IMG/VR virus record: IMGVR_UViG_3300044684_000298
Coordinates: 1-56,301 of that record
DNA: 56,301 nt
Origin: a virus
Reading direction: 5' to 3' (one strand)
How positions within the stretch are numbered: the stretch's first letter is position 1; every line of letters begins with the position of its first letter. The notes below the pieces were generated by a model. The model saw nothing but the letters and a program-made list of their open reading frames with translations, had not been told where the DNA came from and made no database searches. The position numbers were made by a program, and so were the translations under genes. Below, one piece after another: positions 1-56,301 of the stretch.

Positions 1-1163
1 CCATCGCCCTGGGGGTCATGGCCGTGGGCGCGGCCGTGGTCTACGCGTACACCCACTTCAAGACCTTCCGCACGATCGTCAACGACGTCGGGAAGTTCCT
101 GGCGGGGGCTTTCAAGACGGCGTGGAAGCTGGCGGGGGACGTCGTCCACTGGTTCGCGACGACGGTCCTGCCGGTGGTGAAGCGCGCCATCCAGGACGTG
201 ATCAAGTGGTTCGAGTCGCACAAGCAGGACTTTGTGCGGGCGTGGGACTCCCTGGTGAAGGACGTCCACAAGGTGATCTTGTGGTTCTACGCCAACGTGA
301 TCACGTGGATCAAGTACATGATCTTCGAGGTCGAGACGTGGTGGAAGGCCCACTCCCAGCAGATCGCCGAGGTCTGGCAGGTCGTCTGGTCGTCGATCAC
401 GACAGCGGTCAAGGTCGCCTGGGACGGCACGATCAAGCCCACGATCACGCTGATCGTGTTCTTCTGGAAGAACGCCTGGGACACCATCCGCGACGTCTTC
501 AAGCTGGTCTGGAACGTGATCAAGGACGTGCTCACCACGGTGCTGCACAACATCCTGAACACGCTCGGGATCGTCCTGGACCTGATGACCGGCAAGTGGG
601 GCAAAGCCTGGCAGGACGCCAAAAAGCTCGTGTCGCAGGGCCTCCACGACATCGTCCAGCTGATCGTCGACCTCACGTCCGGATTCGGCAACCTGCTCTA
701 CGACGCGGGCGCCAACATCATCAAGGGCCTGGTCAGCGGCATCAAGTCCATGTTCGGCTCCGTCGGCGGCGTGATGAGCGACATCACCGGGTTCATCAAG
801 GGCTTCCTGCCCAACTCGCCGGCGAAGTGGGGCCCGCTGTCGGGCGACGGCGACCCCACTTTGCGGGGCCGGAACATCTCCCGCATGCTCGCCGAGGGCA
901 TCACCGACGGCACCCCGCACGTGGGCGCCGCCATGACGAAGCTGACCGGCGGGGTGTCCGGGGCGCTCGCGGTGGGCGGCGGCTCGTACGGGTCGCTCGG
1001 CGCCCTGGCCATCGGCGGCGCGGGTGCGCTGGGCGGGTCGCCGCTGGTCATCAACGTGACGGTGCAGGGCTCGGTGATCAGCCAGCGGAAGCTCATGGAC
1101 GAGATCCAGACGTACTTCCTGCGCTACGGCCGCCGCAACCCCACCACCGGCCTCACCTACTGA
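1..1163 (+). CDS. Tail tape-measure protein, C-terminal part (5-prime end lies off the window)
   Basis: The open frame runs in from the left edge with codons starting at base 3, so the ATG at 18 is internal. The first ~25 residues are hydrophobic. They are followed by long Trp- and Lys-rich amphipathic helices (motifs VETWWKAHSQQ, NAWDTIRDVF), then a Gly/Ala-rich stretch and a conserved-looking end (LRYGRRNPTTG). The helices are paralogous to the module that closes the window at 55860-56301, the other end of the same gene. Family knowledge: tape-measure proteins set tail length and help DNA cross the envelope. Minor tail genes follow immediately. Whether the two visible parts join directly cannot be settled here. 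Confidence 0.9.
   Translation, partial: IALGVMAVGAAVVYAYTHFKTFRTIVNDVGKFLAGAFKTAWKLAGDVVHWFATTVLPVVKRAIQDVIKWFESHKQDFVRAWDSLVKDVHKVILWFYANVITWIKYMIFEVETWWKAHSQQIAEVWQVVWSSITTAVKVAWDGTIKPTITLIVFFWKNAWDTIRDVFKLVWNVIKDVLTTVLHNILNTLGIVLDLMTGKWGKAWQDAKKLVSQGLHDIVQLIVDLTSGFGNLLYDAGANIIKGLVSGIKSMFGSVGGVMSDITGFIKGFLPNSPAKWGPLSGDGDPTLRGRNISRMLAEGITDGTPHVGAAMTKLTGGVSGALAVGGGSYGSLGALAIGGAGALGGSPLVINVTVQGSVISQRKLMDEIQTYFLRYGRRNPTTGLTY
420..533 (+). repeat. 114-base exact repeat, copy at the left end (tape-measure gene)
   Basis: Bases 420-533 are identical to 56188-56301, the last 114 bases of the window. Upstream of each copy the sequence is similar but clearly different, with several substitutions and a net 45-base length difference. 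The copies are therefore not just a trimmed circular overlap. They lie in the same reading frame of the tape-measure gene and encode the WDGTIKP...WNVIKDVL helix. Confidence 0.9.
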
Positions 1164-1214
1164 CGGGCCATGGCCTGCTGACCGCTCGACGTGCCGGACG
1201 GGGGGTGAATCGCC

Positions 1215-4200
1215 GTGGGCAACCCGTCCCTGTCCTCCCTCGTCGACCCGTTCACCGCCCCGACGCTCAACGCGTCGCTGTGGAACAAGCTGCCGACCGG
1301 GTGGGCCCTGGACACGGTCCACCAGTACGTCACCGTGCCCGTACCCACCGCCTCCGGGTCGGTCAACGCCTTCGGCACGAACAACCTGTACGACGCCACC
1401 GGGGCCACGATCTACGCCCGCGTCGGCATCGCCCAGTTGGGCGCCGGGCACGTCGGCACCCGCATGCGGATCCGCCTGGACGGCTCCAACGCGTGCACCA
1501 TGCGCGTCGACTCCGGGTCGTTCCAGATGAACGTCATCACCGGCGGCACCACGGTGACGACGACGCTGCCCACCTACGACCCGGTGCAGCACGCGTGGTG
1601 GCGGCTCCGCGAGGCGTCCGGGGTGTTCTACGCGGACACCTCGCCGGACGGCGTGAGCTGGACGAACCTCGCGTCGATGGCCTACACGTGGGCTGCGACG
1701 GCGGTGACGTTCCAGTTCGAGACCGCGGCCCTGGCGACGGAGAACTCGGGGAACCTGGCGTGGTTCCAGCACGTCAACACCCCCGCCGGTGGTTCCCCGC
1801 TGCTGCCGTCGTGGCCGCAGATCCGCTTCCGGGTGGGCTTCAACTCCAACGGCACCCTGTCCGTGCCGCCTTCCTACACGGACCTGTCCAGCCGCCTGCG
1901 CGGGTCGTGGCAGGCCACCCTGGCGGGGCGCCAGTACGAGCTGGACCAGGTCCAGTCCGGGCAGTTGACGCTGACGCTGGACAACAGGGACGGCGCGCTC
2001 GACCCGACCAACAGCTCCTCGCCGTACTCGCCGAACGTCCTGCCGCTCAAGCCGTGCCACCTCCAGGCACTGTGGCCCGCCGGGGGCCGCAACCTCCTGC
2101 CGCAGGGCCTGTCCGCCGGGTCGAGCACGACGGACGCGCAGGCGACCGCGGGGACGCCGTTCGTCGCCACGGTCAGCGGCGTGCCGACCGGGCACACCAC
2201 GGCGCTCGGATCCACGTTCGCGGCGACCACGGCCGGAGGGCAGGCGTTCGGGCAGGGCTCGACGAACAACCAGTGGGCGTCGCAGTCCGACCCGGACGCG
2301 TGCACGGTCACGGCCGGGCTGACGTACACGTTCTCGGCCTGGGTGGCGGTGGCCGCGGGCGGCGACTCGGGGTTCCAGGTGACGCCCCGCATCTCCTGGT
2401 ACAGCGCGGCCGGGGCCAGGATCTCCACCTCCGACGGGACGCCGGTGACGGCCCCGGTGGTGGGCTCGTGGGCGCAGGTCGTGGTGAGCGGAGCGGCGCC
2501 GGCGGGCGCGGTCAACGCGCGAGTGGAGTTGCTGAACACCAACGCCACGACCGTCAGCAACACCATGTATGCGACGGCGTGGCAGCTGGAGCAGGGCAGC
2601 AGCGCGACGCCGTGGACGCTGGGCCCGGTGGTCTACCCGCTGTGGACGGGGTTCGTCGAGCGGTGGCCGCAGCAGTGGGACTATGCGGGCACGCGCGGGC
2701 TGGTGGACCTGACGTGTATCGACCCGCTGGCGGCGCTGGCGCAGTTCACCCTCCAGCCGTCGCTGGTGGCCAGCCTGGAAGCCATGGGACCCGACCGGCT
2801 GTATCCGCTGGACGAGCCGTCCGGCGCGACGGGGTTCCGGGATCTGACGGGCAAGCACGGCCTCGGGAACATCCTGCACGGCAATCTCGGGTCGGGCACG
2901 GTCACCTTCGGGTCCTCGGTGCAGGGCACCGGGTTCACCGGGGCGGCCGGGCCGGTGGTGACGCTGGCGAACCCCGCGCCGTCAGGAAACAACCAGGCGT
3001 GCAGCTTCCTGAACCTGGCCGTGCCGAACGGGCCCCCGGTGTCCAGCGGCAACGGGTGGACGCGGATCATCTGCTTCCGCACCACCACGGTCCCGACCTC
3101 GCCTGCGGTGATGGCGCTGTGGTGGTGGCAGAACAGCAGCGCGTCGAACCAGTCCCAGGGTGGGATCTACATCGATTCCAGCGGGCACATCGACTGCACC
3201 AGCCAGAACGCCGCAGGTCAGGCGCTCTCTTCGGGCGTGAGCGTGAACGTGTGCGACGGCAACTGGCACATGTTCGCCATGATCCTGTCGCAAGACGGCA
3301 AGACCATGAACTTCAACCTCGACGGCTCCGGGTTCTTCGTCACCAGCACCAACAACGTCCAGCCGTCGGGGATCAACTGCGACACCATCGGAGTCGCGGC
3401 GAACTTCAACATCAACCAGTACGTGTGGGCGTATTCGGGTGACCTGGCGTACGCGGTGGAGGTCCCCACCACCAACGTGCCGTCGTTCTCCGACCTCGCC
3501 TCGGGCTTCTCCACGGGCTGGGCCGGAGAGACCTCCCTCAAAAGGGCGCAGCGGATCCTCACCATGGCCGGCTACAACGGCTCGCTCACGGTGGAGGGCA
3601 CGAACATCGCCGCGGGCGGGGCGAACCTGGCCGGGAAGGACGCGGTCTCGGCGTTGACGGAGATCGCGGAAGGGGAGGCGGGGCAGCTGTGGGCGGACGG
3701 GTCCGGCGCTGTCCGGATCGACGGCAGGGTCTGGCGGTACCTCCAGAACTCGGCCGCGATCGTCTTCGGCGAGAACCAGTCCTCGGGCGAGGTGCCGTAC
3801 CTGGTCGACGCCAGCGTCGACTTCGACCCCACCCACGTCTACAACTCGGTGTCGGTGACCAACGAAGTCGCCCCTGGCGCGACGCAGCAGCCGGCGGCTA
3901 CCGCGTCGAACTCGGCCAGCCAGACGGCGTACCTGCCGCGCACGCTCCAGACGACGGTGAACGTCAACGACCCGACGATCCCTCAGTACCTGGCGAACTA
4001 CCTGGCGCAGGCGTACGGGAGCCCGTACGCGCGGGTGCCGACGCTCACGATCGACGGGGCGTCGAATCCGGCGCTGTGGCCGAAGATCCTGGGCGTCGCC
4101 TTCGGCACCAGGGCGACGGTCAACCGGCGGCCGCCGTCCTGGTCGGGGGCGCAGCAGCTGTCGCTGCCGCAGTTCGTCGAGCACGTCTCGTGGGCCGGGG

Positions 4201-4643
4201 ATGACCAGGGGAACCTGAAGCTGTCGCTCCAGGTGTCCCCGGCGCAGCCGTACACCGGGTTCGGCGTGGTCGCGTCGCTGCACTCGACGCTGCAGGCGGG
4301 GTCGGGGTCGGGCACGAACACGATCACCCTGGGTGCGTTGACCGGGTCGGCGTCGAATCCGGCCGCGGCGGTGCTGGCGGCGGGGACGGTGCTGACGGTC
4401 GGCTACGGCACCAGCGTGGCGGAGAACGTCACGGTGAAGTCCGTGGCCGCCACCTCGCCGGGCTACACCAGCGTGGTGGTCACGCTGACCGCGAACCTGG
4501 CCAACACGCACGTGACCGGCGAGACGGTGTGCCAGCCGCTGCCGAACGGGTACGTGCTGCCGTCCCAGGTCGCCTCCGGCTTCCCGGCCTCCCTGGACGC
4601 CGGGGCGACGCTGACGTCGACCGGGCCGCTCGTCTCCTACTGA
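1215..4643 (+). CDS. Large minor tail protein (baseplate/tail-tip, LamG-like domains)
   Basis: 1142 residues, GTG start 51 bases after the tape measure. The N-terminal ~190 residues (motif DPFTAPTLNASLWN) look like a concanavalin/LamG-type beta sandwich. Residues ~200-290 contain the actinophage minor-tail block with LTLDNRDGALDP. Residues ~290-470 look like a carbohydrate-binding beta sandwich. Residues ~530-760 form a second LamG-like domain (PLDEPSG, DGNWHMFAMILSQDGK). The C-terminal part is Ala/Thr/Gly rich. Its position suggests tail-tip assembly and host surface binding. No separate small distal-tail gene is seen, so those functions may be fused here. Domain assignments are by eye. Confidence 0.85.
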   Translation: MGNPSLSSLVDPFTAPTLNASLWNKLPTGWALDTVHQYVTVPVPTASGSVNAFGTNNLYDATGATIYARVGIAQLGAGHVGTRMRIRLDGSNACTMRVDSGSFQMNVITGGTTVTTTLPTYDPVQHAWWRLREASGVFYADTSPDGVSWTNLASMAYTWAATAVTFQFETAALATENSGNLAWFQHVNTPAGGSPLLPSWPQIRFRVGFNSNGTLSVPPSYTDLSSRLRGSWQATLAGRQYELDQVQSGQLTLTLDNRDGALDPTNSSSPYSPNVLPLKPCHLQALWPAGGRNLLPQGLSAGSSTTDAQATAGTPFVATVSGVPTGHTTALGSTFAATTAGGQAFGQGSTNNQWASQSDPDACTVTAGLTYTFSAWVAVAAGGDSGFQVTPRISWYSAAGARISTSDGTPVTAPVVGSWAQVVVSGAAPAGAVNARVELLNTNATTVSNTMYATAWQLEQGSSATPWTLGPVVYPLWTGFVERWPQQWDYAGTRGLVDLTCIDPLAALAQFTLQPSLVASLEAMGPDRLYPLDEPSGATGFRDLTGKHGLGNILHGNLGSGTVTFGSSVQGTGFTGAAGPVVTLANPAPSGNNQACSFLNLAVPNGPPVSSGNGWTRIICFRTTTVPTSPAVMALWWWQNSSASNQSQGGIYIDSSGHIDCTSQNAAGQALSSGVSVNVCDGNWHMFAMILSQDGKTMNFNLDGSGFFVTSTNNVQPSGINCDTIGVAANFNINQYVWAYSGDLAYAVEVPTTNVPSFSDLASGFSTGWAGETSLKRAQRILTMAGYNGSLTVEGTNIAAGGANLAGKDAVSALTEIAEGEAGQLWADGSGAVRIDGRVWRYLQNSAAIVFGENQSSGEVPYLVDASVDFDPTHVYNSVSVTNEVAPGATQQPAATASNSASQTAYLPRTLQTTVNVNDPTIPQYLANYLAQAYGSPYARVPTLTIDGASNPALWPKILGVAFGTRATVNRRPPSWSGAQQLSLPQFVEHVSWAGDDQGNLKLSLQVSPAQPYTGFGVVASLHSTLQAGSGSGTNTITLGALTGSASNPAAAVLAAGTVLTVGYGTSVAENVTVKSVAATSPGYTSVVVTLTANLANTHVTGETVCQPLPNGYVLPSQVASGFPASLDAGATLTSTGPLVSY

Positions 4644-4653
4644 TCCGCCCCGC

Positions 4654-4687
4654 ACGCCCCGCCCCGGCGCCCGCCTGGGTGGGGCGT
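4654..4687 (+). terminator. Hairpin between minor tail genes
   Basis: ACGCCCCGCCC (4654-4664) pairs with GGGTGGGGCGT (4677-4687) with one mismatch. It lies in the 64-base gap after the large minor tail gene and may attenuate read-through. There is no clear T-tract. Confidence 0.45.
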
Positions 4688-4707
4688 CCTCACTCCTGGA
4701 GGCGCCG

Positions 4708-5226
4708 ATGGGTCTCGCCCCGCCCACCCCCTATCAGTGGTCCGTCGCCGACACGATCACGGCCGCGCTGCTCGACGCCCAGCTCTTCAACGGGTTGACC
4801 TTCCTACTCAATCCGCCCGTGGCGATGCTCGCGCAGTCGACCGCGCAGAGCATGGCCAACAACGCCTTCACGACCATCACATGGCCCGCGCCGTCGCTGG
4901 ACACCTACGGCGGGTGGAGCTCCGGTTCGCCCACGAGGTACACGCCGCAGCAGTCGGGCTACTACTTCTCGATCGGGTCGATCGGCTACGCCACCTCGAA
5001 TGCCGGCGGCCGCATCTGCACGACGAAGCTGAACGGCAATTTCAACAGCCAGACCATGTCGGGCGCCGGGTCCGGCAACTTCAACGCGGTCGTGCAGTCG
5101 AGCAACTTCTGTCACTGCAATGGGTCGAGCGACTACTTGGAGTTGGCCGGGAACCAAGACACGGGCAGCGCCCAGAACTCCGTGCCGACGTGGACGACGT
5201 GGTGGATCTGGTGGATCCACGCCTGA
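4708..5226 (+). CDS. Putative minor tail or tail-tip protein
   Basis: 172 residues, ATG start behind CCTGGAGGCGCCG. The N-terminus (PTPYQWSVADTITAALLDAQLFN) resembles the linker segment often found in actinophage receptor-binding proteins. The rest is a Ser/Gly/Asn/Tyr-rich beta-type domain with SGYYFSIGSIGY, reminiscent of C1q-like trimeric tips, and a Trp-rich end. It sits between the large minor tail gene and the lysis genes, where receptor-binding or tail-tip proteins are usual. The function is inferred. Confidence 0.6.
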   Translation: MGLAPPTPYQWSVADTITAALLDAQLFNGLTFLLNPPVAMLAQSTAQSMANNAFTTITWPAPSLDTYGGWSSGSPTRYTPQQSGYYFSIGSIGYATSNAGGRICTTKLNGNFNSQTMSGAGSGNFNAVVQSSNFCHCNGSSDYLELAGNQDTGSAQNSVPTWTTWWIWWIHA

Positions 5227-5243
5227 CGGGAGAGGTGGCGGCG

Positions 5244-5573
5244 GTGTCGGTTCCCCTGGCCAAGGGCCCGGAGTCGGTGTGCGGGCACGAGGGGTGCGCG
5301 GCGGTGCCGGTGGTGCACTGGTCGCGGCGCCTGTCCGAGGCGGAGGTCGCCGCGTACCCGCCGGAGCAGCGCACCGACGACATGCGGGCCCTGGTGTACG
5401 CGTGCGCGCAGCACCCGATCGGCATCGAGGAAGCGGCCCTGATCCACGCCGCGGACTGCTCGGCGCCGAACGAGGAGCACCTGCCCGGCTGCGACTGTGC
5501 GCCCGTCCCGGAGCCCCAGCCGGCCGCGCGGCCGACGGCGACGCTGCCGACGGGCTGGCAGATCACCACCTGA
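5244..5573 (+). CDS. Small Cys/His-containing protein of the tail-lysis region
   Basis: 109 residues. The GTG at 5244 is chosen because GGAGAGG at 5229-5235 is well spaced; an in-frame GTG at 5235 is the alternative. It contains CGHEGC near the N-terminus, CAQH in the middle and a CDC pair near the end, suggesting a metal site. It starts 17 bases after the preceding tail gene and is probably co-transcribed. No family recognised. Confidence 0.6.
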   Translation: MSVPLAKGPESVCGHEGCAAVPVVHWSRRLSEAEVAAYPPEQRTDDMRALVYACAQHPIGIEEAALIHAADCSAPNEEHLPGCDCAPVPEPQPAARPTATLPTGWQITT

Positions 5574-5600
5574 CCGTCTCCTGCACGCCTCGCCCCTGAC

Positions 5601-5625
5601 GCCCCGCCAGCGCGCGGGGCTCTTT
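5601..5625 (+). terminator. Probable intrinsic terminator
   Basis: GCCCCGC (5601-5607) pairs with GCGGGGC (5614-5620), followed by TCTTT. It separates the tail genes from the PLD/lysis cassette. Confidence 0.6.
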
Positions 5626-5647
5626 CATGCCCTGGGAGGCCCTCCTC

Positions 5648-6217
5648 ATGTCCCCACCCGACCTCGCCGCGCCCCCGGTGCTGCCGGACCTCGCCGCCCT
5701 CGACCGCTACAAGACGGGCGGGTTCCCCCCCGACTACCTGCCGGGGGTGCGCACCTTCTACTCGCCGGTGGACGAGGTGCACCAGGTCCTCGTCGACGTC
5801 GTCCACTCCGCCAGGTCGTCGCTGGTGGTGGCGATGTACGGGCTGGACGACCCGGAGCTGGTGGACGCGATCCACGCCAAGCTCATCGATGAGCACGTCG
5901 AGGTGCAGCTGACCCTGGACTCGACGCAGGCCGCCGGGGTGCACGAGCGGGAGCTGTTGGAGCGGGAGGACTTCCCGGCCTCGTCGGTGGCGATCGGCCG
6001 GTCCGAGAAGTCCGCCATCATGCACCTGAAGATGCTGGTGGTCGACGAGGAGATCACGGTCTCCGGGTCGACGAACTGGTCCGGCTCGGGCGAGGGGCTG
6101 CAGGACAACGCGCTGATCGTGATGCGCAGCCGGGCGGTGGCGGCGGAGGCGACGGCCCGGATCGCCGAGATCCACCAGCACATGCTCGCCGTCGCGGCAC
6201 GCCGGGGCACCTCCTGA
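5648..6217 (+). CDS. Phospholipase D-family (HKD) phosphodiesterase
   Basis: 189 residues, ATG at 5648 behind GGGAGG. One complete HKD-type motif is visible: MHLKMLVVDEE followed by SGSTNWS, with the N-terminal YSPVDEVH and VVAMYGLDD blocks typical of single-domain PLD-like proteins. Members with one HKD motif usually dimerise to form the active site; known ones are nucleases or phospholipases. The gene opens the lysis cassette and its stop overlaps the next ATG by one base. Possible roles are membrane phospholipid attack at lysis or digestion of host DNA. The sequence does not tell which. Confidence 0.8.
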   Translation: MSPPDLAAPPVLPDLAALDRYKTGGFPPDYLPGVRTFYSPVDEVHQVLVDVVHSARSSLVVAMYGLDDPELVDAIHAKLIDEHVEVQLTLDSTQAAGVHERELLEREDFPASSVAIGRSEKSAIMHLKMLVVDEEITVSGSTNWSGSGEGLQDNALIVMRSRAVAAEATARIAEIHQHMLAVAARRGTS

Positions 6218-6369
6218 TGGGCGCGTGGCTGCTCGGCGCCTGGGGCGCCATCTGGCCGAACCTCGCCGCGTCGGCGATCTGGTCCACGCCCGCGTTCATC
6301 GCCCACCACGTGCTCATCCGGCGCCACCTCACCCGCGTGCACCAGGACCTGAAGGAGAGCAGACCATGA
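6217..6369 (+). CDS. Small membrane protein, possible holin-type
   Basis: 50 residues. The ATG overlaps the preceding stop (TGATG) and its own TGA overlaps the next ATG (ATGA at 6366). One hydrophobic segment covers residues ~3-32 (MGAWLLGAWGAIWPNLA...), followed by a basic tail with HHVLIRRHLTR. Its tight coupling to the lysin gene suggests a role in lysis, but many actinophages keep such small membrane proteins of unknown function here. Confidence 0.65.
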   Translation: MGAWLLGAWGAIWPNLAASAIWSTPAFIAHHVLIRRHLTRVHQDLKESRP

Positions 6370-7289
6370 CGCTGGAAGGCATCGACTTCGCCTGGTACAA
6401 GCCGAGCCTGGAGCAGCTGCGGGCACTCGGCGCGGCGTGGGCGGCCGGCTACCTGTCCACGGACGCCACGAAGAACTGGACCCGGGCGCTGGTCGCCGAG
6501 TACCTGGCGGCTGGGATCGGCGTGGTGACGGTGTGGGAGACCACGACCACGCGCGCCGCGGCCGGGTATGCGGCGGGGCAGGCGGACGCGCGGGCGGCGG
6601 ACGCGCAGCGCGCCGCGCTGGGCCTGCCCGCCGATCAGGTCATCTACCTGGCGGTGGACGAGGACGTGCCCTGGTCGACCGTGCAGGCGTACTTCGACGG
6701 CGCTGTGTCGGTGCTCGGCCTGGGCCGGGTGGGGACGTACGGCGGGTACCGGGTCGTCGAGGGCGCCAACGCGCACGGCATCCGCTACCTGTGGCAGACC
6801 GTTGCCTGGTCCGGGGGCCTGTGGTCGGCTCACGCGGACATCCGGCAGCCCGGCGGGACGCTCCTCGCCGGGCAGGCCGACGTGGACTACGCGGAGGTCC
6901 CGGACTTCGGGCAGTCTCCGCGGCCGTCCACTCCGAAGCCCCCCGCGCCGCCGACGGTGGCGCCGAGCGTCCTGGAGGACGACATGCCGCAGTTCACGGT
7001 GCCCGCCGGTACGGCCGGGCAGTCCGGGGTGACCTTCGCCCGGGGCAAGTTCAGCACGGTGGCGTTCTTCGCCGACAACACCCTCGCGGGGGGCGCGAAG
7101 GACCCGGGCGCGAAGCTGCGGGTGGTGATCTGGGCTGACGGCGGCCCGCAGGTCCACGACGCGGTCGTGGTGGCCAACACCGGGGGGAAGCAGAGCGTGC
7201 TGCGGTTCGAGACCCCGGACCTGACGCACTCGGTGACCGTCACCCGGGAGGACGGCGGCACCTACCCCGTGTTCGCCGAGGTCTCCTGA
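6366..7289 (+). CDS. DUF1906-type glycoside-hydrolase-like protein, probable endolysin
   Basis: 307 residues. The start MTLEGIDFAWYKPS and the barrel motifs VTVWETTTT, YLAVDEDV and VGTYGGYRVV match the DUF1906/GH25-like lysozyme fold: an Asp at the first strand (GIDFAW) and an acidic pair in VDEDV. After ~residue 190 there is a Pro-rich linker (PSTPKPPAPP) and a C-terminal beta domain of ~105 residues that may bind the cell wall or protein partners. It overlaps the upstream membrane gene by four bases. Peptidoglycan cleavage at lysis is the likely role. Confidence 0.8.
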   Translation: MTLEGIDFAWYKPSLEQLRALGAAWAAGYLSTDATKNWTRALVAEYLAAGIGVVTVWETTTTRAAAGYAAGQADARAADAQRAALGLPADQVIYLAVDEDVPWSTVQAYFDGAVSVLGLGRVGTYGGYRVVEGANAHGIRYLWQTVAWSGGLWSAHADIRQPGGTLLAGQADVDYAEVPDFGQSPRPSTPKPPAPPTVAPSVLEDDMPQFTVPAGTAGQSGVTFARGKFSTVAFFADNTLAGGAKDPGAKLRVVIWADGGPQVHDAVVVANTGGKQSVLRFETPDLTHSVTVTREDGGTYPVFAEVS

Positions 7290-7308
7290 CCCCTCACCCC
7301 CCTTTGCT

Positions 7309-7333
7309 GGCCCGCCCGTCGTGGCGGGCCTTC
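7309..7333 (+). terminator. Intrinsic terminator after lysin gene
   Basis: GGCCCGCC (7309-7316) and GGCGGGCC (7323-7330) form a perfect 8-base stem followed by TTC. The next gene has its own strong ribosome binding site. Confidence 0.7.
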
Positions 7334-7356
7334 ATCATGTTGAAAGGAGACGGGCC

Positions 7357-7671
7357 ATGTCGTTCGTCGACAGCATCAAGCAGGAGCTGGCCAGCACTCA
7401 CCTGCGGGAGCAGGCCGCGCGCCTGGCCCGCCTGACCGCCGTGTCCTTCGCCGCGCAGGTGGTGGCGCTCGGGCAGGACCACCTCGGCCGTGACGCGCTG
7501 GTGGGCGCCGCGGTCGGCGCGGTGGAGGCCGCGTACCGGCAGTGGTCGCCGGTGGTGCCGTGGGGGCAGCTCGCGCAGCTGCTGCACCTGAAGGAGGCCC
7601 AGGGAGCCACCCCGCCCGTCGCCCCGGCCCCGGCCGCGCCGCCGGCTGCCCCGGCCGCTTCCGGGCAGTGA
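7357..7671 (+). CDS. Small lysis-region protein (possible holin accessory)
   Basis: 104 residues, ATG behind GAAAGGAGA. A central moderately hydrophobic helix (residues ~25-60, LTAVSFAAQVVALGQ and LVGAAVGAVEAAYRQW) is followed by an Ala/Pro-rich tail. It lies between the lysin and a single-pass membrane protein. The function is unknown; a tail or holin accessory role is a guess from position. Confidence 0.55.
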   Translation: MSFVDSIKQELASTHLREQAARLARLTAVSFAAQVVALGQDHLGRDALVGAAVGAVEAAYRQWSPVVPWGQLAQLLHLKEAQGATPPVAPAPAAPPAAPAASGQ

Positions 7672-7675
7672 GCCG

Positions 7676-8026
7676 GTGGATGCCGCGAACGCCTGGCTGG
7701 CACTCGGCGCCGCGGTGGTCGTCGTCGGGGGTGGCGTGGTCGCCCTGATCCGGTGGCTGCGTCATCACCTCGGCGGCCTGGCGGACTTCATCGCTGACTG
7801 GCACGGCGAGAGCGCCCGGCCGGGGGTACCGGCGCGGCCGGGGGTGATGGAGCGTCTGGCCCGGATCGAGGACCGGGCTGCCGGGATTGAGGATCGGGCT
7901 GCAGGGATCGAGGACCGGCTGACGTCGGTGGAGCACGAGCTGCAACCCAACTCTGGCCGGTCGCTGCGGGACGCGGTGAACCGCGTGGACGCCCGTACGG
8001 CGAGGATCGCCCCGGACCCCCAGTAG
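7676..8026 (+). CDS. Single-pass membrane protein with coiled coil (DUF2746-like, holin candidate)
   Basis: 116 residues, GTG start 4 bases after the previous stop. A transmembrane segment covers residues ~5-26 (AWLALGAAVVVVGGGVVALI). Then comes a basic/His patch and a heptad region with IEDRAAG repeated almost exactly at residues ~60-80, predicted to be a short coiled coil. Membrane proteins of this layout occur beside lysins in many actinophages. Holin or spanin-like roles are possible. Confidence 0.65.
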   Translation: MDAANAWLALGAAVVVVGGGVVALIRWLRHHLGGLADFIADWHGESARPGVPARPGVMERLARIEDRAAGIEDRAAGIEDRLTSVEHELQPNSGRSLRDAVNRVDARTARIAPDPQ

Positions 8027-8032
8027 CCAACT

Positions 8033-8065
8033 GCCCCCGTTCCGGCTACGGCCGGGACGGGGGCG
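8033..8065 (+). terminator. Strong convergent terminator ending the late operon
   Basis: GCCCCCGT...GGC at 8033-8046 pairs with GGCCGGGACGGGGGC ending at 8064. CCTTTCTG follows at 8067-8074. It separates the rightward late genes from the leftward NUDIX gene. Confidence 0.75.
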
Positions 8066-8084
8066 GCCTTTCTGCGTTCCCGGG

Positions 8085-8618
8085 TCAGCGCGTCCGGAGG
8101 TGGTGGAGCATCAGCAGCGCGGCGACCGCGTTCGCCGAGCGCACGTCGCCCTTCGCGACCAGCTCCGGTACCTGCGCCAGGGGCACCCACTCTCGGCGTT
8201 CGGACTCGAAGTCGTCTTCCGGGTGCCCGACGTACTCGGCGGACTCCGCCCAGAAGACGTGGTGCCGGGCGTCCGAGAGGCCGTTGGACGGCTCGACGGT
8301 CAGCAGCGGCCGGAGCGGCCCCGGGCGCCAGCCGGTTTCCTCCAGCATCTCCCGCGCGGCGGCGGCGGCCAGGTCCTCGCCGTCCTCGACGACGCCGGCG
8401 GCGAGTTCCCAGCCCCAGGTGTCGGTGATGAAGCGGTGCCGCCACAGAAGGAGGGCCTCGTCACGGTCGTTGACGGCGGTGGCGAGCGCGACCGGGCGCT
8501 GCCGGATGAGGTAGTGGTCGAGGTGGCGGCCGTCAGGCAGCTCGACGTCGGCGAGACGGACCCGGAGCCACGGGTTCTCGTAGACGGTGTGCTCTTCGAG
8601 GTTCTTCCAGACGGACAC
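8085..8618 (-). CDS. NUDIX hydrolase
   Basis: 177 residues. A perfect Nudix box lies at residues 75-97: G75, E81, R89-E90, E93-E94 and G96 with the standard spacing. The architecture is like ADP-ribose/NDP-sugar pyrophosphatases, hydrolysing a nucleoside diphosphate linked to another group. It is transcribed leftward, opposite to the late genes, next to a large HTH/TPR regulator; such pairs are common on Streptomyces chromosomes. It may be a lysogeny-expressed accessory (moron) gene. The substrate cannot be told from sequence. Confidence 0.9.
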   Translation of the reverse strand: MSVWKNLEEHTVYENPWLRVRLADVELPDGRHLDHYLIRQRPVALATAVNDRDEALLLWRHRFITDTWGWELAAGVVEDGEDLAAAAAREMLEETGWRPGPLRPLLTVEPSNGLSDARHHVFWAESAEYVGHPEDDFESERREWVPLAQVPELVAKGDVRSANAVAALLMLHHLRTR

Positions 8619-8682
8619 GCCCGTGCTCCTGCCGCTCGCCCCTTGGTCGACGTGGCACGACGCTACCGCAGCCCGGCCGGGC

Positions 8683-10017
8683 TCAGAGGGGCACGGACAG
8701 GGAGGCGTCGATGCGGTCGACGGCGTCTCGGGTGGCCGCGGTCTGGTGGGCGACGAGCTTGCCCCGCAGCGCGACGAACCGGTCCCTCAGGCGCTGGGAC
8801 TCCATGCCCGCGGCGAGGTCGAGGGCGTCCATGGCGTAGCCGGCGGCCTGCTCGGCTTCGCCGCGGCCGAGGTCGACGGTGGTGAGGGTGGCGAGCCGGT
8901 GGACGCGGCCGCGCGCGTGCGCCTGGGTGCGGACGGCTTCCTCAGCGTAGGAGCGGGCGGGGCGCCAGTCCTGGAGGCTGATCAGGGCCTCGGCTACCTG
9001 GGCCTCCAGCAGGCCGGGCTGCACGTAGCCGGTCTCGGGCGGCTCTTCGCGGGTGCCGATGCGGGCGGCGGCCTGCTCGGCGCGTTCCATGGCGCGGTGC
9101 GCGGCCGCGGTGTCGCCCATGCGGGCGAACGCCTTGGCCTGCATGGCGTTCAGGTCGGTGGCGAGCGCGGGGGAGATGTCGGCGCCGGCGGTGCGCAGGG
9201 CGGCCTCGGCGAAGGCGACGGCCTGCCGGTAGTCCTTCAGGAACAGGGCCTGGTTGACCAGGAGGGCGATGACGTAGCCGCCGAACGCCCGGTCGCCTGA
9301 CGCCTTGGCGAGGCGCAGGGCGTGGTGGAAGTAGCGCTGAGCGAGGCCCTGGGCGTCGGAGTCGTAGGCGCAGATCCCAGCGACGGCCGCGAGCCCGCCG
9401 GAGGCCCGGTACAGGTCGCGGCCGACCCGGTCGGTGTAGGAGCCGCGCAGGAGGGGCGCGGTCTGGGCGGTGAGGAACTGGACGATGCGCCCGCGGGTGG
9501 CCACGCCGCCGGCGGAGCGGTACATCTGCTCGTACCGGGTGCGGGCGGCGCGGAGCATGTCCACTTCGGTGGCGCCGACCTTCGGCGTGCCGGGGCGGGA
9601 GACGTCGAGGTCGTCCGGGGGGTTCTCCCACTCCCACACGGGCATGACGGCGGCGGTGCCGACGACGGCGGGGGCGGCCTGGACGTCGGGGCGCTGCTGC
9701 TGGTCGGAGCGCCACAGCGCGGTGGCGCGCTCGACGAACCCGGCGAGCGCGGTCGGCTGGACGCTGGTGTCGGGCTTGCCCATGCCGATGTCGTCGAGGC
9801 TGAGCGGCCGCTGGAGCCGGGCGGCCAGGATGTCGCAGATCAGGTCCGGCACGCGGCCACGGGGCCGCTGCCCTTTGAGCCAGCGGCCGACGGCGGTGTG
9901 GTCGTACCGGGACGGCTTCCCGTGCGCGGCGGCGGCCTGGTTGATGCGCGCGGCGAGGCCGGCGTGCGAGATGCCTGCCTCCTCGAGGAGGGCGTCGAGG
10001 AGTGTGTTCGGCTCCAT
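8683..10017 (-). CDS. Large HTH/TPR-type transcriptional regulator
   Basis: 444 residues; ATG at 10017 behind GGGGAACC. The N-terminal ~70 residues form an XRE-like helix-turn-helix (LLEEAGISHAGLAARIN, YDHTAVGRWLKGQRP). The remaining ~330 residues are Ala-rich paired helices of TPR type. This layout matches Streptomyces regulators found next to small metabolic genes. It is divergent from the small Cys-rich genes at 10151 and upstream of the NUDIX gene, which may be its target. It could be a lysogenic-state regulator or an acquired host gene. Confidence 0.8.
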   Translation of the reverse strand: MEPNTLLDALLEEAGISHAGLAARINQAAAAHGKPSRYDHTAVGRWLKGQRPRGRVPDLICDILAARLQRPLSLDDIGMGKPDTSVQPTALAGFVERATALWRSDQQQRPDVQAAPAVVGTAAVMPVWEWENPPDDLDVSRPGTPKVGATEVDMLRAARTRYEQMYRSAGGVATRGRIVQFLTAQTAPLLRGSYTDRVGRDLYRASGGLAAVAGICAYDSDAQGLAQRYFHHALRLAKASGDRAFGGYVIALLVNQALFLKDYRQAVAFAEAALRTAGADISPALATDLNAMQAKAFARMGDTAAAHRAMERAEQAAARIGTREEPPETGYVQPGLLEAQVAEALISLQDWRPARSYAEEAVRTQAHARGRVHRLATLTTVDLGRGEAEQAAGYAMDALDLAAGMESQRLRDRFVALRGKLVAHQTAATRDAVDRIDASLSVPL

Positions 10018-10065
10018 GTGGTTCCCCGTCAGTTCACTGCCTGTATGGGGACGGTAGCGGAACCG

Positions 10066-10086
10066 GATTCGCACGGGGTGTGAATC
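10066..10086. promoter_or_regulatory. Inverted repeat in divergent promoter region
   Basis: GATTCGCAC (10066-10074) and GTGTGAATC (10078-10086) form an inverted repeat with 8 of 9 positions matching and a 3-base centre. It lies between the leftward TPR regulator and the rightward gene at 10151, the expected place for an operator. No factor can be assigned. Confidence 0.5.
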
Positions 10087-10150
10087 GAGTGCAAGGGCGC
10101 GGGTGCTGCACATGCTTACCGGCGTGGTCGGGCGGCCGGAGGCTTGATCC

Positions 10151-10354
10151 ATGGCGGATACGGCCCCCGTGCTGACGCTGCCGGTGGACGCGTCCACCCT
10201 CGCGGCGCTGCACCAGCGCGCGTGCATCGTGTGCGGCGCTACCGGCCTGCTGCGGCCCGCCGGGTGGCGCCTGACCGCGGCCCCGGACGGGTCGCGACTC
10301 GGCTGGGCCGTCGCCGCCTGCCCCGACCACGCCGACGCGCAGGAGCAGCCATGA
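10151..10354 (+). CDS. Small CxxC protein
   Basis: 67 residues, ATG start. It contains CIVCG and a C-terminal CPDH, together a likely zinc site. First of three tightly overlapping small genes (ATGA overlap with the next). No family function recognised; similar small zinc-binding proteins are common in Streptomyces mobile elements. Confidence 0.65.
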   Translation: MADTAPVLTLPVDASTLAALHQRACIVCGATGLLRPAGWRLTAAPDGSRLGWAVAACPDHADAQEQP

Positions 10355-10512
10355 CCCGGCCCGTGCCGCTGACCGAAGAGCCCAAGCCGAAAGCCCCGGT
10401 GCCGGAGTACCGGGCGTCGCTCCTGTGCTGGCAGGGCGACTGCCACATGTGCGCCTCCGCGCGCTGCTGGTGCGGCTGCCATGGGCCGCGCGGCGAGGGC
10501 GGCGAGCGGTGA
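10351..10512 (+). CDS. Small Cys-rich protein
   Basis: 53 residues; starts at the ATGA overlap with the previous gene and ends overlapping the next GTG. The second half has LLCWQGDCHMC and CWCGCHG, six cysteines plus histidines in a short span, suggesting metal binding. Function unknown. Confidence 0.6.
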   Translation: MTRPVPLTEEPKPKAPVPEYRASLLCWQGDCHMCASARCWCGCHGPRGEGGER

Positions 10513-10895
10513 GCGCGGCAGAGAGCGCCCAGGATGGGGCGTGGTTGGACTCCCGGCGCTGGGTGGTGGGCATGTGCGCCCGCTGCGACGCCCCGCGCGT
10601 CAAGACGATGGCTGTTGGCCACATCGAAGGCAACAGCGGGCCCGGGTACGAGGTGCGGTTCTGCCGTGCGTGCGTCCTGCTCGTGCTGGCCGGCGCCCGC
10701 GCCGAGCAGGCCCGCGGCCACCGCCCCCGCGTGCCGGCCGCGCTGGAGGAGGCGCTGCCCACGATCTCCATCCAGGAGCTGATGCGGCAGACGGCCGAGT
10801 ACGAGGCGCCCCCGATCGATCCCGCCGAGATCGCGGAGGGCCGGGCGCGGCTGCTGGCGTACATGGAGGGGCGCGACGCCGAGGCACCGGGCTGA
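10509..10895 (+). CDS. Hypothetical protein with CxxC pairs
   Basis: 128 residues, GTG start overlapping the previous stop by four bases (GTGA). N-terminal MCARC and FCRAC form a probable four-Cys zinc ribbon. The C-terminal half is helical and acidic (ELMRQTAEYE). Third gene of the small operon; it converges on the XRE gene at 10901. Function unknown. Confidence 0.65.
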   Translation: MSAAESAQDGAWLDSRRWVVGMCARCDAPRVKTMAVGHIEGNSGPGYEVRFCRACVLLVLAGARAEQARGHRPRVPAALEEALPTISIQELMRQTAEYEAPPIDPAEIAEGRARLLAYMEGRDAEAPG

Positions 10896-10900
10896 GCGGG

Positions 10901-11161
10901 CTACGGGGCGGGCGGGAGGTCGTCGTCGGTGAAGAGCCACGCCGCGGGCACGGCCAGGTGGCGGGCGATGAGGTGCAGGTGGTCGAGGTTGGGGGCGGCG
11001 TGGCCGTTCTCGAAGCGGCTGATGGTGCGCCGGTCCACCTGGGCGGCTTCGGCGAGTTCCTCTTGGGTGAGGTTGCGCCACATGCGTGCGCGCCGGATGC
11101 GCGCTCCTACGCGCCACCGCTGTTGCTGAAGGAACGGGTCGAGTGGGGGCGGCGCGGGCAC
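10901..11161 (-). CDS. XRE-family HTH regulator
   Basis: 86 residues, GTG start. The HTH is clear at residues ~18-72: RIRRARMWRNLTQEELAEAA, then DRRTISRFENGHAAP. Small Cro/C1-like proteins of this type repress phage or mobile-element promoters. The 174-base gap between its start and the next leftward gene's stop (11162-11335) has no ORF; GATCATGGT occurs twice there (11177 and 11218) and may be regulatory. Confidence 0.8.
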   Translation of the reverse strand: MPAPPPLDPFLQQQRWRVGARIRRARMWRNLTQEELAEAAQVDRRTISRFENGHAAPNLDHLHLIARHLAVPAAWLFTDDDLPPAP

Positions 11162-11335
11162 ACGGAAACGCTGTAGGGATCATGGTCCGGTGTCTGTACG
11201 CCCAGGATCACATTCTTCGATCATGGTGAGGGCTCCCTGCCGTGCCTGTGCCCCAGGTGCCGGTGGGGATGAGCCGGGCCCCGACCGTAGCGGCGGGCGG
11301 GGCCCCGGTGCTGTCTGCGGGCTGCCTGTGTCGGC

Positions 11336-11791
11336 TCAGTTGTTCTGGATCCAGTCGCCGCCGCCGAGGACCTGGCGGAGCCAGGCGTTGAACTGGTCGC
11401 GGAGCCCCGTAGTCATGTGGCCTTCGATGACCTGCCAGATGAACTCCCCGCGGGTCTCGACGGGGTAGCAGACGTAGCCCTTGGGGAGGACGCCGGGGGG
11501 CACGATCTCGTACCGGCCCACGGGGGGCTCCTGGTCGTCGTCCTCGTCCTGGTTGGCCTTGTGGGCCTGCGGGTGGCTGGCGCCGTCGGGTACGCGCTGG
11601 AGCCAGCGGCCTTCCTCGAAGATGATGTCGTGGAAGCGCTGGAGCTGGTCGCGCAGCTCGGGGGTGTGGTGGCCCTCGGCGAGGCGCACGATCACCTTGC
11701 CCGGCGCGGTCGTCACGTCGATGAGCTGCCCGGGCGGGAGGTGGTCCGCTGGGACGGTTTCGAAGTGACTGCGTGGTGCGATGTCCGACAT
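11336..11791 (-). CDS. Hypothetical protein with internal duplication
   Basis: 151 residues; ATG at 11791 behind GAGGGGACG. The two halves look like diverged repeats: GHHTPELRDQLQRFHDII...GRWLQR near residue 45 and GHMTTGLRDQFNAWLRQVLGG near residue 130, each preceded by a short beta segment. The name of the family is unknown to me. It is transcribed leftward from the regulatory region upstream of attP. Confidence 0.7.
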   Translation of the reverse strand: MSDIAPRSHFETVPADHLPPGQLIDVTTAPGKVIVRLAEGHHTPELRDQLQRFHDIIFEEGRWLQRVPDGASHPQAHKANQDEDDDQEPPVGRYEIVPPGVLPKGYVCYPVETRGEFIWQVIEGHMTTGLRDQFNAWLRQVLGGGDWIQNN

Positions 11792-12066
11792 CTTGGACGT
11801 CCCCTCCGTGCGCACTCTTCCTGTTCGGTGCTGTTGGGGCGGGAGTGCCTCCGCCCCGGTGACCTCGCCCCAGGTGGCAGCAACCTTTGCACACTCACAG
11901 CATCTTCACCAGTAGTTCGCATGGGTGACATAGCGTCAGTTTGGACACGGTTCTTTCTCTCGTGAATCGCCGAGCGTGTGTCGTGGCGCATCCGGCCCCA
12001 GGGGGGCCGCCGCCGTCGTGGGAGGCCGGGCCCGGAGCGTGGGGCGCTGACCTGGGGAGTCCTCTT

Positions 12067-12094
12067 GATCATTTGGGAGGCGAACGGGAGATCA
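12067..12094 (+). repeat. Integrase arm-type site candidate, left copy
   Basis: GATCATTTGGGAG (12067-12079), six variable bases, then GGGAGATCA (12086-12094). The same 28-base arrangement with identical spacing recurs at 12308-12335, and the two copies flank the tRNA-like attP core. This is the layout expected of arm binding sites for a tyrosine integrase. Confidence 0.7.
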
Positions 12095-12099
12095 TCACG

Positions 12100-12140
12100 C
12101 GTAGGCAGGGCGTAGGCAGAGCGACTGAGGGAGTGGGCAG
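12100..12140 (+). promoter_or_regulatory. GTAGGC repeats at attP (excisionase site candidate)
   Basis: CGTAGGCAG occurs at 12100-12108 and 12111-12119, 11 bases apart, with a related GTGGGCAG at 12133-12140. One- and two-turn spacing puts them on one DNA face. The same GTAGGC core is repeated upstream of the excisionase region (14305-14354). They are inferred to be binding sites for a small directionality factor. Confidence 0.55.
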
Positions 12141-12155
12141 AGCGTAGAGAATGCG

Positions 12156-12193
12156 AAAGGCCCAGCCTCAGAATTCCCTCTGAGCTGGGCCTT
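12156..12193. terminator. Bidirectional terminator hairpin beside attP
   Basis: AAGGCCCAGC plus CTCAG (12157-12171) pairs with CTGAG plus CTGGGCCTT (from 12179) with an 8-base loop. A long perfect stem with A and T runs at either foot, placed downstream of the tRNA-like segment. It insulates attP and would also terminate the restored host tRNA after integration. Confidence 0.75.
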
Positions 12194-12216
12194 CGCGCCG
12201 TCTCGGGCTGGTCAGC

Positions 12217-12263
12217 TGGTGGGCACAGACGGATTCGAACCGCCGACATCTGCTTTGTAAGAA
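12217..12263 (-). other. attP: attP core: 3-prime half of a tRNA gene, probably tRNA-Val(TAC)
   Basis: Read leftward, this carries an anticodon loop CTTACAA with the 3-prime stem AGCAG, a T-arm GGCGG-TTCGAAT-CCGTC, the acceptor strand TGTGCCC, and ACCA at the end (12217). No matching 5-prime acceptor or D-arm exists upstream, so it is a tRNA 3-prime half, not a gene. It lies 70 bases from the integrase stop codon. Temperate phages and AICEs commonly carry such halves so that integration restores the host tRNA. The anticodon TAC points to Val; the identity needs a host genome. Confidence 0.85.
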
Positions 12264-12307
12264 CGGCTGTGGATCATGCTCCCACCTGCACCGCAATCCG
12301 CCAGGGA

Positions 12308-12335
12308 GATCATTTGGGAGATAAGTGGGAGATCA
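12308..12335 (+). repeat. Integrase arm-type site candidate, right copy
   Basis: GATCATTTGGGAG (12308-12320), six bases, GGGAGATCA (12327-12335): the partner of 12067-12094 on the other side of the attP core. An extra GGGAGATCA overlaps at 12304-12312. The copy overlaps the integrase stop codon. Confidence 0.7.
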
Positions 12336-13607
12336 ACTCTCCCAGACGCTCTCCCAACCCAGGTTCGCCATCGCCCGCCGGTACACGGCCTCCAGGCCGT
12401 CCAGCCGCTCGATCCGCATCTCCGGCGTCGGGTGCTGGTACACCGCCTTGATCCCCGACCGGATGTGCCCGGCCTGCTCGAACTGAAGCGGCGCCTTCAC
12501 CCCGATCTGCTCGGCGAGGCTGTCAGCAGTATGCCGCAACAGGTCCATGTTCATGCCCGGCAGGATCGGCTCCCACCCTTCCCGCGCCCGGTGGCCCTTC
12601 GACACCGGCAGGGCGGCCCGGCCGTCCGCGACCGGGCGCATCACCTGCCGCCCGAAGTTGGACCGCCGCCACCAGCCACCCGAGCGCGTGCAGAACAGGT
12701 ACTCGTGCTTCGCCGCCAGGCGGTCGGTCACGTGCGCCTGGAGCAGCGCCCACAGGAACGGCGGCACGTCCACATCCCGCAGCGACCCGTCGGTCTTCAG
12801 CGGCTCCAGGCCGAAGAACTGCCCGAGCTTGCGGCCGTCCGCGTCCCGGAGCTGGTACTCGGCGACCTCATCGACCAGGTGCAGCACGGGGCACGTGAAG
12901 TCCTTCGCCCCCCAGGGCTCCCGCCTCTCCCCGAGGCTCGAGCGGCGCAGCGCCAGGCTCTCTCCCCAACGCGGCCCGAGGAACCCGACGGTGAGGATGT
13001 GCAGGCCGTCCATCGGGCCTGCCCGACGCGCCATCCGCAGCAGCAGCTCCGGCGGCGCCACCTTCCCCTTGTTCTTCGCGGCGCGCTTCGCCTGGTTCTT
13101 CGCCTTCACCACCGCCGAGCGGCTGCGCCTGCGGCCGTAGATCGGGTTCACCAGGATCTTCTGCGCGTCGACCGCGCCGGTGAGGATCATCGACATGAGG
13201 GTCGTGCAGTGCGTCGCGGTCACGTCGTCATGGGACTCGGCGACCTTGTTGGCCCAAGCCTCGACCTCGAACCAGTTGATCTCCTGCAAGGGGATGAACT
13301 CCCACCGCGGGAAGATGTGGGTCTCCAGGCGCTCCCAGCGAGTGTTCACGGTGCGCCCGCGCGGGCTCTTGGCCTTCATCCACTCCCGCGCCCAGGCCCC
13401 GAAGAGCGTCCGGCCGCCTTCTGGGTCCACCCAGCGGCCGGCGCGGATCGCCGCCTCCTGCTCTTCGCCCCACTGCTCGGCGGTCTTCTTCGTGGGGAAG
13501 CCCGGCTCACTCCCCCACGTTCCGTCGGGCTTCTTGTAGCGGGCCCGCCAGGTGACCTTGCCTTTGCTGCCCTTCGCGGTGCTGACGCGCTTCTCTGCGT
13601 ACGCCAC
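12333..13607 (-). CDS. int: Tyrosine site-specific integrase
   Basis: 424 residues from the GTG at 13607, chosen for the GAAGGA seven bases upstream. The N-terminus has an arm-binding-like segment (AYAEKRVSTAKGSKG, WRARYKKPDGTW), then a SAM-like core-binding domain. Catalytic-domain motifs are the first Arg in GPRWGESLALR, the box LLRHTADSL, AGH, and the nucleophile Tyr in AVYQHPTPE. It integrates the phage at a tRNA gene using the adjacent attP. It lies 36 bases downstream of an XRE gene and is probably co-transcribed with it. Confidence 0.95.
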   Translation of the reverse strand: MAYAEKRVSTAKGSKGKVTWRARYKKPDGTWGSEPGFPTKKTAEQWGEEQEAAIRAGRWVDPEGGRTLFGAWAREWMKAKSPRGRTVNTRWERLETHIFPRWEFIPLQEINWFEVEAWANKVAESHDDVTATHCTTLMSMILTGAVDAQKILVNPIYGRRRSRSAVVKAKNQAKRAAKNKGKVAPPELLLRMARRAGPMDGLHILTVGFLGPRWGESLALRRSSLGERREPWGAKDFTCPVLHLVDEVAEYQLRDADGRKLGQFFGLEPLKTDGSLRDVDVPPFLWALLQAHVTDRLAAKHEYLFCTRSGGWWRRSNFGRQVMRPVADGRAALPVSKGHRAREGWEPILPGMNMDLLRHTADSLAEQIGVKAPLQFEQAGHIRSGIKAVYQHPTPEMRIERLDGLEAVYRRAMANLGWESVWES

Positions 13608-13642
13608 GGGGATGTCCTTCCGCCCCGCGGCGCACGCGGGGC

Positions 13643-14173
13643 CTATGTCTCGTCTGTCTCGTCGTCTGGTTCGGCGAAGATCTGCCGCGCCATGCGCTGA
13701 AGTTCGGCCCACCGCTTCCAGTCGCGCCGCATCTCCTCTTTGGTGAGCACGCGGCCGTCGGAGCGGGTGCGGATGAGGACGACGCCGCCGAGGGGGTCGG
13801 TGGGGTCGTCGATGACGTCGGTCTCGACCACGCGGCCGTCCTGGAGGGTGGCGCGGGCCCGCTCGGACAGGCCCTCGGGGAGTCCGGGGCCGGCCGGTGC
13901 GTCGTGGGCCGGGGTACCTGGGGCTGGGCTGGTCTCGGCGGGTGTGGGGTCGCTGCCGGCGAGGACCTGTTCGACGGAGTCGTCTGTCCAGCCGAAGTAC
14001 CTGGCGAGTGCGCGGTGGACGAGGGCGATCTTGGCGTATGGCTTGCCGCCCTCGATGCCCTGGATGGTGGCGCGTTTGACGCCTACGGCTTCAGCGAGTT
14101 CGACCTGTGTCAGGCGGCGCGCGTTGCGTTCGCGCGCGACCGTGTCGCCGAACCGTGCCCAGTCTCGCTCCAT
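13643..14173 (-). CDS. XRE-family regulator upstream of integrase (repressor candidate)
   Basis: 176 residues. The HTH lies at residues ~10-60 (RERNARRLTQVELAEAVGVKR, TIQGIEGGKPY), followed by a Pro/Ala-rich linker and a basic C-terminal region with IRTRSDGRVLTKEEMRRDW. It is divergent from the small XRE gene at 14396, with a ~220-base regulatory region between. That layout resembles a phage immunity switch, so this is the best candidate lysogeny repressor; alternatively it controls only int. Confidence 0.75.
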   Translation of the reverse strand: MERDWARFGDTVARERNARRLTQVELAEAVGVKRATIQGIEGGKPYAKIALVHRALARYFGWTDDSVEQVLAGSDPTPAETSPAPGTPAHDAPAGPGLPEGLSERARATLQDGRVVETDVIDDPTDPLGGVVLIRTRSDGRVLTKEEMRRDWKRWAELQRMARQIFAEPDDETDET

Positions 14174-14185
14174 GGGTCCTCATGA

Positions 14186-14268
14186 TGCCTCACTTTCATG
14201 CAACCCGCGCGCACGGATTCGGCCGCGTGACCTGCGGGTCGGCCTCGAATGCATGCCTCATTGGTTGT
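14186..14268. promoter_or_regulatory. Divergent regulatory region with repeated ATGCCTCA
   Basis: ATGCCTCA occurs at 14186-14193 and 14253-14260. CATGCAACC (near 14199) is a partial inverted match to GGTTGTATC (near 14262). The region lies between divergent HTH genes and holds no ORF. It is probably operator DNA for one of the two regulators; no promoter boxes can be named with confidence. Confidence 0.35.
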
Positions 14269-14304
14269 ATCGACATTGTGGAGCCTAGCACTCAGGCCCA
14301 CAGA

Positions 14305-14354
14305 GTAGGCAAGAGGTAGATGCGACGTAGGCGCGCGTGTCCAGAACGTAGGCG
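14305..14354 (+). promoter_or_regulatory. Three GTAGGC repeats upstream of the xis-like operon
   Basis: GTAGGC occurs at 14305-14310, 14327-14332 and 14348-14353, spaced 22 and 21 bases, i.e. two helical turns. The last two extend to CGTAGGCGC. The same core is found near attP (12100-12140). Inferred: sites for an autoregulating excisionase or HTH protein encoded just downstream. Confidence 0.6.
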
Positions 14355-14395
14355 CAAAGCTTGATTCTCAGGCTTCGATGTGATTGAGTCCTCTC

Positions 14396-14602
14396 GTGAC
14401 ACCGAACGGAACCGCGATCCGGGCGTTCCGCGGCGTCCGGCAGATGAGCCTTCGCACGCTCGCTACCAAGACCGGCCGTGACCGGGGATTTCTCTCCCTC
14501 GTCGAGCGCGGCCGGGCTGGGGCCAGCGAGGACACCGTGCGGGCTATCGCGGACGCCCTACAGATCCCGGTCGCTGCGATCAACCGAGAGGAAATGTCGT
14601 GA
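14396..14602 (+). CDS. Small XRE/Cro-like regulator
   Basis: 68 residues from the GTG at 14396; an in-frame TTG lies at 14384. No good Shine-Dalgarno is seen before either, so a leaderless message is possible. Nearly the whole protein is an HTH: IRAFRGVRQMSLRTLATKTGR then GFLSLVERGRAGASEDTV. It is divergent from the larger XRE gene, suggesting a Cro-like role. It overlaps the next gene by four bases (GTGA). Confidence 0.75.
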   Translation: MTPNGTAIRAFRGVRQMSLRTLATKTGRDRGFLSLVERGRAGASEDTVRAIADALQIPVAAINREEMS

Positions 14603-14889
14603 GCACGCAGGCGAACGCGCAGGCCACGAGCCCGCGCCGGAAGCCCAAGAAGCAGGCCCCCGCCCCGCCGGCGCCCCTCGCGCCGGACGACGTGCGGCAC
14701 TACCTGCCGGAGGAGGTCGTGGATCTCGGCCTGCTGCGGGTGTCGGTGCGGTGGCTGAAAGAGGCCGCTTACGCCCGCCAGATCCCGTTCCGCAAGATCG
14801 GCGGCCGCATCCAGTTCTCCCTGGAGGACATCCGCGCCATCTCCGAGTCCATGGCGCACGCCCCCGTCGCGCTGAAGCGCACGGCCTGA
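14599..14889 (+). CDS. MerR/excisionase-like DNA-binding protein
   Basis: 96 residues, GTG overlapping the previous stop. After a Pro/Lys-rich N-terminus (~30 residues) there is a winged-helix HTH_17 fold: SVRWLKEAAYARQIPFRKIGG then RIQFSLEDIRAI. Such proteins serve as excisionases or Cox-type regulators. The GTAGGC repeats near attP and upstream of this operon make it the likely protein that both promotes excision and controls its own promoter; this is inference. Confidence 0.7.
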   Translation: MSTQANAQATSPRRKPKKQAPAPPAPLAPDDVRHYLPEEVVDLGLLRVSVRWLKEAAYARQIPFRKIGGRIQFSLEDIRAISESMAHAPVALKRTA

Positions 14890-14977
14890 GCCCCCGGTGG
14901 GCCGCCCCGGACGGCCATCCGGAACGGCCCCGACCACACCCACCCACCTGACCTGTACGAAAGGAGCGGGCGCGATC

Positions 14978-15424
14978 ATGGATCAGCCTAGCCCGACCCC
15001 CCAGCCCCCGGACGGCACGCTCGGCCTGCTAGCGACCGCCGGCGCCCTGTACCAGTTCTTCGCCGAGTACCCGATCCTCGGCGGTCTCGACCTGCGCCCC
15101 ATCCTGTCCACCACGGCCGTACTCCTCGGCCCCCAGGCTGACGCCGCGGACGCGGTGGAGGTCATGCAGCAGCTGGCGACCGCGCTGCACGCGCCGCTCC
15201 ACACCATGCCCTTCCAGCGGCCCACCGACGGCGCGCGCCGGGTCTACCTCTCGGCCCACGCGGTGTACGACGGCATCAACTTCTACGCCTCCACCGTGAT
15301 TGCGGCGGACCCGTACGAGGCGTTCGCGGTCGACCACGACCCGGACCCGCAGACCTGGACCCCGGCCGAGTGCCGCGAGTACGCGTCGTACGCCGCGCAC
15401 TACCCGCAGGCGGTGGCCGCGTGA
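14978..15424 (+). CDS. Hypothetical early protein
   Basis: 148 residues, ATG behind AAGGAG at 14960-14965. N-terminal Pro-rich tail, then a mixed alpha/beta domain with hydrophobic helix (TLGLLATAGALYQFF). Acidic C-terminal region with PDPQTWTPAECREYA. No family recognised. It overlaps the next GTG by four bases and begins the rightward early operon. Confidence 0.65.
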   Translation: MDQPSPTPQPPDGTLGLLATAGALYQFFAEYPILGGLDLRPILSTTAVLLGPQADAADAVEVMQQLATALHAPLHTMPFQRPTDGARRVYLSAHAVYDGINFYASTVIAADPYEAFAVDHDPDPQTWTPAECREYASYAAHYPQAVAA

Positions 15425-15966
15425 TCAACCTGTCCGAACTCGCGCTCCGCGAGGCCAAGGCCAAGGTCGAGATGGAAGCCGTGCAGGCGTACGCCGTGGC
15501 CGCGAGGGCCCGGTACGAGGCCGCCCGCGACGAGGTACAGGCCGCGCTCGACAGTGACGCCGGCCGGGGCGTGCGGGCGTTCGGGTCGATGCTGCCCGAC
15601 GGCCGCCCGGTTGTCCGAGTCGCCTTGTCGGACCCGGACCCGGCGCCGGTCGTCACCGACCCGGCCGCGTTCCTGGACTGGGTGCGCGACACCTACCCGA
15701 CCGAGCACCGGGTCCGCGAGGTCCGCGAGGCCAACGCCGCGTGGCAGGCGGTGCTGTTCAAGGCGATGAAGAAGCTCGGCAAGCCGGTCGACCCGATGAC
15801 GGGCCAGATGGTGCCGGGCGTCGAGATCCCGACCGAACGCAAGCGCGGACACCGGCTGACGTTCGAGAACGACGGCCACGCGCTCATCACCGCGGCACTG
15901 CGCGAGGGCATCGTGACGCCGGACGTGCTGCCCGACCTACTGACGCCCGAGGACGACGCGGCCTGA
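15421..15966 (+). CDS. Conserved phage-type early protein of unknown function
   Basis: 181 residues; GTG overlaps the previous stop (GTGA). N-terminal helix rich in Ala/Glu/Lys (LREAKAKVEMEAVQAYAVA), central segment DPAAFLDWVRDTYPTEH, and a C-terminal block TERKRGHRLTFENDGHALI. The organisation recalls small proteins encoded before phage recombinase genes, but I do not recognise the family. Confidence 0.7.
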   Translation: MINLSELALREAKAKVEMEAVQAYAVAARARYEAARDEVQAALDSDAGRGVRAFGSMLPDGRPVVRVALSDPDPAPVVTDPAAFLDWVRDTYPTEHRVREVREANAAWQAVLFKAMKKLGKPVDPMTGQMVPGVEIPTERKRGHRLTFENDGHALITAALREGIVTPDVLPDLLTPEDDAA

Positions 15967-15975
15967 AGCCGCCCT

Positions 15976-16006
15976 GTGGGGGCCACGCCGCTCTCGCGGC
16001 CCCCAC
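15976..16006 (+). terminator. Hairpin in the early operon
   Basis: GTGGGGGCC (15976-15984) pairs perfectly with GGCCCCCAC (15998-16006). It lies in the gap before the gene at 16040 and is probably an attenuator. Confidence 0.55.
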
Positions 16007-16039
16007 CCCACCCGCTTCAACTCACCGAGGAGATGCCTC

Positions 16040-16495
16040 GTGTTCGGATTCCGCCGTGCGGCCCGCGCAGAGCGCGCCGCCACCACCGAACGCCTCACCG
16101 ACAAGCTCGCCGCTGTCCGCGAGCACCTCACCACCGAGACCGCGCTGCGTCAGCGGCAGACCTTCCAGGTCGACGACCTCCACAACGAGGTCGAGCAGCT
16201 GCGGCAGCAGCGCAACAACGCTCGGATGGCTGCGGAGCGCACCAATCGCATCCTCCGCGACCACCGCTGCGCCCATGTACCCGACGGCTGGCGGAAGCTG
16301 GCGGAGGAGAACGCCCGCCTGCGTGTCCTCGTCGCCGACCTGACCACGCAGCTCCTGACGCTCCAGGACGCGAACGTCGGCGCGTACCGGGCGCTCGCGG
16401 AGGAGCGCGGGGCCGCCTGGCTGCCCAAGGCGGCCGAGCCCGTCCCGGCCCTGGAGAAGGCCACGCCCGCCCCGGCTGCCGAGGGCGCCGCGTGA
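16040..16495 (+). CDS. Coiled-coil protein of the early operon
   Basis: 151 residues, GTG behind GAGGAG. Predicted coiled coil over residues ~12-65 (ERLTDKLAAVREHL, NEVEQLRQQRNNAR) and again at ~85-115 (LAEENARLRVLVADL). Ala/Pro-rich end. Similar coiled-coil proteins are common in Streptomyces mobile elements. Function unknown. Confidence 0.65.
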   Translation: MFGFRRAARAERAATTERLTDKLAAVREHLTTETALRQRQTFQVDDLHNEVEQLRQQRNNARMAAERTNRILRDHRCAHVPDGWRKLAEENARLRVLVADLTTQLLTLQDANVGAYRALAEERGAAWLPKAAEPVPALEKATPAPAAEGAA

Positions 16496-16734
16496 ACAGC
16501 TCCACCATCAGCACCCTCGCCGGCCTGGCCGCCTTCGCCGTCGTCGCCGTCTGGGGCGCCGTCAAGTCCGGCCGGGCCACGCGCACGGCGGACGCCGCCG
16601 AACCGTTCCGGCTCGGCCTCGGCCAGGGACTGGCCGACTGCGCCGCCTGCGCCCGGACCACCGTCCACCAGCTGCACCGCTCCGCCCCGCCCACCTGCCT
16701 CACGTGCATGACCACACCGGAGAGTGCCCAGTGA
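16492..16734 (+). CDS. Small membrane protein with CxxC pairs
   Basis: 80 residues, GTG overlapping the previous stop. A transmembrane segment covers residues ~6-24 (ISTLAGLAAFAVVAVWGAV). The C-terminal part has DCAACARTTVHQLH and TCLTCM, two CxxC pairs that could bind zinc. Overlaps the next gene by four bases. Function unknown. Confidence 0.6.
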   Translation: MNSSTISTLAGLAAFAVVAVWGAVKSGRATRTADAAEPFRLGLGQGLADCAACARTTVHQLHRSAPPTCLTCMTTPESAQ

Positions 16735-17186
16735 CCACCGACTACATCGAACCGAGCCCTGCGACCTGGCCGTTGCCGGAGCGGGCCACGATCACCGTCC
16801 TCGCCCGCGCCGCGATGCTCCAGCATCGCGAAACGGCCGAGCAGTGCCGGGCCGAGGCGGAGAAGGACCGCATCGAACTGGCGCAGCGCCGCCGGGCGGA
16901 GAGCGTGACCCGCGCCGCCCAGACCGCGGCCCAGGTCCTCGGCCCCGAGGCCGCCGAACAGCTCGTGTGGGCCGGTACCGGCAACGAGACCGAGGCGGAG
17001 GCCATCGCCGACCTGCCCGGCGTTCCGCACGCTGTGCTCCGCTTCAACGAGACCCCGCTCGGCGTCCCGGGCCTGGAGGTTGTGTGGGGCTGCCCGGAGT
17101 GCGGCACCCACCGCCGCCACGACGTATACAGCCTCGCCGAGCTGGGCGAGCTGATCGCCTCCGGCATCGCCGGAGGTGCCCAGTGA
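16731..17186 (+). CDS. Early-operon protein with helical body and zinc-ribbon end
   Basis: 151 residues; GTG at 16731 overlaps the previous stop and is preceded by GGAGAG. A long charged helix at residues ~30-75 (EQCRAEAEKDRIELAQRRRAE) is followed by a C-terminal WGCPECGTHRRHDVYS, half of a zinc ribbon. No known family. Confidence 0.65.
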   Translation: MTTDYIEPSPATWPLPERATITVLARAAMLQHRETAEQCRAEAEKDRIELAQRRRAESVTRAAQTAAQVLGPEAAEQLVWAGTGNETEAEAIADLPGVPHAVLRFNETPLGVPGLEVVWGCPECGTHRRHDVYSLAELGELIASGIAGGAQ

Positions 17187-17650
17187 GACGGGGACAGCAC
17201 CGCCGCACCTACGCCACCTGGCGGGCGATGGAACAGCGCGTCGCCGAGCTGGAGCAGGAAGCGCGGGACCGCGAGGCGTTCTTCGAGGGCGCCGACCACC
17301 TCATCCGCTCCATGTGGTCCGACCGCCAGGCCGCCACCGCCGAACTGGAGCAGCGCGCCCGCACCATCGGCAAGCTCGAGGTCGCTCTCGACGCGGCGGA
17401 GGACCGCGAGGCCGCCGCCACCGCCCGCGCCGCCCAGGCCGAGACCGAGGTGCTCGCCCTGCGCGCCGAGCTCGCTAACGCCCGCGCCATCCACGTCCCC
17501 GCCCCCGCCGACACCGGCGCCCGCGACCTGCCCTCGGCCCTCGCTGACACCGCCCCGGTGGACTGCTCCGAGCTGATGGGCGTCGACGACCCGACACAGC
17601 CTCTGTACCGCATCGCGACGCTGCACGAAGCCCTCGGCGGCGCGGCGTGA
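17183..17650 (+). CDS. Coiled-coil early protein
   Basis: 155 residues, GTG overlapping the upstream stop by four bases. Basic N-terminus (RRGQHRRTYATWR) followed by a long coiled coil up to residue ~105 (VAELEQEARDREAFFEG, AELEQRARTIGKLEV). Acidic C-terminus with TAPVDCSELMGVDDPTQPL. Function unknown. Confidence 0.6.
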   Translation: MRRGQHRRTYATWRAMEQRVAELEQEARDREAFFEGADHLIRSMWSDRQAATAELEQRARTIGKLEVALDAAEDREAAATARAAQAETEVLALRAELANARAIHVPAPADTGARDLPSALADTAPVDCSELMGVDDPTQPLYRIATLHEALGGAA

Positions 17651-17781
17651 GCCCCGCCACCCCCGCGCCGGAAGCGCACCGATCCGCCCACACCAGGGCG
17701 GCCCGGCAGGCCACCGACGCAACCCCCCGCAACACCGACTCCGGCCGAATCCGCACCCTGTGCGAGGAGACCTCTCAATGA
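17647..17781 (+). CDS. Short ORF bridging two early genes
   Basis: 44 residues starting at the GTGA overlap with the previous gene and ending with the TGA of ATGA that starts the next one. Both junctions are classic translational coupling. The sequence is Arg/Thr/Ala-rich (APEAHRSAHTRAARQ) with no recognisable domain. It may be a leader whose translation sets expression of the ATPase gene. Confidence 0.45.
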   Translation: MSPATPAPEAHRSAHTRAARQATDATPRNTDSGRIRTLCEETSQ

Positions 17782-19010
17782 CGTCATTCAGCTTCGCCCC
17801 GGCCACCCGCGAGCAGGCCCGCGCCCGCATCGGCATCCAGGGCCCCGCCGGGTCCGGCAAGACCAAGACCGCGCTCCGCCTCGCCGAGGGCCTCGCCAAG
17901 GGCGGCACCATCGGCGTCGTCGACACCGAACGCGGCTCCGCCCTCAAGTACGCCCCCGTCCCGGGCCGCCCTGACCTCGGCGGCCACGCCTTCGGCCACA
18001 TGCCGATGGACAACCACGACCCCCGCAACCTCATCGCCGCCGTCCGCGCCGCGGAAGAGGCCGGCATCGCCGTCCTGATCGTCGACTCCTGGTCGCACTT
18101 CTGGAACGGCAGGGGCGGCCTGCTGAGCATCGTCGAGCAGGCCGGGTCCAAGTCCTACGGCGGCAGCTTCGGGGCATGGAAGGAAGCCAACCCGATCGAG
18201 CAGGACATGCTCGACGCGATGCTCAACTTCCGCGGGCACCTGATCGTGACCATGCGGACCAAGAACGACTACGTGATCGAGGGCAAGACGGTCACCAAGG
18301 TCGGCACCAAGACCGTGCAGCGCGACGGCGCAGAGTACGAACTCGACGTCGTGATGGACATGGTGCAGGGCACCGCGAGCGTGACGAAGACCCGCTACTC
18401 CGGCCTGGAGAACCTCCAGGTCCACCACCCGGGCGAGGACATCGCTGACGTGATCCTGGAGCAGCTCGGCCAGGGTATCGACCCGGTCGCTGCGATCGTC
18501 GAGGCACTGACGGCCGAAGGCTTGACCTACGCGGGCGCCCTGGAGCTGCACGCCCGCGCCCAGCAGCGCGGCCTGCTCAACGTCCCGCACCCGCACCCGA
18601 AGACCGGTGAGCGGCTGCCGCTCGGCGACCTCATCCGCGAGTACGGCTCCGCGCTCAAGCCCCAGCCGGTCCCGGCGCCGCAACAGACCGCCGCCGGCCA
18701 GCAGGAGGACCGGCGCGCCCAGGAGACGCAGGCCGAGACCTCCCAGCCGGAGCGCCAGGGAAGCATCGGTCACGGCCAGGACCAGATGCCCACCTCGGCC
18801 CCGGCCGCCGAGCCCGCCACCGCCCCGCAGATGCGCAAGATGGCCGTCCTCTTCAACCAGATCGGCCTGAAGGAGCGCACCGAGGCGCTGGAGTACACGG
18901 CCGGGGTCATCGGCCGCACCATCGCCAGCCGCAACGAGCTGACCAAGGCCGAAGCCATCCGGCTCATCGACCACCTGGAGAAGCAGGCCGCCGGCGAACC
19001 GGCCGCCTGA
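17778..19010 (+). CDS. RecA-like phage nucleotide-binding protein (AAA_24/Sak4-type)
   Basis: 410 residues, ATG at 17778. Walker A GPAGSGKT at residues 22-29, Walker B-like VLIVDSW near residue 100, and the TMRTKNDYVIEGKTVTK block typical of phage AAA_24 ATPases, which are Sak4-like single-strand annealing or recombination mediators. The C-terminal ~90 residues are a Gln/Pro-rich linker plus a small helical domain (LFNQIGLKERTEALEY) resembling the short C-terminal domain of RecT-like or Sak4-linked proteins. An SSB gene is nearby, as usual for Sak4 systems. Likely role: homologous recombination or replication restart. Confidence 0.8.
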   Translation: MTSFSFAPATREQARARIGIQGPAGSGKTKTALRLAEGLAKGGTIGVVDTERGSALKYAPVPGRPDLGGHAFGHMPMDNHDPRNLIAAVRAAEEAGIAVLIVDSWSHFWNGRGGLLSIVEQAGSKSYGGSFGAWKEANPIEQDMLDAMLNFRGHLIVTMRTKNDYVIEGKTVTKVGTKTVQRDGAEYELDVVMDMVQGTASVTKTRYSGLENLQVHHPGEDIADVILEQLGQGIDPVAAIVEALTAEGLTYAGALELHARAQQRGLLNVPHPHPKTGERLPLGDLIREYGSALKPQPVPAPQQTAAGQQEDRRAQETQAETSQPERQGSIGHGQDQMPTSAPAAEPATAPQMRKMAVLFNQIGLKERTEALEYTAGVIGRTIASRNELTKAEAIRLIDHLEKQAAGEPAA

Positions 19011-19020
19011 CACCCCACAC

Positions 19021-19062
19021 GCGGCCCGCGCCTGCGCCCCCCTTGCCGCAGGCGCGGGCCGC
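19021..19062 (+). terminator. Perfect 16-base-arm hairpin
   Basis: GCGGCCCGCGCCTGCG (19021-19036) and its exact reverse complement at 19047-19062 enclose a 10-base loop. It lies between the ATPase and helicase genes. It lacks a T-tract, so it is either a terminator of the GC type or an mRNA-processing/stability element. Confidence 0.65.
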
Positions 19063-19088
19063 CCACCTCACCGAGAGGAGGTAACCCC

Positions 19089-20555
19089 ATGCCCGACCCC
19101 ACCCCCGAGCAGGCCGCCGCGATCGACACCTACGGCGACGGACTCGACATGGTCCTCCAGGCCGGCGCGGGCTGCGGCAAGTCCAGCACGCTCCGGATGA
19201 TCGCCCAGTCCGACCCGCGCCGCCGCATGGCCCTGATCGCCTACAACCGCTCCACTGCCGCCGACGCACGCAAGTCGTTCCCCGGCAACGTACAGGCGTC
19301 CACCGGCCACGGCCTGGCATTCGACCCGAAGCACCTGCCCCGGCTGAACCGGCCCCGCCAGACCGCGCTCCAGGCCGCCCATGCGCTCGACATCGACCGG
19401 CTGACCGGCGGCATCCAGCGGATCCCCACCGACCGTGGCGACATCAAGGCGATGACGTCGAAGCTCGTCATGCGGTGCGCCCTCGACACCGTCGAGCGCT
19501 ACTGCCACAGTGCCGACCCTGAGCTGACCGGCCGCCACATCCCGCGCTACGACGGCCTCACCTCCCCTGACGCCCGCAGCATGCTCACCGAGCTCGTGCT
19601 CCCGGTCGCCCGCGCCGCGTGGGCCGACCTGGTCCGCCCGGACGGCGTCCTGAAGATGAACCACGACCACTACCTCAAGCAGTGGGCGCTCAGTGACCCA
19701 GTCATCCCCTGTGACGTCGTCCTGCTCGACGAGGGCCAGGACACCAACGACGTCATGACCGCGGTGCTGCTCAACCAGGAGCAGGCGCAGCGGATCGCGG
19801 TCGGCGACTCCGCGCAGCAGATCTACGAGTGGCGCGGCGCGAACGACGCGCTCGGAACCTTCGAACGCGAGCTCGGCGCGGAGACCCGCATGCTCTCCCA
19901 GAGCTTCCGCTTCGGGCCGCCGATCGCCGAAGAGGCGAACCGCTGGCTCTTCCTGGTCGGCGGAGGCCTGCGCCTGACCGGCTGGGACGCGGCCAAGTCC
20001 GAAGTCGGCCCGCTGGACGAGCCGGACGCGATCCTGTGCCGCACCAACGCTGGGGCCATGGGCGTCGTCCTCGAAGGCCTCAAGGCCGGGCGCAAGGTCG
20101 CGCTCGTCGGAGGCGGCGGCGAGATCAAGCGCCTCGCCTGGGCGGCCCGTGACCTCCAGTCCGGCCGCCCCACCGACCACCCCGAGCTGATCGCCTTCCC
20201 GACCTGGCAAGCCGTCCGCGAGTACGCCGAAGAGGAAGACGGGTCGCTCAAGGTGCTCGTCGGCCTCATCGACGACTACGGCCCGGAAGAGATCGCCAAC
20301 GCCGCCGACATGCTCTCCAGCGAAACCGCCGCGAACCTGATCGTCTCCACCGCGCACAAGTCCAAGGGCCGCGAATGGCCGCGCGTACGGATCCACGGAG
20401 ACTTCCGGCCGCCGAAGCCCGATCCCAAGACCGGCCTGATGATGCTGCGCCGCGAGGAGGCCCGCCTCGCTTACGTCGCGGTCACCCGCGCCCGCCAGCA
20501 CCTGGACGCCGCCGCCCTCGCCTGGGTCGACGACGTATCGGTGGTGACCGATTGA
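19089..20555 (+). CDS. UvrD/Rep-like superfamily 1 DNA helicase
   Basis: 488 residues, ATG behind GAGGAGG. Motif Q/I: TPEQAAAI then Walker A AGAGCGKS (25-32); motif II LLDEGQDTND; motif III VGDSAQQIYEWRG; motif IV LSQSFRFG; motif V VSTAHKSKGREW; motif VI YVAVTRARQHL. All canonical SF1A motifs are present in a compact protein, shorter than UvrD (~720). It probably unwinds DNA during phage replication or recombination together with the upstream ATPase. Confidence 0.9.
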   Translation: MPDPTPEQAAAIDTYGDGLDMVLQAGAGCGKSSTLRMIAQSDPRRRMALIAYNRSTAADARKSFPGNVQASTGHGLAFDPKHLPRLNRPRQTALQAAHALDIDRLTGGIQRIPTDRGDIKAMTSKLVMRCALDTVERYCHSADPELTGRHIPRYDGLTSPDARSMLTELVLPVARAAWADLVRPDGVLKMNHDHYLKQWALSDPVIPCDVVLLDEGQDTNDVMTAVLLNQEQAQRIAVGDSAQQIYEWRGANDALGTFERELGAETRMLSQSFRFGPPIAEEANRWLFLVGGGLRLTGWDAAKSEVGPLDEPDAILCRTNAGAMGVVLEGLKAGRKVALVGGGGEIKRLAWAARDLQSGRPTDHPELIAFPTWQAVREYAEEEDGSLKVLVGLIDDYGPEEIANAADMLSSETAANLIVSTAHKSKGREWPRVRIHGDFRPPKPDPKTGLMMLRREEARLAYVAVTRARQHLDAAALAWVDDVSVVTD

Positions 20556-20845
20556 GCCGGCCGCGACGCGGACGAGTCTCCCTCGAGGTCCTCCGCGTGT
20601 GCGCGCTGATCCTCGCCCGTGCCGGGTACAGCCGCGACCAGGTCGCCGATCTGCTCGCCGACATAGACCCGGCCGAGGTCAGCCGGCTCACAACCGAACT
20701 CCTCGACGAGGCCGCGCGGCAGCTGGCCCGGCACGGCTTCACCTACCCGGGCATCCAGACCGCGGTCTCCAGCCTGCGGACGGGCCTGCCGCCCAGCCGG
20801 GCGCCCGCCACCAGCGAGGACGACCAACTCGCCCTCTTCACCTGA
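20552..20845 (+). CDS. Small helical early protein
   Basis: 97 residues, TTG start overlapping the helicase stop (ATTGA). Helical with LARAGYSRDQVADLLADIDP and LLDEAARQLARHGF; the first block resembles a small HTH. No family recognised. It sits directly before the replication initiator. Confidence 0.6.
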   Translation: MSRPRRGRVSLEVLRVCALILARAGYSRDQVADLLADIDPAEVSRLTTELLDEAARQLARHGFTYPGIQTAVSSLRTGLPPSRAPATSEDDQLALFT

Positions 20846-20865
20846 TCAAGCCGAAGGAAAGCACC

Positions 20866-21702
20866 TTGGGAATCCGCCTGATCGTCGCGGTCATGGACCA
20901 CGCCCCGACGACGCTCTCGCACAGAGAGTGGAGGCTCCTGAGCGTGCTCGCCGAGGAGGCGAACGACGACACCGGCCTGACGTGGGGCAGCGTTCAGTCG
21001 CCGACGGTTCTGCGTCGTGCCGGGCTGTCCCGGACGCAGCTCTACGAGGTGCTGCGGCGCCTGCTCGAGGAGAAGGCGCTGGAGAAGGTGACCGTGGGTC
21101 AGCGGAACGCCACGGCGAAGTACCGCATCCTGCCTCAGTGTCCCGTCCAGCGGAACTCTGAGGAACCCGTTCAGAGTCCCGAAGACCGGGACACTGAACG
21201 GCCTCAGTGTCCCGCCCACAGGGACTCTGACGGAAAGTTCAGTATCCCGAAGACCGGGACACTGACCGAATCTCAGAGTCCCGAAAACCGGGACACTGAC
21301 GATTCTCAGAGTCCCGGCCAGCAGGACACTGACGAGTCTCAGAGTCCCGCCCAGCGGGACCCCTACTCCTATAGAGAGAGAAAGAACTCTCTCTCACCCC
21401 ACGCCATCGAGGGCGCGTTCGCCGGGTTCTGGCGCGAGTACCCCCGCAAGGTCGGCAAGCAGGACGCGGCCAAGGCCTTCGCGGCAGCGATCAAGTCCGG
21501 CGCCAGCCCCGAGCACATCACCGCGGCCGCCATCAAGCACCGCGCCCACTGGCAAGCCGAGTGCCGGCAGCCGAACTTCATCCCCTACCCGGCCACCTGG
21601 CTGCGCCGCGGCAGCTACGACGACGAGCTCCACACACCCAGGCAGCCCCCCGCGCAGCAGCGCGGCCTGTGGGCCGACCCCACCGAACGAGGGATCTTCT
21701 GA
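20866..21702 (+). CDS. Replication initiator (lambda O-like winged-helix protein) carrying its own origin
   Basis: 278 residues, TTG start behind GAAGGAAA. Residues ~15-85 form a winged HTH: LSHREWRLLSVLAEEAND, TVLRRAGLSRTQLYEVL, LEKVTVGQRNATAKYRI. Residues ~90-165 are low-complexity and encoded by the iteron array. Residues ~180-240 are a DnaD/C-terminal-like helical domain (FAGFWREYPRKVGKQDAAKAF, WLRRGSY) as in phage O-type helicase loaders. The stop overlaps the ATG of the DnaB-like helicase by one base. Known parallel: lambda O carries ori inside its gene and loads DnaB. Likely role: binds the internal iterons and recruits the helicase. Confidence 0.85.
   Translation: MGIRLIVAVMDHAPTTLSHREWRLLSVLAEEANDDTGLTWGSVQSPTVLRRAGLSRTQLYEVLRRLLEEKALEKVTVGQRNATAKYRILPQCPVQRNSEEPVQSPEDRDTERPQCPAHRDSDGKFSIPKTGTLTESQSPENRDTDDSQSPGQQDTDESQSPAQRDPYSYRERKNSLSPHAIEGAFAGFWREYPRKVGKQDAAKAFAAAIKSGASPEHITAAAIKHRAHWQAECRQPNFIPYPATWLRRGSYDDELHTPRQPPAQQRGLWADPTERGIF
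21135..21360 (+). other. Candidate replication origin: seven iteron-like inverted repeats inside the initiator gene
   Basis: Seven imperfect dyads with consensus TCAGWGTCCCG-N5-CGGGACWCTGA start at 21135, 21171, 21204, 21239, 21273, 21306 and 21339, spaced 36, 33, 35, 34, 33, 33 bases (~3 helical turns). The fourth copy is in a different reading frame from the others (offsets 35 then 34), so the DNA pattern and not the peptide is conserved. This indicates DNA or RNA-level selection. Just downstream, the A/T-richer stretch CCTATAGAGAGAGAAAG (21368-21384) could be an unwinding element. Confidence 0.75.
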
Positions 21703-23012
21703 TGCACGACCCCAACGACGACCAGCTGCCGCCCTCCCACCCTCACGACCTCACCGCGGAGCAGGCGTTCCTCGGCGCGCTCCTCACCGACCCCCGCCGC
21801 CTGCGCGAACACCTGCGCCTGGTCACCCCCGGCGACTACTACCGGCCCGCCCACGCCACCATCCACCAGACCTGCCAAGCCATGTACGACCAAGGCCACG
21901 CAGTCGACCCCATCACCGTCACCACCGCCCTCCACCAAGACGGCGAACTCGCCCGCATCGGCGGCCCCTCCTACCTCCACACCCTCGTCCAGGCCTGCCC
22001 CACCGCCGTCAACGCCCCCTGGTACGCCGAACGCATCCGCGCCCTCGCCCTACGCCGCGCCCTCATCCACACCGGCAGCCAGATCGCCGCCATGGGCTAC
22101 AACCCCGAAGGCGACCCCGCGGAACTCGCCGAACACGCCGTCACCCTCACGCGCGACGTCCGCGACGCCGGCCGCGCCAGCGAAGACTCCCCCGTCCTCG
22201 ACGTCCACGACTTCCTCACCGTCGACGACACCGACCACAACTGGGTCCTGCCCGGCCTCCTCGAACACGGCGACCGCGTCATCTGGACCGCAGGCGAAGG
22301 CGGCGGCAAATCCGTACTCCAGCGGCAGATCGCCGTCACCGCAGCCGCCGGGGCGATGCCCTTCCAGTACGAGCCCAACGCCCTCGGCCCACAGAAGGTC
22401 CTCGTCCTCGACTGCGAGAACAGCCCCCGCCAGTCCCGCCGCCACTACCGGGCCCTGATGAACCTCGCCGAGCGCATGCGCACCCCCGTCAAGCGCGGCC
22501 AGCTCCACATCGACGTCCGCCCCGAAGGCGTCGACCTCACCCGGCCCGACGGCCGCGCATGGCTCATGCGCCGCGTCGAAGCCGTCATGCCCGACCTCCT
22601 CATCGTCGGACCCATCTACCGCCTCCACAACGGCGACCCCAACTCCGAAGAACACGCCCGCAAGGTCACCGTCGTCCTCGACGAAGCCCGCTCCACCGCC
22701 GGATGCGCCCTCTCCCTCGAAGCACACGCCCCCCAAGGCAACGGCCTCGGCCCCCGCGCGCTCCGCCCCGTCGGCAGCTCGCTCTGGCTCAGGTGGCCGG
22801 AATTCGGCATGGGCCTGCGCCCCGTCGAGGACGAGAAGTCCGCCCGCGAAGACCGCGCCCGCAGGCTCATCACCTGGCGCGGCGCCCGCGACGAACGCTC
22901 CTGGCCCGTCTTCCTCCGCCAGGGCTGGGAAGGCCAATGGCCCTGGCGGACCTACACCCCCATCGACGCCGACCCGTTCACCGGCCACTCCCCAACCGGA
23001 GCCACCGGCTGA
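21702..23012 (+). CDS. DnaB-like replicative helicase (N-terminal DnaB domain plus RecA-like core)
   Basis: 436 residues; ATG at 21702 shares a base with the initiator stop (TGATG). Residues ~17-110 match the DnaB N-terminal domain (TAEQAFLGALLTDP, TIHQTCQAMYDQG, GGPSYLHTLV). Residues ~180-400 are a RecA-like core with Walker A AGEGGGKS (197-204), Walker B-like KVLVLDCEN and DLLIVGPIYRL. The core looks more like the RepA/AAA_25 hexameric helicase group than classical DnaB. It is expected to unwind DNA from the adjacent origin. Confidence 0.88.
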   Translation: MHDPNDDQLPPSHPHDLTAEQAFLGALLTDPRRLREHLRLVTPGDYYRPAHATIHQTCQAMYDQGHAVDPITVTTALHQDGELARIGGPSYLHTLVQACPTAVNAPWYAERIRALALRRALIHTGSQIAAMGYNPEGDPAELAEHAVTLTRDVRDAGRASEDSPVLDVHDFLTVDDTDHNWVLPGLLEHGDRVIWTAGEGGGKSVLQRQIAVTAAAGAMPFQYEPNALGPQKVLVLDCENSPRQSRRHYRALMNLAERMRTPVKRGQLHIDVRPEGVDLTRPDGRAWLMRRVEAVMPDLLIVGPIYRLHNGDPNSEEHARKVTVVLDEARSTAGCALSLEAHAPQGNGLGPRALRPVGSSLWLRWPEFGMGLRPVEDEKSAREDRARRLITWRGARDERSWPVFLRQGWEGQWPWRTYTPIDADPFTGHSPTGATG

Positions 23013-23073
23013 ACCCGACAGACCCGCGCCGCGGCCCCCAACTCGCCCATCACATCCGCAAGGAGACCACCTG

Positions 23074-23565
23074 ATGTCCCTGCCCACCCTCACCGGCGTC
23101 GGCCGGCTCACCGCCGATCCCGAGCTCCGCATCACCGGATCCGGCAAGCCCATGGCCACCCTGAGCCTGGCGTTCAACTCCCGCCGCCGCAACGAGCGCG
23201 GCGAATGGGAGGACGGCGATGTCTTCTACGTCCGCGCCGCCCTGTGGAACCAGCTCGCCGAGAACGCCTGCGAGACCCTCCAAAAGGGCATGGAGGTGCT
23301 CGTCACCGGCGAACTCCGCACCGAGCGCTGGGAGAAGGACGGGCAGCGCCACGAGATGACCAAGCTCCTGGTCCGCTCCATCGCCCCGAACCTCGCCTTC
23401 GCGATCGCCCGCGTCCAGAAGGCCACCCGCAACGACGGCAGCGGCCCCGCGCAGCAGCACCGGCAGCCAGCCCAGCAGCAGAGCAGCAGCGGATGGGGCG
23501 CACCGGCCAGCACCCCGGCCGACGACCCGTGGGCCGTGCCCGTCTCCGACCAGCCGCCCTTCTGA
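23074..23565 (+). CDS. ssb: Single-stranded DNA-binding protein
   Basis: 163 residues, ATG behind AAGGAGA. OB-fold motifs: LTGVGRLTADPELRIT, GKPMATLSLAFN, YVRAALWNQLAENA, VLVTGELRTERW. Gln/Pro/Ser-rich tail ending DQPPF, with the acidic-Pro-Phe tip typical of SSBs that recruit partner proteins. It coats single strands at the phage fork and likely works with the helicase and Sak4-like ATPase. Confidence 0.95.
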   Translation: MSLPTLTGVGRLTADPELRITGSGKPMATLSLAFNSRRRNERGEWEDGDVFYVRAALWNQLAENACETLQKGMEVLVTGELRTERWEKDGQRHEMTKLLVRSIAPNLAFAIARVQKATRNDGSGPAQQHRQPAQQQSSSGWGAPASTPADDPWAVPVSDQPPF

Positions 23566-23572
23566 CCGCAGG

Positions 23573-23600
23573 GGGCCGCCGCCTCACCAGGCGGCGGCCC
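23573..23600 (+). terminator. Terminator after ssb
   Basis: GGGCCGCCGCCT (23573-23584) and AGGCGGCGGCCC (23589-23600) form a perfect 12-base stem. The following ~160 bases up to 23761 hold no supported gene. Confidence 0.7.
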
Positions 23601-23761
23601 GTCTCCGGGACGCGCCGACTCACCTACGCGCCAACCACGCGCCCCGCTCGCGGCCCCGCAGCCGCCCGGAGCGGGAACCGGACCCGCGACCGCCGTACGC
23701 CCCGCAGACGCCCGCACAGCCCGCCCCACGCACCACACCAGCCCCAGCCCGGAGAACCCAC

Positions 23762-24175
23762 GTGACACGAACCCTCATCCAGCAGCGCATCCGCCTCGCC
23801 CTCGACGCCGTCGCCGACGAGCAGGACATGCCCATCACCCCCCGCCAGGTCGCCCAGCTCGCCGCCGCAGCCACCCGCGCCCTCAACCGCCACCGGAGCC
23901 CCATCGCCTACCGGTCCCCCGACGGCAGCGAGATCACCGAGGCCCAGGTCCGTCTCCTCGCGCTGGCCGCGAGCGGCCTCAGCAACGACGAGATCGGCCA
24001 CGCCACCAACCTGAGCCCCGTCACCGTCAAGACCCACTTCCGGCGCATCTTCCCCGCGCTCGGCGCCCGGGACCGCACGCACGCCGTCGCCCTGGCCCTC
24101 GTCCAGGGCCTCATCAAGCCCGGCGACGTCCACCAGCCCCACCGCGGCGACGAAGCGAAGGAGGCGACCGAGTGA
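23762..24175 (+). CDS. LuxR-type HTH regulator
   Basis: 137 residues, GTG start behind CCCGGAGAA. The GerE/LuxR HTH is at residues ~60-118: TEAQVRLLALAASGLSNDEIG, TNLSPVTVKTHFRRI, FPALGARDRTHAVALAL. The N-terminal ~50 residues are a short helical region without a receiver domain. Orphan LuxR HTH proteins of this size are frequent in Streptomyces mobile elements. It may control the downstream accessory genes. Overlaps the next gene by four bases. Confidence 0.8.
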   Translation: MTRTLIQQRIRLALDAVADEQDMPITPRQVAQLAAAATRALNRHRSPIAYRSPDGSEITEAQVRLLALAASGLSNDEIGHATNLSPVTVKTHFRRIFPALGARDRTHAVALALVQGLIKPGDVHQPHRGDEAKEATE

Positions 24176-24357
24176 TCGCGCTCGTCCTGGAGGGCCCGGA
24201 CGACGCCGCCGAGATCGTCGACAGCCTCCTTGACCACGCCGTCCGGCTCACCGACCGGGCCCCCGAACTTGCGGCCCGTAAGCGGCGCCTCGCCGAGGCG
24301 CTCGACAGATCCCTGGACCGCCTGCCCCAACCCACCACCACGGAAGGAACCACGTGA
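24172..24357 (+). CDS. Small helical protein
   Basis: 61 residues, GTGA overlap with the HTH gene and with the next gene. Acidic first half (LEGPDDAAEIVDSLLDHAV), basic second half. No family recognised. Confidence 0.55.
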   Translation: MIALVLEGPDDAAEIVDSLLDHAVRLTDRAPELAARKRRLAEALDRSLDRLPQPTTTEGTT

Positions 24358-25379
24358 TCATCCCCGTCCGCGTCCGCGTCGACGCCCCGCTCACCACCGT
24401 CGGGGACGCCCGCCAGCTCCGGCCCGACCACCCGCTGTACCGCGCCGACTGCCCGGTCTGCGATGAGCGGCTCGCCGACGAGCCGATGGTGCTCGTGTAC
24501 ATCGGTATCCCGCCGTACGACCGGAAGGAGTCCGGTTGGACGACGGGTAGCGCGGTCGCGGTGCACGCGGCCTGCGCCAGGGTTGACGCCCCGGCCGCCC
24601 AGCCTGCTGACGCCCCCGCTGACGCGGCAACCGACCTCCGCGACCGGATCGCCGCCAAGCTCCGCGACGACCTCAAGCGACGCACCGCGCAACCCCTCAC
24701 AGACCACATGGGCCGCCCCATCGGCGGCGGCATCGGCCTGACCGAATACGACCTCGCCGACATCACCATGACCGTCGTCCAGCCCGAACTGGAGCAGCTG
24801 CGCGCCCAGCTCAAGGACGCCCGCATCGGTAACCTCACGCGGTTCCTCGACAAGCACCCCCGCGCGCAAGCCACGCACCTGGTCGACGGCAAACTCGTCC
24901 TCGACGAGCCCTTCTACGCGGTTACTCGGGAGTTCCTCCAGACGCTTCTCGACGGGCGGACGGAAGCGGCGGAGCAGCAGCGTGACGCCGCGCTGGCGGT
25001 CAGCGAGGCGCAGGGAGCGGCCGGACGGCTCGCCGAGGTCCTCCGCGAGATCCTCGCGCGCTGCGACGGCTCCATCTTCAGGCCCTGGAGCGCCCAGGGC
25101 TTCCGCGTACTCCAGGTAGGCCGCGACGACTACGACCGGTGGCGCACCGCACTCGACGGCAGCCCGCGGGCCGTATGCGGCGCCACGGTCGACCAGGGCG
25201 AGATCTTCGGCATCACGGACGGCATCACCGCCACCTGCACCAAGGCCCCGCACCTCCCGGCCGATCCGTGGCACCGGGACGACCGGCACCACGGCTTCAG
25301 CTGGCGCATCAGCGAGGACGCGCGGGAGGTCTCCGCCGCCCACCTCTACGCCCCGCACGCCCAGGCAGGTGCCGAGTGA
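24354..25379 (+). CDS. Hypothetical protein with zinc-ribbon N-terminus
   Basis: 341 residues, GTG overlapping the previous stop. N-terminal CPVCDERLADE with a later HAACARV gives a likely zinc site in the first 80 residues. A central helical region contains VVQPELEQLRAQLKDARIGN. The C-terminal third has Trp/Cys/His motifs (DGSIFRPWSAQGF, TCTKAPHLPADPWH). Streptomyces phages often carry such mosaic proteins; no enzymatic signature is seen. Confidence 0.65.
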   Translation: MIIPVRVRVDAPLTTVGDARQLRPDHPLYRADCPVCDERLADEPMVLVYIGIPPYDRKESGWTTGSAVAVHAACARVDAPAAQPADAPADAATDLRDRIAAKLRDDLKRRTAQPLTDHMGRPIGGGIGLTEYDLADITMTVVQPELEQLRAQLKDARIGNLTRFLDKHPRAQATHLVDGKLVLDEPFYAVTREFLQTLLDGRTEAAEQQRDAALAVSEAQGAAGRLAEVLREILARCDGSIFRPWSAQGFRVLQVGRDDYDRWRTALDGSPRAVCGATVDQGEIFGITDGITATCTKAPHLPADPWHRDDRHHGFSWRISEDAREVSAAHLYAPHAQAGAE

Positions 25380-25711
25380 CGGGCGGCCTCGCAGTCGCCG
25401 TGATCGCCGTGTGGTTCGGCGGCGCGGCCCTGGTGGTCCTCGCTGACGCCATCGCCGACCGCATCCGCAACCGCCGCGCTGCCGAGGGCTGCGCCCCACT
25501 CACCATCTGGGCCGGGCCCGACAGCTGCTTCGAGCGCGAGTGCGAGGAGTACGCCACCGAGGACGGCGACGACCGCCCCGAGGTCGATCGCTGCTCCCAC
25601 CTGAAGGACGAGGTGGTGTGCGCCCGCCACTCCACGTCCGTACCGGACTACGCCGGATTCGACCGCTTCGAGCACGCCGAGCCCTGGCCCTGCCAGTACG
25701 CCCGCCGCTGA
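25376..25711 (+). CDS. Small membrane-anchored Cys-rich protein
   Basis: 111 residues, GTG overlapping the upstream stop. Transmembrane helix at residues ~3-25 (GGLAVAVIAVWFGGAALVVL), then a soluble domain with C-rich segments SCFERECEEY, RCSHLKDEVVCARH and EPWPCQYA. Possibly metal-binding or disulphide-linked. Function unknown. Confidence 0.6.
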   Translation: MTGGLAVAVIAVWFGGAALVVLADAIADRIRNRRAAEGCAPLTIWAGPDSCFERECEEYATEDGDDRPEVDRCSHLKDEVVCARHSTSVPDYAGFDRFEHAEPWPCQYARR

Positions 25712-25723
25712 CCTGCACCACCA

Positions 25724-25758
25724 GGGGCGCCCACCGCCGGCCAAGCACCGGGCGCCCC
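25724..25758 (+). terminator. Hairpin after 25711
   Basis: GGGGCGCCC (25724-25732) pairs with GGGCGCCCC (25750-25758). Placed in the 91-base gap before the next gene. Confidence 0.6.
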
Positions 25759-25802
25759 CCGACGGTGATCAACATACGCCCCACAGCCCACGGAGGCCCC
25801 CG

Positions 25803-26600
25803 ATGACCACCGCCGACACCCGCCACCACCTCCACCTGCTCAGGGACCACTTGGGAGACCTCGCCGCCGCCATGTACACCGACCCCCAGCCCGTGTGGCC
25901 ACCCCAGCGCCTCTCCACCGAGATGTGGGCCGCCCGCGACGCCGAGGCCGCCGCCGAGCGCGCCGAACGCGGCCTCCTCGCCCTCACCGACGCCCCCGCG
26001 CCCATCGCCAACATCACCGCCCTGGAGACCTACCAGTACGTCACCACGGAACTGCTCACGCTCGCGGACGTGGTCGCGGCCGCGTGCCAGCGCCCGATCC
26101 GGCAGGCCGCCCGCGACGACCACGGCCACCTGTCCGACGAGGCCGTTGCCGCCGCGCAGACCGACGCCCAGGACCCCCGCCGCTGGCACTACAACGCCAG
26201 CTACGCCCAAGGCCCCCACTGGGCAGCCGTCTACGTCGACGGCCGCCTCGCCGGAGACGACCTGGGCGACGACGGCGACGACCTCTTCAGGCCCCTCCCG
26301 GCCCGGCTGGAGCCGGAGATCCGGCGCGTCGTCACCGACTGCTGGCACCGCACCGCCGCGGTGCTCGGCATCAGCGACCGCACCGACCAGCTGCCCCGCC
26401 CCTGCCCCTGGTGCCGCGCCGAACGCCTCACGATGCGCCAGCCCGCAGGCGAAGCCCCCTACGTCGTCTGCGGCACCGGGTGGGACTGCACCGCACCCAC
26501 CCGCCGCGACGACCGCGGCCGGCCCCTGTGGCTCGGCGGCGAACTCGCCCACCTCCACACGGCGCTGGAGCAGCGTCAGCGCACCGAGGGCGCGGCATGA
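25803..26600 (+). CDS. Hypothetical protein with C-terminal zinc ribbon
   Basis: 265 residues, ATG behind GGAGGCCCCCG. N-terminal helical half; the middle contains WHYNASYAQGPHWAAVYVDG; the C-terminal CPWCRAERLTMRQ with VVCGTGWDCTAP forms a four-Cys zinc ribbon. This layout is common for actinophage and AICE proteins that may bind nucleic acid. No catalytic motif. Confidence 0.65.
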   Translation: MTTADTRHHLHLLRDHLGDLAAAMYTDPQPVWPPQRLSTEMWAARDAEAAAERAERGLLALTDAPAPIANITALETYQYVTTELLTLADVVAAACQRPIRQAARDDHGHLSDEAVAAAQTDAQDPRRWHYNASYAQGPHWAAVYVDGRLAGDDLGDDGDDLFRPLPARLEPEIRRVVTDCWHRTAAVLGISDRTDQLPRPCPWCRAERLTMRQPAGEAPYVVCGTGWDCTAPTRRDDRGRPLWLGGELAHLHTALEQRQRTEGAA

Positions 26601-26896
26601 CCGGGCCATGCCCCGTGTGCGGGCAGACGGTGCGCCTCACCGCCAGACGCACCGTCCGCTCCCACGCCCAACCCGACGGCACCCACTGCGGCGGCACCCA
26701 CATGCCACCCGGCCTCCCGACGCCGTCCGAACAGCCCTGCCCACGCCCCGACAAGCGCCGCTACGCCACCCGCCAGGCCGCCGACCTCGCCGCACGCCGA
26801 CGCCCCGCCATCGCCGGACTCCTCCTCTGGCCCTACGCCTGCCCGTGCGGCTGGTGGCACCTCACCAAGCAGGCCCCCGCCAGGAGCAGCCGATGA
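26597..26896 (+). CDS. Small Cys/His-rich protein
   Basis: 99 residues, ATGA overlap with the gene before. N-terminal CPVCGQTVRLTARRTVRSH with a following THCGGTH suggests a zinc finger. The basic middle PDKRRYATRQAADLAARRR and the end YACPCGWWHLTKQ match small proteins often annotated in Streptomyces prophages. Function unknown. Confidence 0.6.
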   Translation: MTGPCPVCGQTVRLTARRTVRSHAQPDGTHCGGTHMPPGLPTPSEQPCPRPDKRRYATRQAADLAARRRPAIAGLLLWPYACPCGWWHLTKQAPARSSR

Positions 26897-27273
26897 CCAG
26901 GCCCTACCTCAGCGGCATCCTGGCCGCGCACTACGCCGAGCAGCACCCCTGCTGCTGGATCGTCGCCCCCGAGTACGTCCAGTGCGGCCTGTGGTGCGGC
27001 CACGACGGCGCCCACCTGCCCTACACAGCTGGCGACTACCTCCCGGTGCCCGAGCTGCACCCGCTCGACGTGCTCCGGCTCACCGCGCTGTCGCCCTGGC
27101 GGCCGTGGTGGCTCGTCACCTGCCCAGTGTGCGGCACAGACACGAAGAGCTGGCTCACGCACCGCACGGCCGGCGACCTCGCGACCTTCGTGGGCGACGA
27201 GTGGCGTGTGCAGCGGCTGTTGTGGTGGCGGTTCGAGCCGTGCGGCTGCGAGGCCCGCGAGGTGATCGAGTGA
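26893..27273 (+). CDS. Hypothetical Cys/Trp-rich protein
   Basis: 126 residues, ATGA overlap with the previous gene. Many Cys pairs (HPCCW, CGLWCGHDG, TCPVCGTD, EPCGCEA). Probably metal-binding. Last gene of the early rightward run; it converges on the HTH gene at 27279. Confidence 0.6.
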   Translation: MTRPYLSGILAAHYAEQHPCCWIVAPEYVQCGLWCGHDGAHLPYTAGDYLPVPELHPLDVLRLTALSPWRPWWLVTCPVCGTDTKSWLTHRTAGDLATFVGDEWRVQRLLWWRFEPCGCEAREVIE

Positions 27274-27278
27274 CCGCG

Positions 27279-27506
27279 TCAGCCGTCCGCCTTCGGCGCC
27301 TTCAGGTCCGTGCGGGCGCCCTTGCCGGGCCGCTCGAAGTTCAGGATCGTCGCCGGCCTCCACGCCGGGGAGCGGCCGAACAGGCGGTCCTCCTTGGGCA
27401 GCTCGCCGCGGCCTCGGGAGCGGTAGGTGCGGATGGTCTGTTCGCTGACGCCCCAGTGTTCGGCGACGTCGCTGATGGTCCAGTAGTCGGCGTTCGGGTC
27501 GGCCAT
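27279..27506 (-). CDS. Small HTH DNA-binding protein (AlpA/MerR-like)
   Basis: 75 residues from the ATG at 27506. Winged-HTH signature YWTISDVAEHWGVSEQTIR followed by YRSRGRGELPKEDRLFGRSP. Such proteins act as small repressors or excisionase-like factors. It is divergent from 27659 with an operator-rich region between, so it is the likely regulator of the accessory operon and of itself. Confidence 0.75.
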   Translation of the reverse strand: MADPNADYWTISDVAEHWGVSEQTIRTYRSRGRGELPKEDRLFGRSPAWRPATILNFERPGKGARTDLKAPKADG

Positions 27507-27529
27507 GGCGCGCCTCGTTGTCGTCGTGG

Positions 27530-27646
27530 TGTCGACAAAGTGTACGCGCCGTCGGCGGCTCCGCTTTCCCGCGAACTTGGTCCGTGTCATGTTGACAAGG
27601 TTGGCCGCTCGGACCTAACCTTGTCAATGTCACACCGACAAGGTGA
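27530..27646. promoter_or_regulatory. Divergent promoter with repeated GACAAGGT operators
   Basis: A perfect 11-base inverted repeat TTGACAAGGTT (27592-27602) / AACCTTGTCAA (27617-27627), a third copy CCGACAAGGT (27634-27643), and a related TGTCGACAAAG (27530-27540). TTGACA at 27592-27597 with TAACCT at 27616-27621 (18-base spacing) reads as a rightward sigma-70-like promoter lying inside the inverted repeat. Binding there would block transcription of 27659. The likely ligand is the HTH protein encoded at 27279-27506. Confidence 0.65.
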
Positions 27647-27658
27647 AGGGGCGAAGCG

Positions 27659-27997
27659 ATGCACAGCAACACGGCGACCTGCCTCGGCTGCGGCCGGACT
27701 CTCCGCTCAGCGGACAGCATCCGACGTGGTCGCGGACGCCGCTGCTGGGCCAAGATCCGTCACGCCGAGCGCACCGCCCAACTCGCCCCCTGGAAGCCCG
27801 AGCAGATCGCCAAGGCTGCCGAGGCCATCGAGGACGGCGCCGTCATCCGCCTGCGCGGCCGGGTCTTCCTGGTCGTCTCGACCGACGGCACGGAGACCTA
27901 CCGCACCGCCGCCACCGGCCAGTGCAACTGCCCGGCGGGCCTGAAGGGCCGCCGCTGCTTCCACACCGCCGCCGCCCTCATTGCCCACGCCGCCTGA
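27659..27997 (+). CDS. SWIM zinc-finger protein with DUF6011-like N-terminus
   Basis: 112 residues, ATG behind GTGAAGGGGCG. The N-terminus CLGCGRTLRSADSIRRGRGRR resembles the DUF6011 zinc motif. The C-terminus has QCNCPAGLKGRRCFHTAAA, the CxC...CxH pattern of a SWIM domain, known to bind DNA or proteins. First gene of the accessory operon, directly behind the operator region. Confidence 0.75.
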   Translation: MHSNTATCLGCGRTLRSADSIRRGRGRRCWAKIRHAERTAQLAPWKPEQIAKAAEAIEDGAVIRLRGRVFLVVSTDGTETYRTAATGQCNCPAGLKGRRCFHTAAALIAHAA

Positions 27998-28009
27998 ACG
28001 GAGCCAGCC

Positions 28010-28405
28010 ATGATCCGCACCACCCTCACCATCGGCCCCCGCACCGGCTTCTGGACCAACGGCGAGGCCGCGATCTGGATGCGCCGGATCGGCGCGCACG
28101 TCTACCACTTCTACGCCACGCCGGACTTCGTGCAGGTGAGCTACACGTACCAGGGCGCTGCGGCGGACGAAGTGCACCGGGTGCCGCGTCCGGTCGTGAC
28201 CGGGCTGAGCGCTGCGGAGCGCGCGGCGCGGGCGCTGCACGCCACCTGCGACCGGGTGACCTGCGACGGGTGCGACGACCAGTTCGACGAGTGCGAGGCC
28301 CGGTACCGCGACCAGTTCGACGCGTTCCTCTGCGGCGACTGCCACGCGGGGCGCGCCGACCAGGCGGAGGCCGAGGCCGCCTGGCGGGCCTACCAGTACG
28401 CCTGA
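28010..28405 (+). CDS. Hypothetical protein with zinc site
   Basis: 131 residues, ATG start. N-terminal beta-rich half (GPRTGFWTNGEAAIWMRR); the C-terminal half has TCDRVTCDGCDDQFDECEA and FLCGDCHAG, a likely zinc-binding module. No family known to me. Confidence 0.6.
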   Translation: MIRTTLTIGPRTGFWTNGEAAIWMRRIGAHVYHFYATPDFVQVSYTYQGAAADEVHRVPRPVVTGLSAAERAARALHATCDRVTCDGCDDQFDECEARYRDQFDAFLCGDCHAGRADQAEAEAAWRAYQYA

Positions 28406-28416
28406 CCACCCACCAC

Positions 28417-28440
28417 GGCCGCCGCCACCCGGCGGCGGCC
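28417..28440 (+). terminator. Hairpin between accessory genes
   Basis: GGCCGCCGCC (28417-28426) and GGCGGCGGCC (28431-28440) form a perfect 10-base stem with a 4-base loop. Confidence 0.6.
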
Positions 28441-28462
28441 ACCCAGCCGAACGGAGACCTCT

Positions 28463-29017
28463 GTGGGCTACAACACCTCTGTCGACGGCGAGATCACCAT
28501 CACCCCGCCGCTCACCTGGCGGGAGTTCAAAGACTCCCCGTTCAATACCTCCTGCATCGACTCCTACGACGGTCTCAAGGAGGTCAAGCTCCGCATCGTC
28601 GAGGAGACCGTCGACACCGACGAGGGCTCGCTGCTCCGAAAGACCGCCGTCGCGCTCGTCCCGGAGTCGGACGAGGCCGGTAGGTACTACCGCCTCATCG
28701 AGCACGTGCAGGAGGCCATCGACGCCTTCCCCGGCCACACCTTCACCGGCCGGTTCGACTGCGAGGGCGAAGAGAACACCGACATGTGGCGCGTGGTGAT
28801 CCGCGACGGCCGCGCCACGAAGGTCGAGCCCCGCATCGTCTGGCCCGACGAGCCCGATGAGGTCGCGGGGGATGCCCCCGACGAGGTGACCCGCCTCCGG
28901 GCGCGGGTCGCCGAGCTGGAGGAGGACGCCGCGAAGCTCGCAGCGCTCCGCGCCTTCGGCGTCGACAACTGGGAGGGCTACTCCGACGCCCTGGCCAGCC
29001 TCAACGACGAGGACTGA
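28463..29017 (+). CDS. DUF6205-like protein
   Basis: 184 residues, GTG behind CGGAGACC. The N-terminus GYNTSVDGEITITPPLTWRE and the later GRYYRLIEHVQEAI...FTGRFDCEGEENTDMWRVVI match a Streptomyces family I recall as DUF6205. The last ~50 residues form a coiled coil (RLRARVAELEEDAAKL). Family function unknown. Confidence 0.7.
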   Translation: MGYNTSVDGEITITPPLTWREFKDSPFNTSCIDSYDGLKEVKLRIVEETVDTDEGSLLRKTAVALVPESDEAGRYYRLIEHVQEAIDAFPGHTFTGRFDCEGEENTDMWRVVIRDGRATKVEPRIVWPDEPDEVAGDAPDEVTRLRARVAELEEDAAKLAALRAFGVDNWEGYSDALASLNDED

Positions 29018-29027
29018 CCCACCGTCC

Positions 29028-29065
29028 GGCCGCGCCCGCGCGCCTCGTCCCCGGCGGGCGCGGCC
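29028..29065 (+). terminator. Hairpin after the DUF6205-like gene
   Basis: GGCCGCGCCCGC (29028-29039) pairs with GCGGGCGCGGCC (29054-29065), a perfect 12-base stem. Confidence 0.65.
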
Positions 29066-29108
29066 ACCCCACACCACCCGCCACCTCACGACCGATCGGA
29101 GCACCACC

Positions 29109-29438
29109 ATGGCCACCGGACCCGACCACTACCGCGAAGCCGAGCGGCTTGCCGCAGACGCCGCCTACCACCTCCTGGAGCACTCCGACTGGGACGCCGT
29201 CCGCGCATGCGCGGAGCTGGCCCAGGTGCACGCCACGCTGGCCCAGACCGCTGCGATCGCCATGCAGGCCGCGATCGTGGGCGAATGCGGGCCCGGCATG
29301 ACGGCGGACGAGTACGCGGCCTGGTACGAGGTCTCCGGCGCCCCGGGCACCGGCGAGCCTGGCGCGGAGGACGAGCCGGACCGGTTCATCCCGCAGCAGC
29401 GCGACGCCCAGGACCGCGACGAGAACGCCGAGGACTGA
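29109..29438 (+). CDS. Small helical accessory protein
   Basis: 109 residues, ATG behind ATCGGAGC. Helical N-terminal 60 residues (YREAERLAADAAYHLLEHSD, LAQVHATLAQTAAIA), then an acidic disordered tail. This pattern is common in Streptomyces phages. Function unknown. Confidence 0.6.
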   Translation: MATGPDHYREAERLAADAAYHLLEHSDWDAVRACAELAQVHATLAQTAAIAMQAAIVGECGPGMTADEYAAWYEVSGAPGTGEPGAEDEPDRFIPQQRDAQDRDENAED

Positions 29439-29441
29439 CCC

Positions 29442-30038
29442 GTGCCTGACCGCCAGCCCGACGAACTTCTCTGGCGCGACGAGTCCGGCGACGCCCTGTA
29501 CGCCGCCCCGCCGCGAGGCAAGCACGGCACCCTGATCTACATCCGCCCCGGCGAGGGCGAGATGTACCTGCCCACCCCCGTGGTGGACGCCATGCGCGCC
29601 GCCATCGCACAGCTCTCCGACCGGAAGCCGCCCCGCGTCACGAAGACGGGCCTGGGCTACCTGCGTCGCTTCGCCGAGGGCACCGTCCACGTCTACCGGG
29701 ACCCGGCCAAGCCCGGCGCGGGAGTCTCTCGCCCGGCTCTTGACCGGCTACTCCGGGACCGCCTGGTCGGGCTCGGCGCCTACGAGCCCACCAAGGGCAA
29801 GCCCGTCACGGTCACCGACCTCGGCCGCCAGGTCCTCGACGCACAACGCCGAGGAGGGCTGATGGGCTTGCGAGACCGCATCAGCGGCGCCATCGCCCGC
29901 GCAGCCGGGCCTGTGCCCGGCACCGTCACCCAGGAACCCCTCGACGAGGACGCCGTCCAGGCCACCGACATGAGCCACCGCCTCGACAAGACCACCCGCC
30001 GCCACCACCAGGCCGCCGTCAAGGAGCCCCAGCAGTGA
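29442..30038 (+). CDS. Hypothetical protein with winged-helix-like middle
   Basis: 198 residues, GTG three bases after the previous stop. Residues ~65-130 (TGLGYLRRFAEGTVHVYRD, PALDRLLRDRLVGLG, TVTDLGRQVLDAQR) look like a winged helix. The C-terminal 60 residues are charged and possibly disordered. It might be a DNA-binding accessory. Overlaps the next ORF by four bases. Confidence 0.6.
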   Translation: MPDRQPDELLWRDESGDALYAAPPRGKHGTLIYIRPGEGEMYLPTPVVDAMRAAIAQLSDRKPPRVTKTGLGYLRRFAEGTVHVYRDPAKPGAGVSRPALDRLLRDRLVGLGAYEPTKGKPVTVTDLGRQVLDAQRRGGLMGLRDRISGAIARAAGPVPGTVTQEPLDEDAVQATDMSHRLDKTTRRHHQAAVKEPQQ

Positions 30039-30169
30039 CGTTCTACGTCAAGCGCCCCGGCCAGCGCGACGGCCAGCCCGTCACCGAGCCCGACGAGAAG
30101 TTCCAGACCGAACTGGGCCAGGCCATCGCCGTCCTGGAGCAGGCCGGAGAGGAGGCCGACCGTGGCTGA
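30035..30169 (+). CDS. Short coupled ORF
   Basis: 44 residues, GTGA overlap with the gene before and an 8-base overlap with the gene after (GTG at 30162). Sequence begins VTFYVKRPGQRDGQP and ends in a Glu-rich helix. Full GC-rich third positions and double coupling support it. No family. Confidence 0.5.
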   Translation: MTFYVKRPGQRDGQPVTEPDEKFQTELGQAIAVLEQAGEEADRG

Positions 30170-30437
30170 GCCCACCACCGCGCCCGCACCCGCCGAGGCC
30201 GGCGCCGACGTGATCCCCGTCCGCGTCGAGATCCGCGCCAAGCTCCCCGTCCTCATCCGCGCCCTGGAACCCATGAACGAGCTGCTCGCCGCCGCAGCCG
30301 CCGTGGACGCCCTCGACATCGCCGCGGCGACCATGTACGGCGACGGCCCGGACCTGGTCGTCGGCTACGAGACCACCCTGACCGTCCGCTACGACGAGGA
30401 CGAGTCGGCGATCTCCGAGGACGGGAGCGGTCGGTGA
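30162..30437 (+). CDS. Hypothetical small protein
   Basis: 91 residues, GTG start behind GGAGAGGAGG. Pro/Ala-rich N-terminus, then a beta-alpha segment (VRVEIRAKLPVLIRALEP) and an acidic end. Overlaps the next gene by four bases. Function unknown. Confidence 0.55.
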   Translation: MAEPTTAPAPAEAGADVIPVRVEIRAKLPVLIRALEPMNELLAAAAAVDALDIAAATMYGDGPDLVVGYETTLTVRYDEDESAISEDGSGR

Positions 30438-30688
30438 AGGTGTACGCCGCCGCCGTGGTGGTCGTGTGGTGCGGGCTGCTCGCGTGGCTCGGCTTCACCC
30501 TCACCCTGCCCGCACCGCCCATCGGTTCCGGCCGCCTGGCCGCCGAGTGGGCGCCGCTGCTCGCCACGATCCTGTGGGTACCGGTCAGCGTGCTCGCCGG
30601 GTTCGCGGTCGCCAACCGCCAGTACGCGCGGGGGTACGCGCGGCTCGCCGTCGAAAGCCGGGCCCGGATACGGGAGGACAGGTCGTGA
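30434..30688 (+). CDS. Small two-helix membrane protein
   Basis: 84 residues, GTGA overlap. Two hydrophobic segments at residues ~2-25 (VYAAAVVVVWCGLLAWLGF) and ~39-59 (WAPLLATILWVPVSVLAGF), followed by a basic tail (RQYARGYARLAVESRAR). A hairpin inserted in the membrane is likely. Function unknown; an immunity or exclusion role is only a guess. Confidence 0.6.
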   Translation: MKVYAAAVVVVWCGLLAWLGFTLTLPAPPIGSGRLAAEWAPLLATILWVPVSVLAGFAVANRQYARGYARLAVESRARIREDRS

Positions 30689-30945
30689 CGTGGGTGTGGT
30701 GGATGCTCGCCGGGTACGCCGCCGCGAGGCTGGAGACTGTGGCTGCGACTTGGCGGCGGCAGAGGCGGCTCACCCGGGAGACGCGGCGCCAGGCCGAGGC
30801 AGCGCTGCGGGAGGAGACCGCGAAGACCGGGCAGGCGTGGTGGTGGCACGGCATGGGCGGCTACGAGTCCGGTGACCTGACGATCGACGACCTGCCGCCG
30901 TTCCCGGAGTGGCTGATCGCGCGGCCGAAGCCGCCGACCGAGTAG
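30685..30945 (+). CDS. Small membrane-associated protein
   Basis: 86 residues, GTG overlapping the gene before. A short N-terminal hydrophobic helix (VTWVWWMLAGYAAARL), a basic helix with many Arg, then WWWHGMGGYESGDLTIDDLPPFP. Last gene of the accessory operon before a strong terminator. Confidence 0.55.
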   Translation: MTWVWWMLAGYAAARLETVAATWRRQRRLTRETRRQAEAALREETAKTGQAWWWHGMGGYESGDLTIDDLPPFPEWLIARPKPPTE

Positions 30946-30962
30946 CCATCCCGGACGTGCGT

Positions 30963-31000
30963 GAGGCCGGGGCCGCCCTCCGTGGGGTGGCCCCGGCCTC
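30963..31000 (+). terminator. Operon-ending terminator
   Basis: GAGGCCGGGGCC (30963-30974) and GGCCCCGGCCTC (30989-31000) form a perfect 12-base stem with a 14-base loop. It ends the run from 27659. The following 186 bases hold only the leader of 31187. Confidence 0.7.
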
Positions 31001-31186
31001 GTCGCGCACCTGGCGTCCCGCGCCGCAACGCCGCGACCCGTCGCGCACCACCGACGGTACGGGCCGGCACCGACACGCCGTGACGTGGAGGTCACACCCC
31101 CGCCGCCCGTACGGTTCGAGCCGACGGTGTGTCAGTACCCGCTGCCACACTCGCCCCATCGGACACGGAAGGAGGTGAGAGGGCCC

Positions 31187-31342
31187 ATGTCCAAGAAGGA
31201 GCAGCAGTTCGTCACGGTGTACGCGATCACGCACGCCGCCGACTGGCTCATCAACCACGAAGGGAGGAAGCACAACCTGCCGCAGTGGCAGGTGGAGCTG
31301 CTGAAGCTCGGCGTCTCCGTGGTCATCACCGCGGCGATGTGA
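31187..31342 (+). CDS. Small protein with very strong ribosome binding site
   Basis: 51 residues, ATG. AAGGAGGTGA at 31169-31178 is a near-perfect anti-16S match, stronger than elsewhere in the window, so high expression is likely. Basic N-terminus (SKKEQQ), helix with YAITHAADWLINHEG, and a hydrophobic C-terminal stretch (LLKLGVSVVITAAM). Single-gene unit between two terminators. Function unknown. Confidence 0.65.
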   Translation: MSKKEQQFVTVYAITHAADWLINHEGRKHNLPQWQVELLKLGVSVVITAAM

Positions 31343-31347
31343 GCAGG

Positions 31348-31382
31348 ACCGCCCAGCCCCGAGGGGAACGGGGCCGGGCGGT
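31348..31382. terminator. Convergent terminator
   Basis: ACCGCCC (31348-31354) and GGGCGGT (31376-31382) enclose a further stem GCCCCG/CGGGGC. It lies between the rightward gene at 31187 and the leftward Ku gene. Confidence 0.6.
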
Positions 31383-31437
31383 TCGCGAGGGGAACCCCCC
31401 TGAGAGATAGTGCCGCTCGGCGCTGCGCTCTTCAACG

Positions 31438-32298
31438 CTACGACTTCCGAGGCGACCGCTTCGCCGCCTTCTTTGCTGGCGCCTTCTTCGCCGCCCGCTT
31501 CCCGGCCGGGGCCTTCTCCGGGTGCTCTTCCCGGGCCCGCGCCAGACTCGCCTCCAATGCCGCCATCAGATCCCCCGCAGCCGGCGGGAGCACCCGGCCG
31601 GCCTCCGGCGCCGGCAGGCCCTTCGCCTTCGCGTCCACCAGGTCCATGAGCGCCCGGCTGTACTCGTCCCGCTCCTGCTCCATCTCCCACCCGGTGGACA
31701 CGGCCTGCATGAGCTGGAGCGCCAGGTCGATCTCCGCCCCCGAGGGCTCCTGTGCGGCCTCCGGGGCGACGCCTCCGGGGTCGCGGACCTCGTCCGGCCA
31801 CAGGAGCGTGGTCATCGTCATGGTTCGCCCCCGGACGCCGAGGAGCACCAAGCTGTCGCGGGTGCGGAGGGCGGTGCGGGCGACGGCCACCTGCTCCGAG
31901 CGCAGCAGCGCCTCGCGCAGGAGGGCGTACGGGCGGCTGAAGGGCGCGGACGCGCCGAGGTAGTACGTGCGGTCCCAGAAGATCGGCTCGACCTGGCTGC
32001 GCGGGATGAAGCCGAGCACGCGGATCTCCTTGGTGTCCGGCGTCGGCAGCTGGGACAGGTCGTCGTCGGTCAGGACCAGCATCCGCCCGTCCGGCAGCTC
32101 GTAGCCGCGGGCGATCTCGTCCGGCCGCAGCTCCCGGCCGTCCAGGTCGCAGACGTTCCTCTGGCGTACCCGGCCTCCGTCGTCCGCGTGCACGCGATGC
32201 AGGGGCACGCGGTGGTGTTCGGTCGCGGCGTGCACGGTCACCGGGATCGTGACCAGGCCCCAGCTGATCACCTTCCGGGCGATGGTCGTGATCGCCAT
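31438..32298 (-). CDS. ku: Ku-type DNA end-binding protein
   Basis: 286 residues. The N-terminus AITTIARKVISWGLVTIPV, the segment LDGRELRPDEIARGYEL, PIFWDRTYYLG and TRDSLVLLGVRGRTMTM are the bacterial Ku beta-barrel/bridge motifs, in order. The last ~40 residues are Lys/Ala-rich (KRAAKKAPAKKAAKR), as in actinobacterial Ku C-terminal tails that bind DNA and stimulate the ligase. No LigD gene is seen, so host LigD would be the partner. Family knowledge: mycobacteriophages Omega and Corndog encode Ku to close short-overhang genome ends. A similar role is inferred here. Confidence 0.92.
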   Translation of the reverse strand: MAITTIARKVISWGLVTIPVTVHAATEHHRVPLHRVHADDGGRVRQRNVCDLDGRELRPDEIARGYELPDGRMLVLTDDDLSQLPTPDTKEIRVLGFIPRSQVEPIFWDRTYYLGASAPFSRPYALLREALLRSEQVAVARTALRTRDSLVLLGVRGRTMTMTTLLWPDEVRDPGGVAPEAAQEPSGAEIDLALQLMQAVSTGWEMEQERDEYSRALMDLVDAKAKGLPAPEAGRVLPPAAGDLMAALEASLARAREEHPEKAPAGKRAAKKAPAKKAAKRSPRKS

Positions 32299-32385
32299 CC
32301 GGGCCTCCGCAGGTCAGGGGCCCCTCTCCCATCGCAACCCGGCCCGCCCGAGCGCGCTACCCGAGCAGCGCCGACAGGGCGACCC

Positions 32386-32583
32386 TCACACCCCGGGCAG
32401 CGCGTCCTGCTCGATCTCGCCCCGCCGCTCGGCGAACCTCTTCGCGAGGCACTCCGGGCCCCAGCCGATCGCCCGCGACACCGCGTTCGTCAGCGGGTGC
32501 CCGCAGTCGCCCCGGCACATCACCAGCCGCGGCGGCTCCGTCGGGGGCACCACGTGCAGCAGAACAGGCTCATCCACGCCCAC
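32386..32583 (-). CDS. DUF6011-like zinc-binding protein
   Basis: 65 residues from the GTG at 32583; a GTG at 32577 is the alternative. MCRGDCGHPLTNAVSRAIGWG followed by GPECLAKRF is the zinc motif of DUF6011, also seen at 27659. It is upstream of ku on the same strand and may be co-transcribed. Function unknown. Confidence 0.6.
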   Translation of the reverse strand: MGVDEPVLLHVVPPTEPPRLVMCRGDCGHPLTNAVSRAIGWGPECLAKRFAERRGEIEQDALPGV

Positions 32584-32632
32584 AGTCTGCCCCGCCGCGT
32601 GACCCGGCGGCGCCGGCGTCGTTGGGCGCGGC

Positions 32633-32869
32633 ATGAAGATCCAGATCTGCTCCGGCCGCTGGGACGGCCTCATGGTCGACGTCGAACCCAACGAGCGCGG
32701 CTTCCCGCCGGCCGAACTCGACATCGACGGCACCCCGCACGCCCTGCACTGGTACGGCCCCGACGACGCCGACTGGCACTACTGCGCCGTCCCGTCCCCG
32801 TCCGGCGGCCAGCGCCGCGGCGGCACCGGCCCCGGCAGCGCCGACGTCGGCCGCCACCGCACCCCGTGA
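32633..32869 (+). CDS. Small hypothetical protein, convergent with the next gene
   Basis: 78 residues, ATG. Reads KIQICSGRWDGLMVDVEP then IDGTPHALHWYGPDDADW, a plausible small beta-type protein. It lies on the strand opposite to the Ku cluster and its 3-prime end overlaps 32779-33219 by 91 bases. The ribosome site is weak. Either a real convergent gene or a spurious frame. Confidence 0.4.
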   Translation: MKIQICSGRWDGLMVDVEPNERGFPPAELDIDGTPHALHWYGPDDADWHYCAVPSPSGGQRRGGTGPGSADVGRHRTP

Positions 32870-33219
32870 AGCGCATCGCACACCAGCTGCACCTGCCGGG
32901 CCTCCGCGACTGCCCGGGGGCCCTCGGTCGCGTACCACTCCAGGATCTGCTCCACCTGGTGCGGCTCCAGCTGGTCCTTGAAGTCCACGCGGGTCGTCGA
33001 GTAGCCGCGGCGTAGCTCCGGCACGACCGCCCATCGCTCCTGGAGCACCAGGCGGGCGAGGAGCTGCGGATGCGCGCGCCAGAAGTCGGTGTAGCGGCGC
33101 CAGCCCGGCGCAGCGCGGTCGAGCAGCCATGCCACCGCGCGTTCCTGCCAGCCCTCCGCGCCGGGCGGCGGCACCTTCTCCGGCCAGCCGCGCGGCGCGA
33201 TCACCACGTATTCGGTCAC
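32779..33219 (-). CDS. Hypothetical protein of the Ku cluster
   Basis: 146 residues. Begins TEYVVIAPRGWPEKVPPPG; contains AVAWLLDRAAPGWRRYTDF and LEPHQVEQILEWYATEG. Helical and soluble; no family recognised. Lies 33 bases downstream of the HTH gene at 33253 on the same strand. Confidence 0.65.
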   Translation of the reverse strand: MTEYVVIAPRGWPEKVPPPGAEGWQERAVAWLLDRAAPGWRRYTDFWRAHPQLLARLVLQERWAVVPELRRGYSTTRVDFKDQLEPHQVEQILEWYATEGPRAVAEARQVQLVCDALHGVRWRPTSALPGPVPPRRWPPDGDGTAQ

Positions 33220-33252
33220 ATGTTCGATGCTGCCACTACGGAGCAGACCGTA

Positions 33253-33528
33253 CTACCCGCCCGAGCCGCCGCCCTCGGCCTCTCGCCGCCGGAGCAGGTC
33301 CGTGCGCTGCCCCTGCCTGACGTTGCGGTTCCGGAAGTACGGCGCCGCGAGGCGCCAGTCCACGGCCTTCGACCTGCCCACCTCGATCACCGGGGGGAAG
33401 TCGGGGTCCTCGCGGGAGAGCTGCGAGACGCGCTGATGGCTGATGCGCTCGACGACGCCCTCTTGGACCAGGCGCCGCGCCAGCTCGCGGAACGACAGCA
33501 ACTCAGGCCCTCCTCCCGACTCGGCCAC
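33253..33528 (-). CDS. HTH DNA-binding protein heading the leftward Ku cluster
   Basis: 91 residues from the GTG at 33528, chosen because GAGAGGA lies ~7 bases upstream; a GTG at 33546 would sit inside the palindrome. HTH segment LSFRELARRLVQEGVVERIS, QRVSQLSREDPDFPPVIEVG, with the wing RSKAVDWRLAAPYFRNRN. Likely an autoregulator acting at the palindrome just upstream and, through it, on the ku cluster. Confidence 0.7.
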   Translation of the reverse strand: MAESGGGPELLSFRELARRLVQEGVVERISHQRVSQLSREDPDFPPVIEVGRSKAVDWRLAAPYFRNRNVRQGQRTDLLRRREAEGGGSGG

Positions 33529-33541
33529 GGCCACATCCTCT

Positions 33542-33571
33542 CTCACTTATAGCCGTATGGCTAGAAGTGAG
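33542..33571. promoter_or_regulatory. 30-base near-perfect palindrome (operator candidate)
   Basis: CTCACTTATAGCC at 33542-33554 mirrors GGCTAGAAGTGAG at 33559-33571, with one mismatched pair and a 4-base centre. It lies immediately upstream of the HTH gene (leftward) and of the transfer module (rightward), so one regulator could control both. Confidence 0.65.
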
Positions 33572-33597
33572 CTACTCTCGAACGGCAACACCAAAGC

Positions 33598-33635
33598 GGC
33601 CCCGGCCAACGTTTCCTAGGCGCCTGGCCGGGGCC
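33598..33635 (+). terminator. Hairpin in the leader of the transfer module
   Basis: GGCCCCGGCCA (33598-33608) pairs perfectly with TGGCCGGGGCC (33625-33635). Being upstream of the first gene (33669), it may act as an attenuator or a barrier to read-through. Confidence 0.5.
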
Positions 33636-33668
33636 GGCCAACCATCCCGACTGCACCGGGAGGCCGAC

Positions 33669-33983
33669 ATGGCTGATCGTACGGGCGACACCAACGCCCG
33701 CCACACCCCCTCGACCGCGACCCGCCGCGCCTGCGACCTGCTGCTCGCCGTGCTGCTGCTGTGCGTCGCGTTCCACCCGCTCGCGCACGCCGCCGGCCCG
33801 GCCGCGACCGCGACGCTCGGCCTCGTGCTGCACGCGGCCGCCCACCACCTCGGCTGGCTGATCGCCGCGGCTGCCGTCATCGTCGGGCTGCGGGCCGTCC
33901 CGCACCCCTCCGCCCGCCTCCTGGAGCTCCTCCTCGGCGCGTGGGCCGTCCGCCTCCTCCTGCGCGGGACGGCGGCCGCCTGA
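33669..33983 (+). CDS. Small membrane protein of the transfer module (Spd-like)
   Basis: 104 residues, ATG behind GGGAGG. Hydrophobic segments at ~21-40 (CDLLLAVLLLCVAFHPLAHA) and ~50-70 (HHLGWLIAAAAVIVGL), plus a third weaker one. Stop overlaps the next ATG by one base. In Streptomyces conjugative elements, small membrane spread proteins occupy this place next to DUF2637 and tra genes. Confidence 0.6.
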   Translation: MADRTGDTNARHTPSTATRRACDLLLAVLLLCVAFHPLAHAAGPAATATLGLVLHAAAHHLGWLIAAAAVIVGLRAVPHPSARLLELLLGAWAVRLLLRGTAAA

Positions 33984-34948
33984 TGTACGGACGCATCCTG
34001 CGAGCCCTCGGCCACCTCACCGGCGCCATGATCCTCGTCAGCGCCGGGTGGACCGCCTTCAACACCATCGCCCTCATCGGCACCCGCAACCCCCTCTCCT
34101 ACGGCGTCGCGCTCCTCTTCGACGCCGCCTGGCTCGTCGCCGTCGCCGTCCAGCACGAGATGCGGTACCGCGTCGACCTCCGCGCCCGCCTCAGCATCGT
34201 CGGCTGGGCCCTCACCGCCCTCGCCGCGGGCATCAACGCCGCCAGCGAGGTCCTCGGCCGCCACAGCATCCCCGTCGCCGTCGTCGCCTCCCTGGTGCCC
34301 CTGCTCGCGAAAGTCTGCCTCGCGCTGAAGCTGTTCACCGAGGCCAACAGCGCCGAAGCGAAGACCCGGTTCACCGCCCTGACCCTGTCCTGGCACGACC
34401 AGGTGACGGAGCAGCGGATCGGCGAGGCCATGGCCGCCCAGTGGCACCGCGTCGAGCGGGCGCACGAGAACGCCGACGCCCGCCGCCTCGCCGCGACGCA
34501 GGCCGACCGGCTGGCCAACCTGGAGCTCACCTCCGGCACGGAGCAGCCCGTCACGCGCGTCGCGGAGCCTGTCGTGTGGCAGCCCCCGGCGACGATGCCG
34601 CTCGCCCCCCTCTTCCGCGAGCCGTCCGTGCCCCCCGACGAGCCTGCGCCGACGCCCGAGGAGACGCCGCGCGAGGCCGTGATCCCGCCGCGAATGCCGT
34701 TCGGCTTCGCCACGACGGTCCACGACGCGACCACAGCCGGAGCACCGCTTGTGGCCACGACGGTCCACGACGCGACCCCGGACCCGCGCACCGCCGCCCT
34801 CATGGCCCGCAACGCGGCGCGTTCCGCCGCCCGCCTCGCCGCGATCGAGGAGATCCGCGTCGAGGGCCTGTCGATCGAGGACGTCGTCGACAGGTACGGC
34901 GTCACCGAGAAGACCGCGCGCCGCTGGATCCAGCAGGCCGAGCGCTGA
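33983..34948 (+). CDS. DUF2637-type membrane protein with C-terminal HTH
   Basis: 321 residues, ATG overlapping the previous stop (TGATG). Four transmembrane helices in the first ~115 residues (GAMILVSAGWTAFNTIALIG, YGVALLFDAAWLVAVAVQ, LSIVGWALTALAAGI, VAVVASLVPLLAKVCLAL). A long helical/Pro-rich linker has the exact repeat ATTVHDAT, and a C-terminal HTH-like end reads GLSIEDVVDRYGVTEKTARRW. DUF2637 proteins are typically encoded just before the FtsK/Tra gene of AICEs. Likely a membrane partner of the DNA pump; the HTH may touch DNA. Confidence 0.75.
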   Translation: MYGRILRALGHLTGAMILVSAGWTAFNTIALIGTRNPLSYGVALLFDAAWLVAVAVQHEMRYRVDLRARLSIVGWALTALAAGINAASEVLGRHSIPVAVVASLVPLLAKVCLALKLFTEANSAEAKTRFTALTLSWHDQVTEQRIGEAMAAQWHRVERAHENADARRLAATQADRLANLELTSGTEQPVTRVAEPVVWQPPATMPLAPLFREPSVPPDEPAPTPEETPREAVIPPRMPFGFATTVHDATTAGAPLVATTVHDATPDPRTAALMARNAARSAARLAAIEEIRVEGLSIEDVVDRYGVTEKTARRWIQQAER

Positions 34949-34984
34949 GCACCCGCCCCTGACCTACCCGAAGGAACCCCGACC

Positions 34985-37117
34985 GTGGCCACGCTCACCG
35001 CGCCCCCGCCCGTCGACCTGACCAAGCCCACCCACGACGAGCCCACCGAGCCCACCGAGCCGGTGGAGGCCGTCGACCGGCCCGACAACCCGCTCGCCGA
35101 CTGGCTCACCGTTCCGGACATCCCCGTCCTGCCCCACTGGGCCCGCTCCTGGCAGGCTCTCGGCGCCAACACCGGCGCCCTGTGCCGCCTCGGCGTCTGG
35201 CACGCCAAGTACCACGGCGTCCGCCTGCCCAAGTACGGCGCCAAGACCGCGTGGCTGGCCTCCCGGGGCGCGTTCCGCGCCTCCTGGCGACTGTGGCCCG
35301 TCCTGTCCGCGCACGAGCACACCAAGACCGTCAAGGCCCTCGCGGCGCAGCACCGGGCGAAGCCCGATGACGTCGCCCTCGCTGTGGCGCACCAGGACGC
35401 GCACCGGGTCCGTACCGTCGCCCGCCGCTGGCGGTTCGGCGCGGCCGCGCTGACCGCCGCCGCCGTGGTGACCACCTGGTCACTGGCGGACGGGTGGTGG
35501 AAGACCCTGCTCGGCGGTACCGTCCTCACCCTGCTCACGGTCCTGGGCTGGCACGAGGACGCCCGCATCCTCGACCAGGCCGCGCCGCCCCTGCGGCTCC
35601 AGATGAACGCCGAGCACCTCAACGACGCACTGCGCGCCGCCAGCCTCCTCAAGCCGGGGAAGGGCGACGACCCGGGCCCCAACGTCACCCTCGTCATGGG
35701 CCCGCTCCGCGACGGCAACGGTTGGTCGGTCGTCTTCGACCTCCCCCGAGGCGGCGGAAAGACCGCCAGCGACGTCCTCGCCAAGCGCGAGGTCCTCGCC
35801 CACGAACTCGGCGTCGACGAGATCCAGCTCGTCATGGCCCGGGTCCGCGCCGCCCAGGGCGGCAACGCCGGCCGCGTGTCGATGTGGGTCGCCGACGATG
35901 ACCCGTACCTCGCCCCGCCCGTGCCCTCCCCGCTGGTCAAGCTGGACACGTTCAGCATCTGGGACCCGGTGCCGTTCGGGCAGGACGCCCGCGGCAACCG
36001 CATCAGCGTGCCCGTCGTGTGGCAGTCGATGTTCTTCGGCGGCCTGCCCCGCCGCGGCAAGACCTTCACCCAGCGCCTGCTCACCGCCGCCGGTCTCCTC
36101 GACCCCTACGTTCGGCACTACGTCGCCGACTTCAAGGGCGGCCAGGACTGGATCCAGATGCGGCAGGTCGCTCACCGCATGGTCGTCGGCGCGGAGGACG
36201 ACGCGATCACGGCCTTCAAGGCCATGCTCAAGGAGCTGCTCGCCGAGATGGAGCGCCGCTTCGCGATCCTGCGCGGCCTGCCCACCTCAATCTGCCCCGA
36301 GGGGAAGCTGACGCCGCAGATCGTCATGAAGTACGGCCTGCCGTTCATCTTCCTGACGGTGGATGAGCTGCAAGAGGCGTTCCTCGCCATGGACGACAAG
36401 GAGCGGGAGGACGTCGTCGACGACCTGGCGCGGATCGCCCGCCGCGGCCCGGCCGCCGGCTTCATCTCGAACTACGCGTCGCAGCGGCCGGACGCCAAGT
36501 CGGTGCCGACGAAGCTGCGGGAGATCATCACGATCCGCTGCTGCACCCAGGTCACCGACAAGACGTCCAGCGACATGGTCCTCGGCTCGGGCAAGGCCGC
36601 GATGGGCGCGGACGCGTCGCTGCTGTCCGAGGATCACGTCGGCGTGACTGTGCTGGTCACCGGTCCGGCGTCGTTCGCGACGGTGAAGAACGACATGCTC
36701 ACCACGGCCGAGTTCAACGCCATGTGCGCCAAGGGCCGCGCCCTGCGGAAGGCGGCGGGTCAGCTGTCGGGCGACGCCGTCGGTGACCTCTCGTCGCTCG
36801 CGGACGAGCAGCAGATCACGATCCCGCCGATCGTCACCGACGTGCTGGAGGTGATGCGGCACTCCATCCGCATGTTCACCACCGACCTCCTCGCCGGGCT
36901 GGTGAACCTGGATGAGGACCGGTACGGCGACTTCGACCCGGAGCGGCTCGCCTCGGAGCTGGAGAAGGCCGGCGTCCGCCGGACGTCCCGCCAGGTCAAG
37001 ATCGACGGGGAGAACCGGGCGGGCTACCAGCGGCGCGACATTGAGGACGCGGTCCCGGTCGAGCTGCTCGCCCCGCGCCCGGTAGAGCCCCCCGCCTCTA
37101 CCGACCCCGCTACCTGA
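34985..37117 (+). CDS. FtsK/SpoIIIE-like DNA translocase (TraB/TraSA-type transfer protein)
   Basis: 710 residues, GTG behind CGAAGGAA. N-terminal ~150 residues soluble, then two transmembrane helices (~152-186, GAAALTAAAVVTTWSL and TLLGGTVLTLLTVLGW). The motor domain at ~240-600 has Walker A GGLPRRGKT (352-360) and Walker B FIFLTVDE (454-461). LPRGGGKT at 253-260 is a second P-loop-like stretch. The last ~60 residues (DPERLASELEKAGVRRTSRQ, ENRAGYQRRDIED) look like the winged-helix DNA-reading domain. Streptomyces TraB proteins move double-stranded plasmid DNA between mycelial cells using 8-base repeats; this is the closest match by layout. Confidence 0.88.
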   Translation: MATLTAPPPVDLTKPTHDEPTEPTEPVEAVDRPDNPLADWLTVPDIPVLPHWARSWQALGANTGALCRLGVWHAKYHGVRLPKYGAKTAWLASRGAFRASWRLWPVLSAHEHTKTVKALAAQHRAKPDDVALAVAHQDAHRVRTVARRWRFGAAALTAAAVVTTWSLADGWWKTLLGGTVLTLLTVLGWHEDARILDQAAPPLRLQMNAEHLNDALRAASLLKPGKGDDPGPNVTLVMGPLRDGNGWSVVFDLPRGGGKTASDVLAKREVLAHELGVDEIQLVMARVRAAQGGNAGRVSMWVADDDPYLAPPVPSPLVKLDTFSIWDPVPFGQDARGNRISVPVVWQSMFFGGLPRRGKTFTQRLLTAAGLLDPYVRHYVADFKGGQDWIQMRQVAHRMVVGAEDDAITAFKAMLKELLAEMERRFAILRGLPTSICPEGKLTPQIVMKYGLPFIFLTVDELQEAFLAMDDKEREDVVDDLARIARRGPAAGFISNYASQRPDAKSVPTKLREIITIRCCTQVTDKTSSDMVLGSGKAAMGADASLLSEDHVGVTVLVTGPASFATVKNDMLTTAEFNAMCAKGRALRKAAGQLSGDAVGDLSSLADEQQITIPPIVTDVLEVMRHSIRMFTTDLLAGLVNLDEDRYGDFDPERLASELEKAGVRRTSRQVKIDGENRAGYQRRDIEDAVPVELLAPRPVEPPASTDPAT

Positions 37118-37222
37118 CGGCCCGGCCGGGGCCCGCTACCGGTACCCGCCTAGTAGACGGGCCCCGCTACCCCGGTAGCGGCCCCGGTAGAGGCCGCTGA
37201 CCAGGCAGGTAGCGCCGGTAAA
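37078..37222. other. Cluster of CCCGGTAG/CTACCGGG-type repeats (clt-like transfer site candidate)
   Basis: CCCGGTAG occurs exactly at 37078-37085, 37171-37178 and 37183-37190. Inverted or partial copies are CTACCG at 37098, CTACCTG at 37110, CTACCGG at 37136, CTACCCC at 37167, AGGTAGCG at 37208 and CCGGTAAAG at 37214. The cluster spans the 3-prime end of the FtsK/Tra gene and the 160-base gap after it. Known Streptomyces clt loci consist of 8-base TraB recognition sequences next to the tra gene; this motif differs from the GACCCGGA type. Function is inferred. Confidence 0.65.
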
Positions 37223-37279
37223 GGGGCCCAGAGCGGCCCCGCGATCACCCCCGTACCGCCCCGATTCCAGGGAGACACC

Positions 37280-37519
37280 GTGGAAGACCCGCCCCGCTAC
37301 TACACGCCCGGCGAGGCCCGCCGCCTGGCCGCGCTGCTCGCCCGCGGCTCCTACCGGACGCTCCGCGGCAAGGACACCGCCGCCGTTGACCGCCAGCTCG
37401 ACCAGCTGCGCCGTCAGGCCCGTGAGCGGGTCGCAGCCGAGGACCAGGCCATCGAGGACGCCCAGCGCCGCAAGGTCCGCGAGCGGGCGCAGAAGCTCGC
37501 TGCCCGCCGCGTTCGCTGA
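37280..37519 (+). CDS. Small basic helical protein of the transfer module
   Basis: 79 residues, GTG behind CAGGGAGA. Starts EDPPRYYTPGEARRLAALLAR; the rest is a highly charged helix (QLDQLRRQARERVAAEDQ). Located directly after the clt-like repeats. Small basic proteins are common in AICE spread operons. Function unknown. Confidence 0.6.
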   Translation: MEDPPRYYTPGEARRLAALLARGSYRTLRGKDTAAVDRQLDQLRRQARERVAAEDQAIEDAQRRKVRERAQKLAARRVR

Positions 37520-37567
37520 CCACCCGCCACCGAACCCAGCAACCCCACCGTGAGAGGAACCCCGGCC

Positions 37568-37753
37568 ATGCCCAAGCCCAAGTACGAGATCAGTGCCACC
37601 AACGCCGACGGCACCCCGCACATCGACGTCATCGGTCAGGCCCTCGGCAAGACCGAGGCGACCCGGGCCGCCGTCTACAGCGACACCGAGCTCGCCGAGC
37701 GCCAGGCCGCCGCCGACAAGGCCGGCGCGACCCTCCACATTCGCAAGCTCTGA
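37568..37753 (+). CDS. Small hypothetical protein (Spd-module)
   Basis: 61 residues from the ATG at 37568 behind GAGAGGAA. Beta-alpha pattern: KYEISATNADGTPHIDVIG then YSDTELAERQAAADKAGA. No family recognised. Confidence 0.6.
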   Translation: MPKPKYEISATNADGTPHIDVIGQALGKTEATRAAVYSDTELAERQAAADKAGATLHIRKL

Positions 37754-37761
37754 CCCCTGTT

Positions 37762-37800
37762 CCCGGGGCGGCGAAGCCTGCGACAGCGAACCGCCCCGGG
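37762..37800 (+). terminator. Hairpin in the spd-like operon
   Basis: CCCGGGGCGG (37762-37771) pairs perfectly with CCGCCCCGGG (37791-37800). Confidence 0.55.
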
Positions 37801-37826
37801 CCGACCGACGAGATCGGAACACCATC

Positions 37827-38156
37827 ATGACCAACCACCAGGCCGCCTCGCAGCCCGAACGTCACCCATACGCCGAGCCGCAGCAGATCGGCGTCACCGC
37901 CGACGGCGATCCCATCTGGCGCTGGCCGCAACCCACCGTCGTCCACCACCACTACCCGCCCGCCGCCCCCGCCCGGCGAGGTCTCCAGCCGTCCGAGGTC
38001 CTCGGCTGGGTCATGGTCGGCGGCGCCGTCGCCGGCACGCTGCTCGCCGTCGCCGTCAGCGCCGTGGCCATCGCCATCGCCTCGGTGTGCATCGCCATCG
38101 CCGTCCTGGTGCTCCGCGCCATCTGGCGCGACATCAAGCCCAGCACCGGCCGTTGA
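37827..38156 (+). CDS. Spd-like membrane protein
   Basis: 109 residues, ATG start. Soluble, His/Pro-rich first half (PTVVHHHYPPAAPA), then ~50 hydrophobic residues forming two adjacent helices (VLGWVMVGGAVAGTLLAVA, VAIAIASVCIAIAVLVLRA). Proteins with a Pro-rich head and a Val/Ala/Ile tail are called SpdC/SpdD-like in Streptomyces conjugative elements and take part in intramycelial spreading. Confidence 0.6.
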   Translation: MTNHQAASQPERHPYAEPQQIGVTADGDPIWRWPQPTVVHHHYPPAAPARRGLQPSEVLGWVMVGGAVAGTLLAVAVSAVAIAIASVCIAIAVLVLRAIWRDIKPSTGR

Positions 38157-38179
38157 CCGCGACCGCGATGATGGGCGGC

Positions 38180-38587
38180 ATGACCGACAGCAGTCCCGCC
38201 CGCGACCACCTCTCTCGGCTCGTCCTCGAACGCCGCAAGGAGACCGGCCGCACCCTCCGGGAAGTCAGGAAAGCAAGCCAGGACGAGACGATCAGGGAGG
38301 ACTGGATCAACCGCCTTGAGCGTGGTCTCGTTGGCCACATCCCGGGGGAACGCCGACTCTACGCCCTCGCCCGCGGACTCGACACCCCGGCCGACGAACT
38401 CAAGGCCGCGACCGCCCTTCAACACCTCGGCCTCGGTGACCAGAACAACGACACCGACGACTGGATCGTCATCCACGACCCGACTGGCCGGCTCCGACAG
38501 CTCGCCCGGATCCTGAACGGGGCCAGCGATGACGAGCAGAACCGGATCGCGGGCCGCCTGGACGAGCTGATCGCCGACCTGAAGTGA
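38180..38587 (+). CDS. XRE-like HTH regulator after the transfer module
   Basis: 135 residues from the ATG at 38180; in-frame ATGs at 38168 and 38171 are alternatives. HTH over residues ~6-70: LSRLVLERRKETGRTLREVR, INRLERGLVGHIPGE, LYALARGLDTPADELKAA. The C-terminal ~50 residues (DWIVIHDPTGRLRQLARILN) may dimerise. May regulate the tra/spd genes. Confidence 0.75.
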   Translation: MTDSSPARDHLSRLVLERRKETGRTLREVRKASQDETIREDWINRLERGLVGHIPGERRLYALARGLDTPADELKAATALQHLGLGDQNNDTDDWIVIHDPTGRLRQLARILNGASDDEQNRIAGRLDELIADLK

Positions 38588-38596
38588 GTCGCGACT

Positions 38597-38625
38597 GGCC
38601 CCGCCATCTTCCCGGTGGCGGGGCC
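38597..38625. terminator. Convergent terminator
   Basis: GGCCCCGCCA (38597-38606) and TGGCGGGGCC (38616-38625) form a perfect 10-base stem between the rightward XRE gene and the leftward gene at 38678. Confidence 0.75.
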
Positions 38626-38677
38626 TCGCTGTACGACGAGCCCGCGTGAGGTGCGGCCTGGCGATCCGCCGCGTCAG

Positions 38678-39547
38678 CTACATGGGCCGGAACTGCGGGT
38701 CGTCAGCGTCCACGGAAGTGTCGTCCTGCCATCCGTCCGGCACCAACATCGGCGACCAATAGAGCGTTGCATGCTGGCCGTTGAGGAACGGCGCGTCTGG
38801 CGCACCCCGTAGTCCCGTCGGCCCGAACGCCTCCTCCGGAACTGGCTCTCCAGCGATCAGCTTCGCGAGCCACAGCCGCACGTACCGCGAGTACCGGCGC
38901 AGGTCATGCGTTGTGCGCTCGACGAGCGCGTTCCGTTCTGCGGCCTCCAGGTCGTGCCCCAACGCCTCGCTGGCCTTCTTCAGCCACTGACCGGTGTGGG
39001 CACTCGCGACCAAGCGCGCAAGTGTGATGTACAGCTGGCTGCACACGGGATCACCCAGCATCAACGCGTCACTTCGGGCGCCCGCTTGCAGGGACTCAAT
39101 GGCCGCTTCGGCGGCCTCAGCGACCACATCCCGGCCAGGAATGTACTGATACGCCGGTACGGCGGCGCGACGCCAAAACGGATGCAGAGCCGCGATCCGT
39201 TCCATGAGCATCGCGGCGATGTTGATCTGCCTCTCCCGAAACCGCTGTCGCTCCGCCGCGTCACGCTCCTCCCGGAGGCGCTCATCAGCGAGGTCGCGCT
39301 CCTCTCGGAGGCGCTGCTCCGCCGCCGCACGTTCCACTTCGCCTCGGCGACGCTCGTCTTCGAGGCGGGCGGCTTGGTCCTTTCGATCTCGACGGGCGAG
39401 GAAGACGGTCACGATCACCGTGGCCACGGTGACGGCGGCGAGAGCTACGGTGCCGACGGCCGTCCACTCGTCGGTCCACTTGATCGAGTCGGGGGAGGCG
39501 GTGAGGATCACGGCCGGAAGGCTACGCCGCGTACGCAGCCTCTCCAT
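38678..39547 (-). CDS. Membrane-anchored coiled-coil protein
   Basis: 289 residues from the ATG at 39547; no start has a clear ribosome site and an ATG at 39583 is the alternative. One transmembrane helix at ~28-50 (AVGTVALAAVTVATVIVTVFL), then a strongly charged coiled coil with repeated LREERD blocks, then a helical globular domain. It stands alone leftward near the tRNAs, between two terminators, and may be expressed in the lysogen. A superinfection-exclusion role is possible but unproven. Confidence 0.65.
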   Translation of the reverse strand: MERLRTRRSLPAVILTASPDSIKWTDEWTAVGTVALAAVTVATVIVTVFLARRDRKDQAARLEDERRRGEVERAAAEQRLREERDLADERLREERDAAERQRFRERQINIAAMLMERIAALHPFWRRAAVPAYQYIPGRDVVAEAAEAAIESLQAGARSDALMLGDPVCSQLYITLARLVASAHTGQWLKKASEALGHDLEAAERNALVERTTHDLRRYSRYVRLWLAKLIAGEPVPEEAFGPTGLRGAPDAPFLNGQHATLYWSPMLVPDGWQDDTSVDADDPQFRPM

Positions 39548-39633
39548 GGCCGTTATCGATTCTTGACATTCGGGAACGATCATGCGATCGTCCCGTGTTG
39601 ACGCGGCATGCCCGGAACCGGGCGCCGCACCGC

Positions 39634-39662
39634 AAGCCCCGCCACCCACCCGGCGGGGCTTT
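39634..39662. terminator. Terminator upstream of the tRNA genes
   Basis: AAGCCCCGCC (39634-39643) and GGCGGGGCTT (39652-39661) form a perfect stem followed by TCG; A and T runs on both sides allow action in both directions. Confidence 0.7.
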
Positions 39663-39674
39663 CGCGTTTCCCGG

Positions 39675-39749
39675 AGCCCTGTAGAGCAGCTCGGTCAGCT
39701 CGCCGCCCTCATAAGGCGGAGGTCGTCGGTTCGACTCCGACCAGGGCCA
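39675..39749 (+). tRNA. tRNA-Met (anticodon CAT)
   Basis: 75 bases. Acceptor AGCCCTG/CAGGGCC with one mismatch at the first pair (A-C), D-stem GAGC/GCTC, anticodon stem CCGCC/GGCGG around loop CTCATAA, variable AGGTC, T-arm GTCGG-TTCGACT-CCGAC, discriminator A; CCA is not encoded. CAT could also be an Ile2 tRNA if lysidine-modified. The top-pair mismatch recalls initiator tRNAs, but the stem lacks the initiator GC triplet. Confidence 0.85.
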
Positions 39750-39753
39750 CGTT

Positions 39754-39825
39754 GGCGGCGGCACGGAAGCGCTGATACAGCGTCCGGACAGCGCAGGGGT
39801 GCGCACCCTGCCCGCGCCGCCGCCA
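39754..39825 (+). other. 72-base tRNA-sized element with acceptor-like stem, not a canonical tRNA
   Basis: GGCGGCG (39754-39760) pairs with CGCCGCC (39818-39824), followed by A, exactly the size and closing stem of a tRNA, between two real tRNAs. Inside are two hairpins (CGCT-N5-AGCG and GCAGGG-N7-CCCTGC), but no TTCRA T-loop and no acceptable anticodon loop. It may be a degenerate tRNA or a structured spacer. Confidence 0.35.
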
Positions 39826-39829
39826 CTCC

Positions 39830-39917
39830 GGAGGAGCCAGCCGAAAGACGGCGGCGGCAGCGCTCTCGAAAAGCGCCAGGGGTAACACCCGTGCGAGTTC
39901 GACCCTCGCCTCCTCCG
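39830..39917 (+). tRNA. tRNA-Ser (anticodon CGA)
   Basis: 88 bases. Acceptor GGAGGAG/CTCCTCC with discriminator G, D-stem GCC/GGC, anticodon stem AGCGCT/AGCGC around loop CTCGAAA, the long variable arm of class II tRNAs (CAGGGGTAACACCCGTG), and T-arm GCGAG-TTCGACC-CTCGC. It reads UCG, a frequent Ser codon in this GC-rich genome. CCA not encoded. Confidence 0.9.
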
Positions 39918-39949
39918 CTCCCGCCCACCCCTCACCCGGAGGCACCCTC

Positions 39950-40225
39950 ATGCCCCAGCAGCCTGATCACCGTCTGCTCGCCGAGTACCTGGCCGAGCCC
40001 CGCCGCGTACGCCGCGCCATCGACCTGGACCTCGCCCGCGCCTACCCGATCCCGCCCCGCCGGCCGAGCTACGGCCGTATCGCGGCCATCGTCCACAAGC
40101 GGCGGCCGTGGCCGCACCGGCCTGCCAGCGCGCGCTCCGGGCAGGCACGGGTCAACGCCAAGCGCAACGCCCGCGCCGCCTACTGGGCCGCCGCCACGCC
40201 GTTCCTGGCCGCACCCGCAGCCTGA
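39950..40225 (+). CDS. Small basic protein after the tRNAs
   Basis: 91 residues, ATG behind CCCGGAGGC. N-terminal helix DHRLLAEYLAEPRRVRRAIDL, then a strongly basic region (PPRRPSYGRIAAIVHKRRPW, RVNAKRNARAAYW). Probably nucleic-acid associated. Function unknown. Confidence 0.6.
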   Translation: MPQQPDHRLLAEYLAEPRRVRRAIDLDLARAYPIPPRRPSYGRIAAIVHKRRPWPHRPASARSGQARVNAKRNARAAYWAAATPFLAAPAA

Positions 40226-40260
40226 CCACCCGCCAGCCCTCACACCCCGGAGCCCCTTCC

Positions 40261-40638
40261 ATGCCCTCGTTCCTGCTGCGCCTCAGCACCCACGCGGAGC
40301 CGCACCACCCGGTCGCCCACACCGTCCACGGCGTGGGCCGCGTCGACGTCACCGACGAAGGCTGGGTCGCCTTCGTGGACGACCACGGCCGACTGCTGTA
40401 CCTCGTCCGCGACGACCACCTGCTGTCCGCCGAGCGCCTCACCCAGGACGGCGAGGACCAGGACGCGGACGCCGACTCCTGCGCCCAGGCGCCCGAGCAG
40501 CTGGACGGCGAGACCGTCGTCCAGGACAAGGCGGCCACGGTCATCGTGCTGCCGAGCTCCTGCTCCCCGGCGCAGGCCCTCGACTTCGCCACCGAGTACC
40601 TGAAGCGGGGCCGCGCGGCGCCGTTCACCGGCCGGTAG
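40261..40638 (+). CDS. Hypothetical protein
   Basis: 125 residues, ATG behind CCGGAGCCC. N-terminal beta-type half (VGRVDVTDEGWVAFVDDHGR), acidic linker (DGEDQDADADSC), helical C-terminus (CSPAQALDFATEYLKRG). No family recognised. Lies in the rightward run leading to the terminase. Confidence 0.6.
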   Translation: MPSFLLRLSTHAEPHHPVAHTVHGVGRVDVTDEGWVAFVDDHGRLLYLVRDDHLLSAERLTQDGEDQDADADSCAQAPEQLDGETVVQDKAATVIVLPSSCSPAQALDFATEYLKRGRAAPFTGR

Positions 40639-40642
40639 CCCG

Positions 40643-40837
40643 ATGGCCGCCATGGGCCCGGTCGAGGTCGTCTGCCCGGCCTGCGGCACACCGATCCGGC
40701 TGCCTGCCCGGCTCGTGATGGACCCGGTGAAGCCCGTCGCGCAGATCCTCCTCGACCTCGACCCCGTACGGGACCACGCCCGCGAGCACCAAGCGGTGCT
40801 GCCGGCCGCGCTCGAACGGTTCGGCCTCCCGTGGTGA
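40643..40837 (+). CDS. Small zinc-ribbon-like protein
   Basis: 64 residues, ATG four bases after the previous stop. VVCPACGTPIRL is half of a zinc ribbon; the remainder is helical (HAREHQAVLPAALERF). Function unknown; directly precedes the small terminase. Confidence 0.55.
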   Translation: MAAMGPVEVVCPACGTPIRLPARLVMDPVKPVAQILLDLDPVRDHAREHQAVLPAALERFGLPW

Positions 40838-40855
40838 CAGGCGGGAGGTGACCTG

Positions 40856-41308
40856 GTGGCAGCGTCCAAGGCCCAGCAGGCGGCGAGCGCCGACCGGCGC
40901 CGGGCGGCCGTCGAGCTGCGCATCGCGGGCAAGTCCTGGCAGGAGATCGCCGACCTCCTCCACTACGACAGCAAAGCCTCGGCCTGCACCGACGTGCGGC
41001 GAGCCCTGGAGAAGGCCGTCGCGAAGCTCAACGTGCCGCTGGAGGCCCACCGGCAGCTGGAACTGGACCGGCTCGACGCCATGCAGAACGCCCTGTGGGA
41101 CAAGGTCCTCGCTGGCGACACCAAGGCGATCGACACCTCGCTCCGGCTGATGGACCGCCGCGCGAAGCTCCTTGGGCTGGACGCGCCGCAGCGGCACGAG
41201 CTGACGCTGGAGAGCATCGATGCCGCGCTCGCTGACGTTGAAGAGCAGCTCGCCGCTGCTCGAAGCCAAGCGGCAGAAGCTGCTGGCGCTGAAGAAGGCG
41301 AGGGCTGA
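40856..41308 (+). CDS. Terminase small subunit
   Basis: 150 residues, GTG behind GGGAGGTGACC. N-terminal HTH: ADRRRAAVELRIAGKSWQEIA, LLHYDSKASACTDVRRALEKA. Helical middle (LDRLDAMQNALWDKVLAGD) and acidic end. It lies directly before the large subunit with an 89-base overlap. It recognises the packaging site and directs the motor. Confidence 0.8.
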   Translation: MAASKAQQAASADRRRAAVELRIAGKSWQEIADLLHYDSKASACTDVRRALEKAVAKLNVPLEAHRQLELDRLDAMQNALWDKVLAGDTKAIDTSLRLMDRRAKLLGLDAPQRHELTLESIDAALADVEEQLAAARSQAAEAAGAEEGEG

Positions 41309-42809
41309 GCTTCAGCGCCTGGAGACCGAGCGGCTCCGCCGCATCGACGTCTTCGGCAAGCTCGGCTACGTCCCCACCGACCGGCAGCGCGAGTTCCACG
41401 CCGCGGGCGAGTTCGATGTGCTGTACGGCGGGGCGGCCGGCGGCGGGAAGACCCGGGCGCTGCTGATGGAGGGCATCCGGGCGTGCGTGCGCCACCCCGG
41501 GCTGCGAGTGGGTGCGTTCCGGCGGACGTACGGGGAGCTGAAGGAGTCCCTGCTCGCCGAGCTGGCCGAGGTCGGGTACGCGCAGGCGCTCGGCGCGACG
41601 TGGAACGGCACCGAGTACGAGCTGCGGTTCGCGAACCGGTCGGTGCTGATGTTCCGGTACGCCGAGACCATCAAGGACGCCACACGCCGTCAGGGAGGGC
41701 AGTACCAGCTGCTGCTCTTCGACGAGCGGACGCTGACGCCCCCGGAGGTGTGCGCGTTCCTGGAGTCCCGGCTGCGCTCCGGCCGCGCCGACCGGCCCGT
41801 GCTCGGCATCCGGTCCGGGACCAACCCGGGCGGGGCCGGCCACGGCACGGTGAAGGCCCGCTACATCGACGCCACCGCGTACGGAACGAAGGTCATCACC
41901 GACCGGCGCGGCCGCCTGGTCCGCTTCATCCCCTCGAAGCTCGCCGACAACCCGCACGTCAACCCGGAGTACGCGGACGACCTGCGGAACCTGCCCGAGC
42001 AGCTCCGCAAGGCGTTCCTCGAAGGGGACTGGGACTCGTTCATGGGCCAGGCGTTCGGCGAGTGGAACCACGACCGGCACACCCTCGACCCCATCACGAT
42101 CCCCGCGGAGTGGCGGCGCGTGATGGGCGTCGACTGGGGCTTCGCGAACCCCTGGTGCGCCCTGTGGCTCGCCATCGACGAGGACGACCGGGCGTGGGTC
42201 TACCGGGAGCTGTACGCGGCGAAGGTGGGCGAGGTCGACCAGGCGAAGCGCATCCTCGCAGCCGAGGCCCTCGGCGAGCACGTCGCCCCCAGGTGGGCGG
42301 ACGACGCCATGTGGGCCACCCGGGGCGACGCCCAGCCGATCGCGTCCGTGTACGCGAAGACCGGCGTGCACCTCACCGAGGCCGGGAAGGGCGGCCGCGT
42401 CGCCGGCTGGCAGCGCCTGCGCTCCTACCTGGGCGAGGGCCCGGCCTGTGCGCACCACCGGGCGCAGGGATGGGACTCCTGCCCGCGCCTGCACGTGTTC
42501 CGGACGGCGGAGAACCTCATCCGCACCCTCCCAGCGCTGCCGTTCGCCACCACGGGCGACCCGGAGGACATCGACAGCAACGCCGAGGACCACGCGCCGG
42601 ACGCCCTCCGGTACGCGCTGATCAACCTCGGCGGCGGCCCGCGGTTCCCGGTCGTCGACGAGGACCAGGCGCCGGGCGTGGTGCAGGAGCTGAAGGCGCC
42701 GTTCGCCGCCACGTTGGCGCACAACCCGGACCCCGACGCCCCCGTGCGGGGCTTGGACGACGACGAGGTTCCGGAGCGGGGAAGGGTGGTGGCGTCGCCG
42801 TGGGTGTAG
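41220..42809 (+). CDS. Terminase large subunit (ATPase/nuclease)
   Basis: 529 residues from the ATG at 41220, with GGAGAG six bases upstream; it overlaps the small subunit by 89 bases. Walker A GGAAGGGKT (70-78), Walker B-type YQLLLFDERT, coupling region, and C-terminal nuclease Asp in MGVDWGFANPW plus a late acidic cluster (DIDSNAEDHAPDALRYAL). It pumps DNA into proheads and cuts it. The family is of the Terminase_6/3 type; cos or pac cutting cannot be told from it. Confidence 0.95.
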   Translation: MPRSLTLKSSSPLLEAKRQKLLALKKARAELQRLETERLRRIDVFGKLGYVPTDRQREFHAAGEFDVLYGGAAGGGKTRALLMEGIRACVRHPGLRVGAFRRTYGELKESLLAELAEVGYAQALGATWNGTEYELRFANRSVLMFRYAETIKDATRRQGGQYQLLLFDERTLTPPEVCAFLESRLRSGRADRPVLGIRSGTNPGGAGHGTVKARYIDATAYGTKVITDRRGRLVRFIPSKLADNPHVNPEYADDLRNLPEQLRKAFLEGDWDSFMGQAFGEWNHDRHTLDPITIPAEWRRVMGVDWGFANPWCALWLAIDEDDRAWVYRELYAAKVGEVDQAKRILAAEALGEHVAPRWADDAMWATRGDAQPIASVYAKTGVHLTEAGKGGRVAGWQRLRSYLGEGPACAHHRAQGWDSCPRLHVFRTAENLIRTLPALPFATTGDPEDIDSNAEDHAPDALRYALINLGGGPRFPVVDEDQAPGVVQELKAPFAATLAHNPDPDAPVRGLDDDEVPERGRVVASPWV

Positions 42810-44410
42810 TCGTTGACGCTGTCCGCCGCTTCGTCCGCCCCCACGACACCATCGCCGAAGCCACCGCCCCGCAGGTGGTGTACGCGGGGAACGGCCGGAC
42901 CCCGGCGCAGGTGCAGCGCCGCGGCTACGAGTACGGCATCCCGCGCGGCGGCACCACGGAGACCAACCAGGGCGGCGGGGACCTCGGCGGCGACCGCAAG
43001 GAACTCCTGGAGCAGCTCTACCAGGTGTACGCGACGTGCACCTGGTCGTCGGCGTGCGTCGACGCGATCGCCCGCACCGTCACCGCCGGCGGGCTCTACA
43101 TCGACTGGAACTCGGACGATCAGGAGGGGGCGAAGGCCCCGGCGAAGCCCGCGGAGGTGCTGCGCCTTCAGCAGCTGATCGACTACTGCAACCCGTACGA
43201 GGACATGCAGCAGTTGCTGCGCGGCCTGGTGACGGACCTCCAGGTCGCCGGGGATGCGTTCTTGGAGGTGGTGTGGTTCCTCGGCGAGCCAATCGCCCTG
43301 TACTCGCTGGACGCGGCGAGCATGCGGATCATCTCGGACCCGCACGGCGTGGTCACCCAGTACGTGCAGATCACCGACGACGGGCAGCGCGCCGAGTTCG
43401 AGCCCGACGAGGTCATCCACATCTCCATGGACACCCCCCGCTCGGGGCTGCACGGCATGTCGCCGACAGAGAAGGCGATCCTGCCGATCACCACCTGGCT
43501 CTACGCCTCCGGCCTGCTGAAGGAGACGATGCGCAAGGGCGACCCGCCCACGCTGCACATCGACTTCCCCGAGTCCATGTCGGACAACAGCATCCGCCGT
43601 TGGCTGCACCAGTTCCGCGTCCGGGTGCTCGGGCCGAAGAACAAGGGCGAGCCCATCACCACGGTGGGCGGCGCCCGGGTCGTCGAACTCCAGCCGTCGA
43701 AGCTCGCCGACCTCCAGTCCATCAAGGCCCAGGCGAGGGACGAGGTCCTTTCCGAGTACGGCGTCCCGCCGGCGCAGGTCGGCGTCATCGAGTCCGGCAA
43801 CCTCGGCGGCGGCACGGGCGATAGCCAGCGCAAGACGTTCCTGACGAACACCTGCGCCCCCGTGGCCGCGCTGATCCTGGAGAAGCTGAACTTCCACCTG
43901 ACCAAGCGCGGGTTCGGCATCGAGGGCTGGTGCCTGCGGCTGCGCGAGGTCGACATGCGCGACTCGCTGACGATCGAGCAGATCCGCGACCTCCGCATCC
44001 GTAACGGCACCTGGACGCTCAACCGCGGCCGCGCGGACATCGGCGAGCCGGGCGTGGACGGCGGCGACGATGCGGTGCTGATCGACCGGCAGAACCTGGT
44101 CCTCTGGAAGGACATCGCGATCATGTCCAAGGCCATCATCGCGAAGAACGCCGCACCCGGTTTGGTGGCGGGGGCGCAGGTCGACGGCATCGACATGCAG
44201 CCTCAGTCGGAGCCGCAGCCGGTGCCGCCGGAGCTGGCGGCGCACGCCGCGGCGAAGGCCGCCGGGGTGGAGCCGGGCCAGCCCCCGGCCCCTCCGAAGG
44301 ACGGCGGGAAGGCGGCGGCGGAGTCGGTCTACGACTGGCGCCACTACGCCGACGAGGAGGGCGACGACGATGACTTCGCCTCCCGACTCCGACGCGCCCT
44401 CGCCGCATGA
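42800..44410 (+). CDS. Portal protein
   Basis: 536 residues, GTG at 42800 overlapping the terminase end by 10 bases. Portal features: N-terminal clip-like region, stem motif DLQVAGDAFLEVVWFLGEP, HISMDTPRSGLHGMSPTEKA, and SEYGVPPAQVGVIESGNLGGG as in HK97-type/phage_portal families. Acidic, Pro-rich C-terminus. Forms the dodecameric ring through which DNA passes. Confidence 0.93.
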   Translation: MGVVVDAVRRFVRPHDTIAEATAPQVVYAGNGRTPAQVQRRGYEYGIPRGGTTETNQGGGDLGGDRKELLEQLYQVYATCTWSSACVDAIARTVTAGGLYIDWNSDDQEGAKAPAKPAEVLRLQQLIDYCNPYEDMQQLLRGLVTDLQVAGDAFLEVVWFLGEPIALYSLDAASMRIISDPHGVVTQYVQITDDGQRAEFEPDEVIHISMDTPRSGLHGMSPTEKAILPITTWLYASGLLKETMRKGDPPTLHIDFPESMSDNSIRRWLHQFRVRVLGPKNKGEPITTVGGARVVELQPSKLADLQSIKAQARDEVLSEYGVPPAQVGVIESGNLGGGTGDSQRKTFLTNTCAPVAALILEKLNFHLTKRGFGIEGWCLRLREVDMRDSLTIEQIRDLRIRNGTWTLNRGRADIGEPGVDGGDDAVLIDRQNLVLWKDIAIMSKAIIAKNAAPGLVAGAQVDGIDMQPQSEPQPVPPELAAHAAAKAAGVEPGQPPAPPKDGGKAAAESVYDWRHYADEEGDDDDFASRLRRALAA

Positions 44411-44528
44411 GCCGCCCGGCCCGTACGGCGATGAGCCGGAGCCACCGGACGTCGGCCCGGCGCACGCCCCCGACGGGGCACTCACGGCCGCCGGGGCGTG
44501 GCCGCTGATCCGCAAGCAGATCTTCTGA
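44370..44528 (+). CDS. Short Pro-rich ORF overlapping the portal end
   Basis: 52 residues, ATG inside the portal 3-prime end (41-base overlap), ends just before the next gene. Pro/Asp/Glu-rich start (TSPPDSDAPSPHEPPGPYG) and a short end AWPLIRKQIF. Perhaps a morphogenesis peptide, or chance. Confidence 0.45.
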   Translation: MTSPPDSDAPSPHEPPGPYGDEPEPPDVGPAHAPDGALTAAGAWPLIRKQIF

Positions 44529-44537
44529 GGAGTCCCC

Positions 44538-44798
44538 GTGCAGCCCACCATCGGACGCATCGTCCACTACCGGCTCAGCAGCGACGATGTGGCCCGCGTC
44601 CGGGCCCTTCCCACGGTCCACATCAACCCGGTGAACACCGGCGACACCTACCCCGCCGTGGTCGTCCGCGTCTTCGAGACCGCGACCAACGGCGAGGCCA
44701 ACCTTCAGGTGCTCCTCGACGGCCAAGCCCAGCTCTGGGTCACCAGCGCCAAGCCTGGCGACGGTCCGGGCACCTGGTCGTGGCCGCCTCGGGTGTGA
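44538..44798 (+). CDS. Small head-region protein
   Basis: 86 residues, GTG behind GAGGAGTCC. Reads as a small beta barrel: TIGRIVHYRLSSDDVARVRAL, YPAVVVRVFETATNGEANLQ, LLDGQAQLWVTS. Proteins of this form lie between portal and head genes in several actinophages. Role unknown. Overlaps the next GTG by four bases. Confidence 0.65.
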   Translation: MQPTIGRIVHYRLSSDDVARVRALPTVHINPVNTGDTYPAVVVRVFETATNGEANLQVLLDGQAQLWVTSAKPGDGPGTWSWPPRV

Positions 44799-45586
44799 CC
44801 GGCCGCACGCCCACGCTGCGCCTGGGGGAGCTGACGGGCGTGTGGGCCGCGGTCTACCGGCGGCGGGCGCGGCTGGAGGCCGACGCGGACGGGCAGGTCC
44901 TCGCGGTGTGGCGCGAGCTGCTCGACGCGGTCGACCTGGGCGACGTCGTTGACCTGGCGGCGGAGAACCCGCCGCCGGCCGGTGACGACGAGGCGTCCCG
45001 GCTGCGCCGCGCGCATCTTCAGCAGGTCCTCGCCGCGGCCGTCCTCGCCCGCCTTGCGGCCCTGGCGCGGGCGGACGGCTGGGCGCGGTTCACGGCCGCC
45101 CTGGCGGGCCTCCTGGCGGCCGCGCGGGCCGACGGGGAGGCAGCGGGCCATGCGGTCGCCACCGACGACGGCAGCGCCCTGGACGGCGGCCAGACGCCGC
45201 CACCGGGCGCGGCCGAGGAAGTCGGCGCCTACACCCTCGCGGCCGAAGCGATGCGCGGCATGGCCGCCACCGTCGCCAGGGCCCTCCTCGCCGCCGCGGC
45301 CGCCGGCCTGACGGCCGCGCAGCTCGCCCAGCTCGCCCGCGCGGTGCTGCGGGACGCGCTGCCGCTCACCCTCACCGTCGCCACCGCCGTAGGCGTCGCC
45401 TACACCGCGGGCATGGCCGCCGCCTACGCCGTGCTCGGCGCCGACCAGCTGGCGTTCGTGACCGCCGGGGACGGCCGCGTGTGCGCCACCTGCTCCCAGG
45501 CCGAGGACGACGGCCCGTACCCGGCGGCGCAGGCCCCCGCGCCGCCCCTGCATCCGCGGTGCCGCTGCACCCTGCAACCCGCCTGA
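44795..45586 (+). CDS. Mu F-like head morphogenesis (minor capsid) protein
   Basis: 263 residues, GTG overlapping the previous stop. Mostly Ala-rich helices; the C-terminus has GDGRVCATCSQAEDDGPYP and PPLHPRCRCTL, the zinc-binding end motif of the Mu F family. Family knowledge: a minor head protein bound to the portal and possibly ejected with DNA. Position after the portal fits. Confidence 0.85.
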   Translation: MTGRTPTLRLGELTGVWAAVYRRRARLEADADGQVLAVWRELLDAVDLGDVVDLAAENPPPAGDDEASRLRRAHLQQVLAAAVLARLAALARADGWARFTAALAGLLAAARADGEAAGHAVATDDGSALDGGQTPPPGAAEEVGAYTLAAEAMRGMAATVARALLAAAAAGLTAAQLAQLARAVLRDALPLTLTVATAVGVAYTAGMAAAYAVLGADQLAFVTAGDGRVCATCSQAEDDGPYPAAQAPAPPLHPRCRCTLQPA

Positions 45587-45595
45587 GGAGGGCCG

Positions 45596-47293
45596 ATGGC
45601 GCGCCGTATCGCCACCATCCGGGGCATCGCCATGCGCCCCGGCGTCAGCAAGAACCGGCGGCTCTACACCACGGAGAACATCACCCGGGCCTTCGAGCGC
45701 GCGACCGCCCGCCTGGCCGAGGACGGTAGCCGGCCGCTCACGATGTACACCCACCACGACGGAGCCAGGGACGCTACCCGCCTCGTCGGCCGCATCACCA
45801 AGCTGGTGAAGGAACGCGACGGAACGCTGCGGTTCCTCGGCGACATCGCTGACACCAAGCACGGCCGTGAGATCCACGCCCTGGTCGACACCGAGGACGG
45901 CGAGCCCGCGTTCCTGGACGGCGTGAGCATCCGCGGCCGCTGGGTCGGCCCGGTCCGCATGGTGCGCCTGTCCGACGGCAGCACGGCGGAGACGGCCGAC
46001 GACCTGGAGATCGACGGCATCGACTTCACCAGCAAGCCCGGCGTGGACGATGCCCGGATCGAGGGCGTCACCGCGGTGGCCGGCGCCGACCCGGCGGAGG
46101 CGTGGACCGGCGAGGGCCTGATCTTCGAGTCCGCGGACCACGTCCTGGTCGAGGCCACCAAGACCCCGTACGGGGACGTGGACTACGCGGACCCCGGCTA
46201 CCTGCCCGACAAGAAGAAGCGCTACCCCGTCAACAGCGAGCGCAGAGCCCGCGCCGCGTGGTCGTACATCAACCAGGCCGACAACGCCCGCAAGTACACG
46301 GCGAAGCAGCTCAAACGGGTCAAGGGCCGCATCAAGAAGGCGTTGCGCCAGTTCGGAGTGACCGTGACAGCAGAGACCGCGGCCCCGCTGGTGCCGCTCG
46401 CCGAGGACGCCACGTATGGAGCCGTGGCTGAGTGCTATGGCGACTCAGGCGCCGGGTTCTCCCTGACCGCCCGGAACGGGCCGATCACGGTGAACATCTC
46501 GGCGTACAACGGGATCGAGCCTGCGGAGCTCGCGGTGATCGCGAAGGCGGCGATGTGCGCGGCCTGCGACGCCCTGGCGGCGATGGACCCGGACATGGAC
46601 GCGGACATCGACGTGCCCGGGGCGCCGGACGCGGACACCGACAGCTCCATGGAGGCGGCGGCTCCGGGGCGTCCGGACGACGACCAGATGGAGTCGGCGC
46701 CGACGGCCGGCCAGTTCATCACGCCGGAACAGGCCGCGGCCCTTCAGGCGGCGAACCTCCCGCTCGGCACTGTCGTCACTCCGGCGGTGCTCGCCGAAGC
46801 CCTCGCTCAGACCGCCCCGGCCGCACCGGCCGCGGCCACACCAACACCTCAGGAGGTGCCCGCCGTGAGCGAGCAGCCCACCACTCCGGCCGTCGCTGAG
46901 GCGGCCACCACCACGCCCCCGGCCGCGCCGGTCATCCAGCTGACGGCGGAGCAGTTCCAGCAGCTCCTCGCCGGACGCGCCGCGCCGGTCGCCGAGACCG
47001 CACCCGCCGCGCCGGCCCCGGCTGCGCCTGCGGCTCCGGTGGCGGAGACCGAGGAGCAGCGCATCGCCCGCCTCGTCGAGGCCCGCCTCGCCACCGAGCG
47101 CGAGCAGCTGCTCGAGACCGTCCGCAACGAGGTCCGCCAGGCCGGCCCCGCGCGGAAGGGCCTGTCGCGGCCCCGGCCGGGCGCGGTCACGGAGACCGCG
47201 GACCCGGAGAGCCCGGAGGCGCAGCGCGCCGCCTACAACGAGGCCCTCGTGAACTGGGTCTCGAACGGCCGGTACTCCAACTACGAGGACTGA
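45596..47293 (+). CDS. Capsid maturation protease fused to scaffold, with DUF6582-like insert
   Basis: 565 residues, ATG behind GAGGAGGG. Residues 1-175 look like a prohead serine protease: His in YTHHDGA (53/54) and Ser111 in LDGVSIRG are the likely catalytic pair. Residues ~189-254 (YADPGYLPDKKKRYPVNSER, YINQADNARKYTAKQLKRVK) match the DUF6582 helical domain. Residues 425-565 are Ala/Thr/Pro-rich with a charged coiled coil (EEQRIARLVEARLATEREQ) typical of scaffolds. A well-placed internal start at 46865 suggests a separately made scaffold. Confidence 0.82.
   Translation: MARRIATIRGIAMRPGVSKNRRLYTTENITRAFERATARLAEDGSRPLTMYTHHDGARDATRLVGRITKLVKERDGTLRFLGDIADTKHGREIHALVDTEDGEPAFLDGVSIRGRWVGPVRMVRLSDGSTAETADDLEIDGIDFTSKPGVDDARIEGVTAVAGADPAEAWTGEGLIFESADHVLVEATKTPYGDVDYADPGYLPDKKKRYPVNSERRARAAWSYINQADNARKYTAKQLKRVKGRIKKALRQFGVTVTAETAAPLVPLAEDATYGAVAECYGDSGAGFSLTARNGPITVNISAYNGIEPAELAVIAKAAMCAACDALAAMDPDMDADIDVPGAPDADTDSSMEAAAPGRPDDDQMESAPTAGQFITPEQAAALQAANLPLGTVVTPAVLAEALAQTAPAAPAAATPTPQEVPAVSEQPTTPAVAEAATTTPPAAPVIQLTAEQFQQLLAGRAAPVAETAPAAPAPAAPAAPVAETEEQRIARLVEARLATEREQLLETVRNEVRQAGPARKGLSRPRPGAVTETADPESPEAQRAAYNEALVNWVSNGRYSNYED
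46865..47293 (+). CDS. Internal in-frame scaffold protein (nested start)
   Basis: AGGAGG at 46851-46856 stands 8 bases before a GTG in the same frame as the protease gene, at its codon 424. Translation from it would give a 142-residue scaffold made of the Ala/Pro-rich linker and coiled coil. The nested protease/scaffold arrangement is known from lambda C/Nu3. The Shine-Dalgarno in the middle of a gene is the key evidence. Confidence 0.65.
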   Translation: MSEQPTTPAVAEAATTTPPAAPVIQLTAEQFQQLLAGRAAPVAETAPAAPAPAAPAAPVAETEEQRIARLVEARLATEREQLLETVRNEVRQAGPARKGLSRPRPGAVTETADPESPEAQRAAYNEALVNWVSNGRYSNYED

Positions 47294-47375
47294 CCGGCCC
47301 CCGCATCATCCGAAGCTGACTGACCGCCACCCGCACAGGTCGGGTGGTGCCGGACCCGGCAGGAATGGTCGCCCC

Positions 47376-47408
47376 GCCCCCGAGAGCGCACGCCGCCCGG
47401 GGGCTTTC
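47376..47408 (+). terminator. Hairpin upstream of the capsid gene
   Basis: GCCCCCG (47376-47382) pairs with CGGGGGC (47398-47404) followed by TTTC. It lies between scaffold and capsid genes and may tune their ratio. Confidence 0.6.
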
Positions 47409-47443
47409 GCATGCCCACCCTTCCTGCCCCTGGAGGCACCACC

Positions 47444-48823
47444 ATGTCCGCTGAGCTCCGCGAGGCGCTGACCGCGGCGGGCGCATCCGCGCTCGTGCCG
47501 AAGGTCATCGACCCGAACCTCTTCGAGAAGCTGCGCCGGTACTCGCCGCTCATCGAGTCCCTGCCCAGCCAGAAGATCCGCACGACGACCTACTACTTCA
47601 ACACCCGCAACGGCCTCGCGTCCGGCGGCGCGGTCGCGGACGGCGGCGCCCGGCAGGTCTCCACCGGGTCGTACTTCCAGACCGGCGCGACCATCAAGAA
47701 CCTCCAGGTCGTCGGCGCGATCACCGGCTACGCGGAGGAGGTCACCGCCGACGTCATCGGTGACCTGCGCGCCCGGGAAATCATGGGCGCGGTCAAGGGC
47801 CTGCGCTGGGACACCGAGAACATGCTCGTCTCGGGTAACGCAGCGGCGACGCAGTACGGCCCGTACCCGCAGTTCGACGGCCTCGCCTCGCAGATCACCC
47901 AGTTCACCGCCACGGGCAGCCTGGGGCAGAACTGCATCGACGCGGCTGGCGGCAACATCTCCATCAGCCTGCTGAACCAGCTCATCGACATGGTCGAGAG
48001 CTACACGGCGGAGCAGGTCACGTCCGGCGGCGCGGACTGGATGCTGGTCATGTCCAGCACCTCCGAGGGCGCCCTCGCCAGCCTGCTGACGAACCAGCAG
48101 CGGTTCGTCGACCAGGTCGAGGTCATCCCGGGCCTGGTGGTGCCGTCGTACCGGAACATCCCGATCATCCGCTCCTCGTACCTCGGTACGAAGGGCAACC
48201 AGATGGGCACCGTCACCACGGCGACCGCGACCACGGGCGGCACCCTGGCGGCCGGCACGTACTACTACAAGGTCGCGCCGGTGATGACCCGGCAGGGCGA
48301 GATCGCCGCCTCGGCCGAGGCGTCCGTCACCACCTCCGGAAGCACCAGCACGGTGACCCTGTCGTTCTCCACCCCGTCGGGGTTCCAGTCCTCGACGCCG
48401 ATGCACTACAACGTCTACCGGTCCACCACCACGGGCACGGAGACCCTGATCGGCGTCGTCGACGCCACCGTGGGCCTGGCGTCGGACAACGTCACGCCGA
48501 TCCTGACCACGTCGATCGTGGACACCGGCACCGCCCTGGTGCCGCAGAACGGCGCCACCGTCCCGGCGCAGTCCCCGGCGACGTACGTGGGCACCAACGC
48601 GAGCCTGAAGCCCCGGTCGACGGGCCAGGAGGACATCTACCTGATGTCCCGCGACCGGGACAACCTGCTCCGGCCGTACGTCCGTGACATCCAGCCGAAG
48701 GACGTCTACCCGACCACCAGCTCGCCGGACTCGATGCCGTTCGCGGTCGTCTCCGACACCTGCCTCGCGATCCGGGGCCCGGAGTGGGTCGGGCGCCTGC
48801 TGCGGGTCGCGCCGACGCTGTAG
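47444..48823 (+). CDS. Major capsid protein (HK97 fold) with inserted Ig/FnIII-like domain
   Basis: 459 residues, ATG at 47444 behind CCTGGAGGC. HK97-like features: N-terminal helix, E-loop-like FNTRNGLASGGAVADGG, helix LRAREIMGAVKGLRWDTENML, P-domain and A-domain strands (IPGLVVPSYRNIPIIRSSYLG). Residues ~255-365 interrupt the fold with a repetitive beta domain (GTLAAGTYYYKVAPVMTRQGE, TPMHYNVYRSTTTGTE) like FnIII/Ig domains, then the capsid resumes (EDIYLMSRDRDNLLRPY). Surface-exposed insertions may decorate the head or bind glycans. Confidence 0.9.
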   Translation: MSAELREALTAAGASALVPKVIDPNLFEKLRRYSPLIESLPSQKIRTTTYYFNTRNGLASGGAVADGGARQVSTGSYFQTGATIKNLQVVGAITGYAEEVTADVIGDLRAREIMGAVKGLRWDTENMLVSGNAAATQYGPYPQFDGLASQITQFTATGSLGQNCIDAAGGNISISLLNQLIDMVESYTAEQVTSGGADWMLVMSSTSEGALASLLTNQQRFVDQVEVIPGLVVPSYRNIPIIRSSYLGTKGNQMGTVTTATATTGGTLAAGTYYYKVAPVMTRQGEIAASAEASVTTSGSTSTVTLSFSTPSGFQSSTPMHYNVYRSTTTGTETLIGVVDATVGLASDNVTPILTTSIVDTGTALVPQNGATVPAQSPATYVGTNASLKPRSTGQEDIYLMSRDRDNLLRPYVRDIQPKDVYPTTSSPDSMPFAVVSDTCLAIRGPEWVGRLLRVAPTL

Positions 48824-48831
48824 CACCCCCG

Positions 48832-48872
48832 GTGTCCGGCCGCCCTCGCCTACTCCTCGGGGCGGCCGACAC
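48832..48872 (+). terminator. Terminator after the capsid gene
   Basis: GTGTCCGGCCGCCC at 48832-48845 pairs with GGGCGGCCGACAC ending at 48872 with one bulge. Typical for limiting expression downstream of the abundant capsid. Confidence 0.65.
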
Positions 48873-48912
48873 CATCCCTCATCCCCGCATGACGTGCCCT
48901 CAGGAGGCAGCG

Positions 48913-49128
48913 ATGTACGTCCAGAAGAAGAAGCCCGGCGGCTCCAGCCACGGCTACCAGTGGCCGAAGGGCGGAGAGTGGCTGGACATCCCCGCCGACC
49001 ACGCCCACGAACTGGTCACCATCGCCCCGGACGACTTCCGGGCGGAGCCGGAGCTCCCGCGCGGCGCCAAGCTCTACAAGCCCGCCGCCGCCGAGGCCGA
49101 CGCCGACGGCGCCCCGGTAGAGGAGTAG
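48913..49128 (+). CDS. Small head-region protein
   Basis: 71 residues, ATG behind CAGGAGGCAGCG. Compact beta-type sequence (QKKKPGGSSHGYQWPKGGEW, DIPADHAHELVTIAPDD) with an acidic tail. Similar short ORFs lie between capsid and connector in many actinophages. Role unknown. Confidence 0.65.
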   Translation: MYVQKKKPGGSSHGYQWPKGGEWLDIPADHAHELVTIAPDDFRAEPELPRGAKLYKPAAAEADADGAPVEE

Positions 49129-49132
49129 GCCG

Positions 49133-49795
49133 ATGGCCGCCGACGCGCCCACGCCGCTGTGCACCTGGGCGCAGCTCACCGAAGGCGCGCTCGGCGACCT
49201 CGTGCGCTCCATCACCAGCCCCCAGGCGCAGACGGACCTGCTCTCCGAGGCCACCCGGATCTGCGAGTCCGCCACCCAGCGCCGCCTGACGCCGTTCACG
49301 GGGCTGGTGGAGACGGAGCGGTCGACGGGTATCGACCCGGACGAGTACATCGACGCCGGCAACGTCCCCCTCGACCTGGCGGGCACGCTCGGCAAGTCCT
49401 ACGCCTACGCGATGGGCACCACCTCGCTGGTGCGGCACGGCTGGCTCCAGCAGTGGGCCCCGCAGTTCCAGGACCTGTGGACCTACAGCATCCAGAACAT
49501 CACCATCCACCGCTCCTACGGCGGTGACCAGCCCGTCAATCTGGCGACGGTGCGCGGCCCGGACCCCGACACCGGGCACCTCTGGTACAACATCGGCACG
49601 TTCCTGCCGGTCGGCTCCATGGTCACCTACGTCTACGGCGGCGGCTACCAGACCATCCCCGCGGACCTGGTGCGGGCCGGGAAGTTCGTGGCCGCGTCGC
49701 TGGCGCTGAAGGAGCTGGACCCGTCCGAGCGCGGCCATGACCCGGACGTGCTCCTCGCGGACGCGCACGAGATCCTCGCCGACTACAGCAGGTGA
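49133..49795 (+). CDS. Head-tail connector (adaptor) protein
   Basis: 220 residues, ATG behind GAGGAG, 4 bases after the previous stop. N-terminal helices (WAQLTEGALGDLVRSITSPQAQTD split over two helices), ICESATQRR, and a C-terminal helix DLVRAGKFVAASLALKELD as in HK97 gp6-type adaptors. Located right after the capsid, where the portal adaptor is expected. Confidence 0.75.
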   Translation: MAADAPTPLCTWAQLTEGALGDLVRSITSPQAQTDLLSEATRICESATQRRLTPFTGLVETERSTGIDPDEYIDAGNVPLDLAGTLGKSYAYAMGTTSLVRHGWLQQWAPQFQDLWTYSIQNITIHRSYGGDQPVNLATVRGPDPDTGHLWYNIGTFLPVGSMVTYVYGGGYQTIPADLVRAGKFVAASLALKELDPSERGHDPDVLLADAHEILADYSR

Positions 49796-49798
49796 CCC

Positions 49799-50491
49799 GT
49801 GGCCTTTCACCACCACCGGCGGGGCTGGCACATCTCGAAGGCCGCGCGCAGGCGCGAGTCCGCGCGGATGCGCGGCCGGCACCACCACCACAAGGGCCAC
49901 CGGGAGTCGGCGAAGACCCGCGCGAAGATCCGGGCGCGTCTGAAGGGGCGCCACCACCGGCACACGATCCGGCACAACAGGTCGAAGGCCCGGCGGCGCG
50001 AGCACCGCAAGCGCGGTTACCACCTGAAGCACAAGCGCAAGCGGGGCTACCACCTCAAGCACAAGCGACACCAGCGTCGGAAGGCGCACCGGCGCCGCGG
50101 CTATCACCTGAAGCACCCGAGGAAGCGCGGCTATCACCTGAAGCACCGCCGCAAGTCGCCGCGCCGCCGGCCGGGGCACCGCAGGACGGTGACGCATCAC
50201 CGGTCGGCACGGGGGCGCTCCCGGCGGGTGCGGGCGGTCGCGTACCGGCGGCGGGTGCATCACGCGAAGGTCGCCCGGCAGCGCCGCGCCAGGCGCCTGA
50301 TCCACCGCACCAGGCCGCGCATCCAGCGCGTGATCCGCCAAGGCATGCGCCATCACCGCGTCATCCACCAGGGGCACCACGGCAAGCAGGCCGCCTACCG
50401 GGCGCGCCGCAACGCCGGGCACGGGCGGCTCACCACCCGCCATGACGCCGCCGTGGCCCGCCTGAAGCGCAAGAAGGGGAGGCGGCGATGA
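49799..50491 (+). CDS. Extremely basic His/Arg/Lys repeat protein
   Basis: 230 residues, GTG start right after the adaptor stop; ends in an ATGA overlap with the next gene. About two thirds of residues are Arg, His or Lys; acidic residues are almost absent. A ten-residue unit KRGYHLKHKR occurs at residues 71-80 and 81-90, with variants at 99-108 and 109-118. No globular domain seen. Third codon positions are nearly all G/C in this frame, confirming it over the alternative frame. It may be a protamine-like DNA or RNA-binding virion protein, or a head-closure factor. Family unknown to me. Confidence 0.8.
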   Translation: MAFHHHRRGWHISKAARRRESARMRGRHHHHKGHRESAKTRAKIRARLKGRHHRHTIRHNRSKARRREHRKRGYHLKHKRKRGYHLKHKRHQRRKAHRRRGYHLKHPRKRGYHLKHRRKSPRRRPGHRRTVTHHRSARGRSRRVRAVAYRRRVHHAKVARQRRARRLIHRTRPRIQRVIRQGMRHHRVIHQGHHGKQAAYRARRNAGHGRLTTRHDAAVARLKRKKGRRR

Positions 50492-50985
50492 GCCTCGCTG
50501 ACGCCGTCACCCGCGAGACTGCGTGGCTGACCACCACCGGCGACGGCCTCCCCGCGCTGCTCACCGCCAACGGTGGCCCGTGGGACGTCATCCAGGCGTA
50601 CCAGCCGCGCACCCCGCAGACCCGCAAGACGCAGCTGTACGTCGTGCGGCGCCGCTTCCCGACCCGCCGGTTCGCCCAGCAGCGCCGCATCGCCACGCAC
50701 TACTTCCAGCTGCGCGCCAGGTGGCCGATCGGCGCGTCCACCACCGGCACGGGCATCGCCGAGGCCGAGCAGCAGGCCCTCGACAACGCCCTGATGCTCC
50801 TCGTCGAGCGGATCGAGGGCTTCCCCCTCGACAAGAGCCACGGGGGCCGGTTCCTGTCCGTCGCCGAGGCCCCGAACGGGGCGGAGATCGACGTGCAGCT
50901 CGGCGACCCCGAGCAGGAGATCCCGACCGGGTTCCTCACCGCCACCGTGGCCTACACGGCCGATGACCAGGACTACATCGAATAG
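50488..50985 (+). CDS. Tail terminator/completion-like protein
   Basis: 165 residues, ATGA overlap with the basic gene. Features TAWLTTTGDGLPALLTANGG, PIGASTTGTGIAEAEQQALDN and an acidic C-terminus (TATVAYTADDQDYIE). The size, position and pattern fit the tail-terminator/gpU-like slot ahead of the major tail protein. No firm family. Confidence 0.6.
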   Translation: MSLADAVTRETAWLTTTGDGLPALLTANGGPWDVIQAYQPRTPQTRKTQLYVVRRRFPTRRFAQQRRIATHYFQLRARWPIGASTTGTGIAEAEQQALDNALMLLVERIEGFPLDKSHGGRFLSVAEAPNGAEIDVQLGDPEQEIPTGFLTATVAYTADDQDYIE

Positions 50986-50996
50986 GGAGACCGCGC

Positions 50997-51173
50997 GTGT
51001 TGCAGCGGAACGCGACCGACCATCCGCTGGACGTGCCAGCGGCCTCTACGACCCTCCAGCCCGGCGACGAGATCGACTGGCCTGAGCCGATCGTCGGCTG
51101 CGAACCCGTCCCCGAGCCCTCGCCCACCAGGAAGCGCGCCGCCGCGGCGGCCGACACCGCGAAGGAGGCGTGA
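50997..51173 (+). CDS. Small protein before the major tail gene
   Basis: 58 residues, GTG behind AGGGAGA. Acidic Pro-rich middle (QPGDEIDWPEPIVGCEPVPE), basic Ala-rich end. Four bases before the major tail start. Function unknown. Confidence 0.5.
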   Translation: MLQRNATDHPLDVPAASTTLQPGDEIDWPEPIVGCEPVPEPSPTRKRAAAAADTAKEA

Positions 51174-51176
51174 GCG

Positions 51177-52361
51177 ATGACGACGCAGCTCGCACGCCGG
51201 GGCTGGCTCGGCCTCGGCAAGGAAGGCTCGGGAACGCCGGGCACGTACGTGGTCCCGGCCGTGACCATCCCGTACACCGGCAGCTCCGGGTTCGAGGACA
51301 TCATCGCGTCCCTGCGGGACGAGTCGGTGCGCGCGGACGACTCCGTCCTCCACGGCGTCTACCAGGGGCCCGCGCACTGCGAGTGGGCGATCGACTGCCT
51401 CGCCTACCCGGACCTCCTCGGCCACTTCCTGTGCGCCACCATCGGCCCGGACACCGTCACCCCCGGCACCTCGACAGCGCTCTCGGCGTCCACCATCGCC
51501 GGGGCGACCGCCATCCAGACCGCCGCGTCCCTCGCGGCCGGCACCCTGGTCACGATCGACACTGGGCCGAACCTGGAGTACGCCTGGACGGACGGCGCGG
51601 CGACCGGCACCGGCCCCTACACCTCCAACGTGACCACCCAGTGGGGCAAGACCGGCGCCAACCGGGTCGGGCTGCTGTACGCCCACAACTCGACGGTGGC
51701 CGTGGTCGGGGCGACAGTGCACACCTTCAAGCAGTCGCCGAGCACCGCGCTGCCCACCTACTCGCTGACGTACTACGACACCCTCAACTACTGGTCGTCG
51801 TCGTACGTCCGGTTCTCCGACGTGCAGGTGAAGATCGACCCCAAGGGCACGGTGTCCCTGTCGACGAAGGCGATGGGCTTCCCCACCGTGAGCGCCTCCA
51901 GCGCCGTCCCCGCCTACACCACCTACGATCCGCTGCTCGGCTGGTCGTGGCAAATGACCGCCGCCGGCGCCTCCTCCACGCGGGGCCTCACCTTCGACGG
52001 CACGATCAAGCGCGCCGTCGAAGCCGTCGCCTCGTCGGACGGGACGCAGGGGCCGCGTGAGGTGTTCGCTGGGGCGATCGAGTACGACGCCACCCTGAAG
52101 GCCATCTACGAGAACACCACCGACATCAGCCTGTATACGCAGAACACGCAGCTGCCGTTCGTCGTGTCCGCCCAGCAGCCCATCGTCCGCGGCGGCCAGT
52201 CTCTGTCGCTGACCTCGTCGAAGAGCGCGTGGACGAAGGGCAAGCGCGACATGGCGCAGCCGTACGTGCAGGCGGACTACTCGATCTCCGGAGTGGCGAA
52301 CACCACGGACGGCGGCGTGGTCCAGGCGGTGCTCACCAACTGGGTGACGACGGCGTACTGA
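51177..52361 (+). CDS. Major tail (tube) protein
   Basis: 394 residues, ATG behind GAAGGAGGCG. Beta-rich: TQLARRGWLGLGKEGSGTPG, LGHFLCATIGPDTV, YDTLNYWSSSYVRFSDVQVK, LYTQNTQLPFVVSAQQPIV. The position (connectors before, chaperone and tape measure after) and length fit actinophage tube proteins. The Thr/Ala segment at ~100-180 may be an inserted domain on the tube surface. Confidence 0.85.
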   Translation: MTTQLARRGWLGLGKEGSGTPGTYVVPAVTIPYTGSSGFEDIIASLRDESVRADDSVLHGVYQGPAHCEWAIDCLAYPDLLGHFLCATIGPDTVTPGTSTALSASTIAGATAIQTAASLAAGTLVTIDTGPNLEYAWTDGAATGTGPYTSNVTTQWGKTGANRVGLLYAHNSTVAVVGATVHTFKQSPSTALPTYSLTYYDTLNYWSSSYVRFSDVQVKIDPKGTVSLSTKAMGFPTVSASSAVPAYTTYDPLLGWSWQMTAAGASSTRGLTFDGTIKRAVEAVASSDGTQGPREVFAGAIEYDATLKAIYENTTDISLYTQNTQLPFVVSAQQPIVRGGQSLSLTSSKSAWTKGKRDMAQPYVQADYSISGVANTTDGGVVQAVLTNWVTTAY

Positions 52362-52385
52362 CGCCCGGTTCTGACTCCTGATCTC

Positions 52386-52449
52386 CCGGCGTGCCGCGTG
52401 CGGCGCTTGCGTGTGAGGGCGCGGGGAGCGCCCCCGGCACGCCGGGCCC
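52386..52449 (+). terminator. Long hairpin after the major tail gene
   Basis: CCCGGCGTGCCG (52386-52397) pairs perfectly with CGGCACGCCGGG (52435-52446), with an inner GC-rich stem and CCCTTCC after it. Confidence 0.65.
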
Positions 52450-52486
52450 TTCCATCCATCCCCCGATCCCTCACAGGAGACCTGCC

Positions 52487-52843
52487 GTGCCCGGATACGC
52501 CAACCGCACCGTCCTGCTCCAGTTCCCCGAGCTGACCGAGGACGGCGACGACACCCTCCACGTCGTGCTGAAGAACCCCAAGATGGTCCCAACTGCGGAG
52601 CTGCTCCCGCCCGAGCTGCCCCCGCTGGACGGCGAGTCGGAGGGCGCCCGGGACATCCGGGCGATGAACGTCGTCATCGCCCGCCTGGTCAAGGCGTGGC
52701 GGGTGTACGACGCCACCTCGGAAGGCGACGACCAGGACCTGCTCGGGCTGCCCGCGACGCCGGAGCTGGTGGGCAAGCTGCCGGTGGAGATCCACGCGAA
52801 GATCGGCGAGGTCCTTAAGTCGGTACGCAGCCCGGGGCAGTAG
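52487..52843 (+). CDS. Tail assembly chaperone, short form
   Basis: 118 residues, GTG behind CAGGAGACC. N-terminal beta-type segment (YANRTVLLQFPELTEDGDD), acidic middle, helical end (LVGKLPVEIHAKIGEVLKS). The gene ends with TAG just after a slippery heptamer and the -1 frame is open behind it. This is the hallmark of the G/GT chaperone pair of long-tailed phages, which coats the tape measure during tail building. Confidence 0.8.
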   Translation: MPGYANRTVLLQFPELTEDGDDTLHVVLKNPKMVPTAELLPPELPPLDGESEGARDIRAMNVVIARLVKAWRVYDATSEGDDQDLLGLPATPELVGKLPVEIHAKIGEVLKSVRSPGQ

Positions 52844-53112
52844 GGCCGGACGACCCGGACTATCTGGACGACCCGTACCTCAACGATCTGATCTGGCCCG
52901 CAGAGTCGATCTATGACGGTACGTGGGCGTCCGGCCCTGCGCCCCCGGAGCTGATCGATTTCGAGATCATGCGCGAGATGCACTGGTCGTGGGAGCAGCT
53001 GGAGGCCACCCCGCTCTACGTACGCCAGTTCACGTGGGACCTGATGATGGTCCGCCGCCAGGCCGAGAACGCCGCGAACGAGAAGGCCAAGCGCGGCAAC
53101 AGCCAGCCGTGA
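52487..53112 (+). CDS. Tail assembly chaperone, -1 frameshift product
   Basis: The canonical X-XXY-YYZ heptamer C-CCG-GGG lies at 52831-52837, six codons' worth of bases before the zero-frame stop region ends (TAG at 52841). A -1 slip re-reads base 52837 and continues through GPDDPDYLDDPYLNDLIWP to a TGA at 53110-53112, giving 208 residues. The downstream frame has no good start of its own and encodes a helix-rich acidic extension with MREMHWSWEQLEATPLYV, typical of the T part. Known family behaviour: both forms are needed at a set ratio. Confidence 0.82.
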
Positions 53113-53125
53113 CAGGGGGTTCGGG

Positions 53126-53572
53126 GTGCTGCGTGTCAGCGGAGTCGACGACCTGGTGGCCGCCCTGGAGGGCATGGTCGTGCGCCTGGAGCAGGCCACG
53201 CCGCACGCGGTCGAACGCGGCGCGCTGCTCCTGGAGGGTCGCGCCAAGGCCAAGTTGTCCCAGACCTCGCACGCCCGCGGTACCCCGACCCCGTCGAAGC
53301 CGGGCGAGCCGCCGTCGCTGATCAACGGCCGCCTGCGGAGCTCCGTCACCCACACTCCGCCCGCGCCCACCGGCAACGGCAGGTGGACGTGCGTGATCGG
53401 CCCCACCACCGTCTACTCCCGCATCCAGGAACTCGGCGGCTGGGCCGGGCGCGGCCACCAGTCCCACCTGCCAGCACGCCCCTACCTGAAGCCGGCCGCG
53501 CACGAGTTGCTGGGCGACCCGGCGTTCCGGGCTGCGGTGGCGCAGCCGTGGGCGGCCGCGCTGCGCGCCTGA
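53126..53572 (+). CDS. HK97 gp10-like tail component
   Basis: 148 residues, GTG behind CAGGGGGTTC. Pattern LRVSGVDDLVAALEGMVVRLE, AVERGALLLEGRAKAKL, GRLRSSVTHTPP and PYLKPAAHEL matches HK97-gp10/morphogenesis proteins, which act at head-tail joining. It lies after the chaperone rather than before the tube gene, an unusual position. Confidence 0.7.
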   Translation: MLRVSGVDDLVAALEGMVVRLEQATPHAVERGALLLEGRAKAKLSQTSHARGTPTPSKPGEPPSLINGRLRSSVTHTPPAPTGNGRWTCVIGPTTVYSRIQELGGWAGRGHQSHLPARPYLKPAAHELLGDPAFRAAVAQPWAAALRA

Positions 53573-53627
53573 GCCGCCTTCACGAACCCTCCACGCGACG
53601 GGCGGGGCGCGGCTACGCTCGGCGCCC

Positions 53628-54110
53628 ATGGCCACCACATCACCACCCAGCCCGCAGCAGCCCCTCGTCGTCAAGGGCTCCCGAGGCGAGGTCGTCTTCG
53701 ACGGCTGGACCGTCACTGTGCGGCATACCGCGCTCGGCAACCGCAACACCGCCACCGTCACCCTCGACCAGATCACCGGCGTCGACCTCAAGCCCGCGTC
53801 GCTCGCCTCCGGGCTGTTCACCGTGCTCGCGGCCGGCACGGTCGCGCCGCAACGCCGCGCTCTGGTGACGCGGGCCCCACTGTCCGTGGCGATCAACCCG
53901 GGGCAGACGAAGCGGTTCGAGCAGCTGCGGGACGTGCTGCTCCAGGCTCTCGCCGCGCGTCGCACCCCACCGCCGCCGCCCGGCCCGGGAGCAGGTGGGC
54001 CGTCGCTGGTGGGCGAGCTGGAACGCCTCACCGGCCTCGCGCAGGCGGGCGCGATTACGCAGGCCGAGTTCGAGCAGGCGAAGGCCCGCATCCTCGGGGG
54101 ACGCCCGTAG
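53628..54110 (+). CDS. DUF4429/SHOCT-domain protein
   Basis: 160 residues, ATG start. The N-terminal ~100 residues resemble a PH-like DUF4429 domain (PLVVKGSRGEVVFDGWTVTV). A Pro linker follows, then a SHOCT domain at the end (LTGLAQAGAITQAEFEQAK). This pair is common in actinobacterial chromosomal proteins and is unusual inside a tail operon. It lies between tail genes, directly before the tape measure. Role unknown; perhaps oligomerisation or a moron gene. Confidence 0.75.
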   Translation: MATTSPPSPQQPLVVKGSRGEVVFDGWTVTVRHTALGNRNTATVTLDQITGVDLKPASLASGLFTVLAAGTVAPQRRALVTRAPLSVAINPGQTKRFEQLRDVLLQALAARRTPPPPPGPGAGGPSLVGELERLTGLAQAGAITQAEFEQAKARILGGRP

Positions 54111-54171
54111 TCTCCTGAGCTGATCGGCCGCCGCGCCACCACCCTTCGATCGTCCGACAGGGGGTGGCGCG

Positions 54172-56301
54172 GTGGAGTCGTTCCTGCCCCCGGTCCTCGT
54201 CGAGCTCGGGGCCGAGGACACCGGCGCCGTCAAGGCCATCCGCGGTCTCGTCAATGCTCTCAAGACGCTCCCGGAGGTCGCCACCGCGGCGTCGGACGCG
54301 CTGAAGGTCGTCCAGGACGCGGCCGTGCAACTCGGCGCGGGCATCACCGAGCCCCTGGACGCGGCCAAGACCAGCATCCGGGGCCTGGCGTCGGCGATGC
54401 GCGCGCTCGCGAAAACGGCGCAGACCACGGACGACGAGGGCCAGACAGCGATGCAGCAGATCGCTGCGTCCGCGCGGGAGATGGGCGCCGCCGTCGCCGA
54501 AGGCAGCACCGCGGCCCGCGAATCGCTCTCTGGGCTGCGCGGGGACTTCCGCACCACCGCGACCGAGGCCACCGGCGCCGCCGCCCAGACCACCGCCGCC
54601 GCACGCGAGTCCGCGACCGCGGCCGAGACCAGCGCGGGCGCCGCGTCGACCTCGGCAGCCGAGGCCTCGGCGGCGATGGGCGAGACCGCCGGTGCGCTGA
54701 TGAAGTACGTCACCGGTCTCGCGGGCACGGCGTTCGGCCTGTTCGAGGCGGTCAAGGGCGCGACGAAGTTCAACAGCGAGATCACCAAGCTCAACACCCA
54801 GGCCGGGGTGTCGAAGAGCCAGCTCGCGGGTCTGGGCAACGGCGTGCTCGACCTGGCGGGGCAGGTCGGCGAGAGTCCGGATTCGCTGGCGGAGGCCCTG
54901 TTCCACGTCGAGTCGAACTTCGCGAGCCTGGGGATCACCGCGCCGAAGGCACTCGACATCGTCAAGGTCGCGGCCGAGGGGGCGCAGGTCGGCGGCGCGA
55001 ACCTGGTCGACGTCACCAACGCCCTCACCGCCGCCGTCGCGAGCGGGATCCCGGGCGTGCAGAACATGCAGCAGGCCATGGGCGCGCTGAACGCGATCGT
55101 GGGCGCGGGCGACATGCAGATGCAGGACCTGGCCGACGCCTTCGGCTCGGGCATGGTCGCCACCGTCAAGGGCTTCGGCCTGTCACTGGACGACGTCGGC
55201 GCCGCCCTCGCTGTCTTCGGCGACAACAACATCCGAGGGGCGAAGGCCGGAACCGACCTGCGCATGACCGTGCAGGCTCTCGCGCAGCCCGTGTCCACGG
55301 CCACGGACGTGATGCACCGGCTCGGCATCACGACCGGAACGTTCGCCCAGGACATGCGCTCCGGAGGCCTGCTCAAGGCCATGGACGACCTGATCACGCG
55401 CATGCGCAACGCCGGGATCAACGCCAAGGAGCAGGGCCAGATCATCACCGAGCTTTTCGGCAAGAAGGCCGGCTCCGGCATCAATGTCCTGGCTGACCAG
55501 ATGGACCGGCTGCGGTCGAAGTACCCGGCGATCACGGACGGGGCGAACAAGTTCGGCGGGGCGTGGCAGACCGCTTCCCACACGGCGGGGCAGGAGTTCA
55601 ATGACCTGAAGTCGGGTCTGGAGGCGCTGGGGGTCAAGCTCGGTACGGCACTCCTGCCGCCGCTGACGAAGGTCCTGGGGTGGATCCGGCAGGGCGTCAC
55701 GTGGGTCACGCAGCACAAGGCGGCGGTGCAGGCCCTGGCATCGGTGCTCGGCGGCGTGCTCGTCGCGGCCCTGTGGGGCATCGTGTCCGCGCTGGTGGCG
55801 ATGGACTCGGTGCCGATCGTGGCCGTGATCGCCGGGATCGCCGCGGCGCTGATCTTCGCCTACGTGCACTTCAAGAGCTTCCGCACCGTCGTGGACGACG
55901 TCGCGAAGTTCCTGAAGAGCGTGTTCGTCGGCGCGATCCACATCGCCAAGGACGTCATCAAGGACCTGGTGTCCTGGTGGAACGGGCACAAGCAGATCTT
56001 CATCGACGCCTGGAACGACCTGATGAAGGGGGTCCACAAGGCCGCGTTGTGGTTCCAGGTGAACGTGATCAACTGGATCAAGTATTTGATCTTCGAGGTC
56101 GAGACATGGTGGAAGGCCCACTCTCAGCAGATCGCCGAGGTCTGGCACGTCGTCTGGGAAACGATCAAGACGGTTCTGAAGGTCGCGTGGGACGGCACGA
56201 TCAAGCCCACGATCACGCTGATCGTGTTCTTCTGGAAGAACGCCTGGGACACCATCCGCGACGTCTTCAAGCTGGTCTGGAACGTGATCAAGGACGTGCT
56301 C
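54172..56301 (+). CDS. Tail tape-measure protein, N-terminal part (continues off the right edge)
   Basis: 710 codons visible; GTG at 54172 with GGGGG seven bases upstream. Residues ~1-180 are Ala-rich coiled coil. Residues ~190-480 are the TP901-type core: FNSEITKLNTQAGVSKSQLA, LAEALFHVESNFASLG, MQQAMGALNAIVGAGDMQ, NNIRGAKAGTDLRMTVQ, ITELFGKKAGSG. Two hydrophobic segments follow (~525-565), then Trp/Lys-rich amphipathic helices. It is open at the window end; the C-terminal part is at 1-1163. Confidence 0.93.
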   Translation, partial: MESFLPPVLVELGAEDTGAVKAIRGLVNALKTLPEVATAASDALKVVQDAAVQLGAGITEPLDAAKTSIRGLASAMRALAKTAQTTDDEGQTAMQQIAASAREMGAAVAEGSTAARESLSGLRGDFRTTATEATGAAAQTTAAARESATAAETSAGAASTSAAEASAAMGETAGALMKYVTGLAGTAFGLFEAVKGATKFNSEITKLNTQAGVSKSQLAGLGNGVLDLAGQVGESPDSLAEALFHVESNFASLGITAPKALDIVKVAAEGAQVGGANLVDVTNALTAAVASGIPGVQNMQQAMGALNAIVGAGDMQMQDLADAFGSGMVATVKGFGLSLDDVGAALAVFGDNNIRGAKAGTDLRMTVQALAQPVSTATDVMHRLGITTGTFAQDMRSGGLLKAMDDLITRMRNAGINAKEQGQIITELFGKKAGSGINVLADQMDRLRSKYPAITDGANKFGGAWQTASHTAGQEFNDLKSGLEALGVKLGTALLPPLTKVLGWIRQGVTWVTQHKAAVQALASVLGGVLVAALWGIVSALVAMDSVPIVAVIAGIAAALIFAYVHFKSFRTVVDDVAKFLKSVFVGAIHIAKDVIKDLVSWWNGHKQIFIDAWNDLMKGVHKAALWFQVNVINWIKYLIFEVETWWKAHSQQIAEVWHVVWETIKTVLKVAWDGTIKPTITLIVFFWKNAWDTIRDVFKLVWNVIKDVL
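56188..56301 (+). repeat. 114-base exact repeat, copy at the right end
   Basis: Identical to 420-533. The codon frame is the same in both copies. Joining base 56301 straight to base 1 would break the frame, so the two window ends are not adjacent as they stand. Confidence 0.9.

Follow-up and report, generated by a model that had tools for sequence, protein, structure and literature searches.

The phage genome analysed here carries what we hold with high confidence to be a genuine transfer (Tra) module of the type found in actinomycete integrative and conjugative elements (AICEs), and this module belongs to the phage itself. By analogy with characterized relatives of its central translocase, the module would most likely move excised prophage DNA between hyphae or across septa. 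The studied DNA is a single IMG/VR record, IMGVR_UViG_3300044684_000298, and its entire length of 56,301 nt (56.3 kb) is referred to as the window. As a first-pass annotation made from the letters alone had described, the module genes lie closely spaced on one strand between 33669 and 38587, placed between accessory genes and packaging genes, with TerS/TerL a short way downstream. The features of the region are as follows.

33253-33501, minus strand: putative HTH/excisionase-like regulator at the left edge of the module (gene model)
33669-33983, plus strand: small membrane protein of 104 aa with two hydrophobic segments, partly conserved in the related locus L006
33983-34948, plus strand: DUF2637-like (SpdB2-position) membrane protein of 321 aa with a C-terminal HTH (weak Pfam match, HTH_23)
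34985-37117, plus strand: TraB/FtsK-type dsDNA translocase of 710 aa with a predicted C-terminal winged helix (Pfam, PHROGs, tree, AF2 model)
37079-37228, no strand assigned: candidate clt, made of GGTAG(C/A)GG repeats that occur in both orientations and reach into the end of the translocase gene (motif counts)
37280-37519, plus strand: small protein of a recurrent companion family (18 related loci)
37568-37753, plus strand: small protein (gene model)
37827-38156, plus strand: DUF6251-like small membrane protein with one strong TM segment (companion in 34 related loci)
38168-38587, plus strand: XRE-like HTH protein closing the operon, membership uncertain (HTH_31, E 9.6e-5)
40856-42809, plus strand: small and large terminase, downstream boundary of the module (small terminase by position)

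Judged by its large terminase (TerL), portal, major head protein (MCP), tape measure protein (TMP) and integrase, the 56.3-kb genome is that of a temperate tailed phage (siphovirus). PHROGs matches cover TerL, portal, head morphogenesis, major head protein, TMP and a tyrosine integrase, and further matches fall on a RecT-like stretch in one gene, a helicase and DnaB. The TMP is split over the contig ends (last gene 54172-56301, first gene 1-1163). Aligned to the TMP of the relative G023, the two parts overlap within an internal repeat, so the genome is permuted and either closed or almost closed. The complete temperate siphovirus setting proposed earlier is thereby borne out, and the host is almost certainly a Streptomyces relative. 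Several observations concern the surroundings of the module. A full-length bacterial Ku gene (31438-32298, minus strand; TIGR02772 234 bits, above cut-off; Pfam Ku 2e-41) lies just to its left, with a possible role in end joining or genome circularisation. A tRNA-Met (cat, 39675-39750, plus strand) and a tRNA-Ser (cga, 39830-39918, plus strand) lie between the module and the terminase genes. The gene before TerL (40856-41308) carries the PHROG 645 label 'RNase E', its position and its conservation with TerL suggesting a small terminase. An array of ~34-bp repeats of the GTCCCGAACACCGGGACACTGA type at 21132-21360, within the reading frame 20893-21702 and upstream of DnaB, looks like replication-origin iterons inside an initiator gene.

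Unlike AICEs, the phage has a full virion gene set together with phage-type replication genes (RecT-like, DnaB, SSB-like), and it is without a recognisable AICE Rep/Prim-Pol or GntR regulator. Int and Tra are present, and no AICE-type Rep (RepSA, RepAM, Prim-Pol) was found among the scanned genes; nor was ParAB or a plasmid Rep recognised among the genes run against family libraries, which include the tyrosine integrase. No GntR/KorA-type regulator was recognisable in the 56.3-kb genome, and this was counted against the reading as a transfer module.

The identity of the translocase rests on several lines of comparison. The 710-aa protein matches PF01580 (FtsK_SpoIIIE) above the Pfam cut-off (4.8e-6) and the PHROG of FtsK/SpoIIIE-like proteins (6.7e-29), and it has a Walker A motif (GLPRRGKT) and a Walker B motif (FLTVDE), of which GLPRRGKT and TVDE are conserved in the translocase alignment A1. 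In the PDB, sequence profiles reach TcpA, FtsK and EccC; the AF2 model, whose mean pLDDT is 72, matches the FtsK motor on DNA (E 1e-14) and the conjugation coupling protein TcpA (E 2e-13). Within the C-terminal 80 residues, at about 615-690, the model contains a helix-helix-hairpin unit (pLDDT about 90) consistent with a winged helix, so that the winged-helix end first read from the sequence reappears as a winged-helix-like fold. The two membrane helices claimed with it fared less well: helices are modelled at about 150-190, but they are moderately hydrophobic and fall below the cut-off. In a quick tree that included pSVH1 TraB, pFP11, pPaSha2, Gilgamesh, pZL12 gp071, chromosomal FtsK and EccC, the protein groups with pSVH1 TraB and pFP11 FtsK, and a branch supported at 99 parts the TraB-type proteins from chromosomal FtsK/EccC; because the tree has several long branches, only this split was used. 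The family profile matches pSVH1 TraB at 2e-83. The protein shares the superfamily clade, but the NCBIfam equivalog plasmid_TraB scores 20 bits against a cut-off of 800, so we call the protein TraB-type and not a TraB equivalog. Profile search and tree thus agree with the proposed FtsK/TraB-like pump, placing the protein with TraB, away from chromosomal FtsK/EccC, and not as a terminase; the grouping with pSVH1 TraB rules out a chromosomal FtsK. A defence-system identity was also rejected, PADLOC yielding weak motor-level matches alone (SspH, mad8).

The 321-aa protein encoded before the translocase had been described as a DUF2637 membrane protein. Taken alone this is weak, as PF10935 (DUF2637) is matched at E 0.0012, below the cut-off (HTH_23, E 6.9e-5), but homologues adjoin the translocase in 56 of about 75 loci; pSVH1 SpdB2 is likewise a weak profile match to the DUF2637 family (E 6e-4, probability 28). 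Of the three to four Spd-like small proteins that the first-pass annotation had counted, those at 37280 and 37827 do recur (18 and 34 loci), whereas no homology to a characterised Spd protein emerged, and Pfam and NCBIfam gave no match for most of the small module proteins. The longer reading frame of the gene at 37827-38156 matches PF19764 at E 0.0036. The product of 33253-33501 has no Pfam match, and a counterpart with 71% identity is encoded 2.5 kb upstream of ftsK in another phage (L007).

The candidate clt extends over the last part of the translocase gene and ~110 bp beyond it. Eight GGTAG sites occur in about 130 bp, six of them being GGTAGMGG, as against nine GGTAGMGG in the whole 56-kb genome, and GTAGNGG is found 7 times in 250 bp at the array versus at most 2 times in 2213 other windows. 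Across loci, 62 of 73 have at least three GTAGNGG in 250 bp around the stop codon (mean elsewhere, 0.17 per 250 bp). Since unbiased counts of single 7-mers in the array region did not discriminate in this GC-rich DNA, the motif test was judged on the genome-contig loci, which were fetched after the motif had been noticed; among these later loci with close translocases, 37 of 41 pass. Every close relative inspected, whether phage or AICE, has an array of this type in the corresponding position; GTAGAGGGG is one of the local variants, and a CTGACCTGC-like element is common. The octamer GACCCGGA, which we take to be that of the pSVH1 TraB repeats, is repeated in pSVH1 at 8147-8256, directly behind traB (stop at 8142). 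Binding of pSVH1 TraB to 8-bp repeats is published, as cited in PMC3583192, and the tested clt of pWTY27 consists of the end of traA and 159 bp beyond (PMC3583192). The position of the candidate clt matches that of the clt/TRS array behind pSVH1 traB and of the tested clt of pWTY27.

Differences between arrays are tied more closely to the winged-helix domain (partial Mantel 0.42) than to the motor (0.21), a correlated divergence that may partly reflect physical linkage, since the region encoding the winged helix adjoins the array in the DNA. AICEs with DUF3631 (RepAM) have a second GTAGCGG array, with the CTGACCTGC element, near rep and several kb behind the translocase (L160, 16343-16552; L175, 15038-15247; L154, 16325-16497; L161, 15111-15321). 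With half-sites unlike those of the ftsK array, the second array may be an origin, and given its similarity such arrays could also be origins or operators. A 2022 survey points out that a clt motif had yet to be described for the archetype pSAM2 (PMC9513070); with the array behind the translocase, transfer sites can be predicted for many AICEs.

Prophages bounded by att repeats show that the module and the virion genes belong to one element. Streptomyces sp. WAC 01529, whose chromosome is complete, has a prophage around the translocase locus L180; the flanking direct repeats stand 42.1 kb apart at a tRNA-Lys and enclose an integrase, a DUF2637-like gene, ftsK, TerL, portal, protease, coat protein, a gene of TMP size and an amidase. 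The prophage around L150 in strain AcH 505 has the same layout, its repeats, 34.5 kb apart at a tRNA-Thr, enclosing an integrase, replication genes, a DUF2637-like gene, ftsK, TerL, portal, protease and capsid. Judged by gene models, both prophages also have a large primase/polymerase-like gene. An assembly chimera, which the first-pass annotation had named as a way for its proposal to fail, is ruled out by the closed TMP ends and by these two chromosomal prophages between their own att repeats, and the translocase family is present at 17 phage loci (some near-duplicates). Behind the AcH 505 prophage, at the same tRNA-Thr site, lies an AICE with its own translocase, which suggests how cassettes meet; in this region (L214-L218, concatenated 16603-89100) the tra prophage and at least one AICE stand in tandem at one tRNA-Thr, with three translocase genes of the superfamily within 50 kb.

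The translocase family is found well beyond these strains. IMG/VR yielded 22, later 24, loci with a translocase at 66-94% identity; 47 loci came from bacterial genomes, and almost every close one among these belongs to Streptomycetaceae. A locus was classed as phage if at least two head/packaging genes lay on the same strand within 10 kb, and as AICE, after curation, if it had replication and/or integrase genes with fewer than two virion genes. Sixteen phage loci besides the studied genome (17 with it, some near-duplicates) have the translocase upstream of the packaging genes, mostly 1.4-4 kb upstream of TerL/portal on the same strand and usually in the order ftsK, TerL, portal, protease. About 27 loci were taken as AICEs and the remainder is undecided; G001, with a 94% identical translocase, a tape measure protein, DnaB and a serine integrase, had no packaging genes that could be found and was assigned neither to phages nor to AICEs. 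Among the sequenced phage isolates of INPHARED the family is absent, Gilgamesh alone having a distant FtsK. The TerL of the studied phage had no match in records with a close ftsK (0/23), and the non-phage setting that this suggested was overturned by other terminase types found with PHROGs.

The phages that carry the translocase differ in their terminases (PHROG 979/2, 19179/9 and 9) and portals (PHROG 12 and 104), and on a quick tree of the translocase the phage label needs 8 changes, or at least 7 when phage and AICE loci alone are considered. These patterns point to several separate acquisitions of the translocase by related phages. The L019 phage and an AICE of S. parvus (L151) are 92% identical over 2366 bp, a segment running from just ahead of ftsK to about 150 bp past its stop codon; they also have in common two short pieces with small module genes, and the remainder differs. 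L007/L141 and L025/L165/L168 have a similar pattern of sharing. Judged from these alignments, the moving unit is the ftsK gene plus the array, to which small neighbouring genes may be added.

G023, the phage most similar in backbone (TerL 81%, virion genes collinear), has no translocase, and its corresponding locus encodes a DUF2637 protein with a good match (E 1.4e-35) together with two other proteins. The phage cycle can thus do without the module, and natural variants of the kind envisaged for mating assays exist alongside related phages that have the gene. Among the 47 TerL relatives, a set with many fragments, an FtsK-like match is present in 10 and absent from the other 37. Where present, the gene is under constraint: dN/dS is 0.18 between the studied phage and L006, 0.10-0.25 between phages and AICE or undecided partners and 0.19-0.28 between phages. 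Values of 0.10-0.28 that include phage pairs indicate that the translocase gene is kept working in phages.

We favour, with moderate confidence and by analogy with studied conjugative elements, the virion-independent spread of phage DNA to other hyphae as the main role of the module. As for pSVH1 TraB, the translocase would assemble as a hexamer at the membrane, where its winged helix would bind the repeats at 37079-37228 of the phage genome, be this excised, circular or replicating, and it would pump double-stranded phage DNA into a touching hypha. The DUF2637 protein and the small membrane proteins may then help the DNA to cross septa within the recipient mycelium. Besides moving as virions, the phage would thus pass by contact out of lysogens or infected compartments.

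A narrower role, in which phage or prophage DNA would be pumped through cross-walls or into spores of one mycelium, bringing infection or lysogeny to every compartment but not to other mycelia, appears unlikely, although it calls for the same machinery (TraB motor, array and DUF2637/Spd-like proteins). Mycelial growth makes septa a barrier to any phage, and this was counted in its favour. Spd proteins act in intramycelial spread, but in AICEs it is TraB itself that moves DNA from donor to recipient (PMC9513070), and no sporulation-linked feature was found in the analysis. We regard it as improbable that the pump or its membrane partners act as a moron that blocks the entry or spread of competing AICEs, plasmids or phages. 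PHROGs does file phage FtsK-like proteins under morons, and AICEs and tra prophages share hosts, even a tRNA site, which makes competition likely; such a role, however, would not need a DNA array that is co-inherited with the gene, the motor is intact and under purifying selection, and the PADLOC matches stay at motor level.

The place of the gene upstream of TerL/portal, on the same strand and mostly 1.4-4 kb away, would suit a pump that aids DNA packaging, ejection or concatemer resolution in the lytic cycle, but the terminases of the translocase phages are unrelated, the translocase is equally common in AICEs without virion genes, and 37 of 47 TerL-related contigs (many of them fragments) lack an FtsK match, which leaves this explanation very improbable. 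Hardly any probability attaches either to a passenger module that recombination at shared att sites brought in from an adjacent AICE, without benefit to the phage: the tandem of AICEs and tra prophage at one tRNA-Thr in AcH 505 and the in places recent cassette exchange (L019/L151) fit it, but the conserved position in many phages, the phage-to-phage dN/dS of 0.19-0.28 and the retained array argue for upkeep.

The favoured reading, contact-mediated transfer of phage DNA, can be set beside known systems. AICEs and Streptomyces conjugative plasmids (pSVH1 TraB, pFP11 and an element of S. decoyicus) have a TraB-type translocase in common with the phage and, like its module, a DUF2637/SpdB2-position gene before the translocase, small companions and a repeat array behind. 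The best plasmid match is the 14.6-kb S. decoyicus element (NZ_CP107886), with 69% identity to the phage translocase; this record (L002, 29,140 bp) appears to consist of two tandem copies of a 14,570-bp AICE-like unit, its protein accessions being repeated at 14,570-bp spacing. As in the studied phage, virion genes and an FtsK-like gene (gp071) are combined in pZL12 (NC_013420), which is described as an extrachromosomal Streptomyces phage that requires a tra gene and two adjacent genes for conjugal transfer. However, gp071 has no match to the phage translocase family profile even at E<10, and pZL12 is a 90-kb ParAB phage-plasmid, whereas the family described here includes tRNA-integrated phages with an AICE-type translocase and array. 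The circular Pseudonocardia plasmid pPaSha2 (L003, CP052773), probably an undescribed conjugative phage-plasmid, has phage capsid, portal, terminase and holin genes together with a DUF2637-FtsK pair (32% identity); it differs in its distant translocase, in having no GGTAG-type array and in a module far from the packaging genes on the opposite strand. Streptomyces phage Gilgamesh also encodes an FtsK-type motor (the 'moron' phrog_1358, 28% identity), but this lies outside the TraB clade on a long branch, and no DUF2637 gene is annotated beside it. The searched literature, with preprints and most subscription journals outside its scope, held no AICE/phage hybrids beyond pZL12-type elements. Given that the conjugative phage pZL12 and the phage/DUF2637-FtsK plasmid pPaSha2 were already known, this kind of element is not wholly new; what is new is its recurrence in integrating phages, with an AICE-type translocase of another family than pZL12 gp071 and with the array included.

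We give about even chances to the broader view that integrating tailed phages of Streptomycetaceae are recurrent dual-mode elements that travel as virions and, through a TraB pump, as naked double-stranded DNA, and that AICEs and unrelated phages exchange the pump gene and its clt array as a mobile cassette, a process aided when elements integrate in tandem at one tRNA gene. Conjugation and viral infection are treated as separate routes, pZL12 being the tested Streptomyces exception that we found. Given that the AICE-type cassette recurs in phages whose packaging genes are unrelated, and also in Streptomyces lysogens that are named and can be cultured, prophage spread without virions is directly testable; viruses of this kind may travel through cell contact in addition to virus particles.

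Follow-up and report, generated by a model that had tools for sequence, protein, structure and literature searches.

The repeat cluster lying across the stop codon of the tra gene in the window (the whole stretch of DNA analysed here, the 56.3 kb virus record IMGVR_UViG_3300044684_000298) is very probably a clt-type loading site of a TraB-type double-stranded DNA conjugation module, with a TraB specificity of its own, carried by a temperate phage of the Streptomyces type. The initial annotation had drawn a parallel with Streptomyces plasmids, and the clt-like layout is indeed that seen in plasmids, but the element carrying it is a phage and not a plasmid. Integrase, SSB-like, DnaB-like, terminase and structural genes are present, and the window probably represents a temperate actinobacterial virus with a Streptomyces host. 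Both ends of the window (positions 1 and 56301) fall inside an apparent tape-measure coding sequence, and at the lengths tried they share no exact repeat of 20 bases or more. The window thus resembles a nearly complete, circularly permuted genome that lacks a few bases where its ends would meet. The features annotated are listed in Table 1.

Table 1. Features annotated in the window, with the individual repeat copies of the cluster at the tra stop codon.
Feature	Coordinates	Strand	Basis
Ku-like DNA end-binding protein	31438..32298	-	PF02735 E 2e-41
DUF2637-like region and helix-turn-helix (SpdB-like), gene 5' of tra	33761..34948	+	PF10935 E 0.0012, under cut-off
tra, FtsK/TraB-type DNA translocase, 710 aa	34985..37117	+	PF01580, PHROG 1358, pSVH1 TraB identity
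C-terminal winged-helix domain of Tra (predicted), related to the DUF3631 (RepAM) C-terminal part	36827..37063	+	PF12307, hhalign, AlphaFold
clt-like GTAGNGG cluster, both orientations, across the tra stop codon	37082..37224	.	Repeat scans, relatives, shuffles
GTAGAGC, degenerate last base	37082..37088	+	
GTAGAGG (top strand CCTCTAC)	37095..37101	-	
GTAGCGG (top strand CCGCTAC), 12 bp past the 37095 copy	37107..37113	-	
GTAGCGG (top strand CCGCTAC)	37133..37139	-	
GTAGCGG, left arm of palindrome CCGCTAC-cccg-GTAGCGG	37164..37170	-	
GTAGCGG, right arm of palindrome CCGCTAC-cccg-GTAGCGG	37175..37181	+	
GTAGAGG	37187..37193	+	
Degenerate copy CTGACCAGG of the CTGACCTGC box common to many clt regions	37197..37205	+	
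GTAGCGC, degenerate	37209..37215	+	
GTAAAGG	37218..37224	+	

A total of nine full or nearly full GTAGNGG copies were found in the cluster, five of them on the plus strand and four on the minus strand, around a tra stop codon at 37115-37117. Six exact copies occur within 160 bp; when the whole window was shuffled 200 times with dinucleotides preserved, no shuffle had more than three in such a stretch, and two reached that number. The cluster is real and far from chance, and outside it no more than two copies fall within any 350 nt of the window. The initial annotation had reported three exact CCCGGTAG copies together with inverted ones over the stop of the pump gene, and these were recovered at 37078, 37171 and 37183, along with eight occurrences of GGTAG across 37081-37212, half of them inverted. 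Its choice of CCCGGTAG as the repeat unit did not hold, as the flanking CCC is not conserved and the unit is better described as GTAGNGG. The two checks that it had proposed came out in its favour, the motif being infrequent elsewhere both in the window and in relatives, and being kept wherever the C-terminus of Tra is conserved.

Relatives were collected from a viral scan (22 loci) and a genome scan (48 loci). Of the usable loci, 66 encode a Tra at least 65% identical to that of the window, and every one of them has GTAGNGG sites around the tra stop, although these loci are related to each other and do not represent 66 independent events. The mean over the 66 loci is 5.0 sites per 350 nt at the tra stop versus 0.24 in the rest of the loci, and in 55 of them the cluster at the tra stop exceeds every other stretch. 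An unbiased count of 7-mers ranks TAGAGGG and GTAGAGG first, with 179 occurrences of GTAGAGG in 64 loci (2.3 expected) and 175 of TAGAGGG in 62 loci (0.9 expected). The conserved unit derived from 338 sites is GTA(G)NGG(G), where position 4 is G in 87% of the sites and position 5 is A in 59% and C in 25%. Recurring spacings are 12 bp between neighbours on the same strand, 11 or 13 bp between opposed pairs, and 31 and 22 bp between distal pairs. Some members retain only one to three exact units (one in L045, two each in L037 and L039). No GTAGNGG was found in five loci with a Tra of 31-41% identity.

The elements that carry the cluster are of several kinds. Twenty of the 66 loci, like the window, have a large terminase in the flank, belonging to at least six terminase groups, and are phages; another 24 are integrated AICE-like elements with an integrase and no terminase, two of which (L019 and L073) are short contigs; and in the remaining 22, some of them short, neither terminase nor integrase was detected. 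The cluster is also present in a Streptomyces decoyicus plasmid with a 14.6-kb unit that lacks phage genes. Because it occurs in phages, integrated elements and a plasmid alike, the cluster follows tra and not the packaging genes. The deposited sequence of this plasmid (L025, NZ_CP107886.1) is 29,140 bp long and holds a 14,570-bp unit twice, head to tail, with the same genes and proteins in each half; the dimer may be real or may have arisen during assembly.

The motor part of Tra is readily recognized, with a PF01580 match that exceeds the Pfam cut-off (E 4.8e-6), a match to the FtsK/SpoIIIE-like PHROG 1358 (E 6.7e-29) and 31% identity to the TraB of pSVH1 over residues 206-594. Sequence matches in the PDB include TcpA (6o1w) and FtsK of P. 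aeruginosa (2iuu), and the Walker A motif GGLPRRGKT at residues 352-360 is invariant. The DUF2637-like gene in front of tra, whose true start probably lies further in than annotated, has counterparts in pFP11, pSTS2 and other plasmids, where DUF2637 genes likewise precede tra. No transfer genes were established in the window besides these two.

All 57 family members scanned have a match to PF12307 (DUF3631) in the last 80 or so residues of Tra, with a best E-value of 2.7e-6; the Tra of the window itself scores 1e-4, just under the Pfam cut-off. A profile comparison by hhalign between the Tra family and the C-termini of RepAM gave an E-value of 7.4e-7 over 79 columns with a score of 42, versus a best score of 24 in 100 column-shuffled controls. 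The AlphaFold model of the Tra domain has a pLDDT of about 90-98, and the models of the Tra and RepAM C-termini display the same order of elements, namely three helices, then a beta hairpin and one more helix. On the strength of these models, the C-terminus of Tra is predicted to be a winged-helix DNA-binding domain. Most of its best-ranking matches in the structure library are to winged-helix proteins, although these matches are weak (Zur, 4mtd: Z 6.0, rmsd 3.6, 85 aligned); the gamma domain of FtsK is absent among the matches listed, which is uninformative either way, and a Foldseek search with the RepAM C-terminus returned no significant match. By hhalign the Tra C-terminus is clearly similar to those of three further groups of TraB (E-values from 1e-8 to 2e-10). 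The initial annotation had proposed a new TraB specificity tied to the winged helix of the pump, and the comparisons of sequence support this, except that the helix belongs with those of the DUF3631 (RepAM) type and has no detectable relation to that of pSVH1 TraB (hhalign E 0.064). The C-terminus of pJV1 Tra likewise shows no detectable relation to the DUF3631-type winged helix by hhalign. As neither plasmid has a detectably DUF3631-like C-terminus, the DNA-reading ends borne by the TraB motor look to be of at least two or three unrelated kinds.

A comparable arrangement is known from the KOPS and SRS sequences of FtsK and SpoIIIE, which are short G-rich motifs read by the C-terminal winged helix of an FtsK-family motor. 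KOPS are, however, polar and scattered over the chromosome, whereas the window has one compact cluster with units in both orientations.

The position and form of the cluster match the clt sites of pSVH1, pJV1 and pWTY27, in line with the parallel to Streptomyces plasmids drawn by the initial annotation. The regions of these three types were used as positive controls in an identical scan for repeats after tra, which recovered five copies of GACCCGGA between +15 and +106 past the traB stop in pSVH1, nine of CCGCACA between +5 and +122 past the tra stop in pJV1, and seven to eight of TGACACC after tra in the pWTY27-type relatives. The pSVH1 system of Streptomyces venezuelae resembles the window in its homologous motor and in having repeats of both orientations directly after the tra stop, and differs in its repeat, an 8-mer in place of GTAGNGG. 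The clt of pWTY27 comprises 16 bp inside traA and the adjacent 159 bp, and TraA footprints both this region and its TGACACC repeat (PMC3583192). It resembles the window in starting inside the 3' end of the transfer gene and extending for about 160 bp with direct and inverted short repeats; on the other hand its repeats are TGACACC and CCCGCCC, and the Tra C-terminus of its relatives is of the pJV1 type, with no detectable relation to that of the window. Other TraB plasmids and AICEs carry CCCGCTC, AGCGTGCTC, CGATAGC, GACCTGGA, CGTCAGTA or CTCCCTGA after tra. The position of the repeats is thus constant, at or just past the 3' end of tra, while the word varies together with the kind of C-terminus that Tra has, GTAGNGG being present in all 66 loci with the closely related Tra and in none of the five with a more distant one. 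A loading site read by Tra predicts this, the same place with a different word that tracks the C-terminus, and this pattern argues for the clt reading.

A further element of these regions is the CTGACCTGC box. In many TraB elements with differing repeats (pSVH1, pFP11, pSG5 and others), the sequence CTGACCTGC(A/G) was observed towards the far end of the post-tra region, on the same strand as tra. It lies at about +75 to +150 past the tra stop in L024, L025, L075, L079, L080, L081, L128 and L132, and also occurs inside the repeat clusters of RepAM genes. It was not seen after the tra gene of pJV1. Within the Tra family of the window, (G/C)ACCTGC was found in 53 of 59 loci against 0.19 expected per 350 nt. 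The box is perhaps the site of a host factor.

RepAM is the pMEA300-type initiator of AICEs (PMC3218068), and in five AICE loci a DUF3631 gene (PF12307 E 6e-63) bears a second cluster, of 9-10 exact GTAGCGG copies, at its 3' end. In the loci collected, 6-11 exact copies, mostly with a CTGACCTGC box, were found past almost every RepAM gene whose 3' end is included. Clusters of 6-14 exact copies at RepAM 3' ends precede xis/int and are widespread in Streptomyces (L034 15502-15720, L041 16325-16510, L101, L107 and others). A pattern built on the box was matched in 73 of 246 genomes of the genus to which L041's genome belongs, mostly at RepAM genes; as these loci were picked by the pattern, box counts among them are biased. 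Some RepAM clusters were observed to contain divergent box pairs about 150 bp apart. A divergent RepAM gene in L042 has, in place of GTAGCGG, eight copies of CCGTCCC(A) in its own last 200 bp (15740-15930). The RepAM clusters are likely the origin iterons of the AICEs. The idea that they are second clt sites was dropped, since they are found with unrelated Tra types.

Because about ten GTAGCGG copies stand 3' of RepAM genes in AICEs, the cluster of the window might itself be a replication origin whose repeats are iterons for an initiator, and the GTAGNGG core and CTGACCTGC box common to both kinds of cluster speak for this. We nevertheless consider it unlikely, as the two clusters follow different genes. 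Those of RepAM track Rep whatever the Tra, co-occurring with Tra of the pJV1 type, the L078 type and the CTCCCTGA type, each with separate post-tra repeats of its own; those of tra track Tra whatever the Rep, and RepAM was found in the examined flank in only six of the 66 loci. The units also differ, RepAM clusters being almost purely GTAGCGG and tra clusters mainly GTAGAGG. In the window, moreover, the gene upstream of the cluster is tra, the C-terminus of Tra is the only DUF3631 match among the window proteins scanned, and a DnaB-like helicase is encoded. A packaging (cos or pac) signal of the phage is more improbable still and the least credible of the alternatives weighed. The large terminases would fit it, lying downstream of the cluster in those loci inspected, but the cluster occurs equally in the terminase-less integrated elements and the plasmid, the terminases that follow it are of diverse groups and in both orientations (L018), and that of the window is about 4 kb away.

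The remaining possibilities, an operator cluster for the downstream genes, an attachment site, or an RNA or terminator structure, are together only slightly less improbable than a packaging signal. Several of the arms do form inverted repeats, yet many units are direct repeats, of which RNA pairing needs none. The downstream genes vary among the elements while the cluster stays with tra, and scans gave no Rfam, promoter-like or terminator-like match.

The clt reading suggests how the module might work. The TraB of related systems is known to bind such repeats through a winged helix, to form hexamers and to move double-stranded DNA (cited in PMC3583192 and PMC4170104). By analogy, the C-terminal winged helix of Tra, encoded just 5' of the cluster, would bind the GTAGNGG repeats, several Tra subunits would assemble on the cluster, and the resulting hexameric FtsK-like ring would drive unprocessed phage DNA into the next compartment or an adjacent cell, crossing a septum or a contact between hyphae. 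We infer each of these steps, as well as the gain to the phage: such viruses may also spread like conjugative plasmids.

The RepAM proteins are replication initiators without an FtsK motor, but they resemble Tra in their homologous winged helix and in the core, box and own-gene 3' position of their repeats. Tra and RepAM thus seem to rely on winged helices of a single kind, the target in either case lying where the protein's own gene ends, and the likeness of their repeats is probably due to the homology between the Tra winged helix and the DUF3631 C-terminus. A bolder proposal is that a widespread group of temperate Streptomyces phages are functional TraB/clt hybrids, combining mycelial spread of double-stranded DNA with virions, and that RepAM and Tra have exchanged the winged helix and its GTAGNGG target as interchangeable cassettes; we hold the two parts jointly to be possible, at somewhat below an even chance.

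While clt sites with plasmid-specific repeats are already known, a TraB/clt module in temperate siphophages, the GTAGNGG specificity, a DUF3631 winged helix common to Rep and Tra, and a CTGACCTGC box recurring in clt regions with otherwise different repeats were not found in the literature searched, outside which most subscription papers lay. The points of interest are the temperate-phage setting and the sharing of a domain between Rep and Tra. One simple rule, that the short repeats which a C-terminal winged helix should recognize are clustered where the gene for that helix ends, predicts sites in plasmids, integrated elements and phages, and it yields many natural pairs of domain and repeat from which the recognition code could be worked out. 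The domain sharing suggests a role for the C-terminal part of DUF3631 and a way, open to testing, in which new specificities may come about. Should the phage module be functional, temperate phages of actinobacteria would have a second, conjugation-like route of spread.

Follow-up and report, generated by a model that had tools for sequence, protein, structure and literature searches.

A hyper-basic repeat protein with degenerate NUMOD3 motifs, encoded beside a putative head-tail adaptor: a candidate slot for DNA-binding proteins in tailed actinophages

The DNA of tailed phages that are packaged by a motor is generally viewed as being neutralised by small ions and polyamines rather than by protamines. 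At the level of individual residues, the NUMOD3 helix of I-TevI lies in the minor groove of DNA. NUMOD3 serves homing endonucleases such as I-TevI as a module for DNA binding (PMC1564403, PMC3943268); the domain make-up of this enzyme has been described (PMC1564403), and it also acts as an autorepressor (PMC3943268). A functional precedent for a viral protein that is both cationic and rich in repeats is ascovirus P64, which condenses viral DNA (PMC6163548) and is no relative of the protein considered here.

The window, i.e., the whole stretch of DNA that was analyzed, is a virus record of 56,301 bases. The gene under study (49799..50491, + strand, 230 amino acids, GTG start) lies in what we call the slot, between a putative head-tail adaptor (49133..49795, +), which served as the anchor for our survey of relatives, and a conserved downstream gene, a putative tail terminator (50488..50985, +). 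The sequence-only reading had placed it between adaptor and tail terminator. The position between these two genes stands, but the adaptor label is weakly supported by PHROG (phrog_442, E 9e-4; relatives of the gene are found in 64 viral contigs) and the terminator label is positional, the downstream gene being 45-72% identical to its relatives and matching nothing in PHROG, Pfam or NCBIfam. Among isolate phages, no match was obtained by blastn of the neighbourhood, by tblastn of the slot protein or by searches with the adaptor and the downstream gene. The MCP had a single match there, Leptospira phage LE3 with 26% identity, and the terminase had many, none above 60% identity. The hosts of the phage are taken to be soil bacteria similar to Streptomyces. 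The hosts named for relatives are Streptomyces, Streptantibioticus, Peterkaempfera and Catenulispora, and an FtsK/SpoIIIE-like protein (34985-37117, +), an integrase (12333-13712, -) and a NUDIX hydrolase (8085-8618, -) in the window are consistent with a temperate actinophage. The window also encodes Ku, a bacterial end-joining factor (31438-32298, -; PF02735, E 2.3e-41). Tape-measure-like sequence is found at both ends of the record (54172-56301 and 18-1163, +), which suggests that the genome is nearly complete and circularly permuted and that these are not natural ends.

Translation and residue counts agree with the earlier description of a 230-residue Arg/His/Lys protein with four GYHLKH repeats. 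Arg, His and Lys account for 30%, 16% and 10% of the residues, respectively (56% together), and with 4 acidic residues of 230, a pI of ~12 and a predicted charge of ~+90 at pH 7, the protein shares the hyper-basic, nearly acid-free character of the slot family; no other ORF of such make-up is present in the window. Exactly four GYHLKH copies start at residues 73, 83, 101 and 111 (repeat region, residues 73-116, 50015..50146, +). These arose when 72 nt were duplicated internally at a spacing of 84 nt, and related repeats occur in 11 other proteins. The C-terminal basic tail, from HHGKQ onwards (residues 193-230, 50375..50488, +), resembles the tails of L001, L008 and the NUMOD3-array protein L016 above shuffled sequences. 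The gene was also said to be coupled at both ends, and it is: the adaptor stop TGA (49793-49795) is followed after 3 nt by the GTG, with AGGTGA just upstream, and the TGA of the slot gene overlaps the downstream ATG (ATGA, 50488-50491), preceded by GGGGAGG.

The ORF was confirmed as a real gene. Its GC content at the three codon positions (0.73/0.55/0.94) follows that of the flanking genes (0.65/0.49/0.98 and 0.68/0.50/0.97), bearing out the claim that its codon use fits its neighbours, whereas the alternative frame at 49792 gives the wrong pattern (0.94/0.73/0.55). Purifying selection is seen in the homologous frame of relatives. For the pair L010/L011, 74 synonymous versus 20 nonsynonymous codons were counted in this frame, with no stops and a dN/dS of ~0.13, as opposed to 10 versus 86 and 2 versus 88 in the other forward frames. 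Across close relatives, the synonymous to nonsynonymous counts were 74:20, 75:17, 34:20 and 33:23, with dN/dS in close pairs of ~0.13-0.25; the other forward frames were strongly nonsynonymous and one reverse frame was intermediate. Codon-position GC and this frame-specific synonymous change rule out the 49792 frame as the true gene, and neither its conservation nor absence of the gene from relatives with a broken frame, the outcomes that the sequence-only reading had set against the gene, was found. When the window gene was compared with L001, its closest slot relative, 39 synonymous and 90 nonsynonymous codons were counted (dN/dS ~0.68); no alternative frame scores better, and the alternative frames gain stops, yet constraint on the window's own version is thus weakly shown. 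A spurious ORF in GC-rich DNA could be argued for, as other frames also hold long overlapping ORFs, but codon-position GC, frame-specific synonymous change and the keeping of the slot across phages speak against it, and we reject this reading as having a negligible probability.

Direct searches of Pfam, PHROG, NCBIfam and PDB sequences with the window protein returned nothing; PF07460, the Pfam NUMOD3 family, was not matched at its gathering cut-off of 20.4 bits. Relatives of the slot protein were obtained from viral contigs. Of these, L001, L002 and L003 score above this cut-off (24.4-30.9 bits), and two degenerate NUMOD3 motifs can be aligned to theirs: the first covers residues 13-26 (SKAARRRESARMRG, 49835..49876, +) and the second residues 37-51 (SAKTRAKIRARLKGR, 49907..49951, +). 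When residues 1-58 were compared with NUMOD3 slot proteins, z values of 12-15 were obtained and 0 of 300 shuffles scored as high. In an AF2 model that is otherwise poor (pTM 0.18), the best-supported helices coincide with both motifs (helix 14-25 in a block with pLDDT 68-83, and helix 38-48 in a block with pLDDT 70-80). The slot-family profile reached a sole PDB sequence, 1i3j, the DNA-binding domain of I-TevI, at SDITKSKISEKMKGKK; with an E of 0.33 this match is not significant by itself, yet it falls on the NUMOD3 segment and is suggestive. The statement that no known protein of this kind comes to mind thus overlooked NUMOD3, of which two degenerate copies lie at the N-terminus. The protamine-like, nucleic-acid-binding reading fared better, the NUMOD3 homology and the cationic protein in nearly all relatives giving it stronger support than amino acid composition by itself. 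DNA binding by the slot family is well supported by these sequence comparisons, and for the window protein itself we infer it.

For the slot survey, the gene next to the adaptor was considered in 58 distinct loci, many of which are contig fragments. A basic, acid-poor slot gene was present at 52 of the 58. NUMOD3-type arrays are found in 32 loci (L024 by eye), NUMOD3 together with YHLKH in 8 (the window included), YHLKH only in 2, other basic proteins in 8 and a basic region with a globular C-terminal domain in 2; the remaining 6 have no slot gene. Pfam NUMOD3 was matched at E <= 0.01 by 35 of the 50 slot proteins scanned (best E 3.7e-22), and it is the only domain that recurs in slot relatives. 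The arrays often contain 5-9 tandem copies at a spacing of ~22 residues, mostly with zero acidic residues and without a nuclease, and an AF2 model of one of them (pTM 0.25) displays helices every ~22 residues joined by flexible linkers. The order adaptor, slot gene, terminator-like gene is common to nearly all occupied loci and is also that of the window. One array gene, L050:1907-2479, follows the terminator-like gene, reversing the order. In L038:1178-1915 and L043:1260-1820, the slot proteins are built of Ala/Lys/Arg helical repeats (LTPAQRAARxAK), of which L038 weakly resembles the eukaryotic STPR DNA-binding repeats (PF21107, E 0.013, below cut-off).

In a separate test, 297 genomes from a single host family were searched with an array profile; 7 of them matched, including the centre genome, and in all 7 the array adjoins the adaptor. 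The same type of search across 394 genomes of the class (E <= 1e-8) gave no match beyond the centre genome, and when genome contigs were scanned with the alignment of slot proteins, none of the 34 pattern matches was confirmed. Among isolate phages, the sole matches of an array protein were homing endonucleases, one in a Xanthomonas phage and one in a Pseudanabaena phage. In the part of the literature on NUMOD3 and phages that was covered, no account of arrays in structural genes was found. The slot family changes fast and is apparently undescribed.

A His-rich connector protein responsive to metal or pH, in which GYHLKH would serve as a ligand for Zn or Ni or let go of DNA when the pH shifts, would agree with the 16% His of the window protein, its HHHH and HHH runs and the regular spacing of GYHLKH, and with the repeat's Tyr, Leu and His being among the columns kept best. 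Across slot proteins, however, His varies between 4 and 29%; relatives reach a similar charge through Arg, Lys and Ala-rich helices, and the NUMOD3 arrays that sister phages have at this position are poorer in His. The earlier suggestion of control by pH or metal ions is thus not supported, and we consider it very improbable.

The 3' ends of the slot genes offer another reading. In the window, the Shine-Dalgarno string GGGGAGG lies within the codons of the Lys/Arg tail, together with the ATGA overlap (50471..50490, +), and in 41 of 43 loci the AGG/GGAGG codons of the basic tail likewise double as a Shine-Dalgarno-like string for the next gene, whose start is overlapped in 20 of the 43. The protein might thus bind late mRNA or ribosomes, or be kept mainly because its coupled frame and embedded Shine-Dalgarno govern translation of the next gene, with its charge being partly a by-product of AGG-rich codons. 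Such a signal, however, accounts for the last few residues only, NUMOD3 homology points to DNA, and in slotless relatives the terminator-like gene directly follows the adaptor, so no spacer is needed. A role in RNA binding or translation coupling is thus, in our opinion, decidedly improbable.

On the adaptor tree, the window groups with eight phages (support 99; adaptor identity up to 77%), all of which carry NUMOD3 arrays. Because these nearest kin all carry NUMOD3 arrays, it is likely that in the window lineage most of such an array gave way to the GYHLKH array by modular replacement, with both ends being kept. In L008, NUMOD3 and YHLKH modules are interleaved. Over the 58 tips, at least 17 changes of slot type are required, and to place the 10 rows of YHLKH type, 9 changes are needed. 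Slot content thus turns over much faster than the neighbour genes and outpaces the adaptor phylogeny, while its cationic character is kept; a charge that stays while the sequence shifts suggests that what is selected is DNA binding in bulk and of weak specificity. The same turnover could reflect an arms race, if the protein were carried in the virion and ejected as a coat that protects the DNA against restriction and further DNA-targeting defences, or that acts on the host nucleoid. Two slot proteins, L041:6996-7964 and L061:6670-7356, have been counted in favor of this, as they join a Lys/Ala-rich basic N-terminus to a similar-looking globular C-terminal region that appears papain-like. This appearance, however, is a Cys...His pattern judged by eye, neither Pfam nor NCBIfam gave a match, and the dN/dS of 0.13-0.25 in close pairs is not elevated. 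We regard an ejected coat with these roles as unlikely.

Homing endonucleases use NUMOD domains as their DNA-binding modules (PMC1564403, PMC3943268), and the slot gene may alternatively descend from a free-standing enzyme of this type, domesticated or decaying, that lost its nuclease and now serves as a local DNA-binding regulator, e.g., by autorepression of the late operon. In PHROG, two families of homing endonucleases have matches to 7 slot proteins each, the insertion place between two genes is fixed and relatives with an empty site exist. Nonetheless, no nuclease domain was found in the surveyed slot proteins, and Pfam, PHROG and NCBIfam revealed no GIY-YIG, HNH or similar catalytic domain in the window protein. 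The arrays have also expanded to 5-9 copies and are under purifying selection, and the fact that unrelated basic proteins have taken their place suggests selection on a bulk property and not on a specific site. Such a descent to a local regulator is, accordingly, rather improbable.

The explanation that we favor, and to which we would assign about an even chance, is that the slot encodes a late, largely sequence-nonspecific dsDNA-binding protein acting on the phage's own DNA. The two NUMOD3-type helices would contact the minor groove, while the long, flexible Arg/His/Lys-rich arm with its GYHLKH repeats would neutralise the backbone; in other phages of the slot family, arrays of 5-9 NUMOD3 helices would do the same job. 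A late role on phage DNA is suggested because the gene lies within the connector cassette, where its product would be synthesized together with the head-tail connector proteins. As a nearly acid-free chain with a charge of ~+90, the window protein is expected to bind nucleic acid. It would help to compact or retain DNA, both while this is being packaged and inside the virion, and/or coat the DNA that enters the next cell; both virion location and compaction are proposed here from the features described above. By calculation, ~126 copies would be enough to offset the charge of 10% of the phosphates in a 56-kb genome, such that a modest copy number in the virion could matter. Several points weigh against this explanation: tailed phages package by motor and no need for a protamine is known in them, strongly basic proteins also bind RNA, and 6 of the 58 adaptor loci are without a slot gene. 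The function may thus be dispensable, or otherwise met, in some relatives; among those of the six whose records were checked, NUMOD3 was not found elsewhere.

More tentatively, one may suppose that tailed actinophages possess a dedicated slot for a virion DNA-coating protein that was repeatedly rebuilt from different DNA-binding repeat modules, i.e., NUMOD3 arrays, GYHLKH arrays, STPR-like helices, and H1-like Lys/Ala regions with a globular C-terminal domain. In other words, and with the same reserve, a motor-packaged phage would have a protamine- or chromatin-like layer. If this is true, the keeping of a late-gene slot in which cationic repeat proteins bear minor-groove motifs challenges the view of neutralisation by ions and polyamines, NUMOD3 modules have been reused outside homing endonucleases, and the slot amounts to an experiment made by nature, where charge and DNA binding persist although the sequence may vary freely. 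Prophages with the slot gene occur in culturable Streptomyces, e.g., that of L076 in Streptomyces sp. SDr-06 and that of L078 in S. olivoverticillatus.

Compared with the known systems, the closest likeness is to NUMOD3 of homing endonucleases. Slot relatives carry the helical motif S-x-x-T-[RK]-x-K-I-S-x-x-[LM]-K-G-[RK] above the Pfam cut-off, whereas the window copies are degenerate and fall below this threshold; unlike the endonucleases, the slot proteins have no nuclease, the motif of the relatives stands in long tandem arrays and the gene lies in a structural block. STPR repeats (PF21107) are weakly resembled by L038, the slot protein of a different phage, and not by the window protein. 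With the protamine-like viral core proteins, such as baculovirus P6.9, the slot protein shares an Arg-rich, acid-poor composition and a proposed role in charge neutralisation, but P6.9 is a protein of 6.9 kDa regulated by phosphorylation, and a sequence relation between the two is not claimed. The ascovirus P64 family, with its vs2C-ad motifs and 14 tandem Arg/Ser-rich repeats, likewise offers a comparison of how such a protein may work and no claim of homology: both are large cationic proteins (pI ~12) of dsDNA viruses with tandem basic repeats, while P64 belongs to a eukaryotic virus, has Ser/Arg repeats, and its DNA condensation and abundance in the virion have been demonstrated.
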